From NCBI GenBank assembly GCA_014055525.1, contig WIAH01000011.1, positions 62,001-126,000 on the forward strand: a stretch of 64,000 bases of DNA, read 5' to 3'. This DNA is from Nitrospira sp. CR1.3. GTDB taxonomy: Bacteria; Nitrospirota; Nitrospiria; Nitrospirales; Nitrospiraceae. The notes below the pieces were generated by a model. That model had not been told where the DNA came from and did no database searches. It saw nothing but the letters and a program-made list of their open reading frames with translations. Both the position numbers and the translations under genes were made by a program. Shown here in pieces: positions 1 through 64,000 of the stretch (its first letter is position 1; every line of letters begins with the position of its first letter).

Positions 1-2
1 CG

Positions 3-548
3 GTCGTCGGCACTCCCTTGTTGTATTTGCTGCGGGGAGGCGAAGAGGTCTCCGGTATCACGTTGCTGAGGCTCTATGATCTCCATACCAAGCTCCTGCC
101 GGTGCTGCTCGGCGGTCTGGTGATGGGGCATGTGGTGATGGTCCGCATGCTCGGCTTCACGGACGTGGAAGGCAGCCGCGAGTTTCACCCCTTCTATCCC
201 GAGCACACCCTGAAGATGGGCGCCGTCGCCATCGGATTGCTGGTCTTGATAGTCGACCTCGTCATGATCTTTCCTCCCGTTCTGGGCCCGCCGGCCAATC
301 CTCAAGAGGTGGCGTCGGATGTGTCGCCACCCTGGTATTTCTCGGCGCCGTTCATGTGGATCACGCTGTTGCCAGGACCTGTGGCGCTGTGGAGCCTCCT
401 GGGAGGCGCAGGCCTGTTCGTCCTCTACCCGTTCGTCGATCGCGAACTCTCGCGGCGCGGCTTGCCGATGGCTGTCGTCAATGCCTTGGTGGCGACCATC
501 GCGGTCGGAGCGGTCGTGATCCTCATGTATTTGGATACGCAGATGTGA
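3..548 (+). CDS. Cytochrome b/b6-type protein, C-terminal part (partial at the window edge)
   Basis: The gene enters from the left edge; the frame is open from base 3, so the TTG at 18 is not the real start. The visible 182 residues show a helix with two histidines 15 residues apart (the LHTK and GHVV positions), the spacing seen in cytochrome b6 for haem ligands, rather than 14 as in mitochondrial cytochrome b. A PPWYF motif follows, resembling the PEWY quinol-site motif, and then two to three more membrane helices. The b6-like and subunit-IV-like parts therefore seem fused. The octahaem cytochrome gene starts 29 bp downstream behind a strong Shine-Dalgarno, so the two probably form one operon and one membrane complex oxidising quinol. 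The Rieske subunit would lie outside the window. Family call is firm; complex membership is inferred from neighbourhood. Confidence 0.85.
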   Translation, partial: VVGTPLLYLLRGGEEVSGITLLRLYDLHTKLLPVLLGGLVMGHVVMVRMLGFTDVEGSREFHPFYPEHTLKMGAVAIGLLVLIVDLVMIFPPVLGPPANPQEVASDVSPPWYFSAPFMWITLLPGPVALWSLLGGAGLFVLYPFVDRELSRRGLPMAVVNALVATIAVGAVVILMYLDTQM

Positions 549-577
549 ATAGGCGAGCAGGCATTTAGGAGGAATCA

Positions 578-2002
578 ATGGACGAGCCCAAGACAGTGTC
601 GAGCGAGCATGACAACCCGCAGGCTCATTCGAGCAACGGCAGGAAGAATTTCACCCGCTACATGATCGGCGGGTTGTGTCTCGTATTGTTCCTGGCCTTG
701 ACCGGGGTCGGCTACGTCCAGGTGGAGGAGCGCCGCGGGGGCGGCATCAGACCCTTCGTGTCGGGCGAAAACAAGAAGTGTATCGACTGCCACATGGCCA
801 AGGATGTCGGGGTGGGCGGCATCAACGACTGGAAAGTCAGCCGCCACGCGCCGAAGGGCATCGGCTGTGTGGAATGTCATCGAGCCGAGAAAGGCGAAGC
901 GGATGCCTACGATCACGAGGGATTCCTCATTTCCACCCTGGTGACGCCGAAGGACTGCATGCGATGCCACGACAAGGAAGCGAAGGAGTTCGAGAAATCT
1001 CACCATGCGAAGGCCGCGCAGTTCACCGGCTCCCTCGATAACTTCCTGGGCAATGTGGTGGAAGGACCGGAGATCGTCACCACCGGCTGCGCCGGCTGTC
1101 ACGGAAGCGTGGTGAAGGTGATGGAAAAGGGGAAGCTGCATCCGGCCACCTGGCCCAATTCCGGGATCGGGAGGGTGAATCCAGATGGGTCGAAAGGCAC
1201 CTGCTCAGCCTGCCACGCCAGGCACAGTTTCTCCGTCGCACAGGCCAGGCAGCCGGAGAGCTGCGGCCGTTGCCACATGGGACCGGACCATCCGCAGATC
1301 GAAGCCTATTACGAGAGCAAGCACGGGGTCCTGTACGAAGCGAACAAGGAGAAAATGAAGCTCGCGGATCCGGCTGAAAAATGGCATCCCGGGAAAGACT
1401 ATCTTTATCCGACCTGTGCCACGTGTCATATGAGCGCGACCAGCACACAGGAGGTGACCCACGATGTCGGAGACCGCATCAGCTGGACTCTTCGTCCGGT
1501 GATCTCGACCAGGCTGGAGAACTATGAAGACCGGCGCAAGGCGATGAGGCAGGTCTGCTCCTCCTGTCACAGCGAGCAGATCATGGACCGGTTCTTTACC
1601 TCGATGGACCAGGGCATCACCCTCTACAACGAGAAATTCGGCAAGCCGGCCAAGGGGGCGATGGACAAGCTACTGACGATGAAGAAAATCACGCCGACGC
1701 CCTACGATGAAAAGATCGAATGGGTCTTCTACGAACTCTGGCACCATGAGGGTAGGAGAGCCAGACACGGGCTCTCCAAGATGGCCCCGGATTATGTGCA
1801 TTGGCAGGGTTTCTATGAAGTGGCCAAGAGTTTCTACACGAAGTTTCTTCCGCTGGTCCGCGAGCTCTCGCCGCAGGTGGCGGAGGAGATGCTTCGCAAT
1901 GAAGGGCATAGATGGATTGAGAAGGGGATGACGAAGGAAGAAATCGCGCAGATGCTGGAGTTCTACGACAAGGAGATGCAGGGAAAACGCGGCGGGGGAT
2001 AG
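578..2002 (+). CDS. Membrane-anchored octahaem cytochrome c, HAO-like family
   Basis: The 474-residue protein has eight CXXCH haem-binding motifs, with first cysteines at residues 68, 97, 127, 171, 209, 229, 280 and 327, all conventional. Residues 28-48 form one membrane helix without a clear cleavage site, so the haem domain is probably held on the outside of the inner membrane. The number and distribution of haems and the C-terminal helical stretch resemble octahaem hydroxylamine oxidoreductase/nitrite reductase-like proteins. Whether the catalytic cross-linking tyrosine of true HAO is present cannot be settled here; Tyr406, Tyr413 and Tyr420 lie in the right general region. It follows a cytochrome b gene, as in some quinol:cytochrome c complexes that use multihaem cytochromes in place of cytochrome c1. 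A Shine-Dalgarno (taggagga, 566-573) sets the ATG at 578. An electron-transfer role is more likely than hydroxylamine oxidation. Confidence 0.85.
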   Translation: MDEPKTVSSEHDNPQAHSSNGRKNFTRYMIGGLCLVLFLALTGVGYVQVEERRGGGIRPFVSGENKKCIDCHMAKDVGVGGINDWKVSRHAPKGIGCVECHRAEKGEADAYDHEGFLISTLVTPKDCMRCHDKEAKEFEKSHHAKAAQFTGSLDNFLGNVVEGPEIVTTGCAGCHGSVVKVMEKGKLHPATWPNSGIGRVNPDGSKGTCSACHARHSFSVAQARQPESCGRCHMGPDHPQIEAYYESKHGVLYEANKEKMKLADPAEKWHPGKDYLYPTCATCHMSATSTQEVTHDVGDRISWTLRPVISTRLENYEDRRKAMRQVCSSCHSEQIMDRFFTSMDQGITLYNEKFGKPAKGAMDKLLTMKKITPTPYDEKIEWVFYELWHHEGRRARHGLSKMAPDYVHWQGFYEVAKSFYTKFLPLVRELSPQVAEEMLRNEGHRWIEKGMTKEEIAQMLEFYDKEMQGKRGGG

Positions 2003-2064
2003 AATGCCTCCCCTTGAGCCCCGGATGTGCTTGCGGTATTCTCGTCCCACGACTCAGGAGGGAC

Positions 2065-2841
2065 ATGATGCCGAAACGGGTTCGCACCGGACTGACACGC
2101 ACCGATATCCTCGAACGCTACATTGACCGGTTTCACCGGAAGCTGGCCAGGCTGCAGCCCTTTCTCTCGCGGAAGCGAACCTCCGCTTCTCTGGAGGAAT
2201 TCGATGAGGCGGCGGAGGAATTAATCGGCCAGGTGTTCGGCGGGGCATCCGATGAAGCAGAAGCCTACTTCTATGCCAAGACCGGCGAGTCAGCCCTGTT
2301 GCCGGAAGAGGCTCAGGAAAGCGGGACGCATGATATCGAACGGGAAAGTCTGCAGCAGCGCCGGCAGGTGCTGGAAAGCTGCCTGGCCGATCTGAATCTG
2401 CGCAGAACGCTTCTAGCCACGCGGCAGGGGGGCGGAAACGGCAAAGGGATGCTGAGCGCCCTGGTGGGCGACTACATGTCTCACGATGTGCGCAGCATTC
2501 ATCGTGCTGCGACAATCAAGGAAGCAGGACTGTTTTTGCTGAAGTACAAGGTCGGTTCGCTCATCGTGGACGACGGCTCCCGCTACATCGGCATCGTCAC
2601 CGACTCGGATCTGAGCCGCAGGGCCGTGGCCAAGGGCTTGGACCCGAATACGACCACGGTGACGGCCTGCATGAGCAAATCCTTGGTCACCATCGAGGAG
2701 GACGAGTCGATGTCCGAGGCGATGTCCCTGATGAAGAAGCATGGCATCCGCCACCTGCCGGTCACAGCAGACGGCACGATCATCGGCGTGCTTTCCGTGT
2801 CCGATCTCCTCCGCGCCTTCGAAGACCAAAAGACGTCATAA
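2065..2841 (+). CDS. CBS-domain pair protein
   Basis: A protein of about 258 residues. The N-terminal 120 residues are charged and helical with no recognised domain; the C-terminal half carries two CBS motifs in tandem (the segments beginning MSHDVRSIH and MSKSLVTI), each with the usual GIVTDSDL or GVLSVSDL ending. Such pairs generally bind adenosyl ligands and act as sensors. A longer reading from 2014 is open, but AGGAG at 2056-2060 is well placed for ATG at 2065 or 2068, so the shorter start is preferred. It follows the octahaem cytochrome by 62 bp on the same strand and may be co-transcribed. Its target is unknown. Confidence 0.75.
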   Translation: MMPKRVRTGLTRTDILERYIDRFHRKLARLQPFLSRKRTSASLEEFDEAAEELIGQVFGGASDEAEAYFYAKTGESALLPEEAQESGTHDIERESLQQRRQVLESCLADLNLRRTLLATRQGGGNGKGMLSALVGDYMSHDVRSIHRAATIKEAGLFLLKYKVGSLIVDDGSRYIGIVTDSDLSRRAVAKGLDPNTTTVTACMSKSLVTIEEDESMSEAMSLMKKHGIRHLPVTADGTIIGVLSVSDLLRAFEDQKTS

Positions 2842-2948
2842 CGGTGCCGGTCAACTCTCCGCGCGCCGGGAAACGGTTCCACACAGCGGGGTCTTCTCCT
2901 GAACGGTCGATTGACACATGGTCGGACCGTCGCAAAAACACAGGTACA

Positions 2949-3236
2949 TTAGACTTTCTTTCGCGCTCGGGCAGTCAATTCCTCGTAAATGGATCGGCGA
3001 TGGCCAACCGCCATGATTCGGATTATGCGGGCCTTGCGGTCGATGCTGTAGACGATCCGGAAGCGGCGGACACGATACTTCCACAGCCCTTTGAGTTCGC
3101 GGAGCAGTGGCTCGCCGCATTCGGGATCGGCTGAAATCGCGCGAACTGCCGACTTGATGGCCCGTTTCAGGTCCGGATGAAGTGAACGGATGACGTCGGT
3201 AAGATGCGGGGGGATAACAGGTCGAAACGAGATCAC
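2949..3236 (-). CDS. RelE/ParE-family toxin
   Basis: A 95-residue basic protein with the RelE/ParE pattern: N-terminal helices, then LKGLWKYRVRRFRIVYSID and a C-terminal VGHRRSIYEE strand. The arginines and lysines of the central strands fit a ribosome-dependent mRNA endonuclease, although the exact activity cannot be read from sequence. It is the second gene of a two-gene unit: its start overlaps the end of the antitoxin gene by 4 bp, implying translational coupling. The module lies between convergent or unrelated housekeeping genes and is flanked by a short direct repeat (2861-2881 and 3730-3750), consistent with acquisition. No inactivating change is visible. Confidence 0.85.
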   Translation of the reverse strand: MISFRPVIPPHLTDVIRSLHPDLKRAIKSAVRAISADPECGEPLLRELKGLWKYRVRRFRIVYSIDRKARIIRIMAVGHRRSIYEELTARARKKV

Positions 3237-3529
3237 GCGGAGCGGCGTTTTTTGGGGGGAGTGACCGGCTCACCGAACACATCCTCGAACGAGAGTCCTT
3301 TCTTGCCGGTCTTGTAGAACGCCCGGCTCTCGGCTATCTGACCCATCATATCGGGATCGCTTAAGACATCCAGCGTCTCTTTCAGACGTGCATACTCTTG
3401 AACATTGACGAGCATGGCGGCAGGCCGGCCATTCTTCGTGACCACGACCTCCTCCTCGCGCTCCTCAACTCCAGCCACCAGTTCCGGCAACCGGGTCTTC
3501 ACCTCCGACAACGGCAATGTCTTTGCCAT
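3233..3529 (-). CDS. Phd/YefM-type antitoxin
   Basis: A 98-residue protein starting MAKTLPLSEVKTRLPELV, followed by EVVVTKNGRPAAMLVNVQEY, the typical Phd/YefM DNA-binding fold. The C-terminal half (from about residue 50) is variable and should be the toxin-neutralising tail; it ends in a basic PPKKRRSA stretch. It is the first gene of the pair and overlaps the RelE-like gene by 4 bp. A perfect 18-bp palindrome lies 22 bp upstream of its start codon and is the obvious autoregulatory operator. Confidence 0.85.
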   Translation of the reverse strand: MAKTLPLSEVKTRLPELVAGVEEREEEVVVTKNGRPAAMLVNVQEYARLKETLDVLSDPDMMGQIAESRAFYKTGKKGLSFEDVFGEPVTPPKKRRSA

Positions 3530-3550
3530 GGCGTCCCTCTCAATTCGACG

Positions 3551-3568
3551 TGACCAGAATTCTGGTCA
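3551..3568. promoter_or_regulatory. 18-bp perfect palindrome, likely operator of the toxin-antitoxin unit
   Basis: The sequence tgaccagaattctggtca reads identically on both strands over 18 bp. It ends 22 bp upstream of the antitoxin ATG (minus strand, 3529). Phd/YefM antitoxins commonly bind palindromes at this position to repress their own operon. Operator function is inferred; the symmetry is direct observation. Confidence 0.6.
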
Positions 3569-3851
3569 TGAGAATAACGCAGGGGATAGTGAGCAGTCAA
3601 TCAGCCAAGAGGAATGTTGCGCTGCGCGCCGCGAAACCGTTCGGATGGCGGGCGCTGCTTGCTCCGGCGATGGGTGAAGTCGCAGGTAGCGCCCACCAGC
3701 CTCTTGGGGCGAGAGGGGAAAGAGCCGCCGCGCACCGGGAAACGATTCCAGCCAGAAATGTCTCCGACCCCTTTGATTCCGACGAACGGGAGCTGGGGCC
3801 CAGTAATGCAACCAAATTGACAGGCTGAAAGGGCCATGACAGGATGCGACC
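3569..3851. other. Intergenic stretch between the two toxin-antitoxin modules
   Basis: No convincing gene is seen. It holds one copy of a 21-bp repeat (3730-3750, 19 of 21 identical to 2861-2881) and a short inverted pair, ccaagagg near 3605 and cctcttgg near 3698. Small open frames here have poor start context and no recognisable product. Confidence 0.5.
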
Positions 3852-4151
3852 GTGTACGATATTCAAATTGCGAGGGGTGCGGAACATGACCTAAAGAAGC
3901 TCTCGCCGTTTCATCGTGGTGCAATTCTTGATGCGATCGAACGACAACTTGCCGCTGAGCCGGCAAAGCCTTCTCGAAACCGGAAACTGCTCATTGGATT
4001 AGTCCCACCCTGGACGGCGGAGTCACCTGTTTGAGAGCTTCGCGTGGGAGATTATCGAGTTTTCTACGATGTGGCGGATGACGAGCAGGTCGTGTATATT
4101 CGAGCTGTCCGGAAGAAATCGGCGGGACGAACGGCAGAAGAGATTCTATGA
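3852..4151 (+). pseudogene. RelE-family toxin gene interrupted by an in-frame TGA
   Basis: From a GTG start the frame reads 60 codons of a RelE-like toxin (MYDIQIARGAEHDLKKL, then NRKLLIGLVPPWTAESPV), meets TGA at 4032-4034, and continues in the same frame for 38 codons with the family's conserved end (ELRVGDYRVFYDV, then IRAVRKKSAG). Relatives, as I remember the family, have tryptophan exactly there (PVWELRVG), so the change is most simply TGG to TGA. No frameshift is needed. The product should be truncated and inactive unless the codon is read through. The antitoxin gene downstream overlaps by 4 bp and is intact. A sequencing error would have to be excluded. Confidence 0.75.
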
Positions 4152-4393
4152 AGCGAGCGACAGTCCAAGAACTCAAGAAACGAGCCGATGAATTTGTGGC
4201 CAGGGCTCAAAAAGAGCGCGTCGTCATTACGCAACGTGGTCAACCTGCGGCAGTCCTTGTCGGAGTCACCAAGCAGGATGGGGAGGCCGTCGTCCTCCAA
4301 ACCGACCCCAAATTCTGGAAATTGATTCATGCCCGCCGCAAGCAACCGACCCGCTCTCTGGCCCAAGTTCGCAATCGCCTCCGCCGTAAGTAA
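4148..4393 (+). CDS. Phd-like antitoxin partner of the interrupted toxin
   Basis: An 81-residue basic protein: MKRATVQELKKRADEFV, then VVITQRGQPAAVLVGV, the short-form Phd/YefM DNA-binding segment, followed by a helical tail. Its ATG overlaps the toxin stop (ATGA at 4148-4151), so the order is toxin then antitoxin, the reverse of the neighbouring module. The gene itself is intact. With a dead toxin it may be a leftover, or may act on other toxins or promoters; neither can be decided from sequence. Confidence 0.75.
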   Translation: MKRATVQELKKRADEFVARAQKERVVITQRGQPAAVLVGVTKQDGEAVVLQTDPKFWKLIHARRKQPTRSLAQVRNRLRRK

Positions 4394-4553
4394 CTCCAGT
4401 TACACAGCACCACGCTCCGGAATCGGAGAATGTCCCCGTTCTTGGAGTCCTCGAACAGTGCTCGCCGTCGCCTGCGGCGACCGTGCCGACGCTGCCCTGC
4501 ACCCCTCGCAAGTCACCTCCCTGGGGTGTTTGAGAGAGTTCTTAAGCGGGTGG

Positions 4554-4637
4554 CGTTGACCCGGGCGCCCATTCGCCCGCAGCGGAAGGGGCCCGCTGGG
4601 GGATGGGTGGAGCGAGGACGAATGGGCTGGGTCAACG
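4554..4637. repeat. Inverted repeat between convergent genes
   Basis: Arms at 4554-4575 (cgttgaccc, spacer, cccattcg) and 4619-4637 (cgaatggg, spacer, gggtcaacg) are complementary apart from a few central bases, with an inner GC-rich hairpin between them. It lies between the antitoxin gene and the 3' end of the ACT-GlnE gene on the other strand, where it could stop transcription from both sides. There is no T-run, so a classical intrinsic terminator is not claimed. The rest of 4394-4665 contains no gene. Confidence 0.55.
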
Positions 4638-4665
4638 ACAAGGACCCGCCTCATCCTCCCGAATC

Positions 4666-6939
4666 TCACAACTTCCCAAACGTCTTCTCAAAAAAATCCC
4701 TCACGCTGCCCATATGTTTCTCAATATCTGATTGCAGATGCCGCGCTCCCGCCTGCCAGTCGTCGGTCGTGTAGCCCACTCGGCGGGCGAGAAAGATGAA
4801 GTCGTCCGAACCAGTCGGCGGCAGCACAAGATCCTTCGCGTTGCCGCGCACCATGCGGAGGCCATCGATGAGCATGCGGAGAAAGAGATAGGCCTTTCTC
4901 AGATTGTCTTCGTCCTGTTTCGTCACGATCCCGCATTCGACGAGCGCTGCCAGCGCCTGCATCGTGTTCGGCGTTCTCAATACAGGGTGCTTGTGGCCGT
5001 GCATCAGTTGGAGGTACTGCACGGCATATTCGACGTCGACGACTCCTCCCGGGCTGTGTTTCACGTTAATCGTCCCACGTTCAACCAATTGCTTGAGCTG
5101 CTGACGGCGTAACTCGAGGGCGGTTTCGAGGTTCCACGGGACGCCGCTGTAGACGTAGCGGTCGCGATGGGCTTCGACCTGTTTCCCCAGCCCAGCCTCA
5201 CCTGCGACCTGCCGAAGCTTGATCAAGGCCTGCCGCTCGAATGGCGCGGCCAGTCCCTGCTCGCTGTAGTAGCTGGTGATCTCGTCGAAAGGATTGCTGA
5301 GTGAGCCTTTCCCTCCATGGGGGCGGAGGCGCACGTCGAGATGGAAAATGCCTTCCTGTTTCGCCTCAATCCACTGCAAAAGCTCCTGCGCGAGCCGCTC
5401 GAAGTATTCGCTGTTCTCGATACCCTGCTTGCCGCTGGTGCGACCGGCGCCGCCATACACGAACAGCACCTCGATATCAGAGGCGTAGCCGAGTTCCCTG
5501 CCGCCGAATTTGCCCATGCCGAGGATCACAAAGGGGCAGGGTTTCTTCGTTGCCAACCGGGGCGGGCCATATTGCCTATTCAACTTGGCCTGACAGTCTT
5601 TCGTGGTCCGTTCCAGGATCAATTCGGCCAGTTGAGTCAGCGCGAGGGAGAAATCGGCCAGGCTCGTGCCCGGCTCAACGATGTGTTTCATATCGATCCG
5701 GAATAGCTCTTGATCCTTGATTCGATTGAGCGCCTCCTTGCGTGCTTCGTCGGTTTTGGCGCGGTTCACCAGCCGATCGAGTTCCTTGCGAAGTGCGGCT
5801 TGCGGCTTGATCAGCGGCGCGTCGCGATAATCCTCGAGCAGGGGGAGCAGATTCCCATGTTGCCGCCGTAAGAAATCCTCCCAGAGGAAATCGCTGGCTC
5901 CGAACAGACGGGCGAGCAGGGGAAACGTCTTCTTGTCGCTGATAAATGCGAGCGCGTGGCTTTTCTTCGACCGTCCCGCTTCCTCGACGATCAGATCAAG
6001 GAACTGATCGAACGCTTCAAGAGCTTTCGCCGGATTCGGCGCCCAGGTGAGCGCATGCGTGAATTGCTTGATCAGGACCGCGGTCAGCCTGAGCTGTTGC
6101 TGATCCGCCGGGTCGGTCAGCTTCTGGCCGTGTCGGTTGCGAACAAAGAATTGATCGTGGAGCTTTCCGTCCTCAATGGCGAACCGAGCTTTGGAGATGT
6201 ACACGTTGCGCATGGCGAGCGCGTTGGCGAAGGCGTAGAGAAAGGCCGGTGTGTCGTCGGACCGGATGTCCATGACCGTGTCGGTCGACGATTGGCTGTT
6301 GTCAAACGTGATCTGCACCGTGTGGAGGAGTCCGCTGAACGAACTCTGTTGTGTGCCGAGCCGTTCGACGAGGCGCCGATTGACCTGCTGGCGGGACTCC
6401 TCTATCCGCCCGGAGTCCAGGAGCTGAATCATCTCCGTCATGGCCTGTCGCAGTCTGGTCTGATCCTCTTCATCAAACGTACCGCCTCGGACCGGCCGGA
6501 CATGAAAGACGTCGATGATTTTTTTCCGGCTCAGACCGGGACGGCTCTTGGGTCGTCTGGTAGGCCAGGGTACGACCCCACCTGTCCTTGGAGTCTGAGG
6601 TTGATCGGCGAAGGTATAGATGCGGCCCTCCTCGATGGTCAGTCCAAAGGAAGACAACAGGCCGCAGATGATGGCGAAGGCCGAAAAGTAATCGTAGGCG
6701 ACCACGGTAATTTCGGTTTGTCCGCCCGGCAGATCCAGGACGGACAACTCGCACAAGTGGTCAGGAGTCAGCTTGGCTGCGAGCTGCAGGTGCTGCACGA
6801 CCCGATCGATCGGTATGTGAGAGAAATATTCGAAGTCCATGCGGGAAACGAAATCCCTGACAAGGTCCTGTTCGCTTTCGGAGAAGCGAGGAGTCAGTGT
6901 CGCGAGAATGTCTTCCCGAGAGTGACTTGCCGGAGTCAT
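4666..6939 (-). CDS. Glutamine synthetase adenylyltransferase-like protein with N-terminal ACT-like domains
   Basis: The 757-residue protein combines two families. Residues about 60-155 and 200-275 look like ACT domains of the kind found at the end of the PII uridylyltransferase GlnD. Residues about 465-750 form one GlnE-type nucleotidyltransferase domain (VILGMGKFGGRELGYASDIEV) with the metal-binding pair Asp488 and Glu490, followed by LDVRLRPHG and the helical region. Canonical GlnE is about 950 residues with two such domains and no ACT. It is divergent from a second single-domain GlnE gene 60 bp away. Expected role: modifying glutamine synthetase, perhaps sensing an amino acid directly. 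DxE in place of DxD is a mild deviation. The domain call is firm; which reaction it catalyses is not. Confidence 0.8.
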   Translation of the reverse strand: MTPASHSREDILATLTPRFSESEQDLVRDFVSRMDFEYFSHIPIDRVVQHLQLAAKLTPDHLCELSVLDLPGGQTEITVVAYDYFSAFAIICGLLSSFGLTIEEGRIYTFADQPQTPRTGGVVPWPTRRPKSRPGLSRKKIIDVFHVRPVRGGTFDEEDQTRLRQAMTEMIQLLDSGRIEESRQQVNRRLVERLGTQQSSFSGLLHTVQITFDNSQSSTDTVMDIRSDDTPAFLYAFANALAMRNVYISKARFAIEDGKLHDQFFVRNRHGQKLTDPADQQQLRLTAVLIKQFTHALTWAPNPAKALEAFDQFLDLIVEEAGRSKKSHALAFISDKKTFPLLARLFGASDFLWEDFLRRQHGNLLPLLEDYRDAPLIKPQAALRKELDRLVNRAKTDEARKEALNRIKDQELFRIDMKHIVEPGTSLADFSLALTQLAELILERTTKDCQAKLNRQYGPPRLATKKPCPFVILGMGKFGGRELGYASDIEVLFVYGGAGRTSGKQGIENSEYFERLAQELLQWIEAKQEGIFHLDVRLRPHGGKGSLSNPFDEITSYYSEQGLAAPFERQALIKLRQVAGEAGLGKQVEAHRDRYVYSGVPWNLETALELRRQQLKQLVERGTINVKHSPGGVVDVEYAVQYLQLMHGHKHPVLRTPNTMQALAALVECGIVTKQDEDNLRKAYLFLRMLIDGLRMVRGNAKDLVLPPTGSDDFIFLARRVGYTTDDWQAGARHLQSDIEKHMGSVRDFFEKTFGKL

Positions 6940-6964
6940 GGTGACCCGGAGTATAGCTGATTCA

Positions 6965-6993
6965 TTGTGTGAGTGGGACCGCCCCAGTATAAT
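6965..6993 (+). promoter_or_regulatory. Sigma70-type promoter for the plus-strand glnE gene
   Basis: TTGTGT (6965-6970), 17-bp spacer and a perfect TATAAT (6988-6993). Only 6 nt separate the -10 box from the ATG at 7000, so transcription should begin at or next to the start codon, giving a leaderless message. No Shine-Dalgarno precedes the ATG. The 60-bp divergent region also has TATACT facing the other way (6950-6955), without a clear -35. Confidence 0.6.
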
Positions 6994-6999
6994 GCCGGC

Positions 7000-8736
7000 A
7001 TGAAACGGAAGAGTGCCGTGAAGATTCGCGCGGCCGTGAACGAAAGGCCTGGGCCTGCCCTGTCGAAGCCGGATCCCACGCCCTTGATGCTGGCGTCAGG
7101 CCTGGAAGCAGGGCAGGTCGAGGCTATTCTACGGCCCTACGGCATCAGGTCCATCTCGGAAGCGGACGCGAACCTGCAGGCCATGGCCGGCGACCCCCAT
7201 ACCAGGCGCCAGCTCGCGGAGATTCTGGCGCTGCTTCTCGACTCGATCAGCCGCACGGCGGATCCCGATCAGGCGCTGAATCATTGGGAACGGCTGTTAA
7301 GCGTGGTGAACCGCTCAACCTTCCTGGACTTTCTCCGCCAGTCTCCGTTCATGCTGGATTTGCTCTGCACCGTGTTCGGCGATAGCGATGCCCTGGCCTT
7401 TACGCTCATCCGCGATCCCGCGTTGGTCTACTGGCTGGCGCAGCCGGCGGCGCTGAAGAACCCGCCGGACCGCGCGCGCCTGGAACGGGAGCTGCGCGAA
7501 AGTCTCCATCACGTTACGGCCTGGGAACTCAAGCTGGATGCGCTGCGGCGATTCCGGCGCCGTGAAATGCTCCGGATCGGTGTGCGGGATCTCATACGAC
7601 TCGCCGATGTGCCGGCGACGACTTCAGCCCTTTCAGACGTCGCCTCAGTGCTGATCGACGCGGCTTATCGCATGGTGGATGACTCGCTTCGATCGAGATA
7701 CGGCGTGCCGATGCACCGGAATCGACAGGGACGTTGGACCGAGACACGCTTCACCGTTATCGGGATGGGCAAGCTCGGCGGGCATGAATTGAACTACAGC
7801 TCCGACGTGGACCTCATCTTCGTCTATGAATCCCTCAATGGAGAAACCAGGCCGGCTGGAAAGCCAAAGAGCCGTGGGAGCAGCGCCACTTCCGGCATCT
7901 CCAACGAAGAGTATTTCGAAATGCTCTCGCGCGAGCTGACGAAAGCCTTGACCGAGCAGACCAAAGAAGGGTCCGTTTTTCGCGTCGATTTGCGGTTGCG
8001 CGCGGAAGGGTCGGTCGGCCGGCTGGCCCGCTCGTTGGGGGATTACCGGACCTACTATCGGACAAGAGGGCAGGTGTGGGAACGGCTGGCCCTCCTGAAG
8101 GCCTGGCCTGTGGCAGGATCAGAGGAGGTGGGGAAGGCGTTCGTCCGTGTCGTCGCGCCGTTCGTGCTGGGTGCGTCGGGCGCCGGCATGGATCTCTCCT
8201 CCGCCAAGAAAGTGATCGAGGATGTCCGATCAGTGAAAGAGATGATCGACGCCAGAATGGCCGATCGCGGGCAGGAGAAGCGCAACGTTAAGCTTGGTGT
8301 CGGAGGCATCAGGGAAATCGAGTTTCTGGTGCAGACAATTCAAGTGCTGGCCGGTCGCAAGGTCTCAAGACTGTTGGATCGCAACACGCTCGGGGCCTTG
8401 AAGCGGTTCGCCGCGTGCGAAGTCATTTCCGTTCGGGAACGGGATGCGCTCACCGCGGCCTATCTCTTTCTGCGTGACGTGGAACACAAGCTTCAGATGG
8501 TGCACGAGCTCCAGACGCATGCGCTGCCGGACGGACCGGAGGAACTTGAGCGCTGTGCGATCAGAATGGGTTACGAAGGGAGGGATCGGGCGGGGGCGCT
8601 TATCCGGTTTGTCGCCGACCATCGGCACCACACGGAATTCGTCAACCAGGCCTTTCGCTCATTCTTCAACGAGCCGAAGACATCCATGCTCTTGAAGACG
8701 ATCCTGCGCGCTTCCGGGCTCCGCACGACGTCGTGA
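7000..8736 (+). CDS. glnE: Glutamine synthetase adenylyltransferase, single-domain form
   Basis: A protein of 578 residues from ATG 7000. An N-terminal helical region (about 40-230) is followed by a GlnE nucleotidyltransferase domain with GMGKLGGHELNYSSDVDL, metal-binding Asp269 and Asp271, then VDLRLRAEGSVG and GVGGIREIEFLVQ, all GlnE hallmarks. The protein is about 60% of the usual two-domain enzyme and has one catalytic domain. Its divergent neighbour carries the other, so together they may correspond to the two halves of classical GlnE. A reading from 6973 is open but would start inside the promoter, so ATG 7000 is chosen. It ends 7 bp before the convergent response-regulator gene. Confidence 0.85.
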   Translation: MKRKSAVKIRAAVNERPGPALSKPDPTPLMLASGLEAGQVEAILRPYGIRSISEADANLQAMAGDPHTRRQLAEILALLLDSISRTADPDQALNHWERLLSVVNRSTFLDFLRQSPFMLDLLCTVFGDSDALAFTLIRDPALVYWLAQPAALKNPPDRARLERELRESLHHVTAWELKLDALRRFRRREMLRIGVRDLIRLADVPATTSALSDVASVLIDAAYRMVDDSLRSRYGVPMHRNRQGRWTETRFTVIGMGKLGGHELNYSSDVDLIFVYESLNGETRPAGKPKSRGSSATSGISNEEYFEMLSRELTKALTEQTKEGSVFRVDLRLRAEGSVGRLARSLGDYRTYYRTRGQVWERLALLKAWPVAGSEEVGKAFVRVVAPFVLGASGAGMDLSSAKKVIEDVRSVKEMIDARMADRGQEKRNVKLGVGGIREIEFLVQTIQVLAGRKVSRLLDRNTLGALKRFAACEVISVRERDALTAAYLFLRDVEHKLQMVHELQTHALPDGPEELERCAIRMGYEGRDRAGALIRFVADHRHHTEFVNQAFRSFFNEPKTSMLLKTILRASGLRTTS

Positions 8737-8743
8737 GACTCGA

Positions 8744-9391
8744 TCAAAAAGAGGCGCGGATCGTTTTCGGCCCGCCCTCACTCGCGCATTTGGTGCAGAC
8801 CCCGGACGTAATCTTGGCGTTGAGTTTTTCTTCAAGATAATCTTCCAGCCGCTGCCACAGCCCTCCGCTGGTCTTCACCCGTTTGCATTTGGCGCAGAGG
8901 CAGAGTGTTCCGCGGAGCGATTTGAGCTCCTGGACCGTCTTGCCCAATTCCTTGGCCTGCTCGTCAAGTTCACGTTCCCGCTCCGTCCGGTTGTCCAGCT
9001 CCTCCTTGACGCTCATCGCCATGGACACCCGCGCGACCAGTTCGGCGGGAATGACCGGCTTTCGTATGTAATCCGTCGCGCCGGCTGTGTAGGCCGCCGT
9101 GAGATCAGAGGCATCGGTTTTGGCTGTGACGACGATCACGGGAAGATGTTGAAGCCGTTCCTCGTTTCTGATTCGACGGCAAGCCTCCAGGCCGTCCATG
9201 TCCGGCATGAGGATATCCATCAGCACAATGTCGACGCGGTCAGACGGCGGAGTCGAGTGTCCCACTCCCAACCGCTTGAGGGCATCGGCGGCTGAATCGG
9301 CGAATATGAGCGAGCGATACCCGGCTTGCTTCAATGTCAGGGCCAGCAGTTCACGTTGTTCTTCGAAGTCGTCGACAATGAGGATGCTCAT
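8744..9391 (-). CDS. Response regulator with C-terminal cysteine-pair module
   Basis: A 215-residue protein. Residues 1-125 are a receiver domain with acidic pair Asp7-Asp8, phospho-acceptor Asp59 (LMDILMPDMDG) and the KP motif (IRKPVIP). A coiled stretch (about 130-165) follows, then CLCAKCKRVKTSGGLW...VCTKC, a small cysteine-pair module often found at the end of receiver or PAS proteins, possibly metal-binding. There is no DNA-binding or enzymatic output domain. It overlaps the 3' end of the hybrid kinase gene by 4 bp and is surely its partner. Confidence 0.85.
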   Translation of the reverse strand: MSILIVDDFEEQRELLALTLKQAGYRSLIFADSAADALKRLGVGHSTPPSDRVDIVLMDILMPDMDGLEACRRIRNEERLQHLPVIVVTAKTDASDLTAAYTAGATDYIRKPVIPAELVARVSMAMSVKEELDNRTERERELDEQAKELGKTVQELKSLRGTLCLCAKCKRVKTSGGLWQRLEDYLEEKLNAKITSGVCTKCASEGGPKTIRASF

Positions 9392-12144
9392 GACGCTTCT
9401 CCTTTACTGGGCTGTGGAGATGATGATGGTTCGACACAATGATGCGGATCACTCTGTTCGGCCTCCCTGATCGCCTCGACAAGTTCGGTCACGCTTGCGG
9501 TGACCCGGTCGAGTCGGCGATCCAGGGCGGCCTGCTCGATGGCGCCGCCGATGACGCCGATGGCATGCAGTCCATAGGAACCGGCAAGCCCCTTGATGCG
9601 ATGACCGATAATTCTGATTCGCTCGAAGTTCCCGGCACCGACGGCGGTCCGGAGCGCGAGGACATCGGCGTGTCTGTTCTGGACGAATTTCGGCCGCAGA
9701 CGGCGAAGTTCGGCGTCCAGCGATCCGGCCTCGTCCTGTCCCGGCTGGTTCTGCGCAGAAGCACCTTCAGAATCGGACATGTATCGCCGGATCGTGCCGA
9801 GCACCGCATCCATTTTGATCGGCTTGGTGAGAAAATCGTCGCAACCGGCCGCCAGACTCTTCTGTTTGGACTCGGCAAATCCGTCTGCCGTCAAGGCTAT
9901 GATCGGCGTCCGTGGGCGGTCCTGTTCCGTTTCCCATGCGCGGATGAGGCGGGTGGCTTCGCAACCGTCCATGTCCGGCATATGCAGATCCATCAGCACC
10001 AGGTCGTACCGGCCTGATTTAAACGTTTCGACCACCGCAGTGCCGCTATCCGCACAATCCAGCCGGTAGGGTGTCTTGCTCAGATACAGGCGCATGACAT
10101 GCTGCGATTCAAGCGAGTCCTCAGCCAGCAGAATCTTTAATTCACGAGGGACGGGGGTACGTACGACCGGCTGAAATACGCCCCCTTTGAGCGCCGATGA
10201 TCCGGCAAGGCTCGGCGGCGCGCCGCTTTCCATCAAGCCGAGCGGGACGATGAAGGAGAAAGTGCTGCCTTTGCCAGGCTGGCTCTCGACCCAGATTCTG
10301 CCTCCCATGAGGTCGACCAGCTGTTTGCAAATAGAGAGTCCCAGCCCCACGCCTCCGTATTGTCTGTTGGCCCGGGAGTCGGCCTGCGAGAAACGCTGAA
10401 AGAGCCGCGCTCGAACCTGTTCGGAGATACCGATGCCCGTATCGGCGACGGCGAACTGCGCCTTGCACAGACCTTCACCGATGGAGCGCACCTTGGCCTG
10501 CACTTTGATCGATCCCGACGAGGTGAATTTGATCGCGTTTCTGATGAGGTTGAGCAGCACCTGCTGGAACCGATAGGCGTCGCCGGTCACATGCGTCGGA
10601 AGGGCGGGGTCCAGGTCGATCGTCAATGACAAACCCTTCTCCTGCGCTTCCGTTCCGAGGAGATTCGTGCACTCGAGGATGATTTCTTTCAGGATGAAGG
10701 GCTCGGCGACCAGGGTCAGCGTTCCGGATTCCGCCTTCGCCGTCAGCAGGAGATCTTCGATCATGCGCAGCAGAGCCTCGCTGGCTTTCGTGCAACGCTC
10801 GACGAGAGCCAGCTGCTCGCGGCTCAACGGGGTCCGTGCAAGGAAATCCGACATCCCCATGATGGCGTTCAAGGGCGTGCGCATCTCATGGCTCATGTTG
10901 GCCAGGAAATCGCTCTTGGCCTTGCTGGCTTCTTCGGCCGCCAAGCGCGCCCGCACCAGAACGGTTTCCGCCTCCTTGCGTTCCGTGACGTCTTCCGAGA
11001 TTCCGAGCAGGTATTGCGGGATGCCGTTGTCGTCGCAGATCGGAATCTTCTTGGTGTGCAACAGCCTGGTGCCTCTTGCCCTGGTCCGAACCGGTTCTTC
11101 GGGAATATCGACCAGGCAACCGCCGGACAGTGTTTCACGATCTTTGGCTGTAAAAAAGTCTGCCTCCTCTTTCGGAAAGAAATCGTAATCGTTCTTGCCC
11201 AACAACTCGGATCGGGGATGGCCGAGCAGGTCCTCGCCCGCCTTGTTGAACCGGACGAATCGAAGGTCTCTGGCGTCCTTGACGAACACCATGTTCGGGA
11301 GGTGTTCAAACAGGGATTCGATGAAGGAACTGGTCTGCCGGAGAGTATCTTCGCCGCGTTTTCTGTCGCTGATGTCGCGGATGAATGAAGAAAATAGTAC
11401 CTGATCGCCGAGTCGCAAAGGGATCACGGTCAGTTCGACCGGAAATTCCTCTCCGTTCTTCCGAAGGGCGGTGATCTCGATGCGCTGCCGGAGAATCTTT
11501 TCCATGCCGGTGGAGAGAAACCGTTGCAACCCGTCGGCGTGAGCGCCTCTGTACTGATGAGGAATAATCAACTCCGCGAGCGACTTGCCGACGGCTTCCT
11601 CTCTGGAGTACCCGAAAATCGTCTCGGCCTGCGGGTTCCATTCGGCCACCGCGCCTTGTCCATCCATCGTCACGACGGCATCGAGCGCGCCCTGCACGAT
11701 GGCCTGCAGTCTGGCTTCGCTTCTCTGTCTCGAGCGCCGCGCCTGGCTGTCGACGTAAAGGAGTCCCGTCAGAATCCAGAGCGTGATGACTCCTACGCTT
11801 CTGTTGAATACCGCGAGCGCCATCGGTTCGTCCGAATGCGGCGGCAGAAACGGCTCTCCCATGATGGCAAGAGACCAGAACAGCGTGGCAAGGACAAGCG
11901 TCCTCGGCTTGTAGAGTCGCGCCGTCGCGAAGGCCAGGATGAAGTAGGGCAGCCATGGGGCAAAGCCGATGGGAAAGTGCAGATCAACGACGAATATGAC
12001 CGCCGTGCACAAGGCAATCAGCATGGGGGCGGACTGCCTCATTTGGGAACGGGCAGACCGGAGCCATGGGGTATCGACGGAACGGGGTAACCGAGGCAAC
12101 GAGGCATTGGGAACCACAGATCCCTCTGCCCCTTTACCCTGCAT
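9388..12144 (-). CDS. Hybrid sensor histidine kinase (membrane, PAS-PAS-HisKA-HATPase-receiver-Hpt)
   Basis: A 918-residue multidomain kinase. The N-terminus (about 40-135) has several membrane helices. Two PAS domains follow (about 145-260 and 275-390; the first ends with the PAC-like [10 protein letters not shown], the second with [11 protein letters not shown]). The dimerisation domain carries [11 protein letters not shown] with His419, then an ATPase domain with [14 protein letters not shown], a receiver ([14 protein letters not shown]) and a C-terminal Hpt domain ([13 protein letters not shown]). This is a complete multi-step phosphorelay in one chain, passing phosphate to the overlapping response regulator. 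A TTG at 12165 extends the frame, but ATG 12144 has a good Shine-Dalgarno (agggggt) and is preferred. The signal sensed is unknown. Confidence 0.88.
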
Positions 12145-12197
12145 TTCTACCCCCTGTGTATTCAACCGATCCGGCCCTTAGATAGATCGCTTGATCC

Positions 12198-12225
12198 AGT
12201 ATAGGCAGGCAGGGCGCAGTCTCAA
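12198..12225 (-). promoter_or_regulatory. Sigma70-type promoter of the hybrid kinase operon
   Basis: Read on the minus strand: TTGAGA (12220-12225), 16-bp spacer, TATACT (12198-12203). Transcription would start near 12191, about 47 nt upstream of ATG 12144, leaving room for the Shine-Dalgarno. Confidence 0.55.
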
Positions 12226-12314
12226 ACGCTTTTCACATTATTTACGGGCGGTTGTGTTGAGAGTATTCAGGTGAGGAGGAGGCGGGAGAGGCGACGTCGA
12301 ATCGCTTGCGAGGA

Positions 12315-12671
12315 TCAGTCGGCGTAGCGGATGTCGCGCTCGCTGGAGAGAGAAAGGTATGCTTCCCCCCATTGCCGCGCGCTGGTCAGACTCCATGGCT
12401 CATCAAGGTCGAGGGGCTTGAGCCGCAAACCATGGAGTCCGCCGTAAACGAGATAGGCCAGCCCCGCTCCGGAATCTTCGACCAGCTGGGCATAGGCCGG
12501 GCAGGCGGGCGCTTCGACGTTCTCGCTCCAGCCGGTGACGCGATACCACTCACCGGCCGGATTGCGCTCATAGAGCCGCACTTGAATGACCGGTCGAGCG
12601 GGGCCCGCTTCCTTAAATCGCGCGAAGAAGCTTGTTTCGCAGTTGTCGTTCGATTCGACTTCGACGATCAT
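12315..12671 (-). CDS. Conserved-looking hypothetical protein
   Basis: A 118-residue soluble acidic protein starting MIVEVESNDNCETSFFARF and containing YERNPAGEWYRVTGW. No signal peptide, membrane helix or known motif is seen. The codon usage resembles that of the neighbours and the composition is protein-like, which supports a real gene. It stands alone on the minus strand downstream of groEL. Function unknown. Confidence 0.6.
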   Translation of the reverse strand: MIVEVESNDNCETSFFARFKEAGPARPVIQVRLYERNPAGEWYRVTGWSENVEAPACPAYAQLVEDSGAGLAYLVYGGLHGLRLKPLDLDEPWSLTSARQWGEAYLSLSSERDIRYAD

Positions 12672-12721
12672 GCCGGCACCCCTGCACCGCGCCTATTCTA
12701 CCCTACGCGATGATGGCTCTG

Positions 12722-12757
12722 AAAACACGAAGGGCCCGGCGGTTTCCCGCCGAGCCC
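12722..12757 (-). terminator. Intrinsic terminator behind groEL
   Basis: On the minus strand an 11-bp stem (arms 12747-12757 and 12732-12742, one C/A mismatch) with a 4-nt loop is followed by TTCGTGTTTT. It lies about 55 bp past the groEL stop and fits a Rho-independent terminator of the groESL unit. Confidence 0.65.
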
Positions 12758-12776
12758 CTCCTCTCAGTACCCGACA

Positions 12777-12808
12777 CTCAAAACTCTGAACTTCGAATTC
12801 AGAACTGA
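12777..12808. repeat. Short palindromic element downstream of groEL
   Basis: Arms 12777-12790 (ctcaaaactctgaa) and 12797-12808 (ttcagaactgag region) share TCTGAA/TTCAGA and CTCA/TGAG pairs around a cttcgaa centre. It resembles the other word-like palindromes in this window but uses different words. Confidence 0.4.
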
Positions 12809-12812
12809 GCTC

Positions 12813-14550
<1,738 letters not shown>

Positions 14551-14558
14551 TTCGTTTG

Positions 14559-14858
14559 TTATGCCGTGAACACGCCGAGGATGTCTTCTTCCTTCAGGAT
14601 CAGGCAATCCTCGTCCTCGATCCGGAGCTTGCTGCCCGAGTACTTGTCGAACAAAACCTGGTCGCCGACCTTCACGTTCTCGACCTTCTTGCCTACGGCC
14701 TGGACCACGCCTCTCTGCGGCTTTTCCTTGGCTGAATCCGGCACATAAATGCCGCCGGCGGTCCGTTCCAACTCCTCGGTGTAGGTGACGAACACCCGAT
14801 CACCCAAAGGCTGAAATCCCTTGGCTACGTTCTTCTTTTCCTTCGTCGCTGTACTCAT
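14559..14858 (-). CDS. groES: Co-chaperonin GroES (10 kDa)
   Basis: A 99-residue protein with the GroES pattern: FQPLGDRVFVTYTEELERTAGGIYVPDSAKEKPQRG (mobile loop region) and GDQVLFDKYSGSKLRIEDEDCLILKEEDILGVF. A GTG at 14867 is in frame, but the Shine-Dalgarno GAGGAGGG fits ATG 14858. It is the first gene of the groESL operon and caps the GroEL ring. Confidence 0.96.
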   Translation of the reverse strand: MSTATKEKKNVAKGFQPLGDRVFVTYTEELERTAGGIYVPDSAKEKPQRGVVQAVGKKVENVKVGDQVLFDKYSGSKLRIEDEDCLILKEEDILGVFTA

Positions 14859-14896
14859 ATGCAACACCCTCCTCGTGCTGATTGATAAACCCGGTT

Positions 14897-14925
14897 GATA
14901 TAGTGACGATTTGGTACCGGTTCAA
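14897..14925 (-). promoter_or_regulatory. Proximal groESL promoter
   Basis: On the minus strand TTGAAC (14920-14925), 17-bp spacer, TATATC (14897-14902). The predicted start near 14890 leaves a leader of about 32 nt with the Shine-Dalgarno. No CIRCE element is present, so HrcA control is not supported. Confidence 0.5.
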
Positions 14926-14989
14926 ACTCGATGGCGTACGTCGGATACGCCCGAACGAGCAGAAGCCCTGATCCGCAAACTCGGGGGTA

Positions 14990-15017
14990 GAGATAGCCTC
15001 AGGTCAGCCCAAGTCAA
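14990..15017 (-). promoter_or_regulatory. Possible distal groESL promoter with CTTGAC -35
   Basis: On the minus strand TTGACT (15012-15017, preceded by C to give CTTGAC), 16-bp spacer, TATCTC (14990-14995). CTTGAC with a C-rich -10 neighbourhood is reminiscent of RpoH promoters in some bacteria, which would fit the adjacent sigma gene. Tentative. Confidence 0.3.
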
Positions 15018-15129
15018 GGGGGGAACTCACGAATTTCTTTCCAGCCCCATGTCGTCCAGCATCCGCATCATAACCCATTGAGATTCCAATATACTAGACC
15101 AATTCTCCGGGGGAGCGAACCGGACCGGT

Positions 15130-16197
15130 TCAGGTCCGCAAGCGGTCGAAATCCTTGACGTCCTTCTTGATGTAGTCCCGGAGCCGCTTGATGATCCTGG
15201 CCTCCAATTGACGGGTCCGTTCTTTCGTAATGCCGTATTTGTCGCCCAGGTCGTCGAGGGTGAGCGGGGTTTCTGAGAGAATGCGGTTACGGAGTATGTC
15301 TTCATCCCGCTCATCCAGCGTCTTGATGAATTCGGCCAGCTTGGCGCGAAAGAGGGTCTGTAATTGATGCTGGGCAATTTGCTCGTCGGCCGGAACCTGT
15401 TGCGCCGGCAACACGTCGAGCAAGCTGCCGTCTTGATCCGCACCGATCGGCTGATCGAGGGACAGTTCCCAGTTTCCCAGCCGCTGGTCCATCTCGACGA
15501 CGTCGCGCTCCCTTACGTTCAAGCGGTCGGCAAGGAGCTTGGTATCGGGGGCGAACCCTTCCCGTTCGAGCTTCGATTTTTCCTTTTTCAGGTTATAGAA
15601 CAGCTTGCGCTGATCCTGGGTTGTGCCGATCTTGACCAGGCGATAGGTGTTGAGGAGGTAGCGCAAAATGTAGGCGCGGGACCACCAGGCCGCGTAGGCG
15701 TGAAAACGCACGTTCTTCGAAGGGTCGAATTTCTTGATGGCCTGCATCAACCCGACGTTGCCTTCCTGGATCAGATCCATATGGTCGGCGCCGGTATGGA
15801 GATATTCGGCGGCGATCGCGACCGAAACGCGGAGATTGGCCATGATGAGCTTGACCGCGGCTTCGCGGCTGCCGTGGGCGCGGTATTCCTCGAAGAGACG
15901 CAGCTCTTCTTCCTTGGTCAGGTAGGGATGGCGACGGACTTCGGCGAGGTATTGCTGCAGCGCCGTAACCGGCACCACTGCCGTCGTATCGGCGGCGGTT
16001 TTTGGCGCGCGCTCGTTCTCCGTGATGACTTCTGCGCCCGGCGGCTGTCCGACCGGTTCATCGTCCGAAGGCCCCAGAATTTCCGGTTCCAGCGGAGCGC
16101 CCGCAGTTTTTTTTGCGCGCCGGCCCATATCCGCCGAGACTATCACAATGCTCGGCGAGGGACCAAGCGCGACGGGCTCCGTTCGCTCTGCGTTCAC
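15130..16197 (-). CDS. rpoH: RpoH-like heat-shock sigma factor
   Basis: A sigma70-family protein of up to 355 residues. After an N-terminal extension of about 80 residues come region 1.2 (LQQYLAEVRRHPYLTKEEELRLFEEY), region 2 (DLIQEGNVGLMQAIKKFDPSKNVRFHAYAAWWSRAYILRYLL is the core), the RpoH-box-like QRKLFYNLKK, and region 4 (TLDDLGDKYGITKERTRQLEARIIKRL). The RpoH box and lack of region 1.1 point to the sigma-32 group. The GTG at 16197 lacks a close Shine-Dalgarno; ATG 16128 would give 332 residues. Its position directly upstream of groESL on the same strand supports a heat-shock role. An RpoS-like role is less likely. Confidence 0.8.
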   Translation of the reverse strand: MNAERTEPVALGPSPSIVIVSADMGRRAKKTAGAPLEPEILGPSDDEPVGQPPGAEVITENERAPKTAADTTAVVPVTALQQYLAEVRRHPYLTKEEELRLFEEYRAHGSREAAVKLIMANLRVSVAIAAEYLHTGADHMDLIQEGNVGLMQAIKKFDPSKNVRFHAYAAWWSRAYILRYLLNTYRLVKIGTTQDQRKLFYNLKKEKSKLEREGFAPDTKLLADRLNVRERDVVEMDQRLGNWELSLDQPIGADQDGSLLDVLPAQQVPADEQIAQHQLQTLFRAKLAEFIKTLDERDEDILRNRILSETPLTLDDLGDKYGITKERTRQLEARIIKRLRDYIKKDVKDFDRLRT

Positions 16198-16227
16198 TTG
16201 CGCCGGTGAAACGGCCTCCCCTATAGT
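16198..16227 (+). promoter_or_regulatory. Possible promoter of the narK-like gene
   Basis: TTGCGC (16198-16203), 18-bp spacer, TATAGT (16222-16227), followed by a Shine-Dalgarno gggaga before ATG 16254. It overlaps the start region of the divergent sigma gene. Confidence 0.4.
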
Positions 16228-16253
16228 GATTTATTCCATCCCCGGGAGAACTG

Positions 16254-17438
16254 ATGACCGATATTTTCTCGGCGCTGAAGCGCGGGCATTGGCCGTCGTT
16301 GGTCGGGGCATGGCTTCATTTTGAAGTCAGTTTTATGACCTGGCTGCTGATCGGCTCGCTCGGCGTATCGATTGCGGAAGAATTTGCGCTTTCCGCGACT
16401 CAAAAGGGATTGCTCGTTGCCTGCCCTCTCTTGAGTGGAGCGCTTTGTCGGATTGTCGTGGGACTCGGCAGTGATCACCTGGGAGCGAAGACGACAGGCC
16501 TGTACCTTCTGGTCTGTGAGATGGGTGCGCTGCTGTGGGGGTGGACGGGGGGAGGAAATTTCCCTCAGCTCATTGGAGTCGGGCTCTTGCTCGGCGTGGC
16601 GGGCGCCAGTTTTGCGGTGGCGCTTCCCTTGGCCAGTCGGGCCTACCCTCCGGCTCATCAAGGGCTGGCGATGGGAATTGCTGCGTCGGCAAACAGCGGG
16701 ACCGTGCTCGCCATGTTTCTGGCGCCGCGTTTCGCGGAGTTGGTCGGCTGGCGTGGAGTATTCGGAATCATGCTGGTGCCGGTCCTGGTGACGACCGTCC
16801 TCTTTGCCTGGCTCGTTCGCCGGGACGAGAAGGTCTGGCGGCCAGGGCGGTTGCAAAACGCCTGGCAGGATTTGCGCGAGAATCTCGCTCGGCCTTCGAT
16901 GTACTGGCTCTGTTTTTTGTACGGGATCACCTTTGGCGGGTTTGTCGGCGTCTGTAGTTTCCTTCCCATTTTCTTACACGATCAATACGGGTTTGACCTT
17001 GTCATGGCGGGATCTGTCACGGCTCTGGGAGGACTTCTCGGCAGCCTGATCAGGCCGTTCGGAGGCTACGCGGCGGATCGGATCGGGGGAATTCGCGCGC
17101 TGCCGGCAGTGTTTGCCGCGATCGCCGCATCCATCATAGCCATGAGTTGGCTGCCTCCCGTGGCGTGGGCTGTTATATGTCTGATGACGGCCATCACCGC
17201 CATGGGGTTTGGAAACGGCGTCGTGTTTCAAGTGGTGTCGGACAAGTTTCCGAAACAGATCGGCATGGCCTCCGGACTGATCGGAGCAGCCGGAGGGATC
17301 GGAGGATTTTTAGTTCCGTTCGGCTTGGGGAGTTTGAAAGATCTGACCGGCACCTATGCTGCCGGATGGTGGGTATTTGCCTTGGCGGCCGGATGCGCCT
17401 GGGCTAGCGTACACCTCTACAACCGGAGGGCGCGTTGA
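16254..17438 (+). CDS. MFS transporter of the nitrate/nitrite porter (NarK) family
   Basis: A 394-residue integral membrane protein with 12 predicted helices. It shows the nitrate-signature-like glycine-rich segments of the NNP family: GIAASANSGTVLAMFLAPRFAE in helix 5 and GNGVVFQVVSDKF...GLIGAAGGIGGFLVPF in helices 10-11, with the intracellular GSDHLGAKTTG loop. Probable substrate is nitrite and/or nitrate across the inner membrane, which fits a nitrite-oxidising lifestyle; direction and mechanism cannot be told. It precedes ribBA by about 100 bp but is probably a separate unit. Confidence 0.8.
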   Translation: MTDIFSALKRGHWPSLVGAWLHFEVSFMTWLLIGSLGVSIAEEFALSATQKGLLVACPLLSGALCRIVVGLGSDHLGAKTTGLYLLVCEMGALLWGWTGGGNFPQLIGVGLLLGVAGASFAVALPLASRAYPPAHQGLAMGIAASANSGTVLAMFLAPRFAELVGWRGVFGIMLVPVLVTTVLFAWLVRRDEKVWRPGRLQNAWQDLRENLARPSMYWLCFLYGITFGGFVGVCSFLPIFLHDQYGFDLVMAGSVTALGGLLGSLIRPFGGYAADRIGGIRALPAVFAAIAASIIAMSWLPPVAWAVICLMTAITAMGFGNGVVFQVVSDKFPKQIGMASGLIGAAGGIGGFLVPFGLGSLKDLTGTYAAGWWVFALAAGCAWASVHLYNRRAR

Positions 17439-17498
17439 GGATGGCTGAACGGAAGGAAATAGGTCCTTTTCCCCGTTGACAGTCTGGGCCTAAAAAAA

Positions 17499-17531
17499 CC
17501 ATGTTAAATGTTCGATGTTAAATGATAAATT
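17499..17531. repeat. Word-like A/T-rich repeat upstream of ribBA
   Basis: Quasi-repeated words built from atgttaaatg (atgttaaatgttcgatgtta, then aatgataaattg). Unlike the other elements no matching second arm is visible, so it may be half of a degraded palindrome. It lies directly before the ribBA start. Confidence 0.35.
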
Positions 17532-17539
17532 GTTTCTCC

Positions 17540-18748
17540 ATGCCCACTCCCTTCGACACCATCGAAGACGCCCTCCGCGACATCAAGAAGGGCAAGTTCG
17601 TCATCTTGGTGGACGACGAAGACAGGGAAAACGAAGGCGACCTGGTCATCGCGGCTGAAAAGGTCACGCCCCAAGCCATTAATTTTATGGCCAAGCACGC
17701 CCGGGGATTGATCTGCCTTGCGCTCACACCGGAACGGGTCGAAGAACTGCAGCTCCCACAACAGGCCGTTGAAAACACGGCGACGTTCGGAACTGCCTTC
17801 ACCGTGTCCATCGATGCCCGGAAGGACATCACCACCGGCATATCCGCGGCTGATCGAGCTACGACGATCCATGTCGCGATCGATCCGAAATCAAGGCCGA
17901 CCGATCTGGCGCGACCCGGCCATATTTTTCCGTTGAAGGCGCAGCAGGGAGGCGTGCTGAGGCGCGCGGGCCAGACGGAAGGGTCGGTCGATCTCGCGAG
18001 ATTGGCCGGACTCACTCCCGCCGGCGTGATCTGCGAAATCATGAACGAAGACGGCACCATGGCGCGCGTGCCCGAGCTCGTCAGGTTCGCGAAATCGCAC
18101 AAACTCAGGATCATCACGATCAAGGCTCTGATCGAGTACCGCATGCGCCGCGAAACCTTCGTCAAGCGCATGGCGAGCGCCAATCTCCCGACGACGTTCG
18201 GCGAATTCGAAGCGGTGGCCTTCGAGAATTTAGTGGACGGCGTGACCCATATCGCATTGGTCAAAGGCCGGGTCGACAGCGGCGAACCGACACTGGTGCG
18301 CGTGCACTCCGGTTGCCTAACCGCCGATGCGCTCGGATCTCTCCGCTGCGATTGCCGCGATCAACTTCACAAAGCGATGGAGATCATCCAGAAGGAAGGC
18401 CGCGGCGTGCTGCTGTATCTCAACCAGGAAGGCCGCGGGATCGGCCTGCTCAATAAGATCAGGGCTTATGGGCTGCAGGACAAGGGAAGCGATACGGTCG
18501 AAGCGAATTTGAAGCTCGGATTCAAAGCGGATCTCCGGGACTATGGGGTCGGCGCGCAGATTCTCGTGAATCTCGGACTGCATCCGATTAAGCTGATTAC
18601 GAACAACCCGCGCAAGATCGTCGGAATTGAAGGATATGGACTAAAAGTAGTTGAGCGAGTACCGATCGAGATTCAGCCGCGCGCAGCGAACATGAAATAT
18701 TTGCGAACGAAGAAGAATAAGTTGGGGCATATATTAAAGAAAGTGTGA
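17540..18748 (+). CDS. ribBA: Bifunctional 3,4-dihydroxy-2-butanone-4-phosphate synthase / GTP cyclohydrolase II
   Basis: A 402-residue fusion of the two first enzymes of riboflavin synthesis. The N-terminal half (about 1-200) is RibB, with [16 protein letters not shown] binding metal and substrate, ending near IEYRMRRE. The C-terminal half is RibA, with zinc-binding cysteines in [17 protein letters not shown] and the GTP-binding [18 protein letters not shown]. RibB relatives usually read HTE where this protein has [16 protein letters not shown] 17540 ([12 protein letters not shown]) is preferred over 17522, which falls in the A/T-rich repeat. Followed by ribH; the stop codon lies inside a palindromic element. 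No FMN riboswitch is seen upstream. Confidence 0.93.
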
Positions 18749-18829
18749 AAGTTGAAAAGTTAGAAAGTGGGAATGTTCCATTGTCTGCGGACAACTTTCA
18801 AACTTTGTAACTTTTGTACTTTCCAACTG
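18737..18829. repeat. Palindromic element between ribBA and ribH (AAAGTT-word family)
   Basis: The left arm repeats gaaagttgaaaagttagaaag; the right arm (18790-18829) repeats the complementary words caactttcaaactttg and acttttgtactttcc. The loop holds tgtctgcggaca, itself a small palindrome. The 11-mer GTTGAAAAGTT (18751-18761) recurs exactly at 19302-19312 inside ribH. The ribBA stop codon is within the left arm. Confidence 0.65.
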
Positions 18830-18830
18830 A

Positions 18831-19385
18831 ATGATGAAACTCCGTAAAGGCTCTCACAACGCCACAGGATTGAAGTTCGGGATCGTCGTCGCCAAGTTCA
18901 ACAAGTTCGTCACGAGCAAGCTCTTGTCATCCTGTATCGACGGGCTCACTAAACACGGGGTGGTTGCCGAAGACATCGATGTCGTGCGGGTGCCGGGGGC
19001 CTTTGAGATCCCGCTCGTGGCGCGGACGCTGGCGCAGACGAAGCGCTTTGATGCCGTCATTTGCCTTGGGGCGGTGATCCGCGGTGATACACCGCATTTC
19101 GATTACATCAGTGGAGAGGCGAGCCGCGGGATCGGCCAGGCGGCGCTCGATGCGGATGTTCCGATCATCTTCGGGGTCTTGACGACCGACAACGTGGCGC
19201 AGGCGATCGAGCGCGCCGAGCCGACCAAGTTCAACCGCGGCGGCGAAGCGGCAAAATCGGCGATCGAAATGGCCACGGTGATGCGGATGATCAAGGGAGA
19301 AGTTGAAAAGTTTGAAAGTGACAAGTTCGAACGTGGGAAGTCGATGCGCAGAAATGGCCGCGGACAGTTAAGGAAAAAACGATGA
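18831..19385 (+). CDS. ribH: 6,7-Dimethyl-8-ribityllumazine synthase with an element-derived tail
   Basis: Residues 1-154 are a complete lumazine synthase: FNKFVTSKLL, VRVPGAFEIP, CLGAVIRGDTPHFDYI with catalytic His89, FGVLTTDN and the closing EAAKSAIEMATVMRMI. The family normally ends about here (near 155 residues). This protein continues for 30 highly charged residues (KGEVEKFESDKFERGKSMRR, then GRGQLRKKR). The extra codons coincide with the left arm of a palindromic element, so the tail appears to come from the element running into the gene. Start is ATG 18831 or 18834. It forms the icosahedral or pentameric enzyme converting the RibB product and the pyrimidine to lumazine. Confidence 0.94.
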   Translation: MMKLRKGSHNATGLKFGIVVAKFNKFVTSKLLSSCIDGLTKHGVVAEDIDVVRVPGAFEIPLVARTLAQTKRFDAVICLGAVIRGDTPHFDYISGEASRGIGQAALDADVPIIFGVLTTDNVAQAIERAEPTKFNRGGEAAKSAIEMATVMRMIKGEVEKFESDKFERGKSMRRNGRGQLRKKR

Positions 19386-19475
19386 TGGGCTGCTGTTGGC
19401 CCTCTGGCGAGACCATGCAGCAGATTGCATCTCCGATAACCCGCAAACTTGCTAACGTTTCAACTTTCTAACAAT
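19299..19475. repeat. Long palindromic element spanning the ribH 3' end
   Basis: Left arm 19299-19342 lies inside ribH (agttgaaaagtttgaaagtg, then acaagttcgaacgtgggaag); the right arm 19445-19475 is pyrimidine-rich (aaacttgctaacgtttcaac). The loop of about 100 nt contains a second hairpin with gctgctg near 19388 and cagcag near 19427. It is the same word family as 18737-18829. The nusB start follows 4 nt after it. Confidence 0.6.
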
Positions 19476-19478
19476 TAT

Positions 19479-19943
19479 ATGGGTTCTCGCCATCAATCCC
19501 GGGAGCGGGCATTACAAATCCTCTTTCAATACGACATCCACGGCAAACCCGGCGTCTGGCTGGACGAGTTCTGGAATCAATGCAAGGCGGCGGACGAGGT
19601 CAAGGCCTTTGCGGAAAAGCTGGTCCAGGGCGTCTTGGAACACAAGAAGGAGCTGGATTCACTGATCGGCCGCTATGCGACCAACTGGAAAGTCAGCCGG
19701 ATGCAGATTGTGGACCGTAATATTCTGCGTCTCGGAACCTATGAACTCCTGTGGCTTAACGAGGTGCCGGCAAAGGTGACGATGAACGAATCGATCGAGT
19801 TGGCGAAAGATTTCGGCGATGACGAGGCGGCCAAGTTCGTGAACGGCATTCTGGACAAGGTGCTTGCCACGGAAACCAAGCTGGAAGCGAAGCGTACGGA
19901 AGCCGCAGGCGCGAGTCTAGGGGCTAGAGGCAAGCGGACATGA
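19479..19943 (+). CDS. nusB: Transcription antitermination factor NusB
   Basis: A 154-residue all-helical protein with the NusB pattern [13 protein letters not shown] near the start, and [13 protein letters not shown]...[29 protein letters not shown] at the end. It binds boxA RNA with NusE (S10) in rRNA antitermination. An upstream TTG or ATG reading from 19449 falls in the repeat and is rejected. The last residues (SLGARGKRT) are encoded by the left arm of another palindromic element, so this protein too ends in repeat-derived sequence. It is commonly next to ribH. Confidence 0.93.
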
Positions 19944-20006
19944 TGCGACCTAGGGATAGTCGGTCCAAGGAGCCCCTCGCCTCTTGCCACGTGCCCCGTG
20001 CTTGCA
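19905..20006. repeat. Palindromic element at the nusB-purB junction (GGCTAGAGG-word family)
   Basis: The left arm contains ggggctagaggcaag, the right arm cccctcgcctcttgcc and gtgccccgtgcttgc. The 13-mer GGCTAGAGGCAAG (19922-19934) and the 12-mer CCCCTCGCCTCT (19973-19984) are repeated exactly at 39912-39924 and 39955-39966. The left arm overlaps the nusB 3' end. Confidence 0.65.
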
Positions 20007-20019
20007 TTCGGAGCCTGCG

Positions 20020-21354
20020 ATGATTGACCGCTACACCCGTCCTAAGATGAAGGCCATCTGGGATCTCAAGCACAAGTATGAGATCTGGCTGGAAGTCGAG
20101 CTGCAGGCTTGCGCGGCTTTCGAGCGCGCGGGCCAGGCTCCTCGCGGGACAGCGGCGAAAATCCGCAAGAAGGCCAAAATCGATGTGAAGCGGATCGCGG
20201 AAATCGAAACAGAGACGAAACACGATGTGATCGCCTTTCTCGAGTCCCTGACAGATCGCGTCGGGCCGGAGCATCGATATCTGCACATGGGGCTCACATC
20301 GTCGGATGTCGTCGATACATCACTCGCCGTGCATATGACCGAAGCGCTGGATGTGATCCTCGCGGGAGCGGAAGCGTTTCTCACGGTGTTGAAGCGGCAG
20401 GCCTTGCGGCACAAAGATACCGTGATGGTGGGACGCTCGCACGGGATTCACGGCGAGCCGATCTCCTTCGGGTTCAAGCTGGCGATTTGGTATGAGGAGG
20501 TGGGACGTCACCTGGAACGGCTGCGCCGGGTGCGGGGTGAAATCGCAGTCGGCAAGCTGTCAGGCGCGATGGGCACCTTTGCGCATCAGGGACCGGATAT
20601 TGAAGAGTATGTCTGCGCCAAATTGGGCCTCTCCGTCGATCCGGTATCCAATCAGATTGTGCAGCGGGATCGGCATGCGGCCTATGCCACGGCGCTCGCC
20701 TTGCTTGCGGCCACGATCGAAAAAATCGCCACGGAGATTCGCCATCTCCAGCGCACTGAGGTGCTGGAAGCGGAAGAGTATTTTTCCGAGGGACAGAAGG
20801 GGTCATCCGCGATGCCGCATAAGCGGAACCCGATCGTGTCCGAAAACCTCTGCGGCCTGGCGCGGCTGGTGCGCGCCAACAGCCTCGCGGCGATGGAGAA
20901 CGTCGCGCTCTGGCACGAACGAGACATCAGCCACTCGTCGGTCGAGCGCGTCATCATGCCGGACAGCACGATCCTTGTCGATTATATGCTGGCAAAGGTG
21001 ACGGATCTCATCAGGCATCTGGTGGTGTACCCCGCCAACATGAAGCGGAATCTCGAGTTGACGGGCGGGCTGGTCTATTCGCAGCGGCTGTTGTTGGCTC
21101 TGATTGAAAAAGGCGCTCAACGGAAAGAGTCCTATGAGGCGGTTCAGCGCAATGCGATGGCTTCCTGGAAAGGCGCTGGTGGATTGCAGGAACTGGCCAG
21201 CAAAGATCCCTTCATCGCGCAGCATCTCAAGAAGGGCGAAATTGCCGCCTGCTTCAATCCGAAGTACTATCTCCGCCATCTCGACCAGATTTTTCGTAGA
21301 GTGTTTCGAAGTGGGCACGGGGGTTCTAACCGAGGAAGAAGGGGAGTCAGATGA
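20020..21354 (+). CDS. purB: Adenylosuccinate lyase
   Basis: A 444-residue fumarase/aspartase-superfamily enzyme with the signature GSSAMPHKRNPI (the flexible catalytic serine loop), MGLTSSDVVDT, and VGRSHGIHGEPISFG carrying the catalytic histidine. It acts twice in purine synthesis: SAICAR to AICAR and adenylosuccinate to AMP. ATG 20020 begins the conserved MIDRYTRPKMKAIW; the open frame from 19984 is repeat-derived. The last 13 residues (SGHGGSNRGRRGVR region) are basic and unusual. Its stop overlaps the cld start by 4 bp (ATGA). Confidence 0.95.
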   Translation: MIDRYTRPKMKAIWDLKHKYEIWLEVELQACAAFERAGQAPRGTAAKIRKKAKIDVKRIAEIETETKHDVIAFLESLTDRVGPEHRYLHMGLTSSDVVDTSLAVHMTEALDVILAGAEAFLTVLKRQALRHKDTVMVGRSHGIHGEPISFGFKLAIWYEEVGRHLERLRRVRGEIAVGKLSGAMGTFAHQGPDIEEYVCAKLGLSVDPVSNQIVQRDRHAAYATALALLAATIEKIATEIRHLQRTEVLEAEEYFSEGQKGSSAMPHKRNPIVSENLCGLARLVRANSLAAMENVALWHERDISHSSVERVIMPDSTILVDYMLAKVTDLIRHLVVYPANMKRNLELTGGLVYSQRLLLALIEKGAQRKESYEAVQRNAMASWKGAGGLQELASKDPFIAQHLKKGEIAACFNPKYYLRHLDQIFRRVFRSGHGGSNRGRRGVR

Positions 21355-22148
21355 TTCAGCGACGAGTGATCGTGGTGCTCGCATTCGTAGGGCTGTTGAC
21401 GGGGGTCTGGGGATCGCCTGCGCATACGGCAGCCGATCGCGACAAGCTGCTCAGCGAGCCGGGAGTGTACGGGACATTCGCAGCCTTCGGTCTTGCGGAG
21501 GATTGGGCGAAGCAGGATTTACCGACGAGGATCGCTCATCTTACTGCTATGAAAGGTGTGGTCGAGCAGCACCGCGAGAAGATTGCGATTGATCTGTACC
21601 TCCTGCGCGGACTCTCTGATCACGCGGATATTCTCTTCCGGATCCATGCGGCCGAGCTACGCGATACGCAGAAATTTCTCGTCGATCTTCAGAACAGCCT
21701 GATGGGAAGGAATCTTAAGGGAGCCGGCATTATGAACGGAATGGCCAAAAAGGCGAACTATGTGCCGGGCTTTCCCGATCAGGTGAAAGCCGACCTCAAG
21801 GCTGCCAGCGAGCATGGTCCAAATCCCTACGCAATCGTCATTCCGATCAGAAAGAATGCCGAGTGGTGGGCGCTCGATCAGGAAAAGCGCGCGGCCATGA
21901 TGAAGGAGCATACCGAGGCGGCGCTGCCCTATCACAAGACCGTGAAGCGAAAGCTCTATCATTCCAGCGGCCTGGATGATCTGGATTTCATCACTTATTT
22001 TGAGACGTCGAAGCTGGAGGATTTCCACAGCCTGATTCTGTCATTGGAGAGAGTGAAGGAGTTTCAGTATACGCGCCGATTCGGCCATCCGACGCTGCTC
22101 GGCACGATGAAGTCGTTGGATGAACTGATCGAAACGTTAGCGCAGTAA
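21351..22148 (+). CDS. cld: Chlorite dismutase, exported haem enzyme
   Basis: A 265-residue protein with a signal peptide (about residues 1-27, cut near PAHTA-AD). The mature sequence closely follows the pentameric Nitrospira-type chlorite dismutase: GVYGTFAAF, YLLRGLSDHADILFRIH, PYAIVIPIRKNAEWW, proximal haem ligand His187 (KEHT), distal arginine Arg200 (VKRKLYHSSG) 13 residues later, and RRFGHPTLLGTM. Both key residues are present, so activity (chlorite to chloride and oxygen) is expected in the periplasm. It is translationally coupled to purB and followed by purC, an unexpected position inside a purine operon. It is a strong marker for Nitrospira among candidate hosts. Confidence 0.93.
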   Translation: MIQRRVIVVLAFVGLLTGVWGSPAHTAADRDKLLSEPGVYGTFAAFGLAEDWAKQDLPTRIAHLTAMKGVVEQHREKIAIDLYLLRGLSDHADILFRIHAAELRDTQKFLVDLQNSLMGRNLKGAGIMNGMAKKANYVPGFPDQVKADLKAASEHGPNPYAIVIPIRKNAEWWALDQEKRAAMMKEHTEAALPYHKTVKRKLYHSSGLDDLDFITYFETSKLEDFHSLILSLERVKEFQYTRRFGHPTLLGTMKSLDELIETLAQ

Positions 22149-22182
22149 TTTCGGATTGGAATATTGGAATATAGGACAGGCG

Positions 22183-22887
22183 ATGACGACTGGCACCATG
22201 ATCTACGAGGGCAAGGCTAAGAGGATCTTCACGACTGGGAATCCCGACCAGGTCCTGCAGTATTTCAAGGACGACGCGACGGCCTTCAACGCCCAAAAAC
22301 GCGGGACCATCCTTGATAAGGGCATCATCAATAATAAAATCTCGGAGCGGCTGTTCCGATTATTGGAGCAGAACGGCGTGCCGACGCATTTTGTCGAGCG
22401 CCAGAGTGATCGGGAGATGCTCACGAAGAAAGTCGCGATCGTGCCGGTCGAAGTGGTCGTGCGCAACGTGGTCGCGGGAAGCCTCGCGAAACGGTTGGGG
22501 CTCAAGGAAGGCGATCTGATTCAGCCCGCCCTCATCGAGTGGTACTACAAGAACGACGCCCTCGGCGACCCACTCATCGCTGATGAGCATGTCCGTCTCC
22601 TCAAACTGGCGACGCCTGAGCAGCTTGTGGAAATCAAGCGACTCGCGTTGAAAGTGAACAGCCTGCTTCAGCCGTTCTTTCTGGAACGCAGAATGATACT
22701 TGTCGATTTCAAGCTGGAATTCGGGATGCACAATGGCCAACTGATTCTGGCCGATGAGATTTCCCCCGATACCTGCCGATTCTGGGATCAGACGACAAAA
22801 GAGTCGATGGACAAGGATCGGTTTCGGAAGGATTTGGGAAAGATTGAAGAGGCGTATCAAGAGGTGCTGAGGAGAGTGTGCGGATGA
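22183..22887 (+). CDS. purC: SAICAR synthetase
   Basis: A 234-residue ATP-grasp-like enzyme joining aspartate to CAIR. It begins IYEGKAKRIF, contains VEVVVRNVVAGSLAKR, and the substrate-site KLEFGMHNGQLILADEISPDTCRFWD. ATG 22183 gives the conserved start; the frame from 22156 runs through word-like repeat DNA (ggattggaatattggaat) and is rejected. It lies 34 bp after cld in the purine run. Confidence 0.95.
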   Translation: MTTGTMIYEGKAKRIFTTGNPDQVLQYFKDDATAFNAQKRGTILDKGIINNKISERLFRLLEQNGVPTHFVERQSDREMLTKKVAIVPVEVVVRNVVAGSLAKRLGLKEGDLIQPALIEWYYKNDALGDPLIADEHVRLLKLATPEQLVEIKRLALKVNSLLQPFFLERRMILVDFKLEFGMHNGQLILADEISPDTCRFWDQTTKESMDKDRFRKDLGKIEEAYQEVLRRVCG

Positions 22888-22891
22888 GGCT

Positions 22892-23090
22892 GGGCTGGAT
22901 TTCCCAGGCTCCGGCACTTCGGCTCGACCGCACTAGCCCTTCCCGCCGCTCGACACGCGAAACTAGTTCCGTTCCGAACTGCGCTTGAACGGAACGTCGA
23001 ACATCGCGCGTCGTTCGTGGAACGAAACGCGTCGGTTCATGGAGTGCGGTGGTCCGAGCCTGCGTACATGTCGCCTGGGAAGCCCAGCCC
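22892..23090. repeat. Long imperfect inverted repeat downstream of purC
   Basis: Outer arms 22892-22909 (gggctggatttcccaggc) and 23073-23090 are complementary at 16 of 18 positions; inner complementary pieces (ggctcgaccgcact against a site near 23050, and gacacgcgaaac against one near 23030) extend the fold. The whole could form one long hairpin between purC and the next gene. No gene is seen inside 22888-23135. Confidence 0.55.
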
Positions 23091-23135
23091 ATCCTCTCAC
23101 GACTGTTGGGAGGGTGGAGAGAAGAGAGAAGAAAG

Positions 23136-23354
23136 ATGCTGCGGGCGTTTTTGAACTATGGGCTGGTGGCGGCAATTTCCGTCTGGGCGGCGGTCATTGC
23201 CCTGATGGCCTACCGGCTGGACGATTCGCCCTGGCGCTGGGCGTTTGTTGCACTGGCTTTCGGCGGGGTGCTGACCATCATCGCCATATTCTGGATCAGG
23301 CGTTACATCCATGCGCTGGATAAAGCGTCTGAAGAGCAGAGGAGCAAATCGTGA
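23136..23354 (+). CDS. Small two-helix membrane protein
   Basis: A 72-residue protein: MLRAFLNYGLVAAISVWAAV forms a first helix and WAFVALAFGGVLTIIAIFW a second, followed by a basic charged tail (RRYIHALDKASEEQRSKS). The ATG at 23136 has a purine-rich gaagaaag in front; the longer frame from 23049 begins inside the inverted repeat. The stop overlaps the purS GTG by 4 bp, so the two are co-translated. No known family recognised. Confidence 0.6.
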   Translation: MLRAFLNYGLVAAISVWAAVIALMAYRLDDSPWRWAFVALAFGGVLTIIAIFWIRRYIHALDKASEEQRSKS

Positions 23355-23590
23355 AGGCGAAAGTTCACGTGACGTTGAAGCAAGGCATTCTCGATCCACA
23401 GGGAAAGGCGATCGAGCATGCGCTCGATTCACTGGGATTCAAGAATGCCGCGAATGTGCGCGTCGGCAAGTACATGGAATTGGACATCGATGAGAAGGAC
23501 AGGGCAAAGGCTGAGGCGGAAGTGAAAAAGATGTGCGAGAAGCTGCTGGCGAACACGATCATTGAAGAATATCGGTACGAGTTGACGTGA
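23351..23590 (+). CDS. purS: FGAM synthetase subunit PurS
   Basis: A 79-residue protein with the PurS pattern KVHVTLKQGILDPQGKAIEHALDSLGF and a C-terminal NTIIEEYRYEL. It bridges the PurL and PurQ subunits and helps channel ammonia. Separate purS, purQ and a 750-residue purL show the three-subunit form of the enzyme. Start is GTG 23351. Confidence 0.93.
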   Translation: MKAKVHVTLKQGILDPQGKAIEHALDSLGFKNAANVRVGKYMELDIDEKDRAKAEAEVKKMCEKLLANTIIEEYRYELT

Positions 23591-23619
23591 AGAGTTTGGG
23601 ATGAGAGCGCGGGGCCTGC

Positions 23620-23698
23620 CGGCGAACAGCCCCAGCGTGCTCGCACCCCCGCTCGGTGTAGGGTCCCACGCTGCGCGTGCTTGGGCGCCCGTTCGCCG
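23620..23698. repeat. Inverted repeat between purS and purQ
   Basis: Eight-base perfect outer arms, cggcgaac (23620-23627) and gttcgccg (23691-23698), continue inward with further GC-rich pairs (agccccagcgtgc against gcgtgcttgggc). It may act as an intra-operon attenuator or stabilising hairpin. The rest of 23591-23747 shows no gene. Confidence 0.5.
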
Positions 23699-23747
23699 TC
23701 ACCCGCTAGGGGGGACACATTCAACTGCGTTGTGGGAGTGAGAGGAA

Positions 23748-24470
23748 GTGAAGATAGGAGTCTTGGTTTTTCCCGGCAGTAATTGCGATCACGATTGCCG
23801 GCATGTCTTTCAGAATGTGCTGGGACAGCCGGTGGAAATGGTTTGGCACAAGGACGCGTTGCCCGCAGGACTGGATGCGGTGGTGATCCCGGGCGGATTT
23901 TCCTATGGCGACTATTTGCGCACGGGCGCCATCGCCAGATTCTCGCCGGTGATGGGGGGAGTGAAAGAGTTTGCCCAAAGGGGCGGGTTGGTCATCGGCA
24001 TCTGCAATGGTTTTCAGATTCTGCTGGAAGCAGGGCTCCTACCCGGCGCGATGCTCAGGAATCGCTCGCTGCATTTTATCTGCAAGGATGTCTACGTGCG
24101 AGTCGAGAACGCGGCGACGCCCTTCACGAGCGCCTGCACACCGGGTCAGGTGTTGAAGATTCCGATCGCCCATGCGGAAGGAAATTACTATACCGATCCT
24201 GTGACGCTGGCGGGCCTCCAGGCGAATGCCCAAGTCGTCTTTCGCTATTGCACGCCGGATGGAAAAGCAACAGCGGACGCGAGCCCGAACGGCTCGCTCG
24301 ACAACATCGCCGGCATCCGCAATGCCGAAGGGAACGTGTTGGGCATGATGCCGCATCCGGAGCGTTGCGCGGAAGAGATGCTGGGCAACGAAGACGGACG
24401 GCTGATATTTGCATCGATGTTGGAGGCTGTACAGCAGATTAAATCAAAGCTGAGCATTGTCGGATCATGA
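23748..24470 (+). CDS. purQ: FGAM synthetase glutaminase subunit PurQ
   Basis: A 240-residue class I glutamine amidotransferase. [14 protein letters not shown] begins the fold, [23 protein letters not shown] follows, and the nucleophile elbow [13 protein letters not shown] carries the catalytic cysteine; the histidine-glutamate pair is in [10 protein letters not shown]. It releases ammonia for PurL. GTG 23748 is used as start. It overlaps purL by 4 bp (ATGA). Confidence 0.94.
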
Positions 24471-26719
24471 AACAGCCTGCCCCTCTTGTGATCACCAAGG
24501 ATCTCATCGCACAGCATAATCTGACTGACGACGAGTATAAGAAGATCGTCGAGATTCTTGGGCGCGAGCCGAATCTCACGGAACTGGGAATGTTTTCCGT
24601 TATGTGGTCGGAACACTGTTCCTACAAGAGCTCTCGCGTCCACTTGAGGAAGCTGCCGACGACGGGACCTCGCGTGGTGCAGGGGCCGGGTGAGAATGCC
24701 GGTGCCGTGGAGATCGGCGACGGGCTCTGCGTGGTCTTCAAAATGGAATCGCACAACCATCCGTCGTTCATCGAGCCGTATCAGGGCGCGGCGACGGGCG
24801 TCGGGGGCATTCTGCGAGATGTGTTCACGATGGGAGCCAGGCCGATTGCGCTGCTCGACTCGCTTCGCTTCGGGGGACTGGATACGGCGAAGAATCGCCA
24901 CCTGATGAGAGGGGTCGTGGCCGGCATCGGGGGATACGGTAATTGTATGGGGGTGCCGACGGTCGGCGGCGAGGTGCGATTCGACGATATCTATTCGTTG
25001 AATCCGCTCGTAAATGTTTTCTGTCTGGGCATCGCGCACAAGGACAAGATCTTCCGCGGGACGGCGGCCGGTGTCGGCAATCCGGTGATCTATTTCGGCT
25101 CGAAGACCGGTCGTGACGGCATTCACGGCGCGACGATGGCGTCCGATTCGTTCGATGATCAATCGGAACAGAAGCGTCCCACCGTCCAGGTCGGGGACCC
25201 GTTCCAGGAAAAGCTGCTGCTGGAAGCCTGCCTTGAACTCATGGCGAACGATCTGCTGGTCGGCATTCAGGACATGGGGGCGGCCGGGCTGACGAGTTCG
25301 TCCTGTGAAATGGCGTCCCGGGCCGGCAACGGCATCGAACTGGATCTCACGCACGTTCCGCGGCGCGAGCCAGGCATGACACCCTATGAACTCATGCTCT
25401 CGGAGTCGCAGGAGCGGATGTTGATGGTCGCGAAAGCCGGCAAGGAGAACGATTGCATCAGGATCTGCAGAAAGTGGGATCTCGATGTGGCGGTCGTCGG
25501 CACGGTGACGGGCGACGGCATCTTGCGCGTCAAGGATCAGGGTAACATTGTGGCGGAGATTCCCGCCAAGTCGCTGGCCGACGACGGTCCTCGTTACGAA
25601 CGGCCCTATCAGCCTCCGGCCTATCAGGACATGCTCACGAATCTCAATTACGATGCGATTCCGGACGTAAAGGATGCGAATGAGGCACTGCTGTCGCTGC
25701 TGGAATCGCCGACGATCGCAAGCAAGCGATGGGTCTATGAGCAGTACGATCATATGGTGCGCACCAATTCGATCATCCGGCCAGGCTCGGATGCGGCGGT
25801 GGTGCGAATCAAGGGCACGAACAAGGCGGTCGCGATGACGGTGGATTGCAACGGGCGGTATTGCCTGCTGCATCCCTATGAAGGGGCCAGGCTGGCAGTC
25901 GCGGAAGCCGCGCGTAATCTTGTGTGCTCGGGGGCGGAACCGATCGGGCTGACGGACTGTCTCAACTTCGGCAATCCCGAGCGGCCGGACATCATGTGGC
26001 AGTTCGTGCTGGCGATCGAGGGGATGAAGGATGCCTGCGAGGCATTCCAGATCCCCATCGTCAGCGGGAATGTGAGTTTCTATAACGAGACAAACGGGCT
26101 CTCGATTTACCCTACACCGATGTTGGGCATGGTGGGCTTGATCGAAGAAGCCGATCGAACCATGACTCAATGGTTCAAACAAGAGGGAGATGATATTATT
26201 CTCCTGGGTTCGTCGCGGGAAGACCTCGGTGGATCGGAGTATCTCAAAGTCATTCATTCGCGCGAACAGGGCTCTCCGCCCTACCTGAGCCTAGAAGCCG
26301 AAAAAGTAATGCAGGAATGCGTGCTGAATCTGATCCGTTCCGGATCAGTGCAATCGGTCCATGATTGCTCCGACGGGGGGCTTGCCGTCGCGCTGGCGGA
26401 ATGCTGTCTGTCCGCCCAAGACCGAAAGCTGGGTGCTGTGGTAAAATTAGCCCTTGGCCGCCTTCGAAGGGATGCGGTGTTGTTCGGTGAAAGCCAGTCT
26501 CGCGTCCTGCTTTCGGCTAAGCGCGAGAATCGGCAGGTTGTCCTGGATCAAGCCCGACGCCTCGGCGTGCCGGCCGAAGTCATCGGGGCGGTCGGCGGCA
26601 ATCAATTGGTGATCTATCTGGGGGACGAGCATTCGACGACAAAGACGGTCGATGTGCCGTTATCCACGCTGCACGACCGGTGGGCTGATTCGCTGGAACG
26701 GATGTTGGTACAAGAGTAA
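24467..26719 (+). CDS. purL: FGAM synthetase large subunit PurL
   Basis: A 750-residue small-type PurL (without the amidotransferase domain) with duplicated PurM-like halves. Diagnostic parts are [12 protein letters not shown] near residue 45, [38 protein letters not shown] in the middle, and [15 protein letters not shown] near residue 630. It uses ATP and PurQ-derived ammonia to convert FGAR to FGAM. Translationally coupled to purQ and followed by purF. Confidence 0.95.
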
Positions 26720-26743
26720 CTCGCCGGAGCCGGTAGCACTGTC

Positions 26744-28174
26744 ATGACGAACGAACTTCCGCTCCTTTCGCCGGACAAATTCCACGACGAGTGCGCCGTG
26801 TTCGGCATCTATGGACACGAGGAGGCTGCCAACCTGACCTATCTCGGCCTCTATGCGCTTCAGCATCGCGGACAGGAGGCTTCAGGCATCGTTTCTGGAG
26901 ACGGCGACCAGTTCTTCATGCAAAAGGGCATGGGGCTTGTGGCCGACATCTACAATAAGTCGGTATTGGAGAAGCTGCCGGGGCACATGGCTATCGGGCA
27001 TAATCGCTATTCGACCGCCGGAGGCCACGACCTCAAGAACGTGCAGCCGTTGATCGTGAACTTCGCCTTCGGCAACCTGGCCTTGGCGCACAACGGGAAT
27101 TTGATCAATGCGCAGGTGTTGCGCAACGAGTTGGAGGCGTACGGCGCGATTTTTCAATCGACCTCCGACAGCGAAGTCATCATCCATCTGATCGCCCATT
27201 CACGGGCCGATACGTTTCTCGCTCGCGTCATTGATTCCTTGAGCCAGGTTCGCGGCGCGTTTTCCGTGGTGCTGATGACGGACAACGGCTTGATCGCCGC
27301 GCGGGATCCGCACGGGTTGCGGCCGCTCTGTATCGGGAGATTCAGAAGCAGCTGGATTGTGGCGTCGGAGACCTGCGCTTTCGATCTGCTGGATGCCGAA
27401 TATGTCCGGGAAGTCGAGCCGGGCGAACTGGTCGTCCTCAACGATCAAGGGCTGGAGAGCCATCATCCTTTCGCCAAAGTCGATCCGGCGATGTGCGTCT
27501 TCGAGTATGTGTATTTCGCCAGACCGGACAGCAAGATCTACGGCGCCAATGCGGTCTATTCCACACGCAAAGCGCTGGGGAGGCAACTGGCGCAGGAGTC
27601 CTGGGTGCCCGCCGATATCGTGATTCCTGTTCCCGACTCCGGCGTGCCGGCCGCGTTGGGATATGCCGAGGGAGGCGGAATCAGGTTCGAGACTGGATTG
27701 ATCCGCAACCACTATGTCGGGCGGACCTTCATCGAGCCGGAGCAATCAATCCGGCATTTCGGCGTGAAGGTCAAGCTGAACGCCGTGCCGGAAGTGTTGG
27801 AGGGAAAGCGCGTCGTGGTGGTGGACGACTCCCTGGTGCGGGGCACCACCAGCCGGAAAATTGTGAAGATGATTCGCCAGGCCGGCGCCAAAGAGGTCCA
27901 CGTGCGGATCAGTTCCCCGCCGATCATTTCACCCTGCTTCTACGGCATCGACACACCGACTAAGAAGGAACTGATCGCCTCGAGTCATTCGACCGAGGAG
28001 ATTCGAAAATACATTACGGCGGACAGTCTCGCCTACTTGAGCCTCGAAGGCATGCTGAAGTCCGCCCCCGGCTCTCCCACTCAGTATTGCAGCGCCTGTT
28101 TCACCGAAAAGTATCCCATCTCGTTTACCCGGGCCGAAGAGTTGCAGCTCGGGCTGTTCGAATCCTCTACATAG
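26744..28174 (+). CDS. purF: Amidophosphoribosyltransferase
   Basis: A 476-residue enzyme for the first committed step of purine synthesis. The N-terminal Ntn-glutaminase has its nucleophile cysteine in [10 protein letters not shown]; about 16 residues before it would be removed as a propeptide. The PRPP-binding loop is [16 protein letters not shown]. Cysteines in [19 protein letters not shown] and QYCSACF match the four ligands of the iron-sulfur cluster in the Bacillus-type enzyme, so this is the Fe-S form. Shine-Dalgarno is weak. It closes the purine run. Confidence 0.95.
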
Positions 28175-28299
28175 CTCATCTCCTCCCCGGCTCTGTTGGT
28201 TCTAGGCCTCGCATCAACAGGTTTGCGGCCTCTCTCGCTCCACAATATCCCGAAAAATCACGCCACTCTGCGATCGATCACTCCCAAAGTAGGGGATAG

Positions 28300-28321
28300 G
28301 CCAGCTTTTAGGGAGCTAGGC
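28300..28321 (+). other. Hairpin in the leader region upstream of the PqqD/HprK pair
   Basis: gccagct and agctaggc flank tttaggg with one bulge. The surrounding 28175-28343 has no gene and no riboswitch that I recognise; it is the candidate leader of the downstream genes. Function unknown. Confidence 0.3.
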
Positions 28322-28343
28322 ATAACCAAGAGAGAGTACTACT

Positions 28344-28400
28344 GTGACGGTCAACACGGAGGCTGAGAGCGACCTGCCATGTGGTGTGGATCCAGACTGA
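28344..28400 (+). CDS. Possible 18-residue peptide upstream of the PqqD-like gene
   Basis: GTG at 28344, preceded 8 bp upstream by agagag, opens an 18-codon frame (MTVNTEAESDLPCGVDPD) that stops at 28400. It contains one cysteine and is acidic. Its place just before a PqqD-like peptide-binding protein and an HprK-like kinase makes a modified peptide conceivable, but length, weak start and lack of comparison leave it very uncertain. It could equally be a chance frame. Confidence 0.2.
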   Translation: MTVNTEAESDLPCGVDPD

Positions 28401-28513
28401 CCGACCAGTCAGCCTCTTGGCCGCAACCGTTCAGCGTCCCTGATGCAGATACCGATTGCCCCGAGAAATCCGTCCCGCCGACGCAGGAGCCTGATGCTGC
28501 ACATTGGGGCAAG

Positions 28514-28789
28514 ATGATGCGTCTGATGCCGGCCAGAAATCCCCTTGTTCAAGGGGTGCCGATGGAAGGCGACACGATCCTCTTCGACCTCCGAACCGGT
28601 CGTCTGCATCGACTCAATTCTCTCGGAACGGCGATCTGGGAGCAATGCACGGGTAGCGCCACGCTTCACGAAATTCACCGCGCGATTTGCGCGCGAACGG
28701 GGCTGTCATCCGATCGCGCCCATGACGGCGTCGTGTCGTTCATCTCGCAATGGAGCCACGAAGGACTGCTTTCTTCAGATACGGTCTGA
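28514..28789 (+). CDS. PqqD-family peptide-binding protein
   Basis: About 91 residues: NPLVQGVPMEGDTILFDLRTGRLHRLNSLGTAIWEQCTG, then a three-helix end, the typical PqqD or RiPP-recognition-element fold. Such proteins bind leader peptides and present them to modifying enzymes. An ATG at 28379 would add 45 Pro/Asp-rich residues without recognisable fold; ATG 28514 with upstream gggg is preferred but not certain. The next gene is an HprK-like kinase, a pairing I know from the so-called HPr-rel-A gene set, whose function is not established. Confidence 0.75.
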   Translation: MMRLMPARNPLVQGVPMEGDTILFDLRTGRLHRLNSLGTAIWEQCTGSATLHEIHRAICARTGLSSDRAHDGVVSFISQWSHEGLLSSDTV

Positions 28790-28855
28790 TCGATTGCAAA
28801 TTTTGGGATGACCGGGAAACGGGTCTGCCCACGAACGTTGACGGCGCAAACGAGC

Positions 28856-29881
28856 ATGACGACGACGGCAAATCTCCACGAGCATCGGTTTTCTTTCCAC
28901 GGTCTCGATCTGCGCTATCGCACATCCATGCCGTCGTTGCTCTCGTCCGCAACAGCCTGGGGCGTCTATTCCCAACGGGACATGCCGGATGCGGGCAGCC
29001 AGCTGACGATTCACTTCGAAGAAGTGCCCGATCGCCGGGCGGTGCCCGTCTCGCTGTCGTCTTCCGCTCGACGGCTGTTTTCGGGGACGAGGCCTGTCTT
29101 GGGGAACTCGATGAGAGCACTCTGGCATTGCGAGATTCTCGAAGACGGCGGCAGGCTTCTCGTGGACGTGCGGGGCCAGGGAGTGCTCATGATCGATGCG
29201 CAACGAGGCAACGCGCAGGGATATTTCTTTCGCCCCTCAGCCATGCACCGAGACTCATTGGACATGTATTTCCGGTACGCCTTGTCAGAACTGCTGAGGC
29301 CGAAGAACATTTTTGCACTCGATTCGACCGCGCTCGAACTTCACGGTCGGGGGGTGCTGATTGCCGGACACAGCGGCTGTGGAAAGACGACCGCCTTGCT
29401 GTCGTTGCTTCGATCCGGGTATCGATACCTGTCGGACGACACTTCGTTGCTATGGGATAGAGGCGCCGGAATGGAAGTGCTCGCGTTTCCGGCGACGATC
29501 GAGGTTGCGGATCGGACAGTCGCCTTTTTCCCGGAACTTCGCGATGCTTCACCGAGTCCGCTGCGCCAGGGAATCTACAAGAAATCATTTCACGCGGAGG
29601 AAATCTATCCGGTCACAGGGGCTCGGTCATGCGAGCCGACGATGATTCTGTTTCCCCAGGTGACCAACATGCCGCATAGCTGCCTTGAGCCGCTGTCAAA
29701 GGGCCATGCGCTCGAAGCCTTGATGCCGCAGCCATCGTTCTTTCAAAACGAGGAACTCGCGAAACGGGAATTTCTGGCGCTCTCAAGGTTGGTGCAGCGG
29801 AGCGCCTCCTATCGTTTGCATTTCGGACTAGATGTGCTGGATCTACCCAGTCTGATTACTCCCCTCGTTGAACGTCACTAA
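28856..29881 (+). CDS. HPr kinase-related P-loop protein
   Basis: A protein of about 341 residues with a poorly conserved N-terminal half and, from about residue 160, an HprK/PEPCK-like core: Walker A GHSGCGKTT (about 169-177) followed by YRYLSDDTSLLW, matching the conserved acidic segment of HPr kinase. True HprK has a different N-terminal domain and a CxxH-like signature not seen here. Paired with a PqqD-like protein it probably phosphorylates a peptide or small protein other than HPr. ATG 28808 is an alternative start giving 16 extra residues. The substrate is unknown. Confidence 0.75.
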   Translation: MTTTANLHEHRFSFHGLDLRYRTSMPSLLSSATAWGVYSQRDMPDAGSQLTIHFEEVPDRRAVPVSLSSSARRLFSGTRPVLGNSMRALWHCEILEDGGRLLVDVRGQGVLMIDAQRGNAQGYFFRPSAMHRDSLDMYFRYALSELLRPKNIFALDSTALELHGRGVLIAGHSGCGKTTALLSLLRSGYRYLSDDTSLLWDRGAGMEVLAFPATIEVADRTVAFFPELRDASPSPLRQGIYKKSFHAEEIYPVTGARSCEPTMILFPQVTNMPHSCLEPLSKGHALEALMPQPSFFQNEELAKREFLALSRLVQRSASYRLHFGLDVLDLPSLITPLVERH

Positions 29882-30018
29882 CCCTTCAACCGACTCTTCG
29901 GAAAACTTCGCCCCATCCGGTGGAATCGCGGGAGCCATCGCGCCGGCCGTTGCCCCTGAAAAAATCTGCATGGTAGGATAGCGCCATCGCTCTCTTAGGT
30001 TCTAGGAAGGAGGCCGTC

Positions 30019-30552
30019 ATGAAGCGTGTTGTCTTCATACTATGTTCCGTAGTCGCCCCGCTGGTGGCCGTCCATTTGGTCCTGGCGGCGGGATTTTTTA
30101 AAGTGGGTGAGAAGGCGCCTGGTTTCACGCTGAATGCCATTACGGGTGAAACGGTCGGTCTCGAGACACATAAGGGAAAAGTGGTGGTGCTGGGGCTTTT
30201 TCACATTTGCGATCCCTGCATGATGCAAGGAACCAACCTCCAGAAGGTATTTGAGTCGACGAAGGGCAAGAATGTCGCGGTGATCGGGGTGAATTCGGCG
30301 GGCAATTCCAAGAAAGATGTCGGAGAATTTCTCTCGGCATTTCCCGTCAAGATCACCTATCCCTATCTCCTGGACCCGGGAAAAGTGACCGACAAACTCT
30401 ACGGCGGCGGAAAATTTATCCCCAACGTGTATGTCATCGATCAGGAAGGTGTGATCCGTTGGCAGCGTGTCGGGAACATGGAGTTGGCCGGAGCGGATGT
30501 GATCACGGCGGAAGTGGATAAATTGCTGGCCGGATCGAGTAATAAGATGTAG
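30019..30552 (+). CDS. Exported thioredoxin-fold protein (TlpA/AhpC-TSA type)
   Basis: A 177-residue protein with a signal peptide (about 1-24). The mature part begins KVGEKAPGFTLNAITGETV and has the active-site motif CDPC (Cys64 and Cys67), then a typical TlpA-like core with FIPNVYVIDQEGVIRWQRVG. It should act as a periplasmic thiol-disulfide reductase, perhaps in cytochrome c maturation. The Shine-Dalgarno aaggagg is strong. It is a single gene or the head of the following group. Confidence 0.82.
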   Translation: MKRVVFILCSVVAPLVAVHLVLAAGFFKVGEKAPGFTLNAITGETVGLETHKGKVVVLGLFHICDPCMMQGTNLQKVFESTKGKNVAVIGVNSAGNSKKDVGEFLSAFPVKITYPYLLDPGKVTDKLYGGGKFIPNVYVIDQEGVIRWQRVGNMELAGADVITAEVDKLLAGSSNKM

Positions 30553-30586
30553 CGCGTTCTGTCACCGTCTGGAAGGAAGCGCAAGC

Positions 30587-30826
30587 ATGGATGAGATGGA
30601 GGCGGGGAAGAACAAGTTCCTGGAGGTGGTGAGGGGAGTCGATGGGGCGGTGCAGGTGGTGATTCCCGTTACGCCATCGAACAGCATGTTTCTGATTTCC
30701 CTGACCAAGGGGCCAAACCGGAAGTTCATTACGGTGCCAGAAGACGATATCATTGATCTTCCAAACGATGCCGGCATATTGGGCAAGGTGACGAAAATCG
30801 TGAAAGACGCCGTCGCGGCAATGTGA
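30587..30826 (+). CDS. Small hypothetical protein
   Basis: A 79-residue soluble protein (MDEMEAGKNKFLEVVRGVDG) rich in short beta-strand-like stretches (VQVVIPVTPSNSMFLISL, RKFITVPEDDIIDLP). It has a good Shine-Dalgarno (ggaagga) and lies 35 bp after the thioredoxin-fold gene. No family recognised. Confidence 0.65.
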   Translation: MDEMEAGKNKFLEVVRGVDGAVQVVIPVTPSNSMFLISLTKGPNRKFITVPEDDIIDLPNDAGILGKVTKIVKDAVAAM

Positions 30827-30828
30827 AA

Positions 30829-30945
30829 AGGCGAGACGAGCGGGAAAGGCGAGAGAAGCGCGGCGCGCGAAAACAATCAGCTAGGAATGCAATTTCTCTC
30901 GTGCGTCTCGCTATTCGCGCAAGTCTCGCATCTCTCGCGCGTATT
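30829..30945. repeat. Palindromic element (GGCGAGA-word family)
   Basis: The left arm repeats ggcgagacgagcgg and ggcgagagaagcgcgg; the right arm repeats ctctcgtgcgtctcgc and gtctcgcatctctcgcgcg. The arms are related by inversion but not exactly complementary, as in the other elements. It fills the gap between two co-directional genes. Confidence 0.6.
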
Positions 30946-30950
30946 ACATC

Positions 30951-31544
30951 ATGAAACAGCTTCTCTCCGGCATCTGGCAATGGTCCTGCTTCTCCCCAGA
31001 AAAGCAGTTGGACTTTAACGGGCTCTTCCTAAGCATCGGGGAACATAAGGTCCTCGTCGATCCTCCGCCCATGACGGCAGAGGCCGGCACCGTCATTCGC
31101 CGGCAGGGCGGCCTCGATTACATCATCGTGACTAACCGCGATCATGCTCGTGAGGCTGTGACCTATCGGGAGGATTTCGGGTGCCAACTGTTTGTCCCTG
31201 AACCGGATGCCGCGCAGATGGAGGTGAAGCCGACCAAGACCTTCAAGGACGGTGAGTTACTGCCGGGCGGAATCTGGGTGATCCAGCTGAACGGCCAGAA
31301 GTCTCCGGGGGAGTCGGCGTTGTTTGTGCAGCAAGGCAGGGGCGCGATGATTGTCGGGGATGCACTGATCGGAAAACCATCGGGGTCGCTCAGCCTGCTG
31401 TCTCCTGAGAAATATGCCGACCCGGCGAAGGCCAAGGAAGGACTTCGCCGCCTCCTCAAGTACAACTTCGACGCGATCCTCGTCGGCGACGGGACCTCGA
31501 TCCTTACCGGAGCGAAACAGATCGTCGAAAAGACGCTGGCATAG
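30951..31544 (+). CDS. Metallo-beta-lactamase-fold protein lacking the usual metal motif
   Basis: A 197-residue protein with the opening of the fold (NGLFLSIGEHKVLVDPPPM) and the strand-turn before the metal site, but TNRDHAREA replaces HxHxDH. Later motifs (VQQGRGAMIVGDALIG, DAILVGDGTSI) match the family in outline. Metal binding and hydrolysis are therefore doubtful. It follows the palindromic element and precedes the TPR gene by 7 bp. Confidence 0.65.
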   Translation: MKQLLSGIWQWSCFSPEKQLDFNGLFLSIGEHKVLVDPPPMTAEAGTVIRRQGGLDYIIVTNRDHAREAVTYREDFGCQLFVPEPDAAQMEVKPTKTFKDGELLPGGIWVIQLNGQKSPGESALFVQQGRGAMIVGDALIGKPSGSLSLLSPEKYADPAKAKEGLRRLLKYNFDAILVGDGTSILTGAKQIVEKTLA

Positions 31545-31551
31545 CTGAGCC

Positions 31552-32376
31552 ATGACTCTGAAGAATGGATTGTCCGAAGAACTCAATCGTCAGGGGAACG
31601 AACATTTTTCGCGCGGGCATTACACCGAGGCCTATGCCTGTTATGCAAAAGCCCTGGAGTGCGACCGGATAACCGGTGACCAACGGGCCTTGGTGGCTAC
31701 GCTGGGGAATCTCGGAAACATTTGCGCGGTGAGCGGACGGCGAGCGGCGGCGCAGGATTATTATCAGGAAGTGCTGGAGCTGCAGAAGATTTTCGGAGAC
31801 GAGAAAGGCATCGGGACGACCTTGGCCAATCTGGGAAACCTGCGGGCCGATGCCGGTGAATGGGCGCGGGCCAGAGCCTACTACCTGGAGGCGCTGGATT
31901 TGATGACCAAGACCCATGACGAGGCCGCGAAGGCGGTGTTGTATTCCGACCTCGGCTTGATCGCGAGGGAAACCGGCGATTTCGATGAGGCGATCAAGCA
32001 TTACGAGCGCTCACTCGTGCTGATGCGCCGGTTGGGTGATCAGGGTGGCGTGGCCGATGCCTGGCGGATGATGGGACGGACGTTCTTGATGCAGCGCCGA
32101 CATGAAGATGCGATCGCCTGCTGCCAGACCAGCCAATCGATCGCGGAACGGGCGCATGACGAACTCCGCACCGGCGGCGCACGGTACGTGCTGGCTCAAT
32201 GCTTCGAAGAACTCGGCCGGCTCGACGAAGCGGCGAATCTGTTGGAACGGGTGGTCGAGATGGACCGCAAGTATCAATTGCCCAAGCTCGAAGAGAATAC
32301 CAAACGGCTTCAGTGCCTCCGCGAGCGATTGTCGTCCGCATCTCAGCAATCGGCCCTCAGAGGATCCCGCGGATGA
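31552..32376 (+). CDS. TPR-repeat protein
   Basis: A 274-residue protein made of about six tetratricopeptide repeats, for example GNEHFSRGHYTEAYACYAKAL, GNLRADAGEWARARAYYLEAL and GLIARETGDFDEAIKHYERSL. No signal peptide, so a cytoplasmic protein-protein interaction role is likely. It overlaps the next gene by 4 bp (ATGA at 32373-32376). Confidence 0.8.
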   Translation: MTLKNGLSEELNRQGNEHFSRGHYTEAYACYAKALECDRITGDQRALVATLGNLGNICAVSGRRAAAQDYYQEVLELQKIFGDEKGIGTTLANLGNLRADAGEWARARAYYLEALDLMTKTHDEAAKAVLYSDLGLIARETGDFDEAIKHYERSLVLMRRLGDQGGVADAWRMMGRTFLMQRRHEDAIACCQTSQSIAERAHDELRTGGARYVLAQCFEELGRLDEAANLLERVVEMDRKYQLPKLEENTKRLQCLRERLSSASQQSALRGSRG

Positions 32377-32810
32377 ATGAACCGGAATCGCCTCTCTGGA
32401 CAGGGGCTCGGAATACGCTGACGAAAACGTTTCCGCAGTTCTACGAGCTGGAACCGGGAGGACCCCTCGCGCTCGATCTTGGAGAAGACGGCTGGCTTCT
32501 GGAGGTCAAACCGGAAGGAAAAGTGATCTGCCAGTATGGAGTTGCGATGGACGATGTGATGAGCCTGATGTCCGACGGGACGCCGGAAGATCTCGGAACG
32601 GACGAAGTCGCCAAGCAGGCGAAGTATTTCATTCAGCCGGCGGTGTCGAAATTCAGGACGTTGCTCCTGCAGTCGGGCTTTTCGGAGGAGTCGGACATGA
32701 ATGACGAGTACGTGGCGGTGACGTTTGAGCGGGTGGTCGATTTCCATAACCTGCCGAAAGTGGAGGACCTCATCCGCTGGTGCTGCCGCCAAATCGGCGG
32801 CAGGGTATGA
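32373..32810 (+). CDS. Hypothetical protein, coupled to TPR and methyltransferase genes
   Basis: A 145-residue acidic soluble protein (MNEPESPLWTGARNTL). No motif recognised. It overlaps its neighbours by 4 bp on both sides (TPR upstream, methyltransferase downstream), so the three are translationally coupled and may act together. A longer frame from 32199 lies over the TPR gene and is a shadow. Confidence 0.7.
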   Translation: MNEPESPLWTGARNTLTKTFPQFYELEPGGPLALDLGEDGWLLEVKPEGKVICQYGVAMDDVMSLMSDGTPEDLGTDEVAKQAKYFIQPAVSKFRTLLLQSGFSEESDMNDEYVAVTFERVVDFHNLPKVEDLIRWCCRQIGGRV

Positions 32811-33862
32811 CGGCGCCGATCAAGACATTCGACGACTTCCGCGATGTCCTTTCCGGATATCGCCTCCCGCGCATCATTCTCGCCGCGCTCGAACTCGATA
32901 TCTTTACGGTGATGGGGACAAAGCGTTGGACCATGCCTGCGCTGGCTCGGGCGATGCAGGTGAGCCAGCGGGGGCTGACCGTTCTCTGTCGAAATCTCGC
33001 GATGAGCGGGCTGCTCATCAAGAAGGGGGCGCAGTACCGAAATGGCCGCCTTGCCGCCTCGCTGCTGAACGCCGACCATCCGGCCTATCGGGGAAGCTAT
33101 GTGAGTCTGTTGACGAGCCACTGGGATGACTGGGTCAGGCTGACGGAGTCCGTCCGGACGGGGAAGCCACTGGAGCAACATGGGCCTGACGATCCGGAAT
33201 ATCGCCGGCGGTTTACCTGGGCGATGCATCACCGGACCATGGAATCAGCTCCGCAGATTGCCCCACAGATTCGGCTGAAGGGAGTCAAGACGCTGCTGGA
33301 TCTCGGCGGAGGCCCAGGGACCTATGCGCTGGCCTTCTTGGCTGACAACCCCGGTCTTAAGGCGACGGTTTGCGACCGTCCCGCGGCGCTTGAAGTGGCG
33401 AAGGAAATCGCCGCGACGCACAAAGCGGGGACGAGGCTGTCGTACCTGCCGTTAGATCTGCTTGCCGAGCCGATCCCCGGCGCCTACGATGCGATCTGGT
33501 ATTCGAACGTATTGCATATCTATTCCGCGGAGGAAAACCAGGCCCTGTTTCACCGCGCCAAAGCGGCGCTGAATCCCGGCGGTCGACTGATCATTCAAGA
33601 TGCGTTTCTTCATGATCAGGAAGGGCTCTTCCCTCAAGAGGCAAGCCTCTTTGCCGTTTCCATGCTGCTGTTCACGGAGAACGGCAACACCTATACAGCC
33701 ACCGCCGTCACGGCTTGGCTCAAGTCCGCTGGTTTTGGATCGGTCAGGCAGCTGAAGATGAAGAAGGGGACGGAGGACTGGGAGGGTGGGATCCTGGAGG
33801 CGGTTGCCCCAGGAGCGACTGCACAAACGCGCGCCCGCCGCCGACGATCAACAAGAGGTTGA
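32807..33862 (+). CDS. SAM-dependent O-methyltransferase-like protein
   Basis: A 351-residue protein with an N-terminal winged-helix dimerisation domain (LPRIILAALELDIF, MSGLLIKKG) and a Rossmann core with the SAM-binding LLDLGGGPGTYALAF, as in the O-methyltransferase family 2 type. Substrate not deducible; such enzymes act on phenols, quinone intermediates or tetrapyrrole derivatives. Start ATG 32807 overlaps the preceding stop. The last 40 codons overlap the convergent membrane-protein gene. Confidence 0.8.
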   Translation: MTAPIKTFDDFRDVLSGYRLPRIILAALELDIFTVMGTKRWTMPALARAMQVSQRGLTVLCRNLAMSGLLIKKGAQYRNGRLAASLLNADHPAYRGSYVSLLTSHWDDWVRLTESVRTGKPLEQHGPDDPEYRRRFTWAMHHRTMESAPQIAPQIRLKGVKTLLDLGGGPGTYALAFLADNPGLKATVCDRPAALEVAKEIAATHKAGTRLSYLPLDLLAEPIPGAYDAIWYSNVLHIYSAEENQALFHRAKAALNPGGRLIIQDAFLHDQEGLFPQEASLFAVSMLLFTENGNTYTATAVTAWLKSAGFGSVRQLKMKKGTEDWEGGILEAVAPGATAQTRARRRRSTRG

Positions 33863-34193
33863 AGAGCCCGCTAAGCAGGCTCCATAGCAACAAGCCGTCA
33901 GTTCCGCCGGTGCCTCCCGACACACCGGCCACAGTCGCCAGGTCGAGAGCGAGGCCCACCGTTCCGTAAATCACGCAGGCCATCCCCGTCCAACTCCATC
34001 CCTTGTGTACCACTCCTGACAGAGCCAAGGGAGTCAGGATCAGGAACAGACTCCAGGTCAGTCTGGCTGTCGGGGTCATTTCTGAGATCCCCATCACCCG
34101 CAGGGTCTGAATGCCGATCAGACAGAGTCCTGCGAGCACAAATATCAGCGCTCGCGACTGACGCATGCCGCGATGATACTCATGAGCGTGCAA
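33744..34193 (-). CDS. Four-helix membrane protein of unknown function
   Basis: A 149-residue protein with about four membrane helices (ALIFVLAGLCLIGIQTL, LTWSLFLILTPLALSGVV, MACVIYGTVGLALDLATV, LLLWSLLSGLFNLLLIV) and a proline/serine-rich tail. ATG 34166 (MRQSRALIF) is an alternative start. The 3' 119 bp run antisense to the end of the methyltransferase gene, an overlap between convergent genes. No family recognised. Confidence 0.6.
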   Translation of the reverse strand: MHAHEYHRGMRQSRALIFVLAGLCLIGIQTLRVMGISEMTPTARLTWSLFLILTPLALSGVVHKGWSWTGMACVIYGTVGLALDLATVAGVSGGTGGTDGLLLWSLLSGLFNLLLIVGGGRAFVQSLLGQPPPGSHPPSPPSPSSSSAA

Positions 34194-34256
34194 GAGGGCA
34201 ACAGGAGCTTGTTGCCGATCGGCGTCGAGTGCTAGGGTGAGCAGAGAGGCTTCATC

Positions 34257-34673
34257 GTGGCGCTGCCAGCCGCAAGCAAACCTGAAATGTGCATTCTCGT
34301 GTACGACGGTCGTTGCCGCATGTGTGTCACGGCGAAGCGAGGGCTGGAACGGCTGGAGTCCGGGCAGCCAGGCAAGCAGGTACGTATGATCCCGTACGAA
34401 GGCGAAGAGGCGAAGCGCCTGTTGGGGGACCTGTATCGGCCCGGACGGCCGGATGCGGCATATCTCGTCAACCAGCAGGGCGAGGTGACGCGAGGGTTGG
34501 ACGCCTTCTTGCCGCTTCTCCCCGGTTTGCGAGGCGGACGCATCATGGCTGGTTTCTTTCGCTTACCCCTGGTCAAGCCGATTGCATATCTGTTGTACAC
34601 AATCGTTGCCAGGTCCCGATATAGGCTCTTCGGTGAGATTCCGCCGGAAGGCGGTCCCACCAACCAACAGTAA
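34257..34673 (+). CDS. DCC-family thiol-disulfide-like protein (DUF393)
   Basis: A 138-residue protein with YDGRCRMCVTAKRGL near the start, the DxxCxxC motif of the DCC family, followed by a small thioredoxin-like domain and a C-terminal hydrophobic stretch (RLPLVKPIAYLLYTIVA). Probably an oxidoreductase or membrane-associated accessory protein. A terminator follows 62 bp downstream. Confidence 0.8.
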   Translation: MALPAASKPEMCILVYDGRCRMCVTAKRGLERLESGQPGKQVRMIPYEGEEAKRLLGDLYRPGRPDAAYLVNQQGEVTRGLDAFLPLLPGLRGGRIMAGFFRLPLVKPIAYLLYTIVARSRYRLFGEIPPEGGPTNQQ

Positions 34674-34734
34674 CCCTTCTTCCACCAGGAATAGCCGTCC
34701 CTCCAGCCTCCCGTACAAATCTGTTCAGAGACTC

Positions 34735-34757
34735 ACCCCCCTTTTCGGGGGTTGTTT
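34735..34757 (+). terminator. Intrinsic terminator after the DCC-family gene
   Basis: Stem ACCCCC (34735-34740) with GGGGGT (34747-34752), loop of six bases, then the T-rich TGTTT. Good Rho-independent geometry. Confidence 0.65.
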
Positions 34758-34826
34758 GCCTACAGCGGGGAATTTACCCTGGGGCCTCCCAATGGGACAC
34801 TGTCGACCAAGGGAGACTCAGCGGCC

Positions 34827-35732
34827 ATGATGATCCGGTGGTTGCTTCGCGCAGTGAAGCCGATGCTGAAACCGGTCAAGCCCATCGTTCTTAGACCGAT
34901 TCCCGCGCCTCAGACCGGCCCGATTTTCAGGCGACTCCAAAAAATAGTTAGTCTTGCCGCGATTGGGTTGTCAATGATCTTACTGAGCCTGCCGATCGGC
35001 GCAGCGGGAGCCGGTGAGTTTCCGGTGGTTCCCGTGAAGGCCAGGAAAACGGTCGCCGCAGGATTCGGATATCAAAATGCCGAGTCCTCCACCATTACCG
35101 TGAAAACCTACGATGCGGAATCGGGGGAAGTTCTCTCCGATGAATCATACGAGCTGGATATCAAGGAAGACGGTCCAGTTTCCTCGACCCAGCCTCGGGA
35201 ACGCATTTTTGCTGGGGGAGTCGGTCTCGGCGCTGACGGTCTGTCGGAATTCACGCTTCGAGTCTATGACGCGGCGGATGGCCGATTTCTCTGGGAAGGC
35301 AGGCTCAATCTCGGGGTGAGCAGCACCGGCGTCGAGGCGGTTCCGGTGGTCGCCAGAATTCAACCGCGAGCTGCAGTAGAGCAGGTGTCACTCAGAAGCC
35401 ATCGCGACGGCCAGCCCTATTTTCTGCTCCGTGTCCTCGATCCGGAGACCGGGCAGTTGGTCTGGTCCGATCAATTCTCCACGGAGGCGGCGACGGTTCG
35501 CGCGGAGCGTATCCAGCGGAGTGTCGTAGGTGCGGTTCCGATGGAACCCCGAGATGTCGATTTCCGCATCCAGATGTTTGATGAAGCCGGTCAGCGGTTG
35601 CTATGGGAAGATAAAGTCACGCAGGCAGTCGAAGGTAGCGGCGCGTCTTCAGAGCTGGGCGAGGAGGATGCAGAAGTGATTCCGCAGTGGTTGATCGGCC
35701 CGACAGACTCGCTTATCCGGGAAATGATCTGA
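34827..35732 (+). CDS. Exported or membrane-anchored protein with four internal repeats
   Basis: A protein of about 301 residues. The first 70 residues are proline/lysine-rich and end in a hydrophobic segment (IGLSMILLSLPIGAAGAG) that could be a late signal or anchor. The rest has four similar units of about 45-60 residues: TVKTYDAESGEVLSDESYEL, LRVYDAADGRFLWEGRLNL, LRVLDPETGQLVWSDQFS, IQMFDEAGQRLLWEDKVTQ. The pattern (strand, YDxxxGxxLW, strand) suggests a beta-rich repeat fold. No family recognised. ATG 34827 or 34830 is the start; an upstream frame runs into the terminator region. Confidence 0.65.
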   Translation: MMIRWLLRAVKPMLKPVKPIVLRPIPAPQTGPIFRRLQKIVSLAAIGLSMILLSLPIGAAGAGEFPVVPVKARKTVAAGFGYQNAESSTITVKTYDAESGEVLSDESYELDIKEDGPVSSTQPRERIFAGGVGLGADGLSEFTLRVYDAADGRFLWEGRLNLGVSSTGVEAVPVVARIQPRAAVEQVSLRSHRDGQPYFLLRVLDPETGQLVWSDQFSTEAATVRAERIQRSVVGAVPMEPRDVDFRIQMFDEAGQRLLWEDKVTQAVEGSGASSELGEEDAEVIPQWLIGPTDSLIREMI

Positions 35733-35741
35733 GCACCTACT

Positions 35742-37181
35742 TTATCCCCTTCTCAACTCACTGTTGAATTGATCCGCCCAACGAGATTGAAACTGTTCAT
35801 AGGAGAGGGAGAGTTGCGACTGCATCGCGGCGCTCAATGCCTGTCTGGCCTTGAGATGAGCTAGGAGCCCGTTCACGCCATGCAGGCCGTATCGATCGAT
35901 CATGTAGTGAACGGCGGAGTTGGCTTCCAGATATGCGATCGATGCGGCATCGCTTGAGAGGTTCCCCCAGCTGCCCTCCAACGCCGTCAATGGGATCATG
36001 CTTATGGCGTGATGTTTTACCGGTTGGATCTCCGACCAGTGCTCACCCGAAAGCTGCATGGCCAGTCCTTCGTTCAGCCACGTCGGAATCGCGCTGCTTC
36101 CGAGTTTTTGCTGGTCGTGCAGAAGGGCATGGGCGAATTCGTGACGGAGCACACGGGTGAGCCAGGCTCGGTCCGTCAGCGCCCCTTGTGTGGGCACCTG
36201 AATCCGACCGAGCACCGGATCAAAAAGTCCATCGGCCCAGACCGGGCTTCCGGTCGCGCTTTGAAACGAGGACCTGGTGTGCAGAACGACCACGATCGGT
36301 TTCGACGGGAAGTGGCCGAACTTCTGTCCAATCTCGCGGTACGCTTCTTCTAGAACATCCTGGACAACGGTCCATGTGGCCTGATCCGCTTCGCCGTCGA
36401 ACTTGAGCGTGAAGTGCGCACTGTCCCGACTGGCCAGGCGTTCCTCGACCTGATCGGCCTTGCGAACCTTTGAGGCGACGGTTTGAAGATAGGACCGCAC
36501 CGCCGGATCCTTCCCTGCCCGTTCGGTGGCGTGATCGAGGTGCAGGGCGGCTTCTTTGAGCCGGTCCCGCTCCTGAAGGAATTCGGCCATAGCCAGATGG
36601 GGAAAGGGTTCGTCAGGCGCCAGAGCAATAAGCCGCTCCAGAAACTCCATCGTCATGGCGGGATCCCGCAATTCCCAATAGGCATGGGCGAGGTTCAACT
36701 GAATGACCGGATTTTTCGAGTCGAGGGAAGCGGCCTTCTTGAACGTGTGAACGGATTCCTGAGTGCCGCCGGCCTTCTCCTGCTCGATGCCGAGATTGTT
36801 CCAAAGCACGGCGATGTAAGGCCGAATGGCCGGATCGGATGTCATGGAAGAGGAGAGATTGTCCAGCTTCGATTTGGCGGCCTGAAGCTGTCCTTTCTCC
36901 AAATCGTCCCGGATGGCGGCCAGCGCGTCATGATGCTTCGTGTCCGGAACGACGCTCGGATCGATGAGTCGCGTCTGCTGGGGAGCCGGCTCTGCGATGT
37001 CCGGAGCGGGCGGCACTTCCGATGGCTTTTTCGACTCGTTGACGTGACTATCCGTTCGAGCAGGCTCAACGGGCGATGACTGTTGCAGGTAGGTCGGTTT
37101 GAACCAGGCTCCGTAGAGGATGATCACCCCGACGATGAGACCAGCCTTGTAGATCAGATGGGAAATATTTCGACGATACAT
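35742..37181 (-). CDS. Membrane-anchored TPR metallopeptidase (gluzincin type)
   Basis: A 479-residue protein. Residues 12-28 form an N-terminal membrane anchor, followed by a proline-rich linker and TPR-like helices (about 85-240). The C-terminal half is a zinc metallopeptidase with HEFAH (His347, Glu348, His351) and third ligand Glu371 (WLNEGLA), the MA-clan gluzincin arrangement. Probably processes proteins on the outer side of the inner membrane. It is convergent with the repeat protein gene and divergent from recG. Confidence 0.8.
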   Translation of the reverse strand: MYRRNISHLIYKAGLIVGVIILYGAWFKPTYLQQSSPVEPARTDSHVNESKKPSEVPPAPDIAEPAPQQTRLIDPSVVPDTKHHDALAAIRDDLEKGQLQAAKSKLDNLSSSMTSDPAIRPYIAVLWNNLGIEQEKAGGTQESVHTFKKAASLDSKNPVIQLNLAHAYWELRDPAMTMEFLERLIALAPDEPFPHLAMAEFLQERDRLKEAALHLDHATERAGKDPAVRSYLQTVASKVRKADQVEERLASRDSAHFTLKFDGEADQATWTVVQDVLEEAYREIGQKFGHFPSKPIVVVLHTRSSFQSATGSPVWADGLFDPVLGRIQVPTQGALTDRAWLTRVLRHEFAHALLHDQQKLGSSAIPTWLNEGLAMQLSGEHWSEIQPVKHHAISMIPLTALEGSWGNLSSDAASIAYLEANSAVHYMIDRYGLHGVNGLLAHLKARQALSAAMQSQLSLSYEQFQSRWADQFNSELRRG

Positions 37182-37290
37182 GAGCGGCAGGCCTTTCTAT
37201 TCGCGCTCAGTCTAGCATCCATGCCGTGTTCGACAAAGGGTTGTTAGGAATTCTACCGGTACATTCTCGCGATCTGTCGAGGATCGGTCG

Positions 37291-37319
37291 TTGAGCAGGG
37301 CGAAGGCCTATGATACGAT
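37291..37319 (+). promoter_or_regulatory. Promoter of recG
   Basis: TTGAGC (37291-37296), 17-bp spacer, TACGAT (37314-37319). The expected start is only about 5 nt upstream of ATG 37331, and no Shine-Dalgarno is seen, so the message may be nearly leaderless. Confidence 0.45.
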
Positions 37320-37330
37320 CCTGACCCGAC

Positions 37331-39892
37331 ATGTGGCGTTCCGCCGAGCCCAAACCCTCCGAGCCCTTTCAGCAATGGTTGGACCGCTTGGCGCGCCCGA
37401 TCGAATTCGCCTGCCGCGACGCTTTTGCGCATCTGCCGACGGTCAAGAATCTCAACAGGTTCGTGTCCTCGCAGGTGATCCAGACCCTGTCAAATCATGT
37501 GTATCCCCTGGCGGTTGAAGCGGCGTTGCTGAGACTGCGCGAACTGTTTTTGGAGGAACAGCAGCGGCTTTCGACGGCCGATCAGCAGCGGCGATTGCAG
37601 GAAGCCATGATCATTGTGAAAGACCTGCGCGCGATGGACTTCCAAGCCCCGCATGTCCCGCAGAGGCCGGAACCTCTTGTCACGCATTCCCGCGCGATTG
37701 GTCGTGTTCAGCGCGAACTCTGGTCGCTCCCGATTCGGTTCGTCAAGGGCGTCGGCCCCAAACGCACCGCCTTGCTTCAACGGTTCGGTATTGAGACGGT
37801 CGAGCAGGCGCTATGGACGATTCCCTGGCGTTACGAAGACCGGTCGGTGATGACTCCGATCGGTCGACTCATGCCCGGATCGGAAGCGTCGGTCTTCGGG
37901 ACGATCGTCCGCAGCGAGGCGAAGCGCGCGCGTCATCGCCGGCTCACTATCTTGGATGTCTTTGTGGAGGATGAAACCGGCCGCGTCCAGGCGGTGTTCT
38001 TCAATCAACCGTTTCTTGAACCGATTCTGACCGTCGGAACGAAGGTCATGATGACCGGCCGGGTCGTCGCCGGAGCGCGGGGATGGGTGGATACGAGGAT
38101 GGAGGTGTCGCAGTACGAGGTCGTCGGTTCTGAAACGGAGGCATCGGTGCATGTCGGGCGCATCGTGCCGATCTATCATGAAACAAAAGGGTGGACCTCG
38201 CGGCAGATGCGACTGCTGATAAAGGGGCTGCTCGACGCCTATGCGGCCGATATGCGGGAGATCCTTCCCATCACCGTGCGGGCGCGGTACCGTTTGCCGC
38301 CGGTCCATCATGCAATCGAAGAAGTGCATTTCCCGAAATCCGGCACGCCGGCCCCCGCCCTGGAACGGGGATTGACGCCGGCGCACCGGCGGCTGGCCTT
38401 CGAGGAGCTACTCCTCTTGCAGTTGGCGCTCGCCACCCGGCAACGCACGGTCAAGCAGGAGATCAAGTCGATTCGCTTCAATCCGAAAGCCGTAATGCTC
38501 GAGAAATTGACGCGGGCGATTCCCTTTCGCCTCACGGCGGCGCAGGATCGAGTCGTCCGCGAAATTCTGTCCGATATGACCTCGACCCGTCCCATGAACC
38601 GGCTGGTGCAGGGCGATGTCGGGTGCGGCAAGACGATGGTGGCATTGCACGCGGTCGTGCTTGCCTGCGGCTCCGGATATCAAGCGGCCTTGATGGCGCC
38701 GACAGAAATTCTTGCCGAACAGCACTATCAGACGATGAAAGAACTCCTGGAATCGATCGGATTATCGGTCGTGCTGGTGAGCGGAGGCGGGCGCGCCGCC
38801 GAGCGGAAGGCCGTGCGCGAGCAGGTGGCTTCGGGAAGGGTGCGCGTGGCGATCGGAACTCACGCGTTGATTCAGCAAGGCGTGAGTTTCTCCAGGCTGG
38901 CATTAGCGGTGATCGACGAGCAGCATCGCTTCGGTGTCCTGCAACGAAAGACTCTCACCGAAAAGGGCTACAGACCCGATGTGCTCGTGCTGACGGCCAC
39001 GCCGATTCCGCGCACGCTCGCGATGACTGTGTACGGCGACCTCGATGTTTCCGTCATCAACGAAATGCCGCCGGGCCGAAAGCCGGCCCGCACATTCCTG
39101 TACCAGGAGTCGCAGCGGCGGCGGGCCTATCAGATTCTCAAGGACGAGTTGCGAGCCGGTCGCCAGGCCTACGTCGTCTATCCCCTGATCGAAGAATCGG
39201 AGAAGCTTGATCTCAAGGCGGCCATGCAGGGAGCCGAGCGGCTCCGGACGGAGGAGTTGTCCGAATTTCGCGTGGGCCTGCTGCACGGGCAGATGAAAAC
39301 GAACGACAAAGAGCGGACAATGGCGGCGTTCAAAGCGGGCGAGATTCAAGCGCTGGTCTCGACAACCGTGATAGAAGTCGGCGTTGATGTGCCGAATGCG
39401 ACGGTCATGATGATCGAGCATGCGGAGCGTTTCGGATTGGCGCAGCTGCATCAGTTGCGGGGGCGTGTCGGGCGAAGCGAGATGCAATCGTATTGTCTCC
39501 TGATGGCATCGGGGCTGGAGAGGGGTAAGGGGCTAACGGGACAACGGGGTGGCGGTGGAACTCTGCCCCCATACCCCTCTACCCCATATCCCACAGCGGC
39601 ATCCAGGGAACGGCTGGAAGCTCTGGTACGATCGACCGATGGATTTGTGATTGCCGAAGAAGACTTGCGAATTCGCGGTCCCGGGGAGTTTTTTGGATTC
39701 CGGCAGTGGGGCATGCCGGAGTTTCGCGTGGCCAATCTGATACGGGATGCGGATCTGCTTCAGCAGGCCCGCCAGGAAGCGTTCGCTTTGTTGAGGATAG
39801 ACTCTCAGCTGAAGGCGCCGATGCATTGCGCCTTGCGTGAAGCGATGTTGAGGAGATGGGAGAAAAAGTTGGATTTGGGATCGGTGAGTTAA
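37331..39892 (+). CDS. recG: ATP-dependent DNA helicase RecG with an in-frame repeat insertion
   Basis: An 853-residue helicase (E. coli RecG is 693). After an extra N-terminal helical domain of about 120 residues come the wedge domain (VKGVGPKRTALLQRFGI onward) and superfamily 2 motifs: QGDVGCGKTMVA (Walker A), DEQHRFGV (motif II), TATPIPRTLA (III), VSTTVIEVGVDVPNA (V) and QLRGRVGRSE (VI). Between MQSYCLLMAS and ASRERLEALVRSTDGFVIAEEDL, where relatives are contiguous, residues 728-756 are inserted, glycine- and then proline-rich. The DNA for these is a palindromic repeat. The frame is kept, so the protein is probably functional with a loop. It rescues stalled replication forks. Confidence 0.93.
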   Translation: MWRSAEPKPSEPFQQWLDRLARPIEFACRDAFAHLPTVKNLNRFVSSQVIQTLSNHVYPLAVEAALLRLRELFLEEQQRLSTADQQRRLQEAMIIVKDLRAMDFQAPHVPQRPEPLVTHSRAIGRVQRELWSLPIRFVKGVGPKRTALLQRFGIETVEQALWTIPWRYEDRSVMTPIGRLMPGSEASVFGTIVRSEAKRARHRRLTILDVFVEDETGRVQAVFFNQPFLEPILTVGTKVMMTGRVVAGARGWVDTRMEVSQYEVVGSETEASVHVGRIVPIYHETKGWTSRQMRLLIKGLLDAYAADMREILPITVRARYRLPPVHHAIEEVHFPKSGTPAPALERGLTPAHRRLAFEELLLLQLALATRQRTVKQEIKSIRFNPKAVMLEKLTRAIPFRLTAAQDRVVREILSDMTSTRPMNRLVQGDVGCGKTMVALHAVVLACGSGYQAALMAPTEILAEQHYQTMKELLESIGLSVVLVSGGGRAAERKAVREQVASGRVRVAIGTHALIQQGVSFSRLALAVIDEQHRFGVLQRKTLTEKGYRPDVLVLTATPIPRTLAMTVYGDLDVSVINEMPPGRKPARTFLYQESQRRRAYQILKDELRAGRQAYVVYPLIEESEKLDLKAAMQGAERLRTEELSEFRVGLLHGQMKTNDKERTMAAFKAGEIQALVSTTVIEVGVDVPNATVMMIEHAERFGLAQLHQLRGRVGRSEMQSYCLLMASGLERGKGLTGQRGGGGTLPPYPSTPYPTAASRERLEALVRSTDGFVIAEEDLRIRGPGEFFGFRQWGMPEFRVANLIRDADLLQQARQEAFALLRIDSQLKAPMHCALREAMLRRWEKKLDLGSVS
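39512..39598. repeat. Palindromic element inserted in recG
   Basis: The left arm (gagaggggtaaggggctaac) and right arm (acccctctaccccatatccc) repeat related G-rich or C-rich words around gggtggcggtgg. Its length, about 87 nt (29 codons), is a multiple of three. The words resemble the ggggctagagg family found at 19905, 39895 and 57684. Confidence 0.65.
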
Positions 39893-39894
39893 CA

Positions 39895-39980
39895 GTGGGC
39901 GAGAGGCCCGAGGCTAGAGGCAAGGGGGCTCTGTACGGAATCTCCAACCTCTCGCCCCTCGCCTCTGGCCCCTAGCCGGG
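39895..39980. repeat. Palindromic element downstream of recG (GGCTAGAGG-word family)
   Basis: The left arm contains gggcgagaggcccgaggcta and gaggcaaggggg; the right arm cctctcgcccctcgcctctg and gcccctagccggg. Exact 13-mer and 12-mer matches to the element at 19905-20006 (see there). The end of its right arm, cgggag, is also the Shine-Dalgarno of the next gene. Confidence 0.7.
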
Positions 39981-39987
39981 AGTTGTT

Positions 39988-40311
39988 GTGGGTTTACTGC
40001 AGCGGCTAAAGCATGATTTGAAGTCGGGTTTGGCGACATTACGGCTGGGCACGGCTCAGGCGGCCAATCGCGCGCTGGAGGAGACGGAACTGCTCCGCCT
40101 GCGCCTCGAAGTCCGGAAGATCGGTCAACAGTTGGACGAATTGTATCGTGACGTGGGCGAGCGGGCGGTGAGCTTGCGCGAGGCCGGAGAACCGGTCGAG
40201 CGCGTCCTCTACGATATGGAAGTCGGCCGGCTCGTGAAGCAGATTCATCAGCTCAAGCATACGGGCAAGCAACTTGAAGCCGAGATGTCTGAAATACGGA
40301 CCTCCGAATGA
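39988..40311 (+). CDS. Small coiled-coil protein
   Basis: A 107-residue helical, charged protein (MGLLQRLKHDLKSGLATLRLG) with heptad-like spacing throughout, suggesting a coiled coil. GTG 39988 has the Shine-Dalgarno gggag. It overlaps the Ppx/GppA gene by 4 bp. No family recognised. Confidence 0.65.
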   Translation: MGLLQRLKHDLKSGLATLRLGTAQAANRALEETELLRLRLEVRKIGQQLDELYRDVGERAVSLREAGEPVERVLYDMEVGRLVKQIHQLKHTGKQLEAEMSEIRTSE

Positions 40312-41282
40312 GCGTGACTCGTCTCGCAGGGATTGATATCGGCACCTTGACCTGTCGATTGCTGATCGCGGACATACCGCCGGCGGGCCGATTGCGCGAG
40401 CTTCGCTCCGAGCGGCGTATCCTTCGATTGGGCGAGGGAGTTGACCAAACCAAGCGCTTGCATCCGGGCGCGGTGGAACGCGTCGTTCACTGCCTGAAGG
40501 AATGGCGGGAAGTGATCGATAGTTATCGGGTCGACGCCTGCGCGGCTGTGGCGACCAGCGCGGTGCGCGATGCGGCCAATCGGGATGAGTTTCTTGAGTG
40601 GGTCAGGCGTGAAGCCGGCTTGGATGTGGAAATCATCTCGGGCGACGAGGAGGCGCGACGCACGCTCCTGGGGATCAGGTCCGGTCTTCCCGCCGGCGTG
40701 GCCGAGCTGCTGGCGCTGGATATCGGGGGCGGGAGTACGGAGTTTATCTTGGACCGGCCGGGTCGACAACCGATCGTCCGTTCGATCGATATTGGCGTCG
40801 TGCGGCTATGCGAGCGGTTGCTTTGTCATGATCCGCCGACGATGGACGAAGTGTGCCGGGCGCGCGAGTGGGTACGAAGGGAAACCGAGGTAACAATCGC
40901 TGGGATGCCGCGGTCTGCCGGCGTCACGTTCGTCGGCGCGGCCGGGACGATCACGTCGCTAGCGGCGATAGCTCAAAAGCTGCCCTGCTACGAACCGGCA
41001 AGGATTCATAACTATACCTTGCGGCTCGAGACCGTCAAGGACCTGGAGCAAGATCTTCTCAGCCGAACGAAAGCCGGCCGTCTCGGGCTTCCAGGCCTCG
41101 AGAAGGGCCGCGAAGAAGTCATCGCCGCCGGAGCTGTCATCATCCGGACGGTTATGGAAACTCTGCGAGCGAGCGAGTGCCTCGTGAGCGATTTGGGATT
41201 GCGTGAGGGAATACTACTCAATCTCGCCGCTTGCCTACATGCGGGCCCGGCCCAGCAACAACTCCTTGGTGATTGCCCTTGA
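40308..41282 (+). CDS. Ppx/GppA-family phosphatase
   Basis: A 324-residue actin-fold phosphatase: AGIDIGTLTCRLLIAD (phosphate 1), VATSAVRDAANRDEFL, IISGDEEARRTLLGI and LLALDIGGGSTEFILD (phosphate 2), all characteristic. It lacks the C-terminal HD-like domain of long Ppx. It should hydrolyse polyphosphate or pppGpp; which cannot be told. Overlaps both neighbours. Confidence 0.85.
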   Translation: MSVTRLAGIDIGTLTCRLLIADIPPAGRLRELRSERRILRLGEGVDQTKRLHPGAVERVVHCLKEWREVIDSYRVDACAAVATSAVRDAANRDEFLEWVRREAGLDVEIISGDEEARRTLLGIRSGLPAGVAELLALDIGGGSTEFILDRPGRQPIVRSIDIGVVRLCERLLCHDPPTMDEVCRAREWVRRETEVTIAGMPRSAGVTFVGAAGTITSLAAIAQKLPCYEPARIHNYTLRLETVKDLEQDLLSRTKAGRLGLPGLEKGREEVIAAGAVIIRTVMETLRASECLVSDLGLREGILLNLAACLHAGPAQQQLLGDCP

Positions 41283-43438
41283 GCGACAAGTTGACGACTG
41301 ATTCGGCGACCGTCGGCGGGGGAGCGGCACCGGCCTCGGCAGAGACTGTGCGCGAACAGGTTCTGGCGTTCTTCGGACCATCCAGCGCCGATAATCCGAC
41401 CAGAAACGCGCTCGCGACCCACCTGCAGGATTTTGTGACCGCCGAATCGCTGGGCGATCGACTCGACGCCTGGCTGCGGCTGATCCATTGGACGCGGGTC
41501 GGGACGAGCCACTCGCTCCAGGTGCTTGGCGCGCGCATGCGCTGGAGAGAAGCCTATCTCTATTGGGAACTCCTGCTCGATGTGCTCGAACAGGTTCCGG
41601 CCGTGCGCGAGAACGTTCAGGAGGCCTTCGGTCGCATCATCCAGGAAACGGATGCGGTCAATCTGGTCGGTGAAGCCGGTCTGCCCTGCGATCGCGGATT
41701 TCTCGTCGAGTTGGGTGACCGGATCATCAGTAAGTTTCTTCCGACCGTCCGGAATGACCGTGATCTGACGCATCTTCTACAGCGCCAATACGGCGGGTCC
41801 GTGGAAGTGAAATGGTTGGGGCAGATGTCCCCTCGACTGGCTGCCAGAATTCTTCAGGGGCTTGTGCCTTCACATAATCCACGGGCGTCAGATCCTTTGC
41901 GCCGGGCTTTTGCCGACGGATTCCGGCTGCTGGCCATCCGCGTAGAGGCTCAAGGCTTGTCGGAAAAACTCCGGGCCAGGAGCAGACGTCCCTCCTCCAT
42001 TCGAGAGTCTCCGTTCTACCGGCTTGCGAGAACCAGCGAGCAACTGGTTGACCTCTGGCAGGGCCGCAGTGATCTGGACGAATACGCCGCTGTGTGGCGG
42101 GAGGTCTCGGCGGACTGCCATCACGAAATGCGCTGGATCCGCCGCCAGCTGGAAGTTGCGGGGGTGAACGTCGATATCGTGTATGGGCTCGAAGTGCTCC
42201 GGCATTGCCTCGGGCGAATGCGAACCATGGTCGATATCATGGTCGCTCGCGAGGACTTGCCGCATGCCGAGGCGGTCCACAGATTTCTGACGACGCTGGT
42301 CGAGGCCAGTCTTCACGAGTGTTCACTCTCCCACTTGTTCGAGGCCAATACCCGTCTCTTGCACAGGAAAATCGTGGATCGATCCGGGGCGACCGGGGAG
42401 CATTACATCGCGCAGGACCGGCGTGAGTATCGGCATATCTGGGCCGCGGCGGCCGGCGGGGGAGTGCTCACTGCCTTTACGGCGGCCGGCAAGATGTTCA
42501 TTTTCGGGCTCGGGCTCGCGCCCTTTCTGGCGGGTTTTGGTTACGGCCTCAATTATGCGGTGAGTTTTCTGCTCATGCAGACGTTCGGCCTCATGCTGGC
42601 GACCAAACAGCCGGCCATGACGGCCGCCACCCTTGCGACGATCATGCGGGAGCAGCCGGGACCCTCGCGCCTCGATGACATCGTCGACCTCATTGCGAAA
42701 ATTTCCCATTCACAGATCGCCGCAGCGGTGAGCAACGTCGTCGTCGTTTCGGCGGCAGCCTATGCCCTCGATGGCGTATGGCGTCTGGCGACGGGACATC
42801 CGATCCTCGAAATTCATGCCGCCGAACATGTGTACGAGACGCTCAGCCCGCTCGACAGCGGCACGGTCGTTTTCGCCGCGCTGACCGGCGTGATTCTCTG
42901 GCTCTCAAGCATCGCCGGCGGTTGGATCGAGAATTGGGCGGTGTACCATCAACTTCCGACCGCACTGGCGGAGCATCGATGGGGCGGCAGGGTCTTCGGC
43001 GCCGATCGCCTGCGTCGATGGGCCGACGGCGTCGCGCACAACATTGCAGGATGGGGGACGAACGTGTCGCTGGGAATGATGTTGGGAATGACACCCGCGA
43101 TCGGAATGTTCTTCGGGGTACCATTGGACGTGCGGCACGTAACCTTGTCGAGCGGGACCCTGGCGTTGGCGAGCGCCTCACTGGATGCCGAATGGTACCG
43201 TGAAGGCTGGTTTCTTCGGGCGATCGCCGGAGTCAGCGTGATGTTTGTCCTCAACCTCGGCGTAAGTTTTCTGCTGTCGCTGATCACGGCGCTGCGCGCC
43301 TACGAATTCCCGCGATCAGAAATCGTGGAATTGTTGAAGCGACTCCTGAAGCGCATGGCCTATTCGCCGAGGGATTTTATCCTGCCCCCGAAAGTGCCGA
43401 AGCCTTCTTCCGACGCTCAGGCGGAGCCCGCTGGGTAG
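41273..43438 (+). CDS. SpecR-like large membrane protein (annotated elsewhere as 'site-specific recombinase')
   Basis: A 721-residue protein: a soluble helical N-terminal half (about 1-380) and a C-terminal half with five to seven membrane helices (GVLTAFTAAGKMFIFGLGL, PFLAGFGYGLNYAVSFLLMQ, and later segments). It resembles proteins labelled SpecificRecomb, but no recombinase catalytic motif is visible and a membrane role is likelier. TTG 41273 or TTG 41279 (a TTGA overlap with the ppx stop) is the start. Confidence 0.6.
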   Translation: MPLSDKLTTDSATVGGGAAPASAETVREQVLAFFGPSSADNPTRNALATHLQDFVTAESLGDRLDAWLRLIHWTRVGTSHSLQVLGARMRWREAYLYWELLLDVLEQVPAVRENVQEAFGRIIQETDAVNLVGEAGLPCDRGFLVELGDRIISKFLPTVRNDRDLTHLLQRQYGGSVEVKWLGQMSPRLAARILQGLVPSHNPRASDPLRRAFADGFRLLAIRVEAQGLSEKLRARSRRPSSIRESPFYRLARTSEQLVDLWQGRSDLDEYAAVWREVSADCHHEMRWIRRQLEVAGVNVDIVYGLEVLRHCLGRMRTMVDIMVAREDLPHAEAVHRFLTTLVEASLHECSLSHLFEANTRLLHRKIVDRSGATGEHYIAQDRREYRHIWAAAAGGGVLTAFTAAGKMFIFGLGLAPFLAGFGYGLNYAVSFLLMQTFGLMLATKQPAMTAATLATIMREQPGPSRLDDIVDLIAKISHSQIAAAVSNVVVVSAAAYALDGVWRLATGHPILEIHAAEHVYETLSPLDSGTVVFAALTGVILWLSSIAGGWIENWAVYHQLPTALAEHRWGGRVFGADRLRRWADGVAHNIAGWGTNVSLGMMLGMTPAIGMFFGVPLDVRHVTLSSGTLALASASLDAEWYREGWFLRAIAGVSVMFVLNLGVSFLLSLITALRAYEFPRSEIVELLKRLLKRMAYSPRDFILPPKVPKPSSDAQAEPAG

Positions 43439-43451
43439 GAGAATGCTGACG

Positions 43452-44942
43452 TTATCGCTGCGTATACCACCGGTAGCCTTTTTGTTCGGTAAAAGTGGCT
43501 TTCGGTGCCGCGCCGGGTTTTTCCAATAGCAACACCTTGAAATCGATGAGGCCGAACCAGGCGGGGTCCGCTACATCGTGGTAATGCGTGCCTTGGAGCT
43601 TGGGCAACATCTCGCCCAGCGCCTGTTTCAGTTCTTTCTCGGTATAGGCGCGCACAATGAAGGGTTTGTTCATAGCCTGGCAGAATCGTTGAATCGTGTA
43701 GGCGGCGCCGGTGCAGAGGACTTTCGTGTCAGGTTTCATCGTCAGAAATTGCGGAAGCGGGAGATATTGCTCCTGAAAGCCGAGCCAGCGCACGGCTTGT
43801 CGCAAGTGCCCGTATTGCACTTCGTACTCGGTGTGGCCGGGAAGTTTTACGGGCGCCGACCAACCCTCTTCGACGCCGAATTCCGTCAAGAAGGCCTTTC
43901 CTCCCGGTTTGAGGACACGCCACAGTTCGGCGACGAATCGAAAGGGTCCGAGATTGAAGATCACATCATCCGGCAGATCGTGTCCGATCGGCAGCCGTAC
44001 GCGCCTGATCCAGTCCAGCGCTTCCTGGTGCTGGACGGTCTTGCCGATGCCCGAGGTCAGTTCCTGTCTGGTCAGTTTGACCGGCGTCATGTCCGCCATG
44101 TTTTCGTTGTCGATGATGAGATCGACGGTTCCGTCTTTGAAGGGCAGCCATTCGCCGTTGGCTTGCGCGCCGGCGGCGGACCAGCCTCCCGCCTTGGCGC
44201 GGGATACTTGCAGTTTCAAGAAGGGTTTGGTGATATCGAGCGAGCAGTACAGGATGCCCTGCTTCTCGAACGGCAGGAGTTCCTTGCCTAATTCACGAGC
44301 GACGTAGCCCAGCCCGCCGCCGATTTCCAGGATCGTCTTCGGCTTGGGATTGAACCAGCCAAGCCGCCGGAGTTTCTGCATGAGAAGTCGGCCGTAGGTT
44401 AGGCCTTGGAGCGCCTCGTTCGGCTCGCGGAACAGGTGCGAGACCGTCGTTTCGATCAGATCGAAGTGGCCGTCGTCCTCGCCGCTGTCTTTGAGTTCAT
44501 GAACGTGGAAATCCTCCAGATGCTCTTCGCCTTCAAACCCTTCTTGGCCCGACCATCCCTCACGGATCTGCTGGAGAAGCAGGTCCCACTTCGCCTTATG
44601 CCGATGTCCTCCCGGCGGCTCGGCGCCGTAAAAGCAAAGTGAATAGGTGGGAAGCCCCCATCGTTCCAAGTGCCACCGGCCAGGTTCCCCGTCCGGTCCG
44701 CACACCTTCTCGCCGTATTTTTCCAACAAGGCGCCGACGGTGGTATGGCCGTTCATGGCCTTGAGCATTTCAAGGCCGGTGCGGTTCAGTCTGACGATCG
44801 GGAGATTGTCGTCGAGCGGAGCAAACCACCATTCGTCTGCGGCGTGCTGATAGGCGACCAGATCGGGAATATGCCAGGCCAGAAGACCGAGCCTGTCTCC
44901 CGTGAGGTGGAGGGGTTGGTGGAGAGCGACAGCCGGTTTCAT
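43452..44942 (-). CDS. Methyltransferase with N-terminal PqqD-like domain
   Basis: A 496-residue fusion. Residues about 25-85 (WWFAPLDDNLPIVRLNRTGL, EMLKAMNGHTTVGALLEKYG) look like a PqqD-type peptide-binding fold. From about residue 200 comes a class I SAM-methyltransferase with ILEIGGGLGYVARELG and the post-motif FRFVAELWRVLKPGGKAFLTEFG. The fusion suggests a peptide or protein substrate. It stands alone next to a cupredoxin gene on the same strand. Family membership of the first domain is inferred from pattern, not a search. Confidence 0.7.
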   Translation of the reverse strand: MKPAVALHQPLHLTGDRLGLLAWHIPDLVAYQHAADEWWFAPLDDNLPIVRLNRTGLEMLKAMNGHTTVGALLEKYGEKVCGPDGEPGRWHLERWGLPTYSLCFYGAEPPGGHRHKAKWDLLLQQIREGWSGQEGFEGEEHLEDFHVHELKDSGEDDGHFDLIETTVSHLFREPNEALQGLTYGRLLMQKLRRLGWFNPKPKTILEIGGGLGYVARELGKELLPFEKQGILYCSLDITKPFLKLQVSRAKAGGWSAAGAQANGEWLPFKDGTVDLIIDNENMADMTPVKLTRQELTSGIGKTVQHQEALDWIRRVRLPIGHDLPDDVIFNLGPFRFVAELWRVLKPGGKAFLTEFGVEEGWSAPVKLPGHTEYEVQYGHLRQAVRWLGFQEQYLPLPQFLTMKPDTKVLCTGAAYTIQRFCQAMNKPFIVRAYTEKELKQALGEMLPKLQGTHYHDVADPAWFGLIDFKVLLLEKPGAAPKATFTEQKGYRWYTQR

Positions 44943-45016
44943 GGCGGAGCATCCCGGTTCGAGCGCCGCAGCCTACATGAGGAAACTGTTCTTGTGCAAG
45001 AAGCCCCAAGAAGCGG

Positions 45017-45120
45017 GTTTGTTTGGTTTGTCTTGTGTATTTGGTTAGGTCGGAGTGAACGGGGCGGTAGTGTGGACGGTCAGTCAACGAGATCAAACAA
45101 ACCAAATGAACCAAAGAAAC
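45017..45120. repeat. Palindromic element (GTTTGG-word family) beside the cupredoxin gene
   Basis: Left arm 45017-45046 (gtttgtttggtttgtcttgt and ttggtt), right arm 45091-45120 (gatcaaacaaaccaaatgaa and ccaaagaaac). T/G-rich words on one side face C/A-rich words on the other, not exactly complementary. It lies 6 bp past the cupredoxin stop. Confidence 0.65.
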
Positions 45121-45125
45121 GGGAA

Positions 45126-45503
45126 CTACAGCTGGGAGGGAACCGGGCTGTCGGTGACGGTGACGATCCCGTGCATGATCGGATGCACGCGGCAGAAATA
45201 CGGATACCTTCCCGGGGCAAGACCCGGGATAGTGAAGCTGTCGTTCGGGAGCACAATGCCGGAGTCGAACGCGCAGGGCGCGCCGTCTTCCATACACCCG
45301 ATATGCGTGATCGTATGTTCCGTTGGGGTCGGATTTTCCCACCGGATCGGGGCGCCGGTGGAGACAGTGACGGCTTTGGGGACGAAATACGGCGACCCGC
45401 TGTCAATGATAATAGCCGTATAGGGCGGCGGCGACGTCGTTAGTCCGACAATCGAACCGGCCAACACAAGGACTGCTGTCATCACCCGTAATCTCATCAA
45501 CAT
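45126..45503 (-). CDS. Exported cupredoxin (plastocyanin-like blue copper protein)
   Basis: A 125-residue protein with a signal peptide (about 1-23) and a beta-sandwich. Type 1 copper ligands are His63 (EHT), Cys104 (YFC), His107 and Met110 (RVHPIM), in the plastocyanin order and spacing. Probably a periplasmic electron carrier, perhaps between the quinol-oxidising complex and terminal oxidases, as is common in nitrite oxidisers. Confidence 0.88.
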   Translation of the reverse strand: MLMRLRVMTAVLVLAGSIVGLTTSPPPYTAIIIDSGSPYFVPKAVTVSTGAPIRWENPTPTEHTITHIGCMEDGAPCAFDSGIVLPNDSFTIPGLAPGRYPYFCRVHPIMHGIVTVTDSPVPSQL

Positions 45504-45590
45504 TACCTCCCACTGCTTATCGACATAATCATTCTACCATGCGAATCAAGAGAGGAAACAGCGCCGGCGGGAAAATAATCCCTCTGTGTC

Positions 45591-45617
45591 TTGACCTTCC
45601 CGGCTGAATTGTATGAT
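45591..45617 (+). promoter_or_regulatory. Possible promoter of the Ig-like exported protein gene
   Basis: TTGACC (45591-45596), 15-bp spacer (short), TATGAT (45612-45617), then a leader of about 29 nt and ggag before ATG 45653. Confidence 0.35.
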
Positions 45618-45652
45618 TCTCCGTCACGAAGCGCGTGCAATGGAGTTGCGTC

Positions 45653-46666
45653 ATGGGTAAACGGATGAGAAATCTCGCAGGTTTTCAATGGCTCCTGATC
45701 CTGGGGGTTCTTTCTTCACCCTTCGCAACTCTTGGCCGTGATTTCGCGCGGGCCTTCACGCTCACCGAGCCGGTCGAAGAAGCCGTTCTCCGATCCGGCG
45801 AATCGGTTCCCGTGGCGGTGCAGATTGCGAAAGACGTCAACATCAGGGCGATCCATTATTACTGGTATCGATTTGACGAAGAGCCGGTGGCCTCGCATCA
45901 AGCGTCCCCGGCGGCGTTCACGGCGATGGAAGACGGGTCTCCCTTTTCCGGAAGGGTCGCCATTCCGGCCGAGGCGATAGGAATCATGCGCCTGCTTGCA
46001 GTCGGGGAAGTTACGCGGGGGCGTCTGGAAAGTTATGAGGAGTTCGACGAAGTGATGGTCAGCGTAGAACCGGCGGCTCCTTTAACCTCGATCGAGTTCG
46101 CCGTCGAACGGCCCTGGCGGCTGAAGGCGATCGGGAAATTGGTCGTGGTGCCGGTCGTGGGGCAATTCGAGGACGGAGTAGTGCGCCCCCTCACGGGGTT
46201 GGCAGCGGGGAGCCGCTTTCGGTCTTCCGATGAACGAGTCGCGTCCGTCGATCAGGCCGGGGTCCTGCAAGTGATCGGGAACGGGCGGGCGCAAGTGACG
46301 ATCGAGAATCGAGGTAGGACCGGTACCGTGGAGGTGCTGGTTGAAGCTGATGCCGGTGCGAACCGGCCGCCGGTGGCGCAGGTCGAGAAGGAATTGCGGG
46401 TCAGGTCGGGAAGCCTGGTCGTGCTCGATGGGTTGCGGAGCCGCGATCCCGACGGAGATCCCTTGCGATACGAGTGGAGGCAACTGCGAGGACAACGTGT
46501 AACCTTGACGAATGTCGACGAAGTGAAGGCGACCTTCGTCGCTCCGAAGGTTTCAGAGCGGAGGCTCTTTCGGTTCTCCCTGACCGTGATCGATATGGCG
46601 GGGCCGGATCTCGTCAAGGGGGCGGAAAGTCGTCCCGCTATTATCTCCGTGTGGGTCGATCCATGA
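45653..46666 (+). CDS. Exported protein with Ig-like (Big2/PKD-type) domains
   Basis: A protein of about 337 residues, signal peptide about 1-28. Two beta-sandwich parts follow a first domain: a bacterial Ig-like stretch (FRSSDERVASVDQAGVLQVI, GNGRAQVTIENRG) and a PKD-like stretch (VVLDGLRSRDPDGDPLRYEW, TFVAPKVSERRLFRFSLTV). Probably a surface or periplasmic binding or structural protein. ATG 45653 chosen for its Shine-Dalgarno. Confidence 0.7.
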   Translation: MGKRMRNLAGFQWLLILGVLSSPFATLGRDFARAFTLTEPVEEAVLRSGESVPVAVQIAKDVNIRAIHYYWYRFDEEPVASHQASPAAFTAMEDGSPFSGRVAIPAEAIGIMRLLAVGEVTRGRLESYEEFDEVMVSVEPAAPLTSIEFAVERPWRLKAIGKLVVVPVVGQFEDGVVRPLTGLAAGSRFRSSDERVASVDQAGVLQVIGNGRAQVTIENRGRTGTVEVLVEADAGANRPPVAQVEKELRVRSGSLVVLDGLRSRDPDGDPLRYEWRQLRGQRVTLTNVDEVKATFVAPKVSERRLFRFSLTVIDMAGPDLVKGAESRPAIISVWVDP

Positions 46667-46792
46667 GCGGCTGGGATCAAGAAGAGATGATCGGCGTGGA
46701 CTCGCGCAACAGGGACAATTGCGCGCTCCACACGAGGATTGGGGGCCGTTGCAAGAGGGCGGGAGTTCATGCTAGATGGAAACCTCGTCAGT

Positions 46793-46815
46793 CATCCATC
46801 CTCTTCGGGTGGATG
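46793..46815 (+). promoter_or_regulatory. Hairpin directly upstream of the histone-like gene
   Basis: catccatcc (46793-46801), loop tcttc, gggtggatg (46807-46815): nine pairs including one G-U. It ends 2 nt before the Shine-Dalgarno gggaggag and might affect translation of the next gene. The remainder of 46667-46831 holds no gene. Confidence 0.35.
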
Positions 46816-46831
46816 AGGGAGGAGTGAATCA

Positions 46832-47266
46832 ATGGCAAAAGTGAAAAAGCGGTCGGCAAAGAAAACCGCGAAGGCGAAAGGCAGAGTCGCGGCAAAGAAG
46901 AAAGCGAAGAAGTCAGCGAGGAAGCCCGCTCCAGCCAAGCCGAAGCGATCCGCCAAGAAGAAAGTGAGCAAACCGGTCTCGGTCTCCAAAGTTATGCCTT
47001 CACCGGTCAAGAAACCGGTTAAGCCGGGTCCGGAAGAAGAACCCAAGAAGCCCATGACGTCGAAGTCGATTCCTCCCGTCGAGCCGAAGGAAGCCGATCT
47101 CGAAGATGAAGAAATAGCCGACGACGAGTTGGGGATGAGCGGGGAGAGTGAGATCGAGGAGGACATGGAAGAGGACCTTACTCTCGACGACGATGAAGAG
47201 GACGTCGATTATCTCGAGAAGTCCGAAGAGCTACTGGACGATTCCGACGATTACCGCACGCACTAG
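46832..47266 (+). CDS. Histone H1-like lysine-rich protein with an acidic tail
   Basis: A 144-residue protein of two contrasting halves: residues 1-65 are lysine/alanine/proline-rich (KKRSAKKTAKAKGRVAAKKK) like bacterial H1-type proteins, residues 85-140 are strongly acidic (DLEDEEIADDELG, EDMEEDLTLDDDEEDVDYLE). No signal peptide. The basic half should bind DNA or RNA; the acidic half could regulate that or bind other basic proteins. Low-complexity composition makes homology assignments unreliable. Confidence 0.7.
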   Translation: MAKVKKRSAKKTAKAKGRVAAKKKAKKSARKPAPAKPKRSAKKKVSKPVSVSKVMPSPVKKPVKPGPEEEPKKPMTSKSIPPVEPKEADLEDEEIADDELGMSGESEIEEDMEEDLTLDDDEEDVDYLEKSEELLDDSDDYRTH

Positions 47267-47409
47267 CTCTATCTCGACAGCCGGCCGAACTTGAACAATC
47301 GGTTTTGATCTGCTGTCGCAGCGAGGTCGGATTGCAAACCTGCCGTTCGCGCTCGTTCGTTTGATCGGTCTGTGAATCCTTTTCAACGCGTTCGTCCGAG
47401 GGCAATCGC

Positions 47410-47871
47410 GTGAGTCATTTTTTGTTTATCGCAGGCGCTCTGCGGGAGCGAACCTCTCAGGAGAGCGCGGAACTGCAGCTCTCGAACGGGCTGTGGGGGC
47501 TCTGCACCTCCCTGATCCGCACGAATCTCCAGACCTACCTCGAGCCGCATTCCCGCGGGTTGGTCTATACGCTCAAGGTCGGCCTCTGCGCCGAGTTTCA
47601 AATCGTTCCACCGCTGCAGGATTTTTCCGCGTTGGACGAGTTCCTGAAGGATGAGCTGCGGACCGAGGCCCGATTCGGCTTCGTGCCGATCCAGGGCGTG
47701 CAACGGTGCGCGTTGTCCTCGACGGCCAGTCAGGCGCTGTTGATGGAGGCGCTTCAGATCCCGGATCAAGCCGAATTGACTCGCCGGCTTGCTTTGGGCA
47801 TGCATCGTCTGACGCAGACCGAGTTTGACGCGATCTCGAAAAGGGCTACCGAGGGGACCGGACAGGGCTAG
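47410..47871 (+). CDS. Hypothetical protein
   Basis: A 153-residue soluble protein (MSHFLFIAGALRERTSQESA) with helical stretches. No known motif. GTG 47410 with gaggg upstream. Stands between the histone-like gene and the convergent exported protease gene. Confidence 0.55.
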   Translation: MSHFLFIAGALRERTSQESAELQLSNGLWGLCTSLIRTNLQTYLEPHSRGLVYTLKVGLCAEFQIVPPLQDFSALDEFLKDELRTEARFGFVPIQGVQRCALSSTASQALLMEALQIPDQAELTRRLALGMHRLTQTEFDAISKRATEGTGQG

Positions 47872-47910
47872 ACGGTTGCGCTCTCAACCTCAGCCTGAAC
47901 CTGTATCCCT

Positions 47911-48552
47911 TCATAAACGGTTGCCCGTCATAATCTGATAGGCCTCGTCAACTGTGTCCACTCCTTTCACGGCTATGTTCAGTTGAAAGGCAAGTTCATT
48001 GAGGTTCCAGCGCGCGTCATGAAGTTGTCCGCGCGGAACCAGTACGGTGTGACATCCCTCTCGCTTCGCCGCACGGATCTTGTCCGGAATTCCCCCCACA
48101 AACCCTATCTCTCCGTCACGTTCAAGCGTCCCAGTAATCGCAACGCCCCGGTGAATCCGGTCGCCCTTGAATAGGGCGATGAAGCCGACCGCCATGGCCG
48201 CACCGCCGCTCGGACCGTCGCTTCCCACCGGCTGATACGCAACCCCCTGAACGGAGACGGTTCCGCCATGCGGGATACCCGGAGTCCGCCGGACAGCGTA
48301 ATCAAATGCCTGGGCCATCGCGCCGAGATGGGTGTTTCCAAAACGGATGCCGGCAAGGATCCATTGAAGATGCGGAGGGTCGGGCTCGGCTTTACGGTCC
48401 CACCTCATCAAGAGCAGTTCGAAGACACCCTGGTCGTTGGCTTGAATCGCTCCGAGGACCGGAAGTTCGACCACCTGTTCTGCGGCAACCGGAAGAATGA
48501 GGCCGAGGCTCAAGACAGTAAACCAGGTCGCAAGTCGTAATGGGTGATTCAT
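47911..48552 (-). CDS. Exported stand-alone Lon-type (S16) protease domain
   Basis: A 213-residue protein with a signal peptide (about 1-24). The body resembles the proteolytic domain of Lon: SDGPSGGAAMAVG with nucleophile Ser115 and FVGGIPDKIRAAKREG with Lys158, 43 residues apart as in Lon (679 and 722 in E. coli). No AAA+ ATPase domain is present. It should be a periplasmic ATP-independent peptidase. A longer frame from 48645 lacks a start with support; ATG 48552 fits the signal peptide. Confidence 0.78.
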   Translation of the reverse strand: MNHPLRLATWFTVLSLGLILPVAAEQVVELPVLGAIQANDQGVFELLLMRWDRKAEPDPPHLQWILAGIRFGNTHLGAMAQAFDYAVRRTPGIPHGGTVSVQGVAYQPVGSDGPSGGAAMAVGFIALFKGDRIHRGVAITGTLERDGEIGFVGGIPDKIRAAKREGCHTVLVPRGQLHDARWNLNELAFQLNIAVKGVDTVDEAYQIMTGNRL

Positions 48553-48608
48553 GAGGGCAAGTGTAACAAGTTCCACCGGACAGTAAAGCGGACTGACATC
48601 TCTCCACC

Positions 48609-48637
48609 TTGCCTTGGCGCAACGCATCTCGTATAAG
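48609..48637 (+). promoter_or_regulatory. Promoter giving a likely leaderless message
   Basis: TTGCCT (48609-48614), 17-bp spacer, TATAAG (48632-48637). ATG 48644 begins 6 nt after the -10 box; no Shine-Dalgarno is present. Confidence 0.55.
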
Positions 48638-48643
48638 GGCCTC

Positions 48644-49705
48644 ATGATGAACCGCCACCTGTTCGGCCTGGTCGTGGGCGGGCTGCTGTGTTGCGGGCTT
48701 CCGAGTTCTGTGTCGGCTGGGGTCTGTCAGATCAACAGGGTTATCGGGAAAGCCGACGCGATTCTCAAGACTCATCTCAGCGCCGGCTGTACCGATCAGG
48801 AACGGGAATCTCACGCGGTCCAGGCCGGCGCCATTCTGGCGGCCCTCAGGCAAGGCAAGGCAATCGATCTTTCCGGTGTCGTCATCCTCGGCGACTTGAG
48901 GGTGGACGACCTTCCGCTTGGTCCGCCTCCCGAGGAATTCGTCACTCAGACGCCCGAGGCGGAAAAGGTCGTGCGGGTCGTTTCCGGAGCCTTTTCACTT
49001 GTGAATTCGATCGTTCGCGGGGCTGTTCGACATCAGTCGGCGGAGAATGTACTCGTCGTGAAAGGACCTGTGGACTTGAGCGGCACGAGATTCGAACAGT
49101 CGGTCGATCTGTCGCGGGCGACGTTCATGCAACCGGTGAGATTGTCAGGCGCCGTGTTCCTGGGCGCGAGTTACTTCGTGCAGGCCCGATTTCTTCGCGA
49201 ACTGTCGGCCGAGAAAACCGCATTCGGTCCCCATACGAGATTTCATCGCGCGCGTTTTCATGGTCCGGTCACGTTCCAGCAATCGGGATTCAGCGGTCTC
49301 GCGGAATTTCTGGAAGTGGAGTTCCGGAGTGATGCCGATTTTTCCCGGACCTTTTTCAAACTCGGCACCGGATTTTCAGGCAGTCACTTCCAGAAGCTGG
49401 CGGATTTTTCGGAAGCTCTCTTCGACCGGGAAGCATTCTTCACGTTTGCGCGATTCGACGGCGATGCGGTTTTCCGCCGCGCCACGTTCCGCTCCACGGC
49501 GGATTTCGATGACGCGCAATTCAAGGCGCGGGACGATTTTTCCAAGGTCTTCTTCGAAGGAGACTCTCGGTTCGCCAGAGTGACGAGGCCGGCGAACGGA
49601 CCAGCGGCCTTGGGTCTCGAGAATCCGCAGGTGCAGTATGCGATCACGCTCTCGCTGTTGGTATTCAGCGCAGTCCTGATTGCCTATCTCATTCGCTCAC
49701 GTTGA
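48644..49705 (+). CDS. Exported pentapeptide-repeat-like protein with C-terminal anchor
   Basis: A 353-residue protein. A signal peptide (about 1-25) leads to a helical part, then from about residue 140 a long run of pentapeptide-like units with phenylalanine every fifth or tenth position (SGTRFEQSVDLSRATF, ARFDGDAVFRRATFRSTADF), forming a right-handed beta helix. The last 25 residues are a membrane helix (YAITLSLLVFSAVLIAYLI). Probably faces the periplasm. Start ATG 48644; function unknown. Confidence 0.72.
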   Translation: MMNRHLFGLVVGGLLCCGLPSSVSAGVCQINRVIGKADAILKTHLSAGCTDQERESHAVQAGAILAALRQGKAIDLSGVVILGDLRVDDLPLGPPPEEFVTQTPEAEKVVRVVSGAFSLVNSIVRGAVRHQSAENVLVVKGPVDLSGTRFEQSVDLSRATFMQPVRLSGAVFLGASYFVQARFLRELSAEKTAFGPHTRFHRARFHGPVTFQQSGFSGLAEFLEVEFRSDADFSRTFFKLGTGFSGSHFQKLADFSEALFDREAFFTFARFDGDAVFRRATFRSTADFDDAQFKARDDFSKVFFEGDSRFARVTRPANGPAALGLENPQVQYAITLSLLVFSAVLIAYLIRSR

Positions 49706-49744
49706 GCGGGATAACCGGTCCGACCACAACTAATAGGCTCAGTC

Positions 49745-49773
49745 TTGCTCCGACTCCCCAAAGCTGGTATAAA
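49745..49773 (+). promoter_or_regulatory. Promoter of scpA giving a likely leaderless message
   Basis: TTGCTC (49745-49750), 17-bp spacer, TATAAA (49768-49773). The GTG at 49781 begins 7 nt after the -10 box. Confidence 0.55.
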
Positions 49774-49780
49774 GCCCCTT

Positions 49781-50575
49781 GTGGATAACCGGTCCGGCGG
49801 AACCGAACAGACTGAACTGCCTTATCAGGTTCGCATCGAGAACTTCGAGGGACCGCTCGATCTTCTTCTGCACTTGATCAAGAAGAGCGAGATCAATATC
49901 TATGACATCCCCATCGCGCTGATCGCGCGTCAGTATCTTGACTACCTCGAGGCGATGAAAGAGCTGAACCTCGCCGTGGCCGGAGAGTTCCTGGTCATGG
50001 CGGCGACTCTGCTTCAGATCAAGTCCAAGATGCTGCTCCCGGTTGACGAAACCGTAGAGGACGAAGAAGACGGACCGGACCCCCGGGAAGAGCTCGTCCG
50101 TCGTCTGCTCGAATACAAGAAATTCAAGGAAGCCGCTCGACAGCTGGACTCCCAAGAGCGTATGTGGCGTGAGATCTACAGCCGGACACCAGCTCCAAGG
50201 GAAGAGCTTGAATCGGACGACCAGTCGCTCGACAACGTCGGTCTGTTCGATTTGGTCGATGCGTTGCAGGGGATTCTCAATCGGAATCCCGGCAAGACGC
50301 TGCTGGAAATCATCCCGGACAATCTGACCGTTCGTGATCGCATGAACGCGATCCTGGAAGCGCTGGAGGGACAGGAGTCGGTGAGCTTTGCCTCCCTGTT
50401 CGAAGCGTCCTGCCACCGCATGGTGATCATCGTGACGTTTCTGGCGTTGTTGGAACTGATCCGTCTCCGGACAGCCCGGGTGTTTCAGCCGGAGAATTTC
50501 GGGCCGATCCTGGTCTCGCGCGCCTTCTCATTGGTGCCGGATCCGGCGGAATTGGACGATTTGGAATGGAGGTGA
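49781..50575 (+). CDS. scpA: Segregation and condensation protein A
   Basis: A protein of about 264 residues: YQVRIENFEGPLDLLLHLIKKSEINIYDIPIALI at the N-terminus and a winged-helix C-terminus, both characteristic of ScpA (kleisin). It binds SMC and ScpB in the condensin complex. A TTG at 49745 would extend the frame into the promoter; GTG 49781 is preferred. Overlaps scpB by 10 bp. Confidence 0.92.
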   Translation: MDNRSGGTEQTELPYQVRIENFEGPLDLLLHLIKKSEINIYDIPIALIARQYLDYLEAMKELNLAVAGEFLVMAATLLQIKSKMLLPVDETVEDEEDGPDPREELVRRLLEYKKFKEAARQLDSQERMWREIYSRTPAPREELESDDQSLDNVGLFDLVDALQGILNRNPGKTLLEIIPDNLTVRDRMNAILEALEGQESVSFASLFEASCHRMVIIVTFLALLELIRLRTARVFQPENFGPILVSRAFSLVPDPAELDDLEWR

Positions 50576-51411
50576 GCATGGGCTCAACGGAACTGCAAGA
50601 GACGGAACTGACGGAGCAGGCTGGACCTGGGTCTGTCGAACAGGGAGGCGGGGATTCAGGCGATGCCATGAACCGGAACGCTGGGGATCCAGTCACAGTC
50701 GAAACCGGCGGTCAACTGGAGCTCACCGCCATCCTCGAAGCGCTGCTGTTTGTATCCAGCGAGCCTCTTCCGGTCGCGCGGCTGTCTACGGTTATTGGAA
50801 ATGTGTCCAGGGCGGAGGTCCAGCAGGCGTTGGGGAACCTGCAGGCTCATTTGGATCACGAAGGCCGTGGCATTCAGCTCGTGCAAGTGGCGGGCGGCTA
50901 TCGGCTCGTGACGAAGGCCGACTATGCCCCCTGGCTCAAGCGACTGGACAAGGCCAAGGCCGCGCAGAGACTCTCGCGCTCCGCTCTCGAATCACTGGCT
51001 ATCATTGCGTATAAGCAGCCCCTGGTGCGCGCGGAGATCGAAGAGATTCGCGGCGTCGAAACCTCGGGCGTGATCCGGACCCTGCTGGAACGGAAGCTGG
51101 TTCGAATCGTCGGACGGAAGGAAGTGCCGGGGCGGCCGATCATGTACGGCACCACAAAATTCTTCCTCGAGCATTTCGGGTTACAGGACCTCAGTCAGCT
51201 GCCCCCCCTCCGCGAGTTCAAAGAACTTGGGGAAGCAGAACAGGCATTGTTGCCTATTGAAGAATCCACGATTGTCGGCGACCTGACTCCGGAAGGAATC
51301 GATCCCCAAGGAACGACGGACTCATCGATCTTCATCGCCGAAGAAGGAGAAACGGTTCTTGTCGCTCACGCCGATGGCGCGCTCGCCGAAGAGCCAGTCG
51401 AACAAGCCTAG
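50566..51411 (+). CDS. scpB: Segregation and condensation protein B
   Basis: A 281-residue protein. After about 55 disordered residues, LTAILEALLFVSSEPLPV begins the double winged-helix ScpB fold, with SALESLAIIAYKQPLVRAEIEEIRGV and GRPIMYGTTKFFLEHFGL. A disordered acidic tail follows. ATG 50566 or 50578. Confidence 0.92.
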   Translation: MEVSMGSTELQETELTEQAGPGSVEQGGGDSGDAMNRNAGDPVTVETGGQLELTAILEALLFVSSEPLPVARLSTVIGNVSRAEVQQALGNLQAHLDHEGRGIQLVQVAGGYRLVTKADYAPWLKRLDKAKAAQRLSRSALESLAIIAYKQPLVRAEIEEIRGVETSGVIRTLLERKLVRIVGRKEVPGRPIMYGTTKFFLEHFGLQDLSQLPPLREFKELGEAEQALLPIEESTIVGDLTPEGIDPQGTTDSSIFIAEEGETVLVAHADGALAEEPVEQA

Positions 51412-51426
51412 GCATTCCACCGTACC

Positions 51427-51456
51427 TTGACTCTCTTTCCACCGCTTTGCTAGACT
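51427..51456 (+). promoter_or_regulatory. Promoter of the NHL-repeat gene
   Basis: TTGACT (51427-51432), 18-bp spacer, TAGACT (51451-51456), with a short inverted pair agact/agtct just after. The leader is about 70 nt. Confidence 0.45.
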
Positions 51457-51532
51457 CCTCAATCCAGTCTAAGTCATTGAAAGAAGCACAGTTCTTGGTT
51501 GCAACCCGGTTCAGAAACACGAGGCACCAGCT

Positions 51533-54502
51533 ATGATGAAAGCATGGTTGTTCGATGAGTGGTTTCGGTTCGATCGTTCGTACCTGACCGCTGAGGGCTC
51601 ACAGGGCGAATGGGGCGCCGGCGATTCGATCGCCGAGGAGGAGGAACTGCCTCCGGCTCCGGGCAACGTGGCGGCCAAATGCGGGAACGGGCGGATCACC
51701 GTCACCTGGGATCCTGTTCCGGAGGCCATGTACTACAACCTCTATTTCCAGACGACCAAAGGTGTTCAGATCAAGTTCTCCGAATTGACCAGACCGATCG
51801 CCGGGGCCGATGACTTCAAAGCCGTCATCGGCGTGAAGAAGGACAAGGCGACCTGTATCGAAGGCGCGCAATCCCCCTTCGTGCATGACGATCTGGCGAA
51901 CGGGACTTGCTATCACTATGTCGTCACCGTGGTGACGCCGAAAGGGGAGAGTCTTGAATCACAGGAAGTCATGGCGATTCCCTCCCCGTATCTGCTGACG
52001 ATGAGCATCGGGCAGGAAGGAGTGGAGGACGGCGAGTTCAGCTCACCGACCGGCATCGCGCTCGACAAAGACGGCAGCATGTACGTTGCCGATACCGACA
52101 ACCATTCGATTCAGAAATTCGACAAAACGGGGAAATTCATCGCGCGTTGGGGCGGCGAACCCTCTTCGCAGGAGGGAAGCTTCTATTATCCCCGCGGGCT
52201 CGCGGTCGGCGTGAACGACACATTGTACGTGGCCGACAGCGGAAACAATCGGGTGCAGAAGTTCGATCTCGAAGGCAACGTGATGCAGGCTTGGGGAAAG
52301 TTCGGATTCGCCTGGCGCGGGGCCGAGATGGGGAAGTTCGATGTTCCCTGGGGGCTGGCGACGGACCAGGAAGGGAATCTGTACGTATCCGATACGAGCA
52401 ACTCGCGGATTCAGAAATTCAAAGCCGACGGCACGCCGCTTTTGAAATGGGGGCGGGACGGGAGTTTCGACGGGGCTTTTTTCTTCCCGCGAGGCGTGGC
52501 AGTGGACTTTGTCGGCAATATCTTCGTCGCCGATGAAAGCAATAATCGCATCCAAAAATTCGACCCGCGGGGAAGCTTCCTTTCCAAATGGGGGCGCGAA
52601 GGTTCGGGACCAGGCCAGTTCAAGTCCCCCTGGGGCATTGCCTGCGACGCCATCGGCAATGTGTATGTAGTGGACACCGGGAACCATCGGATTCAGAAAT
52701 TCGACGGCAACGGCACGTTCCTCTGTTCATGGGGCAATCGCGGCAAGACGGAAGGCCAGCTCAATTTCCCCTACGGCATCGCCGTCGACAAGGAAGGCTG
52801 CGTCTACGTCGTCGACAGCGGGAACAACCGGGTGCTCAAGTACGTTCCGACCGAAGAGGAACTGAATCGGGGGAAAGACGAAGCGCCAAAATCGCAGGAA
52901 CCGAACGCGACCCCGGCGCCGCACAGCGTCGCGGCCAAGGCCGGCGACACCGAGGTCTTTGTCAGCTGGATGGAGGTGCCGGGCGCGGTCTCTTACAACC
53001 TGTACTTCAACACCTCCCCCAAGCTCACCTTGCAAACAGGCACGAAGATCGAAGGGGTGACCAACCCGTTCGCGCACTCCGGATTGACCAACGATACGCC
53101 CTACTTCTACGCCGTAACGGCGGTGTTTGAGAACGGCGCGGAGAGCGCATTGTCGAACGAGGTGACTGCGATGCCGGTGCTCATCGACGTCACGGCGCCG
53201 CAGAATCCCTACGCCGTCATGAACCACGGCGCCTTCATGACCAACTCGCCTGAAGTAGTCGTGACGATTTCGGCCAACGATATCGACACGGGAGTCGGGG
53301 CCTACTTCATCTCCGAAGCGCCGATGACTCCCGCGGCCGGAACGCCCGGTTGGGTGGAGGTGACGCCGGCGCTCAAATTCGGCGCGACGATTCCCTTCAT
53401 TCTCTCGCCCGGCGACGGGCAGAAGTCGATCTATGTCTGGTTCAAGGATGTCGGCGGAAACGTGTCGACGCCGGCCGCCGCCACTATTCTGGTCAACACG
53501 TCGGGATATCTTTGCGTCGCCAGGTGGGGACGGCCCGGTCGAGGCGCGTCGTTGCTGCACGGTGGCGAGTTCGTGGCGCCGCTATACGGGCTCTGTGTGG
53601 ACCAGCAAGGATCGCTGTTCGTCGTGGACAACGGCAACAACCGCGTCCAGAAGTTCGACAATACCGGCAACTTCATCATCCTCTGGGGCAACTTCGGCTC
53701 GGCCAACGCCAATTTCCACAATCCCACCGGCATCGCCTGCGACGGCAAAGGCGATGTCTGGGTCGTCGATACCAACAACCATCGTGTGCAGAAGTTCGAC
53801 GGCAAGCTCGGCGGCTATGTGCTGAAGTTCGGCTCGCGGGGGAACGGCGAGGGCCAGTTCAACTCGCCCTGGGGCATCGCAGTCGATCGGGTCAGAGGGT
53901 ATGTCTACGTGGTCGACAGCGCCAACTTCCGGGTTCAGAAGTTCGACATGGCCGGCGAATTCATCATGTCGTGGGGAAGCTTCGGCAACGGCGACGGACA
54001 GTTCTACTTTCCGCGCGGCGTTGCCGTGGATCAGTCGGACGGCTCGGTCTATGTCGTCGACATGGGGAACCATCGCGTCCAGAAGTTCGATACCAGCACG
54101 AATGTCCTGCCGCAGCTGCTGACCAAGTGGGGCGGCAGCTCGGAGGCGGGCCATGCCAGCAGCCCGCTGGCGCAGGAGGCGGGACAGTTACGGTCGCCCT
54201 GGGGCGTTGCGGTCGACGCGGCCGGCGACGTGTACGTGACGGATACCGGCAACCATCGGATCGAAAAATTCGACAAGGAAGGCAACTTCATCACCCAATG
54301 GGGCGGTTACGGCAACAACAACGGACAATTCAATTTCCCATACGGCATTGCCGTGGACGCGAAGGGAAGCGTGTTCGTAGTTGACAGCGGGAATACCTGC
54401 GTGCAGCAGTTCATGCCGGCCGACGAAGGCAGCGAGCGGCTACAGGAAGAGGCCGAAGCTGCGGCTGAGATCGAGAAGGCGCAGGGAGCAACGAAGGCGT
54501 AA
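51533..54502 (+). CDS. Large NHL-repeat protein: two six-bladed propellers with fibronectin-like domains
   Basis: A 989-residue protein. Residues about 40-145: fibronectin-III-like domain. Residues about 160-440: six NHL repeats, each with a segment like GQFKSPWGIACDAIGN followed by VYVVDTGNHRIQKFD. Residues about 460-545: a second fibronectin-like domain, then an Ig-like linker from about 560. Residues about 660-970: six more NHL repeats. Twelve repeats make two six-bladed beta-propellers. No signal peptide or anchor is visible; the N-terminus (MMKAWLFDEWFRFDRS) is not a Sec signal, although such proteins are usually extracellular. A protein or carbohydrate scaffold role is likely. Confidence 0.85.
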   Translation: MMKAWLFDEWFRFDRSYLTAEGSQGEWGAGDSIAEEEELPPAPGNVAAKCGNGRITVTWDPVPEAMYYNLYFQTTKGVQIKFSELTRPIAGADDFKAVIGVKKDKATCIEGAQSPFVHDDLANGTCYHYVVTVVTPKGESLESQEVMAIPSPYLLTMSIGQEGVEDGEFSSPTGIALDKDGSMYVADTDNHSIQKFDKTGKFIARWGGEPSSQEGSFYYPRGLAVGVNDTLYVADSGNNRVQKFDLEGNVMQAWGKFGFAWRGAEMGKFDVPWGLATDQEGNLYVSDTSNSRIQKFKADGTPLLKWGRDGSFDGAFFFPRGVAVDFVGNIFVADESNNRIQKFDPRGSFLSKWGREGSGPGQFKSPWGIACDAIGNVYVVDTGNHRIQKFDGNGTFLCSWGNRGKTEGQLNFPYGIAVDKEGCVYVVDSGNNRVLKYVPTEEELNRGKDEAPKSQEPNATPAPHSVAAKAGDTEVFVSWMEVPGAVSYNLYFNTSPKLTLQTGTKIEGVTNPFAHSGLTNDTPYFYAVTAVFENGAESALSNEVTAMPVLIDVTAPQNPYAVMNHGAFMTNSPEVVVTISANDIDTGVGAYFISEAPMTPAAGTPGWVEVTPALKFGATIPFILSPGDGQKSIYVWFKDVGGNVSTPAAATILVNTSGYLCVARWGRPGRGASLLHGGEFVAPLYGLCVDQQGSLFVVDNGNNRVQKFDNTGNFIILWGNFGSANANFHNPTGIACDGKGDVWVVDTNNHRVQKFDGKLGGYVLKFGSRGNGEGQFNSPWGIAVDRVRGYVYVVDSANFRVQKFDMAGEFIMSWGSFGNGDGQFYFPRGVAVDQSDGSVYVVDMGNHRVQKFDTSTNVLPQLLTKWGGSSEAGHASSPLAQEAGQLRSPWGVAVDAAGDVYVTDTGNHRIEKFDKEGNFITQWGGYGNNNGQFNFPYGIAVDAKGSVFVVDSGNTCVQQFMPADEGSERLQEEAEAAAEIEKAQGATKA

Positions 54503-55999
<1,497 letters not shown>

Positions 56000-56118
56000 A
56001 GCCAAGAGCGAATGGCGTATGGCATATAGCCAATAGCACGAACGCCGATCATTCACTCGCCTCTGTGCTTGCCGAACATCTTTCACCTGCTATTCGCCAT
56101 CAGCGATAGGCTCTTCGC
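56000..56118. repeat. Palindromic element between guaB and guaA (ATGGC/AATAGC-word family)
   Basis: Outer arms gccaagagc (56001-56009) and gctcttcgc (56111-56119 region), inner words atggcgtatggcatatagcc and tgctattcgccat. The loop contains catttcacctg-like pyrimidine-rich sequence. Different words, same design as the other elements. Confidence 0.6.
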
Positions 56119-56123
56119 ATCGT

Positions 56124-57680
56124 ATGGAACTCTGGCACAATAGAATTCTCGTCCTCGACTTCGGATCACAGTACACCCAACTCATTGCGCGCCGCATTCG
56201 CGAGGCGCAGGTGTATTCGCAGATCCTTCCCTGTACGGTTCCGCTTGCGACGATTCTCGCCTATCGTCCGCAGGGCATTGTGCTTTCCGGCGGCCCGTCG
56301 AGCGTCTACGAAAAGAAAGCCCCGACCGTTCCGAAGGAGCTGTTCGACCAGGGGATTCCCATCCTCGGGATCTGCTACGGCATGCAACTGGTCACGCATC
56401 TGTCCGGGGGAGACGTGGCCCAGTCCAGGCACCGGGAGTACGGGAGGGCGGACCTGACGATCGACGACGCGAGCGATCTCTTCCGAGGCATCGGCGAGGG
56501 CGGATCGACGACCGTGTGGATGTCTCACGGAGACCGTATCGAGCGTATGCCGCCTGGTTTCCGATCCATCGCGCATACGGGCAATTCACCGATTGCGGCA
56601 ATGAAGCGGGACGATCACAAGCGCCGGATCTATTGTCTCCAGTTTCATCCCGAAGTCGCGCACACTCCCGAAGGGACGAAACTGCTTCGGAATTTCGTCT
56701 ACGACATCTGCGGCTGCAAGCCGACCTGGACGATGCAGTCCTACGTGGACAGTGCGGTGCAGCAGATCCGCCAGCAGGTCGGCAAGGAGCGCGTGATCTG
56801 CGCGCTAAGCGGCGGCGTCGACTCGTCGGTTGCGGCCGCCCTGACCCATCGGGCGATCGGCGATCAGTTGACCTGTATTTTCGTCGACAACGGAGTCCTT
56901 CGGGCCGGCGAGCGCGATCAGGTTCAGAAAACCTTCGCGTCGCAATTGCATCTGAATCTTCGGATACTCGATCGGACCGAGCAGTTTCTAGGCGGGTTGA
57001 AGAATGTGATCGATCCGGAACGGAAGCGGAAAATTATCGGCCGACTGTTCATCAAGAATTTCGAAGAGGAATCCAAGAAGTTGAAAGGGATCAAGTACCT
57101 GGTGCAGGGAACGCTGTACCCGGACGTCATCGAGAGCATCAGCTTCAAGGGCCCGTCCGCCACGATCAAGACACACCACAACGTCGGCGGCCTGCCGGCC
57201 CGCATGAAGCTCAAGCTGATCGAACCGCTGCGCGAGCTGTTCAAGGACGAAGTACGGGTACTGGGAAAGGAACTCGGGTTGCCGGACGACATTATCTGGC
57301 GGCAGCCGTTTCCCGGTCCCGGCCTCGCCATTCGTGTCCTGGGCTCCGTCACGAAAGAACGCCTGATGATTCTCCGGGCGGCGGAAACAATCGTGGATCA
57401 GGAAATTAGAGGCGCGGGTCTGTATCGTGAGATCTGGCAAGCCTTTGCCGTCCTGTTGCCGATTCGTACGGTAGGCGTGATGGGCGATCAGCGGACGTAC
57501 GAGAACGTGGTTGCTATTCGCGCCGTCACCAGTCTCGACGGGATGACCGCCGACTGGGCCAAGATTCCGAACGACATCCTGGGTCGCATGTCGAACCGGA
57601 TCATCAACGAAGTCAAAGGCGTCAACCGGGTGGTGTACGACATCAGCTCCAAGCCGCCGTCGACTATAGAATGGGAATAA
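56124..57680 (+). CDS. guaA: GMP synthase (glutamine-hydrolysing)
   Basis: A 518-residue enzyme. N-terminal amidotransferase ([19 protein letters not shown], nucleophile cysteine in [17 protein letters not shown]) and C-terminal ATP pyrophosphatase with the P-loop [14 protein letters not shown] and dimerisation tail ([17 protein letters not shown]). Converts XMP to GMP. Follows guaB, separated by a palindromic element. Confidence 0.96.
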
Positions 57681-57683
57681 AGC

Positions 57684-57800
57684 CAGGCCAGTGGCGCGAG
57701 GCGAGCGGCTAGAGGATAAGAGGATGAATTGGGATGGAAGAGAAGTCGAAGAGAGGAAGTCACAACCCCTTGCCCCTTGCCGCTAGCCCCTTGCCTGGAG
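57684..57800. repeat. Palindromic element between guaA and the rluB-type gene (GGCTAGAGG-word family)
   Basis: The left arm (gcgaggcgagcggctagagg, 57696-57715) shares GGCTAGAGG with 19922 and 39912; the right arm (ccccttgccccttgccgcta, then gccccttgcctgg) runs to the next gene's Shine-Dalgarno. An open reading from 57734 through this arm would put a repeat-encoded N-terminus on the synthase. Confidence 0.6.
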
Positions 57801-57805
57801 GCGCA

Positions 57806-58645
57806 GTGCGCCTCCAAAAGCTCATCGCCGGAACCGGCCTCGCGTCCCGCCGCAAGTCGGAAGCGTTGATTTTGGCCGGTCGCGTCACGGTCAATGGAAA
57901 GGTCGTCACAGAACTCGGCACCAAAGTCGATCCGGGCCGCGACCACGTGAAAGTCGATGGCAAGCATTTGAGCGCGGCTCAGCCCTTTGTGTATCTGTTG
58001 CTGCATAAGCCGAAGCATGTCATGTCGACGTTGGACGATCCAGGCGGACGTACCACCGTGAAGGACTACTTGCGGGGCGTTTCGGTTCGCGTGTTTCCGG
58101 TCGGGCGCTTGGACTTCGACAGCGAAGGACTTATGCTGCTGACCAACAACGGCGATCTGGCCCAGGCCTTGCTGCATCCGCGCTACCATGTCCCCAAAAC
58201 CTATCTGATAAAGGTGAAGGGTGTGCTGTCGGACGAAGAGATCAAGAAGCTGGAGCAAGGAGTCAGACTGGAAGACGGCATGACCAGCCCGGCTATGGTG
58301 AAGAAAATCCGCAAAGTCGAGGCGAACTCCTGGTTGGAGATTACGATCCGCGAAGGGCGTAAACACCAAGTGAAACGGATGCTGGAGGCGGTCGGCCATC
58401 CGGTCATCAAGCTCACGCGAGTGCGGATGGGCCCGCTGTCGCTCGGTAGTTTGGAGCCCGGCGAGTTCCGTTTCCTGACCGACCGGGAAGCCAATGCCTT
58501 GCGCGAGCTTGTCGAGCAGCGGGTCGCCGCAATCGAGCAGGGAGCCGACCCGATGGTCCGTCAGAAGCGACCGGTCAGGCGCGAGGGCTGGGCAAGACCC
58601 GGGAAAGCAAAGAAATATCCGGCAAAGAAAGTTCAGGTTGCATGA
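57806..58645 (+). CDS. rluB: RluB-type rRNA pseudouridine synthase
   Basis: A protein of about 279 residues with an S4-like RNA-binding domain ([22 protein letters not shown]) and the RluB/E/F-type catalytic domain with [20 protein letters not shown] (catalytic aspartate in GRLDF) and [13 protein letters not shown]. It modifies 23S rRNA near the peptidyl-transferase centre or a similar site. GTG 57806 with GGAGG four bases upstream is preferred over a reading from 57734, which would encode the repeat arm. Basic disordered tail. Overlaps aspS by 4 bp. Confidence 0.88.
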
Positions 58646-60405
58646 AACTCAGGACGCACCGTTGCGGGGAATTAAACAAGCAGCATGTGGGGCAGACGGT
58701 CGTCTTGAACGGGTGGGTCCAGCGGCGCCGTGACCACGGCATGGTGATGTTCATCGATTTGCGCGACAGGACCGGCATCACGCAAGTCGTGTTCAATGCG
58801 GAACGCAACGCGGCCGTCCATCAGGCGGCACACACATTGCGGAGCGAGTGCGTGGTCTCGGTGACCGGCCAGGTGATGGCCAGACCGGACGAATCGAAGA
58901 ACCCGAACCTCCCGACCGGAGACGTGGAAATCTTCGTGGATGCCGTCGAGATCCTGAACGAAGCGAGGACGCCGCCGTTTCTCATCGAGGACGATGCCGA
59001 GGTGACGGAAGCGGTCCGCCTGAAATACCGCTATCTCGACTTGCGCCGGCCGATGATGCAGCGGCTCTTGAGTCTGCGCCACGGGATCATGCAGACCGCG
59101 AGGGGATTTTTGAATGCCGAGCAGTTTCTCGAAGTCGAGACACCGATTCTGACCAAGAGCACGCCGGAAGGAGCGCGCGACTACCTGGTTCCCAGCCGGG
59201 TAAACCCCGGACAGTTTTTTGCCCTGCCTCAATCGCCGCAGCTCTTCAAGCAGGTGCTGATGGTCGGCGGGGTCGATCGTTATTATCAGATCGCCCGCTG
59301 TTTCCGGGATGAAGATCTCCGCAACGACCGCCAGCCCGAGTTCACGCAGATCGACCTGGAGATGTCCTTTGTCGGTCGCGAGCAGGTCATGAGTTTGATG
59401 GAGCGGATGATCGTCGCGATTTTCCGGGAGGCGGGCGGAGTGCAGTTGCCGACCCCGTTTCCGCGGATGACCTATGCCGAAGCGATGGGGCGCTATGGAT
59501 CGGACAAGCCGGACCTGCGCTTCGAGATGCCGCTCTATGACGTCACTGCCTTTGCCGCCAAGAGCGAGTTCAAGGTCTTTAACGATGCGGCCGCTAAAGG
59601 CGGCATCGTTAAAGCCATGATCGTCAAGGGTGGCGGGACGCTCGCGCGCAGCAGGATCGATGCGCTGGGCGAAACAGCCAAGAGTTTCGGCGCCAAAGGA
59701 TTGGCCTGGCTCAAGATTACGGCGGAAGGCCAATTAGAGTCCGTCATAGCCAAGTTCCTCGACGCCAAGGCTTTTGCTGCGGCTCTGCCTGAAGCGGCAC
59801 CAGGCGATCTGGTCCTGTTTGGCGCGGACAAGCCGGCCATTGTCCACGACGTGCTGGGTCGGATCCGCCTCATTCTGGGAGAGGAATTCAATCTGATTGA
59901 CAAGAAAGCCTGGAAACCGGTTTGGGTAACCGAGTTCCCTCTGCTTGACTATTCGCTGGAAGAGAAGCGCTATGTGTTTATGCACAATCCGTTCGCGGCG
60001 CCGATGGATGAGGACCTGGCAATGCTCGACCGGGAGCCGCTCAAGGTAAGGGCCAAGGCCTACGACATGGTGCTCAACGGCAATGAGATCGGAGGAGGCA
60101 GTATCCGCAATCACCGGAGCGAGGTGCAGTTGCGCATTCTCGACCTCCTGGGGATTAGCAAGGATCAGGCACAAGCGAAGTTCGGGTTCCTGCTCGACGC
60201 GCTCGACTATGGGGCTCCGCCGCACGGAGGGATCGCCTTCGGTCTTGACCGGCTCATCATGCTGCTGGGCGGCGCCGACTCGATCCGCGACGTCATTGCG
60301 TTCCCGAAAACGCAGCGCGCCCAATGTCCTCTGACCGATGCTCCGTCCGCCGTCGGCGCCGAGCAGTTGAAGGAGCTGCGTATCAAGCTCGATCTCATCG
60401 AGTAG
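58642..60405 (+). CDS. aspS: Aspartyl-tRNA synthetase
   Basis: A 587-residue class II synthetase of the bacterial type: N-terminal OB-fold ([20 protein letters not shown]), catalytic motif 2 ([24 protein letters not shown]), a GAD insertion domain (about 290-420) and motif 3 ([15 protein letters not shown]). Attaches aspartate to tRNA. Coupled to the rluB-type gene. Confidence 0.96.
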
Positions 60406-60423
60406 GGAGGACTCCTCCGTCCC

Positions 60424-61587
60424 ATGGCAGCCAATACCTTCGGTCGAATCTTCACCGTCACGTCGTTCGGCGAGAGCCACGGGCCGGCGATCGGCTGCGT
60501 CGTCGACGGGTGTCCGCCCGGCCTGTCCCTTGCGACCGAAGATATTCAGAAGGACCTCGATCGACGTAAACCCGGCACGTCTCGTCATGTCACCCAGCGG
60601 CAGGAATCCGACCTGGTCGAAATTCTCTCAGGTGTATTCGAAGGAAAAACAACCGGGGCGCCGATCGCGTTGCTGATCCGAAACGAAGATGCCAGGAGCA
60701 AGGATTACGGCAATCTGGTCGACACCTTCCGTCCCGGACATGCCGACTATGCCTATTGGCAGAAGTACGGAATCCGCGACCATCGAGGCGGGGGTAGGGC
60801 CTCGGCGAGGGAAACAGCGGTTCGGGTAGCTGCGGCGGCGATTGCAAGAAAGTGGCTCAATGAAAAGCACGGCATCGTCATCCGCGGGTATCTCAATCAA
60901 CTCGGCCCTCATCACGTGCCGTTCAAGACCTGGGATGCAGTAGGCGGCAATCCCTTTTTCGTTGCAGATCCCGACGTGGTGGGCAAGCTCGAATTGTTCA
61001 TGGATGAATTGCGCAAATCCGGCGATTCGGTTGGAGCCAGGATTACGATGGTGGCGGAACAGGTGCCGGTCGGTTGGGGAGCGCCGGTCTACGCGAAACT
61101 GGACGCCGACCTCGCTGCGGCCATGATGAGCATCAATGCCGTGAAGGCCGTGGAGATCGGGGCTGGCTTCGGCGCGGTGGCCCAGCGTGGCTCAGAGCAC
61201 GGCGATGAGCTGACCCCTGAAGGATTCGCCACGAACCATGCCGGCGGCATTCTCGGCGGTATTTCAACTGGTCAGGACATCGTGGTGACCATCGGCATCA
61301 AACCGACGTCAAGCATCCGCGTTCCCCGCCGCTCGATTGATAAGCAGGGCAATGCCGTCATCGTCGAGACAAACGGGCGCCACGATCCCTGTGTCGGGAT
61401 CCGCGCGACTCCGATCGCCGAAGCCATGATGGCCCTGGTGTTGATGGACCATGCGCTGCTGCAACGGGCTCAGAATGCCGACGTGAAGACCTCCACTCCG
61501 AAGATCGCCGGATCCTTGAAACAGCTGCCCTCGCGGGGCAATCAGAAGCCCGTCGCGAAGATCAATCCGGAACCTCACGAAGCCTAA
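60424..61587 (+). CDS. aroC: Chorismate synthase
   Basis: A 387-residue FMN-dependent enzyme, last step of the shikimate pathway. Signatures [18 protein letters not shown] near the start, [25 protein letters not shown]-like segment and [11 protein letters not shown] small GGAGG/CCTCC hairpin (60406-60418) lies just ahead of the ATG and includes the only Shine-Dalgarno-like sequence. Confidence 0.95.
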
Positions 61588-61602
61588 CGTTTCCTATCGG
61601 AC

Positions 61603-62403
61603 ATGCCTTCTTCCTCCTACGAAGGTCTCATTCTGGACATCAAAAATGCGACGGTCTATCGAGGCGATACCTGCGTCTTCGAGCGATTGTCGTTTCGGTT
61701 GGAGGAGGACCGGCATACCGCCATTCTCGGGCCGAACGGCGCTGGAAAGTCGACCATCCTCAAACTGCTCGCAGGCGAAGTGCACCCGGTTCCTGACGAG
61801 GAGATGTCCATTCGGGTCTTCGGGGAGGCACAGTGGAACGTCTGGGAGGTGCGTAAACGGCTGGGAATGGTGTCACACGATCTGCAGCACCAGTATCTGG
61901 ACGGAGTGACCGGCCTGAAGGTCGTGCTGTCCGGTTTTTATGCCAGCATCGGCATCTACGAGCGCCAGGAATTCAGTTACGGCCAGTTGGCCAAGGCCGA
62001 TGAAGTACTGGCCGATCTGGGCGCTGGAGCGCTGAAGGATAAACAGTTCGGCGAGATGTCTACAGGAGAGCAGCGGCGCTGTCTGCTGGGTCGCGCGTTG
62101 GTGCACGATCCGGCCGCCCTTGTGCTGGACGAGCCGACCAGCGGGCTTGACCTTACGGCGACGTTCCACTATCTGGACCTGGTGCGCCAGCATATGAGAA
62201 AAGGAAAGACGGTGCTGCTGGTGACGCACCACATTCATGAGATTCCTCCCGAGATCAAGCGCGTTGTGCTCTTGAAAAAAGGGAAAATTCTGCAGGACGG
62301 AGACAAGCGCGATGTGCTGACCGACAAAAATCTCGCTCAATTGTTCGACTGTCCCGTCGCGCTGGCTGAGGCCAACGGGTGGTATCAGGCGCTGCCAGGC
62401 TAG
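61603..62403 (+). CDS. ABC transporter ATP-binding protein
   Basis: A 266-residue ATPase with Walker A GPNGAGKST, signature STGEQRR (LSGGQ variant), Walker B AALVLDEPTSGLD and H-loop LLVTHHIHE. No permease is adjacent, so its transporter partner, if any, is elsewhere. Two hairpins follow the stop, so it ends its own unit. Confidence 0.85.
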   Translation: MPSSSYEGLILDIKNATVYRGDTCVFERLSFRLEEDRHTAILGPNGAGKSTILKLLAGEVHPVPDEEMSIRVFGEAQWNVWEVRKRLGMVSHDLQHQYLDGVTGLKVVLSGFYASIGIYERQEFSYGQLAKADEVLADLGAGALKDKQFGEMSTGEQRRCLLGRALVHDPAALVLDEPTSGLDLTATFHYLDLVRQHMRKGKTVLLVTHHIHEIPPEIKRVVLLKKGKILQDGDKRDVLTDKNLAQLFDCPVALAEANGWYQALPG

Positions 62404-62435
62404 GGACTGGCTCCGGCGCAGCCGGTGCCAGTCCC
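62403..62435 (+). terminator. Hairpin after the ABC ATPase gene
   Basis: A 15-bp stem with one mismatch (gggactggctccggc, 62403-62417, with 62421-62435) and a 3-nt loop. The last base of the stop codon is its first. No T-run, so function as terminator is probable rather than certain. Confidence 0.4.
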
Positions 62436-62464
62436 GATTGAGATTTGTGACGCGCCACTCAACG

Positions 62465-62497
62465 GGGACAGTCGCCAAGCGGAACGGCGACTGTCCC
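62465..62497. repeat. Hairpin between convergent genes
   Basis: A perfect 12-bp stem, gggacagtcgcc (62465-62476) with ggcgactgtccc (62486-62497), loop of nine. It reaches the stop codon of the exported protease gene on the other strand and may serve both strands. Confidence 0.45.
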
Positions 62498-63507
62498 TAT
62501 CCTCCGCCCAATGTTACGGTGAAGGTCAGGTCGGCGTCGATGCGGCGCACTTTGACGGCAACGCGCTGGCCCGGTGTCGTCCGTTCGATGAGATAGTTCT
62601 TCAAGTGGGCGGCGTCCAGGATCTCGGTGTCTTCGATCGCCAGCAGAATGTCGTGCTTTTGAATGCCGGCGGCCTTGGCCGGGTCGGAAACCTCTTTGAC
62701 GGCAATCCGCCACCTGGTGCCCTCTTTCACGGTCGTCATATGAATGCCCAGCTTCGAAAAAGCCAGCGGCTTGCCGTTCAGTGCCGCGTTGACGATTCGT
62801 TCAGCCAGCGAGCTGGGAATGGCGAAGGCCAGGCGACTACAATGGGCCTGGGACTCATCTTTTTCGGTTTGGATGATGGCGTGCATGACCCCCACGACTT
62901 CGCCCGCTCCGTTGAAGAGCGCTCCGCCGGAGTTGCCGCTGCAAACGGAGAGATCGGTTTGTAGGAGGCGGGTGTCAACGGTTTGAAGGAACGTGTTGGC
63001 GTTGCCGATTCGCCCGAACGCCATGGTCGGTCCCCAGCCCAATGGGTAGCCTACGGTGAAGACCTCTGTGCCCGCCGCCACCTCACCGGTGGCAAACGAG
63101 GCCGTGGCCGTGACTGTCGCGCGATCCTTCTCATTGAGCCGATAGACGACTACGTCCAGGTAAGCGCTGTCTCCAACCAATTGGGCAACCAACTCGTGTA
63201 GATCGGTCGTGAGGATGTGGATGACCTTCGGAACCACCTGTCCAGACGGACCATTCTTCTCCACGGCATGGCGCGCCGTGACAATGTAACCGTCCCGCAG
63301 GTGAAAGCCGGTGCCCCGGAGAGCAATCTTCCCAGGCTTCTCGGGCGTGCGGGGATCCTGCGTATCTTCCAGCACCCCGATAGTAGCCCGTTTCGCTCGC
63401 TCCAGCGCACCGGTTTGATTGAGTGATTCCGCTTTGGAGGAAACCGGTTGTCCTGCGAGCAGCAGGCAGATCGTTGCGGCAATCGGCCTCAGGAAACAAA
63501 CATCCAT
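62497..63507 (-). CDS. Exported trypsin-like serine protease with PDZ domain (DegP/HtrA type)
   Basis: A 336-residue protein, signal peptide about 1-26. Catalytic triad His80 (VTARHAVEKN), Asp118 (YLDVVVYRL) and Ser193 (CSGNSGGALF). A PDZ domain follows (about 245-335; KAAGIQKHDILLAIEDTEI). Periplasmic quality-control protease. One PDZ rather than two. Followed upstream on the same strand by a FUN14-like gene. Confidence 0.87.
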   Translation of the reverse strand: MDVCFLRPIAATICLLLAGQPVSSKAESLNQTGALERAKRATIGVLEDTQDPRTPEKPGKIALRGTGFHLRDGYIVTARHAVEKNGPSGQVVPKVIHILTTDLHELVAQLVGDSAYLDVVVYRLNEKDRATVTATASFATGEVAAGTEVFTVGYPLGWGPTMAFGRIGNANTFLQTVDTRLLQTDLSVCSGNSGGALFNGAGEVVGVMHAIIQTEKDESQAHCSRLAFAIPSSLAERIVNAALNGKPLAFSKLGIHMTTVKEGTRWRIAVKEVSDPAKAAGIQKHDILLAIEDTEILDAAHLKNYLIERTTPGQRVAVKVRRIDADLTFTVTLGGG

Positions 63508-63529
63508 AGAGGTAGCGGCGTCCTTCCCG

Positions 63530-63976
63530 TCACTTTTTCCGGAAGCCGAAAAACACGCCGGCGGCTCCGGCTCCAGCCGATGGCAGGAAGCCGGAGACGG
63601 TCTGCTTCAGCCCCTCTGCCCCTTGGTGAACGGAGGCGATGGCCTGGCTGATCTGTGTCTCGACTGCCACCCAATCCAAGTCGATCCATCCCGTGCTTTT
63701 CAGCGCCGCGATTGAAGCCAGGGCGCCTCCGGCGATCAGCGCCGCAACTTTGATGAATCGCCGGAAGGCCCATCCGATGAAGAATCCTCCCAGGTAGCTG
63801 CCGCCGAAGCGGGCGACGGCGGGCGAGGAGAAGTCCGTGATCCAGGAGATCAAACCGGCGACAGTCGCCACAGCCGCCGTCATGAAGGACTTCGCATTCC
63901 ATGGCGCATCGGCCAGCAAAGTCTCGTAGAAGCCTTGTGAGACCGGGGGTTGAGGCTGTTCGTGATCGACTTCCAT
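63530..63976 (-). CDS. FUN14-like membrane protein
   Basis: A 148-residue protein with two to three membrane helices (FMTAAVATVAGLISW, GSYLGGFFIGWAFRRFIKVA, ALIAGGALASIAAL). GGFFIGWAFRRFIKVAALIAG followed by WIDLDW matches the FUN14 pattern. It is 22 bp upstream of the exported protease gene on the same strand and may be co-transcribed. Role unknown in bacteria. Confidence 0.7.
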   Translation of the reverse strand: MEVDHEQPQPPVSQGFYETLLADAPWNAKSFMTAAVATVAGLISWITDFSSPAVARFGGSYLGGFFIGWAFRRFIKVAALIAGGALASIAALKSTGWIDLDWVAVETQISQAIASVHQGAEGLKQTVSGFLPSAGAGAAGVFFGFRKK

Positions 63977-64000
63977 GCGTGCCTTACAGACGCGTGCTCG

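Follow-up and report, generated by a model that had tools for sequence, protein, structure and literature searches.

What do a PqqD-like protein and an HprK-related kinase act on when they are encoded side by side with no evident precursor peptide? The question is raised by a locus of Nitrospira sp. CR1.3, within a stretch of 64,000 nucleotides that we refer to as the window. A first-pass annotation had noted that such a pairing is known from the HPr-rel-A gene set and suggested that it might modify a small peptide, possibly the product of an 18-codon frame just upstream. Comparison with related genomes points to another answer: with a probability that we put at about two in three, the window pair is the reduced remainder of a lasso-like phosphopeptide cassette that had no cyclase, and has probably been put to a new use.

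The gene pair between purF and tlpA

The locus comprises four consecutive genes, all on the forward strand. The gene purF (26744..28174; TIGR01134, 546 bits) is its upstream anchor and a TlpA/ResA-like redoxin gene (30019..30552; PF00578, 66.3 bits) its downstream anchor, and between them lie the genes for a PqqD-like protein (28379..28789) and for a kinase-like protein of HprK/PEPCK fold (28808..29881), the latter identified by profile scores, homology, and a predicted-fold match. The tandem reported earlier is thus real, as both frames are open, the first matches PF05402 at 48.5 bits (Pfam cut-off, 23.4), and the second matches the HPr kinase fold. Ahead of the redoxin gene, at 29946-29981, a short stretch translates as VAPEKICMVG, and VAPEKxxxxG recurs ahead of the relatives' tlpA-like gene; this stretch may be another promoter (TTGCCC, TAGGAT) rather than a peptide.

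The peptide-recognition domain of the PqqD-like protein spans residues 66 to 131, and its N-terminal extension is also present in the nearest relative, L058, with 50% identity from the same start, MWCG. Under the NCBIfam models for lasso PqqD proteins, it scores below the cut-offs (31.7 of 80 and 25.7 of 70). Where relatives have RYY[TS]LN, the window protein reads RLHRLN; the motif [RH]YY[TS]LN, which we take to be leader contacting, occurs in 38 of 38 other PqqD copies found by pattern and in none of the three copies from the window's clade. A true PQQ role was considered and is probably not the explanation, since the second PqqD of this genome, on contig C35, sits in a run of ORFs that we presume, from sequence and order, to be pqqB, C, D, and E.

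The kinase-like protein falls below the Pfam cut-off for Hpr_kinase_C (27.6 versus 33.3 bits). In an AlphaFold2 model (30 rows, mean pLDDT of 81.6, pTM of 0.81), it has the HprK/PEPCK kinase fold: modeled residues 167 to 357 match HPr kinase 1ko7 (Z 13.9, rmsd 2.4, 132 aligned; 1kkl was also matched), and residues 19 to 357 match PEP carboxykinases, the best being 2pc9 (Z 14.5, rmsd 4.9, 282 aligned). Homology with relatives starts near residue 14 to 20, which makes the ATG at 28856 a candidate for the true start. The P-loop GHSGCGKTT (29366-29392) and the DD motif (29435-29440) are kept, and a conserved His is replaced by Asp at 29321-29323.

The relatives' cassette and its precursor peptide

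Strong kinase matches (E < 1e-16) were found in 43 of 98 family genomes, the window genome included, and weak matches in 7 further genomes of the 98; 45 loci were compared. A purF-family ORF recurs at 30 of these 45 loci, as does a tlpA-family ORF, so not every cassette sits between these genes or is seen whole. A precursor gene is present in 35 of the 98 genomes, all of them among the 43 with a strong kinase match. The eight strong-kinase genomes without a precursor are seven from the window's clade and G082, which has a fragment with stops. The precursor gene usually lies between pqqD and the kinase gene, and a small-ORF search placed it downstream of the kinase gene at L063 and L064. Across 175 family genomes, the precursor profile matches in 64, with one to five matches each. 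A small peptide as the target of such a pair therefore fits the family, where 35 of 43 genomes encode a precursor, and does not fit the window, where the proposed frame lies in a predicted promoter and no precursor matches.

The precursors are approximately 33 to 60 amino acids long and consist of a lasso-type leader, Y(-17)xxP(-14)...T(-2), followed by a variable core. An alignment of 34 peptides, taken from 49 leader-like ones, has six invariant residues (Y, P, H, R, D, and T), Y and P by construction because members were chosen by the YxxP pattern. A recount without the YxxP condition yielded 58 leader-like peptides from 35 of the 45 loci, with P(-14) in 58 of 58, Y(-17) in 57, and T(-2) in all 58, the last nearly by construction, as the selection used a leader motif resembling HxLLRD[VI]T. 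Their cores carry Ser3 (26 peptides), Ser4 (22), Tyr3 (9), or none of these (1). A PqqD/HprK-type pair thereby gains a concrete candidate substrate, a peptide family with a Ser/Tyr3 or Ser4 core in 57 of 58 members.

This precursor family appears to be undescribed. Against NCBIfam, 2 of 34 precursors touch lasso_cyano (best E of 0.011) and 2 of 34 touch rhodolasso (0.08); against Pfam, four families are touched by one member each, with E values of at least 0.034. None of the titles found in our literature searches, which covered non-subscription papers, describes a PqqD/HprK precursor cassette, and the string "nitrospir" is absent from PMC7470986, PMC8939145, and PMC10368454. When 84,980 species' genomes were scanned with the pattern [KA]HELLRD[IV]T, 39 loci were returned, every one titled Nitrospira, Nitrospiraceae, or Nitrospirae, and "Candidatus Nitrospira defluvii" proved to carry the cassette peptide gene; a single exact pattern may miss wider relatives.

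Common neighbor families were typed on single representatives. They include a fatty-acid-hydroxylase family protein and, in one representative cluster, NTP_transf_5 (205 bits) and a Transglut_core3/lasso B2 family (Transglut_core3, 68.9; lasso_biosyn_B2, 46.1 with a cut-off of 33). Some cassettes adjoin what we take, from its sequence, to be an ABC transporter. One branch of relatives has a pair of ATP-grasp genes ahead of pqqD; the 299-amino-acid product of one reaches 124 bits against TIGR04187 and 89.5 against MvdD, below the respective cut-offs of 350 and 475; this branch is possibly a lasso-leader/graspetide hybrid. At L059 and L063 to L067, where the two ATP-grasp maturase-like genes lie upstream of pqqD, Lys/Glu-rich cores (QKYREK...) are frequent. 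The PqqD proteins of L059, L063 to L065, and L067 have a long N-terminal extension with RQPFIT, which the window protein partly echoes as PQPFS.

No lasso-type cyclase was seen beside the cassette: of 20 genomes searched for Asn-synthase matches, 12 have the cassette, and none of these 12 gave a match less than 20 kb away from it. Weak matches lie approximately 26 to 27 kb from the cassette in three genomes, and the G061 cassette is near a contig end. As a control, neighboring genes at another site in genome G090 encode B2, Asn synthase, NTP_transf_5, and a YxxP peptide, together with two ORFs presumed from sequence to be PqqD-like and kinase-like. This lasso-type cluster (L206:3000-10500, on contig C303) also has a methyltransferase-like ORF and a peptide ending in ...YATPTLVEYGDIAKLTQGNPTGMFGDGASGMFMSTACL, and G090 carries a lone kinase as well.

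From the gene content, co-occurrence, leader register, and promoter conservation observed here, a chemistry for the cassette can be inferred by analogy with BsfK/BsfB1 and with pseudomycoidin. PMC10368454 describes how the kinase BsfK, with strong stimulation from the PqqD-like protein BsfB1, places a phosphate on Ser3 of BsfA, a lasso precursor; pseudomycoidin is covered in a review (PMC8498205). By this analogy, the full cassette most likely phosphorylates its precursor near the core start, with PqqD as the guide and B2 cleaving the leader. The ancestral cassette of Nitrospira-type genomes, mostly located between purF and tlpA, would serve peptide maturation. Its PqqD-like protein would bind the lasso-type leader and present the precursor to the HprK-like kinase, which would phosphorylate a hydroxyl residue near the core start (Ser3, Ser4, or possibly Tyr3), after which a B2-type peptidase would cut the leader off after T-x. 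The phosphate may be extended by the NTP_transf_5 enzyme, and some clusters may in addition rely on an ABC transporter or a pair of ATP-grasp ligases. In the window lineage, which is without precursor, peptidase, nucleotidyltransferase, and ATP-grasps, the promoter, pqqD, and the kinase gene would be what remains, and in genus g9 the kinase would remain without PqqD. Two properties of the model enzyme fit this scheme poorly, as given in PMC10368454: BsfK is strict for position 3 and leaves a Tyr3 variant unphosphorylated, a mismatch with the Ser4 and Tyr3 cores, and swaps at Y(-17), P(-14), and L(-12) did not stop its activity.

A probable shared promoter and a precursor-less clade

Relatives share a conserved DNA block of approximately 90 bp upstream of the cassette. 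A model of it (R1), built from 16 loci, gave 35 matches in 26 of 175 family genomes. A second search over 30 sources also gave 35, of which 34 were common to both; the second G132 match was not among these sources, and a weak second L076 match was added. Of the 35 sequences, 16 are those that built the model. The 34 complete matches (an incomplete one, L109, is not counted) contain a TAGGCA-like hexamer (26 exact), a 17-nt spacer, and TANNNT, with T1, A2, and T6 each in 34 of 34. The columns of the first hexamer carry 1.74 bits of information on average and those of the spacer 0.64, with 2.00 bits at positions 1, 2, and 6 of the second hexamer. Given the constant spacer and the TANNNT hexamer, our reading is that the block combines a promoter and, upstream of it, another conserved site. 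In the window, the predicted promoter (28317..28345, forward strand) has a -35 hexamer TAGGCA at 28317-28322 and, after the 17-nt spacer, a -10 hexamer TACTGT at 28340-28345. The upstream block at 28285..28316 on the same strand (CAAAGTAGGGG...GCTTTTAGGGAGC), which is kept in the R1 matches, is a possible regulator-binding site or operator. A generic promoter scan reported none at this locus, in our opinion because its threshold demands hexamers closer to the consensus.

In 34 of the 35 matches, the opening gene of the cassette, be it ATP-grasp, pqqD, or kinase, starts 42 to 159 nt past the match (extrapolated); the exception, L110, is among the weakest matches. At the search sensitivity used, the window genome has one copy. 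Two copies per cluster occur at L063, L064, L074, and L076 and in G143, G158, G118, and G132, which suggests a dedicated regulator; where the arrangement was read, one copy precedes the ATP-grasp pair and the other pqqD.

A folded leader, which had been proposed upstream of the pair, did not hold up. The region 28175-28378 folds no better than its shuffles (z = +1.61; 196 of 200 shuffles fold equally well or better), 28352-28513 gives z = -0.39, and Rfam has no match in the leader region. A structured RNA leader was also rejected at the level of the alignment: RNAalifold found 0 pairs in the first 16 sequences, ribosum scoring gave a weak three-way junction, and pairs counted by hand over 33 distinct rows (2 of 35 dropped for gaps) were not convincingly above 1,000 shuffles, the best being equaled by 15 and the next by 59, 87, and 111.

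The seven precursor-less kinases (window, L058, L054, L055, L060, L061, and L062) form one clade with support of 100/99 (midpoint root), adjoining the ATP-grasp type in the kinase tree; the kinase of L058 is 61 to 62% identical to that of the window. L054 and L055 begin shortly upstream of the kinase at contig ends, and with their upstream context partly unseen, absence there is judged from genome searches. The window genome (G000; 92.65% complete, 35 contigs) yields no match to the precursor profile (best E of 0.099), and no precursor with a YxxPxL leader and penultimate Thr was found at its locus. Searches of the same genome found no nucleotidyltransferase N (NTP_transf_5, PF14907), no B2 leader peptidase (NF033537), and no ATP-grasp maturase. 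No Asn-synthase cyclase lies beside the locus, the four PF00733 matches of the genome being on C5, C13, and C29 and not on C2. Two other genomes, G040 and G045, both incomplete, likewise gave no precursor, NTP_transf_5, B2, or ATP-grasp-maturase match. In G090, the lasso cluster supplies matches to both NTP_transf_5 and B2; distant matches to NTP_transf_5 occur in the remaining g9 genomes that were searched.

Catalytic residues have changed in the same clade. An eight-residue kinase motif, HGGGKTDD, occurs in 39 of 45 kinases, namely all 38 outside the clade and L058; the window has DGGGKTDD, L054 has PGGGKTDD, and the four g9 loci have YGGGRTDD, so that within the seven-member clade the catalytic His is absent in six and the P-loop Lys in four. 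At alignment column 232 (E232 in the window), six of the seven precursor-less kinases have Glu and all other kinases Asn or Asp. In the PDB alignment, this column corresponds to a Glu of HPr kinase, Glu204 by our own count. The Glu in six of seven kinases indicates that the active site of the clade has been remodeled and not merely eroded.

Nonetheless, kinase frames are stop-free in all seven clade genomes, the promoter is kept ahead of the kinase gene or pqqD in members of two genera, and kinase dN/dS is 0.15 to 0.31 for six pairs from the window's clade versus 0.07 to 0.20 for six cassette pairs (NG86, few pairs, with three pairs missing or without dS). The kept promoter, the open frames, and purifying selection argue that the kinase retains some role, and the altered motifs of kinase and PqqD suggest that this role is no longer the original one. 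Thus, with the kinase under selection and the leader-binding and catalytic motifs changed, the pair, or at least the kinase, appears to have been kept for another purpose, one that no longer involves the cassette peptide. Several observations pull against this reading. The neighbors are under tighter constraint than the kinase (dN/dS of 0.014 to 0.055 for purF and 0.064 to 0.110 for tlpA), and PqqD has a dN/dS of 0.447 for the window/L058 pair versus 0.10 to 0.21 in the comparison, so part of the pair may be decaying. In addition, L058 belongs to the same clade and retains the full catalytic motif, and the window copy retains the P-loop Lys and both Asp residues. Incompleteness of the window genome also means that an assembly gap may hold a precursor, and the L054 and L055 sequences are cut by contig ends.

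Alternatively, the pair may be a slowly decaying relic with no function left. We regard this as unlikely given the intact kinase frames, the kinase dN/dS, and the promoter kept in two genera, even though most of the cassette is gone, the PqqD ratio is high, catalytic residues have been lost in most of the clade, and PqqD was not found at four g9 loci, of which one is truncated where its contig ends. It is improbable that the window pair still phosphorylates a precursor encoded elsewhere that is too diverged for the profile or falls in an assembly gap. Very short genes are easily overlooked, and a gap could hide one in a genome that is 92.65% complete in 35 contigs; the intact P-loop and DD motif of the window kinase would fit. 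However, partner genes went unmatched along with the precursor in three incomplete genomes, and the PqqD motif and catalytic His of the window are altered.

The 18-codon frame at 28344..28400 (forward strand) exists mechanically as VTVNTEAESDLPCGVDPD, with one Cys, but very probably does not correspond to a gene. The GTG at 28344-28346 begins within the -10 hexamer, which is conserved; transcripts of the predicted promoter would accordingly start past this codon. This GTG is present at all six precursor-less loci where it is visible (window, L058, L055, L060, L061, and L062), and all the frames that it opens except that of L058 are 18 or 19 codons long with a single Cys, but the sequence conservation across species that the first-pass annotation proposed as a check is missing. 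The L058 frame has 58 codons and shares residues with the window only across the overlap with the pqqD start, and those of the four g9 relatives (L055, L060, L061, and L062; 18, 19, 18, and 18 codons; VPACPLRLLQAKGSMDME and kin, with the pattern V[PS][AD]CPLRLL...) are alike among themselves and unlike the window frame. The g9 frames are probably not translated. In the two pairs compared, codon changes are mostly nonsynonymous (five, with one synonymous, between L061 and L062; four, with none synonymous, between L061 and L055). The g9 frames leave a small chance for a lineage-specific peptide. That this frame, without a lasso-type leader, encodes the substrate in the window lineage is therefore very improbable.

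As a more tentative and broader proposal, the full cassettes could represent an undescribed RiPP class that combines lasso-type leader recognition, a peptidase, a kinase, and a nucleotidyltransferase, is never threaded, and is sometimes cross-linked by ATP-grasp enzymes; the window-lineage kinase, without peptide and catalytic His and under the same promoter, could now be a substrate-free nucleotide-binding regulator. The natural series from full cassette to kinase plus PqqD to kinase alone, found in relatives of the nitrite oxidizer Nitrospira defluvii, asks what role a peptide kinase takes on after its peptide is lost.

Comparison with known systems

The locus resembles the HPr-rel-A gene set in having an HprK-related kinase adjacent to a PqqD-like protein, but membership is not borne out: the window kinase scores 44.4 versus a cut-off of 200 (TIGR04352) and the PqqD-like protein 21.1 versus 35 (TIGR04353), and a cassette kinase, that of L070, also falls short (65.1 of 200). 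The window kinase is like HPr(Ser) kinase/phosphorylase in its modeled fold (1ko7, 1kkl), P-loop, and DD motif and differs in scoring 32 bits with TIGR00679 (cut-off, 240) and in the His-to-Asp change. The relatives' two ATP-grasp genes and many Lys/Glu-rich cores recall graspetides (MvdC/MvdD, TIGR04187), whereas the subthreshold scores, the lasso-type leader, and the HprK-like kinase set that branch apart, and the window genome has no ATP-grasp-maturase match at all.

Phosphorylated lasso clusters offer a further comparison. According to PMC10368454 and PMC8498205, these clusters (bsf of Bradymonas sediminis, paeninodin, and pseudomycoidin) encode a PqqD-like B1, a B2 peptidase, an HprK-like kinase K, and a nucleotidyltransferase N, the last absent from some of them (PMC10368454). 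The relatives' cassette differs in having no Asn-synthase match within 20 kb in the 12 genomes searched, and the window differs also by its missing precursor, B2, and N. The window locus does have the PqqD/RRE protein B1, by its PF05402 match, and its kinase reads D-G-G-G-K-T-D-D where phosphorylated lasso clusters have H-G-G-G-K-S/T-D-D. PMC10368454 prints the BsfK motif as H-G-G-G-K-S-D-D, with Ser sixth, and reports activity loss of varying degree upon Ala swaps at H148, G163, K169, S170, D186, and D187. The published BsfA leader carries YxxPxL at -17 to -12 (PMC10368454), and the same register is found in the precursors of the relatives.

Follow-up and report, generated by a model that had tools for sequence, protein, structure and literature searches.

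The question raised by the recG locus of Nitrospira sp. CR1.3 is how a tract built like an intergenic repeat comes to lie, in frame, inside the gene of a conserved DNA helicase. The earlier note on this DNA had read the tract as a palindromic element of intergenic type inserted into recG, and had taken it as a sign that such elements are mobile. The window is the whole stretch of DNA that was analysed, 64,000 nucleotides in length, and its features are listed in Table 1.

The RecG loop and its repeat-like tract

Judged by its family and structure matches, the gene encodes an ordinary RecG: the Pfam domains RecG_wedge, DEAD, Helicase_C and RecG_dom3_C are found, and the protein matches the T. 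maritima structure 1gm5 with an E value of 3e-153 (phmmer). The tract encodes residues 728-756, GLERGKGLTGQRGGGGTLPPYPSTPYPTA, in a loop of 34 residues, and, as the earlier note had it, its coding DNA is repeat-like, in frame and free of stops. The element consists, in order, of a G-run arm, GAGGGGTAAGGGGCTAACGGGACAACGGGG, in which four G runs are seen by inspection of the sequence, a short centre, and a C-run arm, CCCCCATACCCCTCTACCCCATATCCC. An Rfam search gave no match near recG.

In the AlphaFold2 model built on an alignment with 29 relatives, whose mean pLDDT is only 63, residues 729-756 have a pLDDT below 50, and the loop is flanked by a beta strand (721-726) and a helix (755-767); the model from the single sequence (pLDDT 35) was discarded and the alignment-based one used instead. 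The loop 729-756 is predicted to be disordered. It follows the strand that comes after helicase motif VI and precedes the first helix of the C-terminal part, a position in which it is probably without effect on the enzyme.

Table 1. Coordinates in the window of recG, of the parts of its repeat-derived loop and of intergenic repeats of the same build
Feature	Position	Strand	Basis or remark
recG, ATP-dependent DNA helicase, 853 aa	37331..39892	+	ORF; Pfam; phmmer to 1gm5
Repeat-derived loop, in frame, residues 728-756	39512..39598	+	sequence; AlphaFold2; relatives' loops
G-run arm, GGGGTAA/GGGGCTAAC-like units, period 8	39520..39549	+	lag-8 identity
CAA, Gln738	39542..39544	+	GQ encoded here in 13/13 carriers
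C-run arm, inverted partner of G-run arm	39566..39592	+	sequence
Heptad palindrome, GGCTAGA/GGCGAGA spelling, intergenic, directly downstream of recG	39896..39979	.	inverted-repeat p 0.003, lag-7 identity 0.56
Octad palindrome, GAAAGTTA spelling, intergenic	18742..18828	.	inverted repeat p 0.001, lag 8
Palindrome, GCGAGAC spelling, intergenic	30821..30949	.	inverted repeat p 0.001
Palindrome, GGTTTGTTT spelling, intergenic	45010..45125	.	weak here, common elsewhere in genome

The word palindromic in the earlier note holds for most of the homologous loops of relatives, and only weakly for the copy in the window. Folding of this copy as a hairpin is not significant (z = -0.9 as DNA, -1.3 as RNA), nor is its inverted-repeat score alone (p = 0.10-0.15), because the copy is decayed. 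The periodicity is another matter: the identity at lag 8 is 0.49-0.51, and among 20,000 coding windows drawn at random only 0.04-0.05% have an identity as high as 0.49 at lag 7 or 8, so that the 8-nt periodicity of the tract is far beyond chance, while the palindrome alone is not. When 296 kb of the genome's own coding sequence was scanned without bias (own-genome counts come from sampled stretches that total about 402 kb), the recG tract is one of only four tracts at lag 7 or 8, and none was found at lags 10, 11, 13 and 14. A DNA search of the own genome for near copies of the element matched only the element itself.

The view that this is an ordinary low-complexity loop, unrelated to intergenic repeats, could appeal to the insignificant palindrome of the own copy and to the variable loops present in all family members. 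It is scarcely credible in the face of a period-8 signal below the 0.1% level, the polarity of the arms and the clear homologs, with counterparts between genes, in 12 genomes, and the comparison at lag 8 with the 20,000 coding windows refuted it.

When RecG is aligned across Nitrospira and other phyla, as the earlier note had proposed, the loop proves to be family-wide but short outside the group, the flanking blocks of T. maritima 1gm5 being about 5 residues apart. Every inspected family member has a variable loop here, of 22-28 residues in about 30 relatives and longer in a few; the statement that in relatives CLLMAS is followed directly by ASRERLEAL is therefore wrong within the family. The element was found in 13 genomes of two genera (three of g1, including the own genome, and ten of g9), with GGGG/CCCC arms. 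The loops of these carriers have 34-41 residues, and the repeat stands in place of the native loop, which in most non-carriers of genus g9 is of one mutually homologous type, GGVLFRSKKPKEAGEPPSAARE. What had been described as a clean insertion of 29 codons is thus a replacement of the native loop, in which about 10-18 codons are gained on balance. The element is absent from close relatives, which have a native loop; no precise empty site was shown at recG, the native loop being replaced in carriers, and no target-site duplication, such as accompanies a MITE, is identifiable there.

Eleven carrier loops were tested, the own copy being one of the eleven, and eight of them are significantly palindromic (p 0.0003-0.009). 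The copies in the 12 other genomes of the Nitrospira group are fresher, a fresh form being GGGGGTAAGGGGGTAAGGGGGCAAGGGGGTAATACCCCTCTATCCCCCTACCCC in G206, and the own copy is decayed. All 13 carriers have Gln (CAA) where the commonest array unit of G053 has TAA, a stop in frame; at the position equivalent to Gln738, the units of G053 read TAA 33 times, CAA 7 times and otherwise 33 times. In layout and motifs the carrier loops have much in common (TACCCCTCTATCCCCCTACCCC; the 5' edge TCATGG..ATC in G206, G208, G214, G053 and G040). One spelling is common to all, and long stretches are common to some, for example G206 and G040. The contigs of three carriers end in or near the element (G203:C95, G040:C81, G211:C33), which suggests that the element interferes with assembly and that some carriers may have been missed.

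Repeats of the same build between genes and in other genes

The intergenic character claimed for the arms was borne out, since the recG repeat type occurs between genes in the own and in related genomes. The intergenic DNA of the own genome and of G053 contains many palindromes of the same build, spelled GGTTTGTTT, GAAAGTTA, GTTCGAG, GTTCTGA, GCGAGAC, GGCTAGA, ACGTGAA or GGGGTAA (in the sample of G053, some high inverted-repeat scores came from runs of N and were left out), and GGGGTAA arrays are present in G053, G206 and G002. Within a genome, the same small set of spellings comes back at numerous unrelated loci, far above the shuffled expectation. Where the repeat regions of G053 were compared with orthologous relatives, the matches broke at the repeats, and neither a clear target-site duplication nor a clean empty site was seen.

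Two families of intergenic palindromes with a conserved core were also noticed in G053:C22:1-400000 (L183-L202). The first has the core TGCGCGCGTC.AACGAGCAC...GTGCGCGTTC.GCGAGCA and locus-specific outer arms (364049-364154, 354181-354275 and 298257-298352 are examples), and its layout recalls attC sites; the second has the core CGGAGGCGTAGCCTC.GGGCTACGTTGAGGA and variable arms (387601-387758, 269345-269471 and 154271-154398). In the window itself, direct repeats of about 141-147 nt lie inside coding sequence at 52011-54357, and these we take to be, probably, NHL-type propeller repeats.

In-frame elements were found in other genes as well. In the own genome, the HerA-like ATPase (L136) has one between LTRAQIKTLM and RPMLPPDVPQ, and the same loop is filled in nine species (the own one and eight others) with at least four spellings; among those of the eight others are GGCAAGG, ACGTGAA, GCGTGGA combined with CAGCACT, CGTCAAT and GGGGTAA. 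In G053, a GGGG array is also found inside this gene. Its arms are in phase across species, with a one-armed copy in G059 and differently spelled arms in G006. The loop of a P-type ATPase, named from sequence motifs and not from a family search, contains palindromes of GTTCTGA in G053, G214 and G198, of GTGCTGA in G044 and G006 and of GCGTGA in G206, as well as one-armed tracts of GTTCGGA or GGTCAAT in G000 and G040; about five spellings occur, and two paralogs are without the element. In both ATPases, the site is conserved and the spelling differs between species. Receiver-domain loops and the CheB interdomain linker also have in-frame elements, with a G-rich heptad or octad arm, a centre and a C-rich arm. 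The best periodicity is 7 or 8 nt in all 32 coding elements tested, and the first half is G-rich and the second C-rich in 31 of them. Their length is variable, roughly 60-140 bp, and the loop peptides differ from gene to gene, only the units of 7-8 nt recurring. Since these coding examples were found via repeat patterns, they show existence and not frequency.

Distribution of carriers and origin of the loop

Carriers of the recG element are scattered over the tree as if at random. They are not monophyletic, a forced grouping being rejected with the flank and upstream trees (AU p 4e-6 or lower); parsimony requires 9 changes of carrier state on the recG flank tree vs 10.4 for random labels, and 7 vs 8.0 on the tree of the upstream sequence. 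Two carriers are sisters of non-carriers with 100% support, namely G206 of G059, which has the native loop, and G006 of G001. GGGGYA arrays are more numerous in carriers (median per genome 16 vs 3, p = 1.6e-5, and p = 4.6e-4 for the excess without counting the recG copy, kinship being ignored in both), and their number is higher in the carrier in 9/9 close pairs compared, these genome comparisons drawing mostly on metagenome-assembled genomes. The mobility suggested by the earlier note is something that we infer from the scattered distribution.

The reading preferred here, with a probability of roughly 0.6, is that the recG tract is a decayed coding copy of a dispersed repeat, copies of which enter tolerant disordered loops or overwrite what is there, with allele exchange in addition. 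The element would be made of two converging arms, that is, several G-rich units of 7 or 8 nt, a centre and inverted C-rich units. Its copies would spread either to other sites, by copying, or onto resident elements, which they overwrite, and loop alleles would also be exchanged between related species; a coding copy would survive only if it kept the frame, contained no stop and sat in a surface loop or linker that is disordered. Within this scheme, it is the copying from elsewhere, the neutrality and the route of exchange that we infer, while the position in frame, the periodicity, the order of G and C arms, the scatter of carriers, the link with the number of arrays and the occurrence in other genes are observed.

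It is possible, though considerably less probable, that recG received a single ancient insertion, and that the scatter reflects homologous exchange of repeat and native loop alleles together with losses, with no repeated mobility. The layout and motifs common to carrier loops and the mutual homology of the non-carrier loops of g9 speak for such a history, and the one recG spelling with its long common stretches would also fit a single ancient event, with recombination and loss thereafter. However, the flanks adjoining the loop follow the gene tree: just downstream of it, the difference between G206 and G059 is 0.06, and that of G206 to G040, G202 and G053 is 0.19-0.22; therefore, the exchange tracts would need to be very short. 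Taken alone, a single insertion in recG also leaves unexplained why the HerA-like and P-type ATPases have differing spellings at one site.

Birth in place, by slippage of short seeds, with template switching at hairpins making the inverted arm and with spellings that drift under local homogenisation, is a rather doubtful explanation of the whole. The one-armed copies (P-type ATPase of G000 and G040, HerA of G059) and the arms of unlike spelling in HerA of G006 are consistent with it. The conserved phase of the HerA arms is easier to reconcile with evolution in place than with repeated new insertions and, together with the motifs common to recG carriers, favours some in-place history. What argues against it as the general origin is that the same few spellings recur at unrelated loci, and that the presence of the recG element tracks the genome-wide number of arrays.

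A REP-type element moved by a Y1 (TnpA-REP) transposase is very unlikely: the own genome does have three Y1 genes, but their flanks carry other inverted words, for example AAAGGGGTCGGGAGTCGTTTCT, and not these arrays, and no tetranucleotide-tagged short hairpin was seen in the elements. The three REP-type genes (L032, L033 and L034) each have an inverted word of their own, that of L033 being 22 nt long and 100% complementary. It is extremely improbable that the arms were written at broken ends, by telomerase-like or reverse-transcriptase addition or by Ku end joining. The arm topology would agree with this, in that G extension of both 3' ends would give a G arm and then a C arm, but in the carriers G000, G006, G053 and G206 no match to RVT_1 (reverse transcriptase) was obtained, these assemblies being partly incomplete and a divergent enzyme possible, and Ku was not found. 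In this small sample of genomes, Ku is present only in G001, G003 and G059, all without the recG element, and is also absent in the non-carriers G044 and G048. A further proposal, put forward tentatively and at well below even odds, is that loops of conserved enzymes are fixed docking sites, at which heptad or octad palindromes are repeatedly overwritten from the genome's own pool of spellings by copying independent of reverse transcriptase and Ku.

Comparison with known systems and significance

Rickettsia palindromic elements (Ogata 2000, 2002, cited in PMC10969869) are about 150 bp long and form families with a conserved peptide (PMC10969869); like them, the present repeats are palindromic, intergenic and also in frame in unrelated genes, where they are apparently tolerated. 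Such in-frame copies were found in recG (the own copy weakly palindromic), in the HerA-like and P-type ATPases, in receiver domains and in the CheB linker. The Nitrospira elements differ in having neither a family-wide sequence nor a conserved peptide, in the variable spelling and length of their arms at the sizes given above, and in a spelling that varies between species at one site. By sequence criteria, the recG-type element is not a member of that family; the parallel drawn in the earlier note applies to the effect.

Among published repeats, those that come nearest in build are the converging GGGAATC heptads of Xanthomonas, whose species have 70-75 converging inverted heptad pairs; the heptameric G-quadruplex repeats of Xanthomonas and Nostoc consist of heptad G-run units and are mostly intergenic (PMC4692102). 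The GGGGTAA arrays are likewise tandem G-run heptads with converging pairs, mostly intergenic, and the recG unit is an octad. Xanthomonas and Nostoc have one spelling per genus, whereas Nitrospira has many, with periods of both 7 and 8 nt, and, unlike them, has loop-targeted in-frame copies in conserved enzymes. REPs, which are tagged hairpins of 20-40 bp (PMC3733652), and REPINs, with their Y1 transposases, are also short imperfect palindromes in many copies (PMC3733652, PMC2817692), but the Nitrospira elements have no tag and no Y1 neighbourhood. PARCELs (palindromic amphipathic repeat coding elements), in which a 25-residue protein motif is repeated in tandem within ORFs that have no assigned function, are similar as coding DNA with dyad symmetry and a patchy distribution (PMC2996958); the Nitrospira elements are single loops of housekeeping enzymes, not tandem motifs.

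In the literature searched, no earlier report of these repeats in Nitrospira was found. To our knowledge, the habit of repeats to lie in frame in coding genes has previously been described mainly in Rickettsia. A case in the free-living Nitrospira group, with several conserved enzymes affected and different spellings at one site, is a natural experiment in which selfish DNA becomes protein sequence, and two questions are made testable by it: how the arms come to be copied when no enzyme is known to do so, and which loops of a protein can accommodate them. If the loops are indeed fixed docking sites, the elements would make up a new class of mobile repeats that code for protein.
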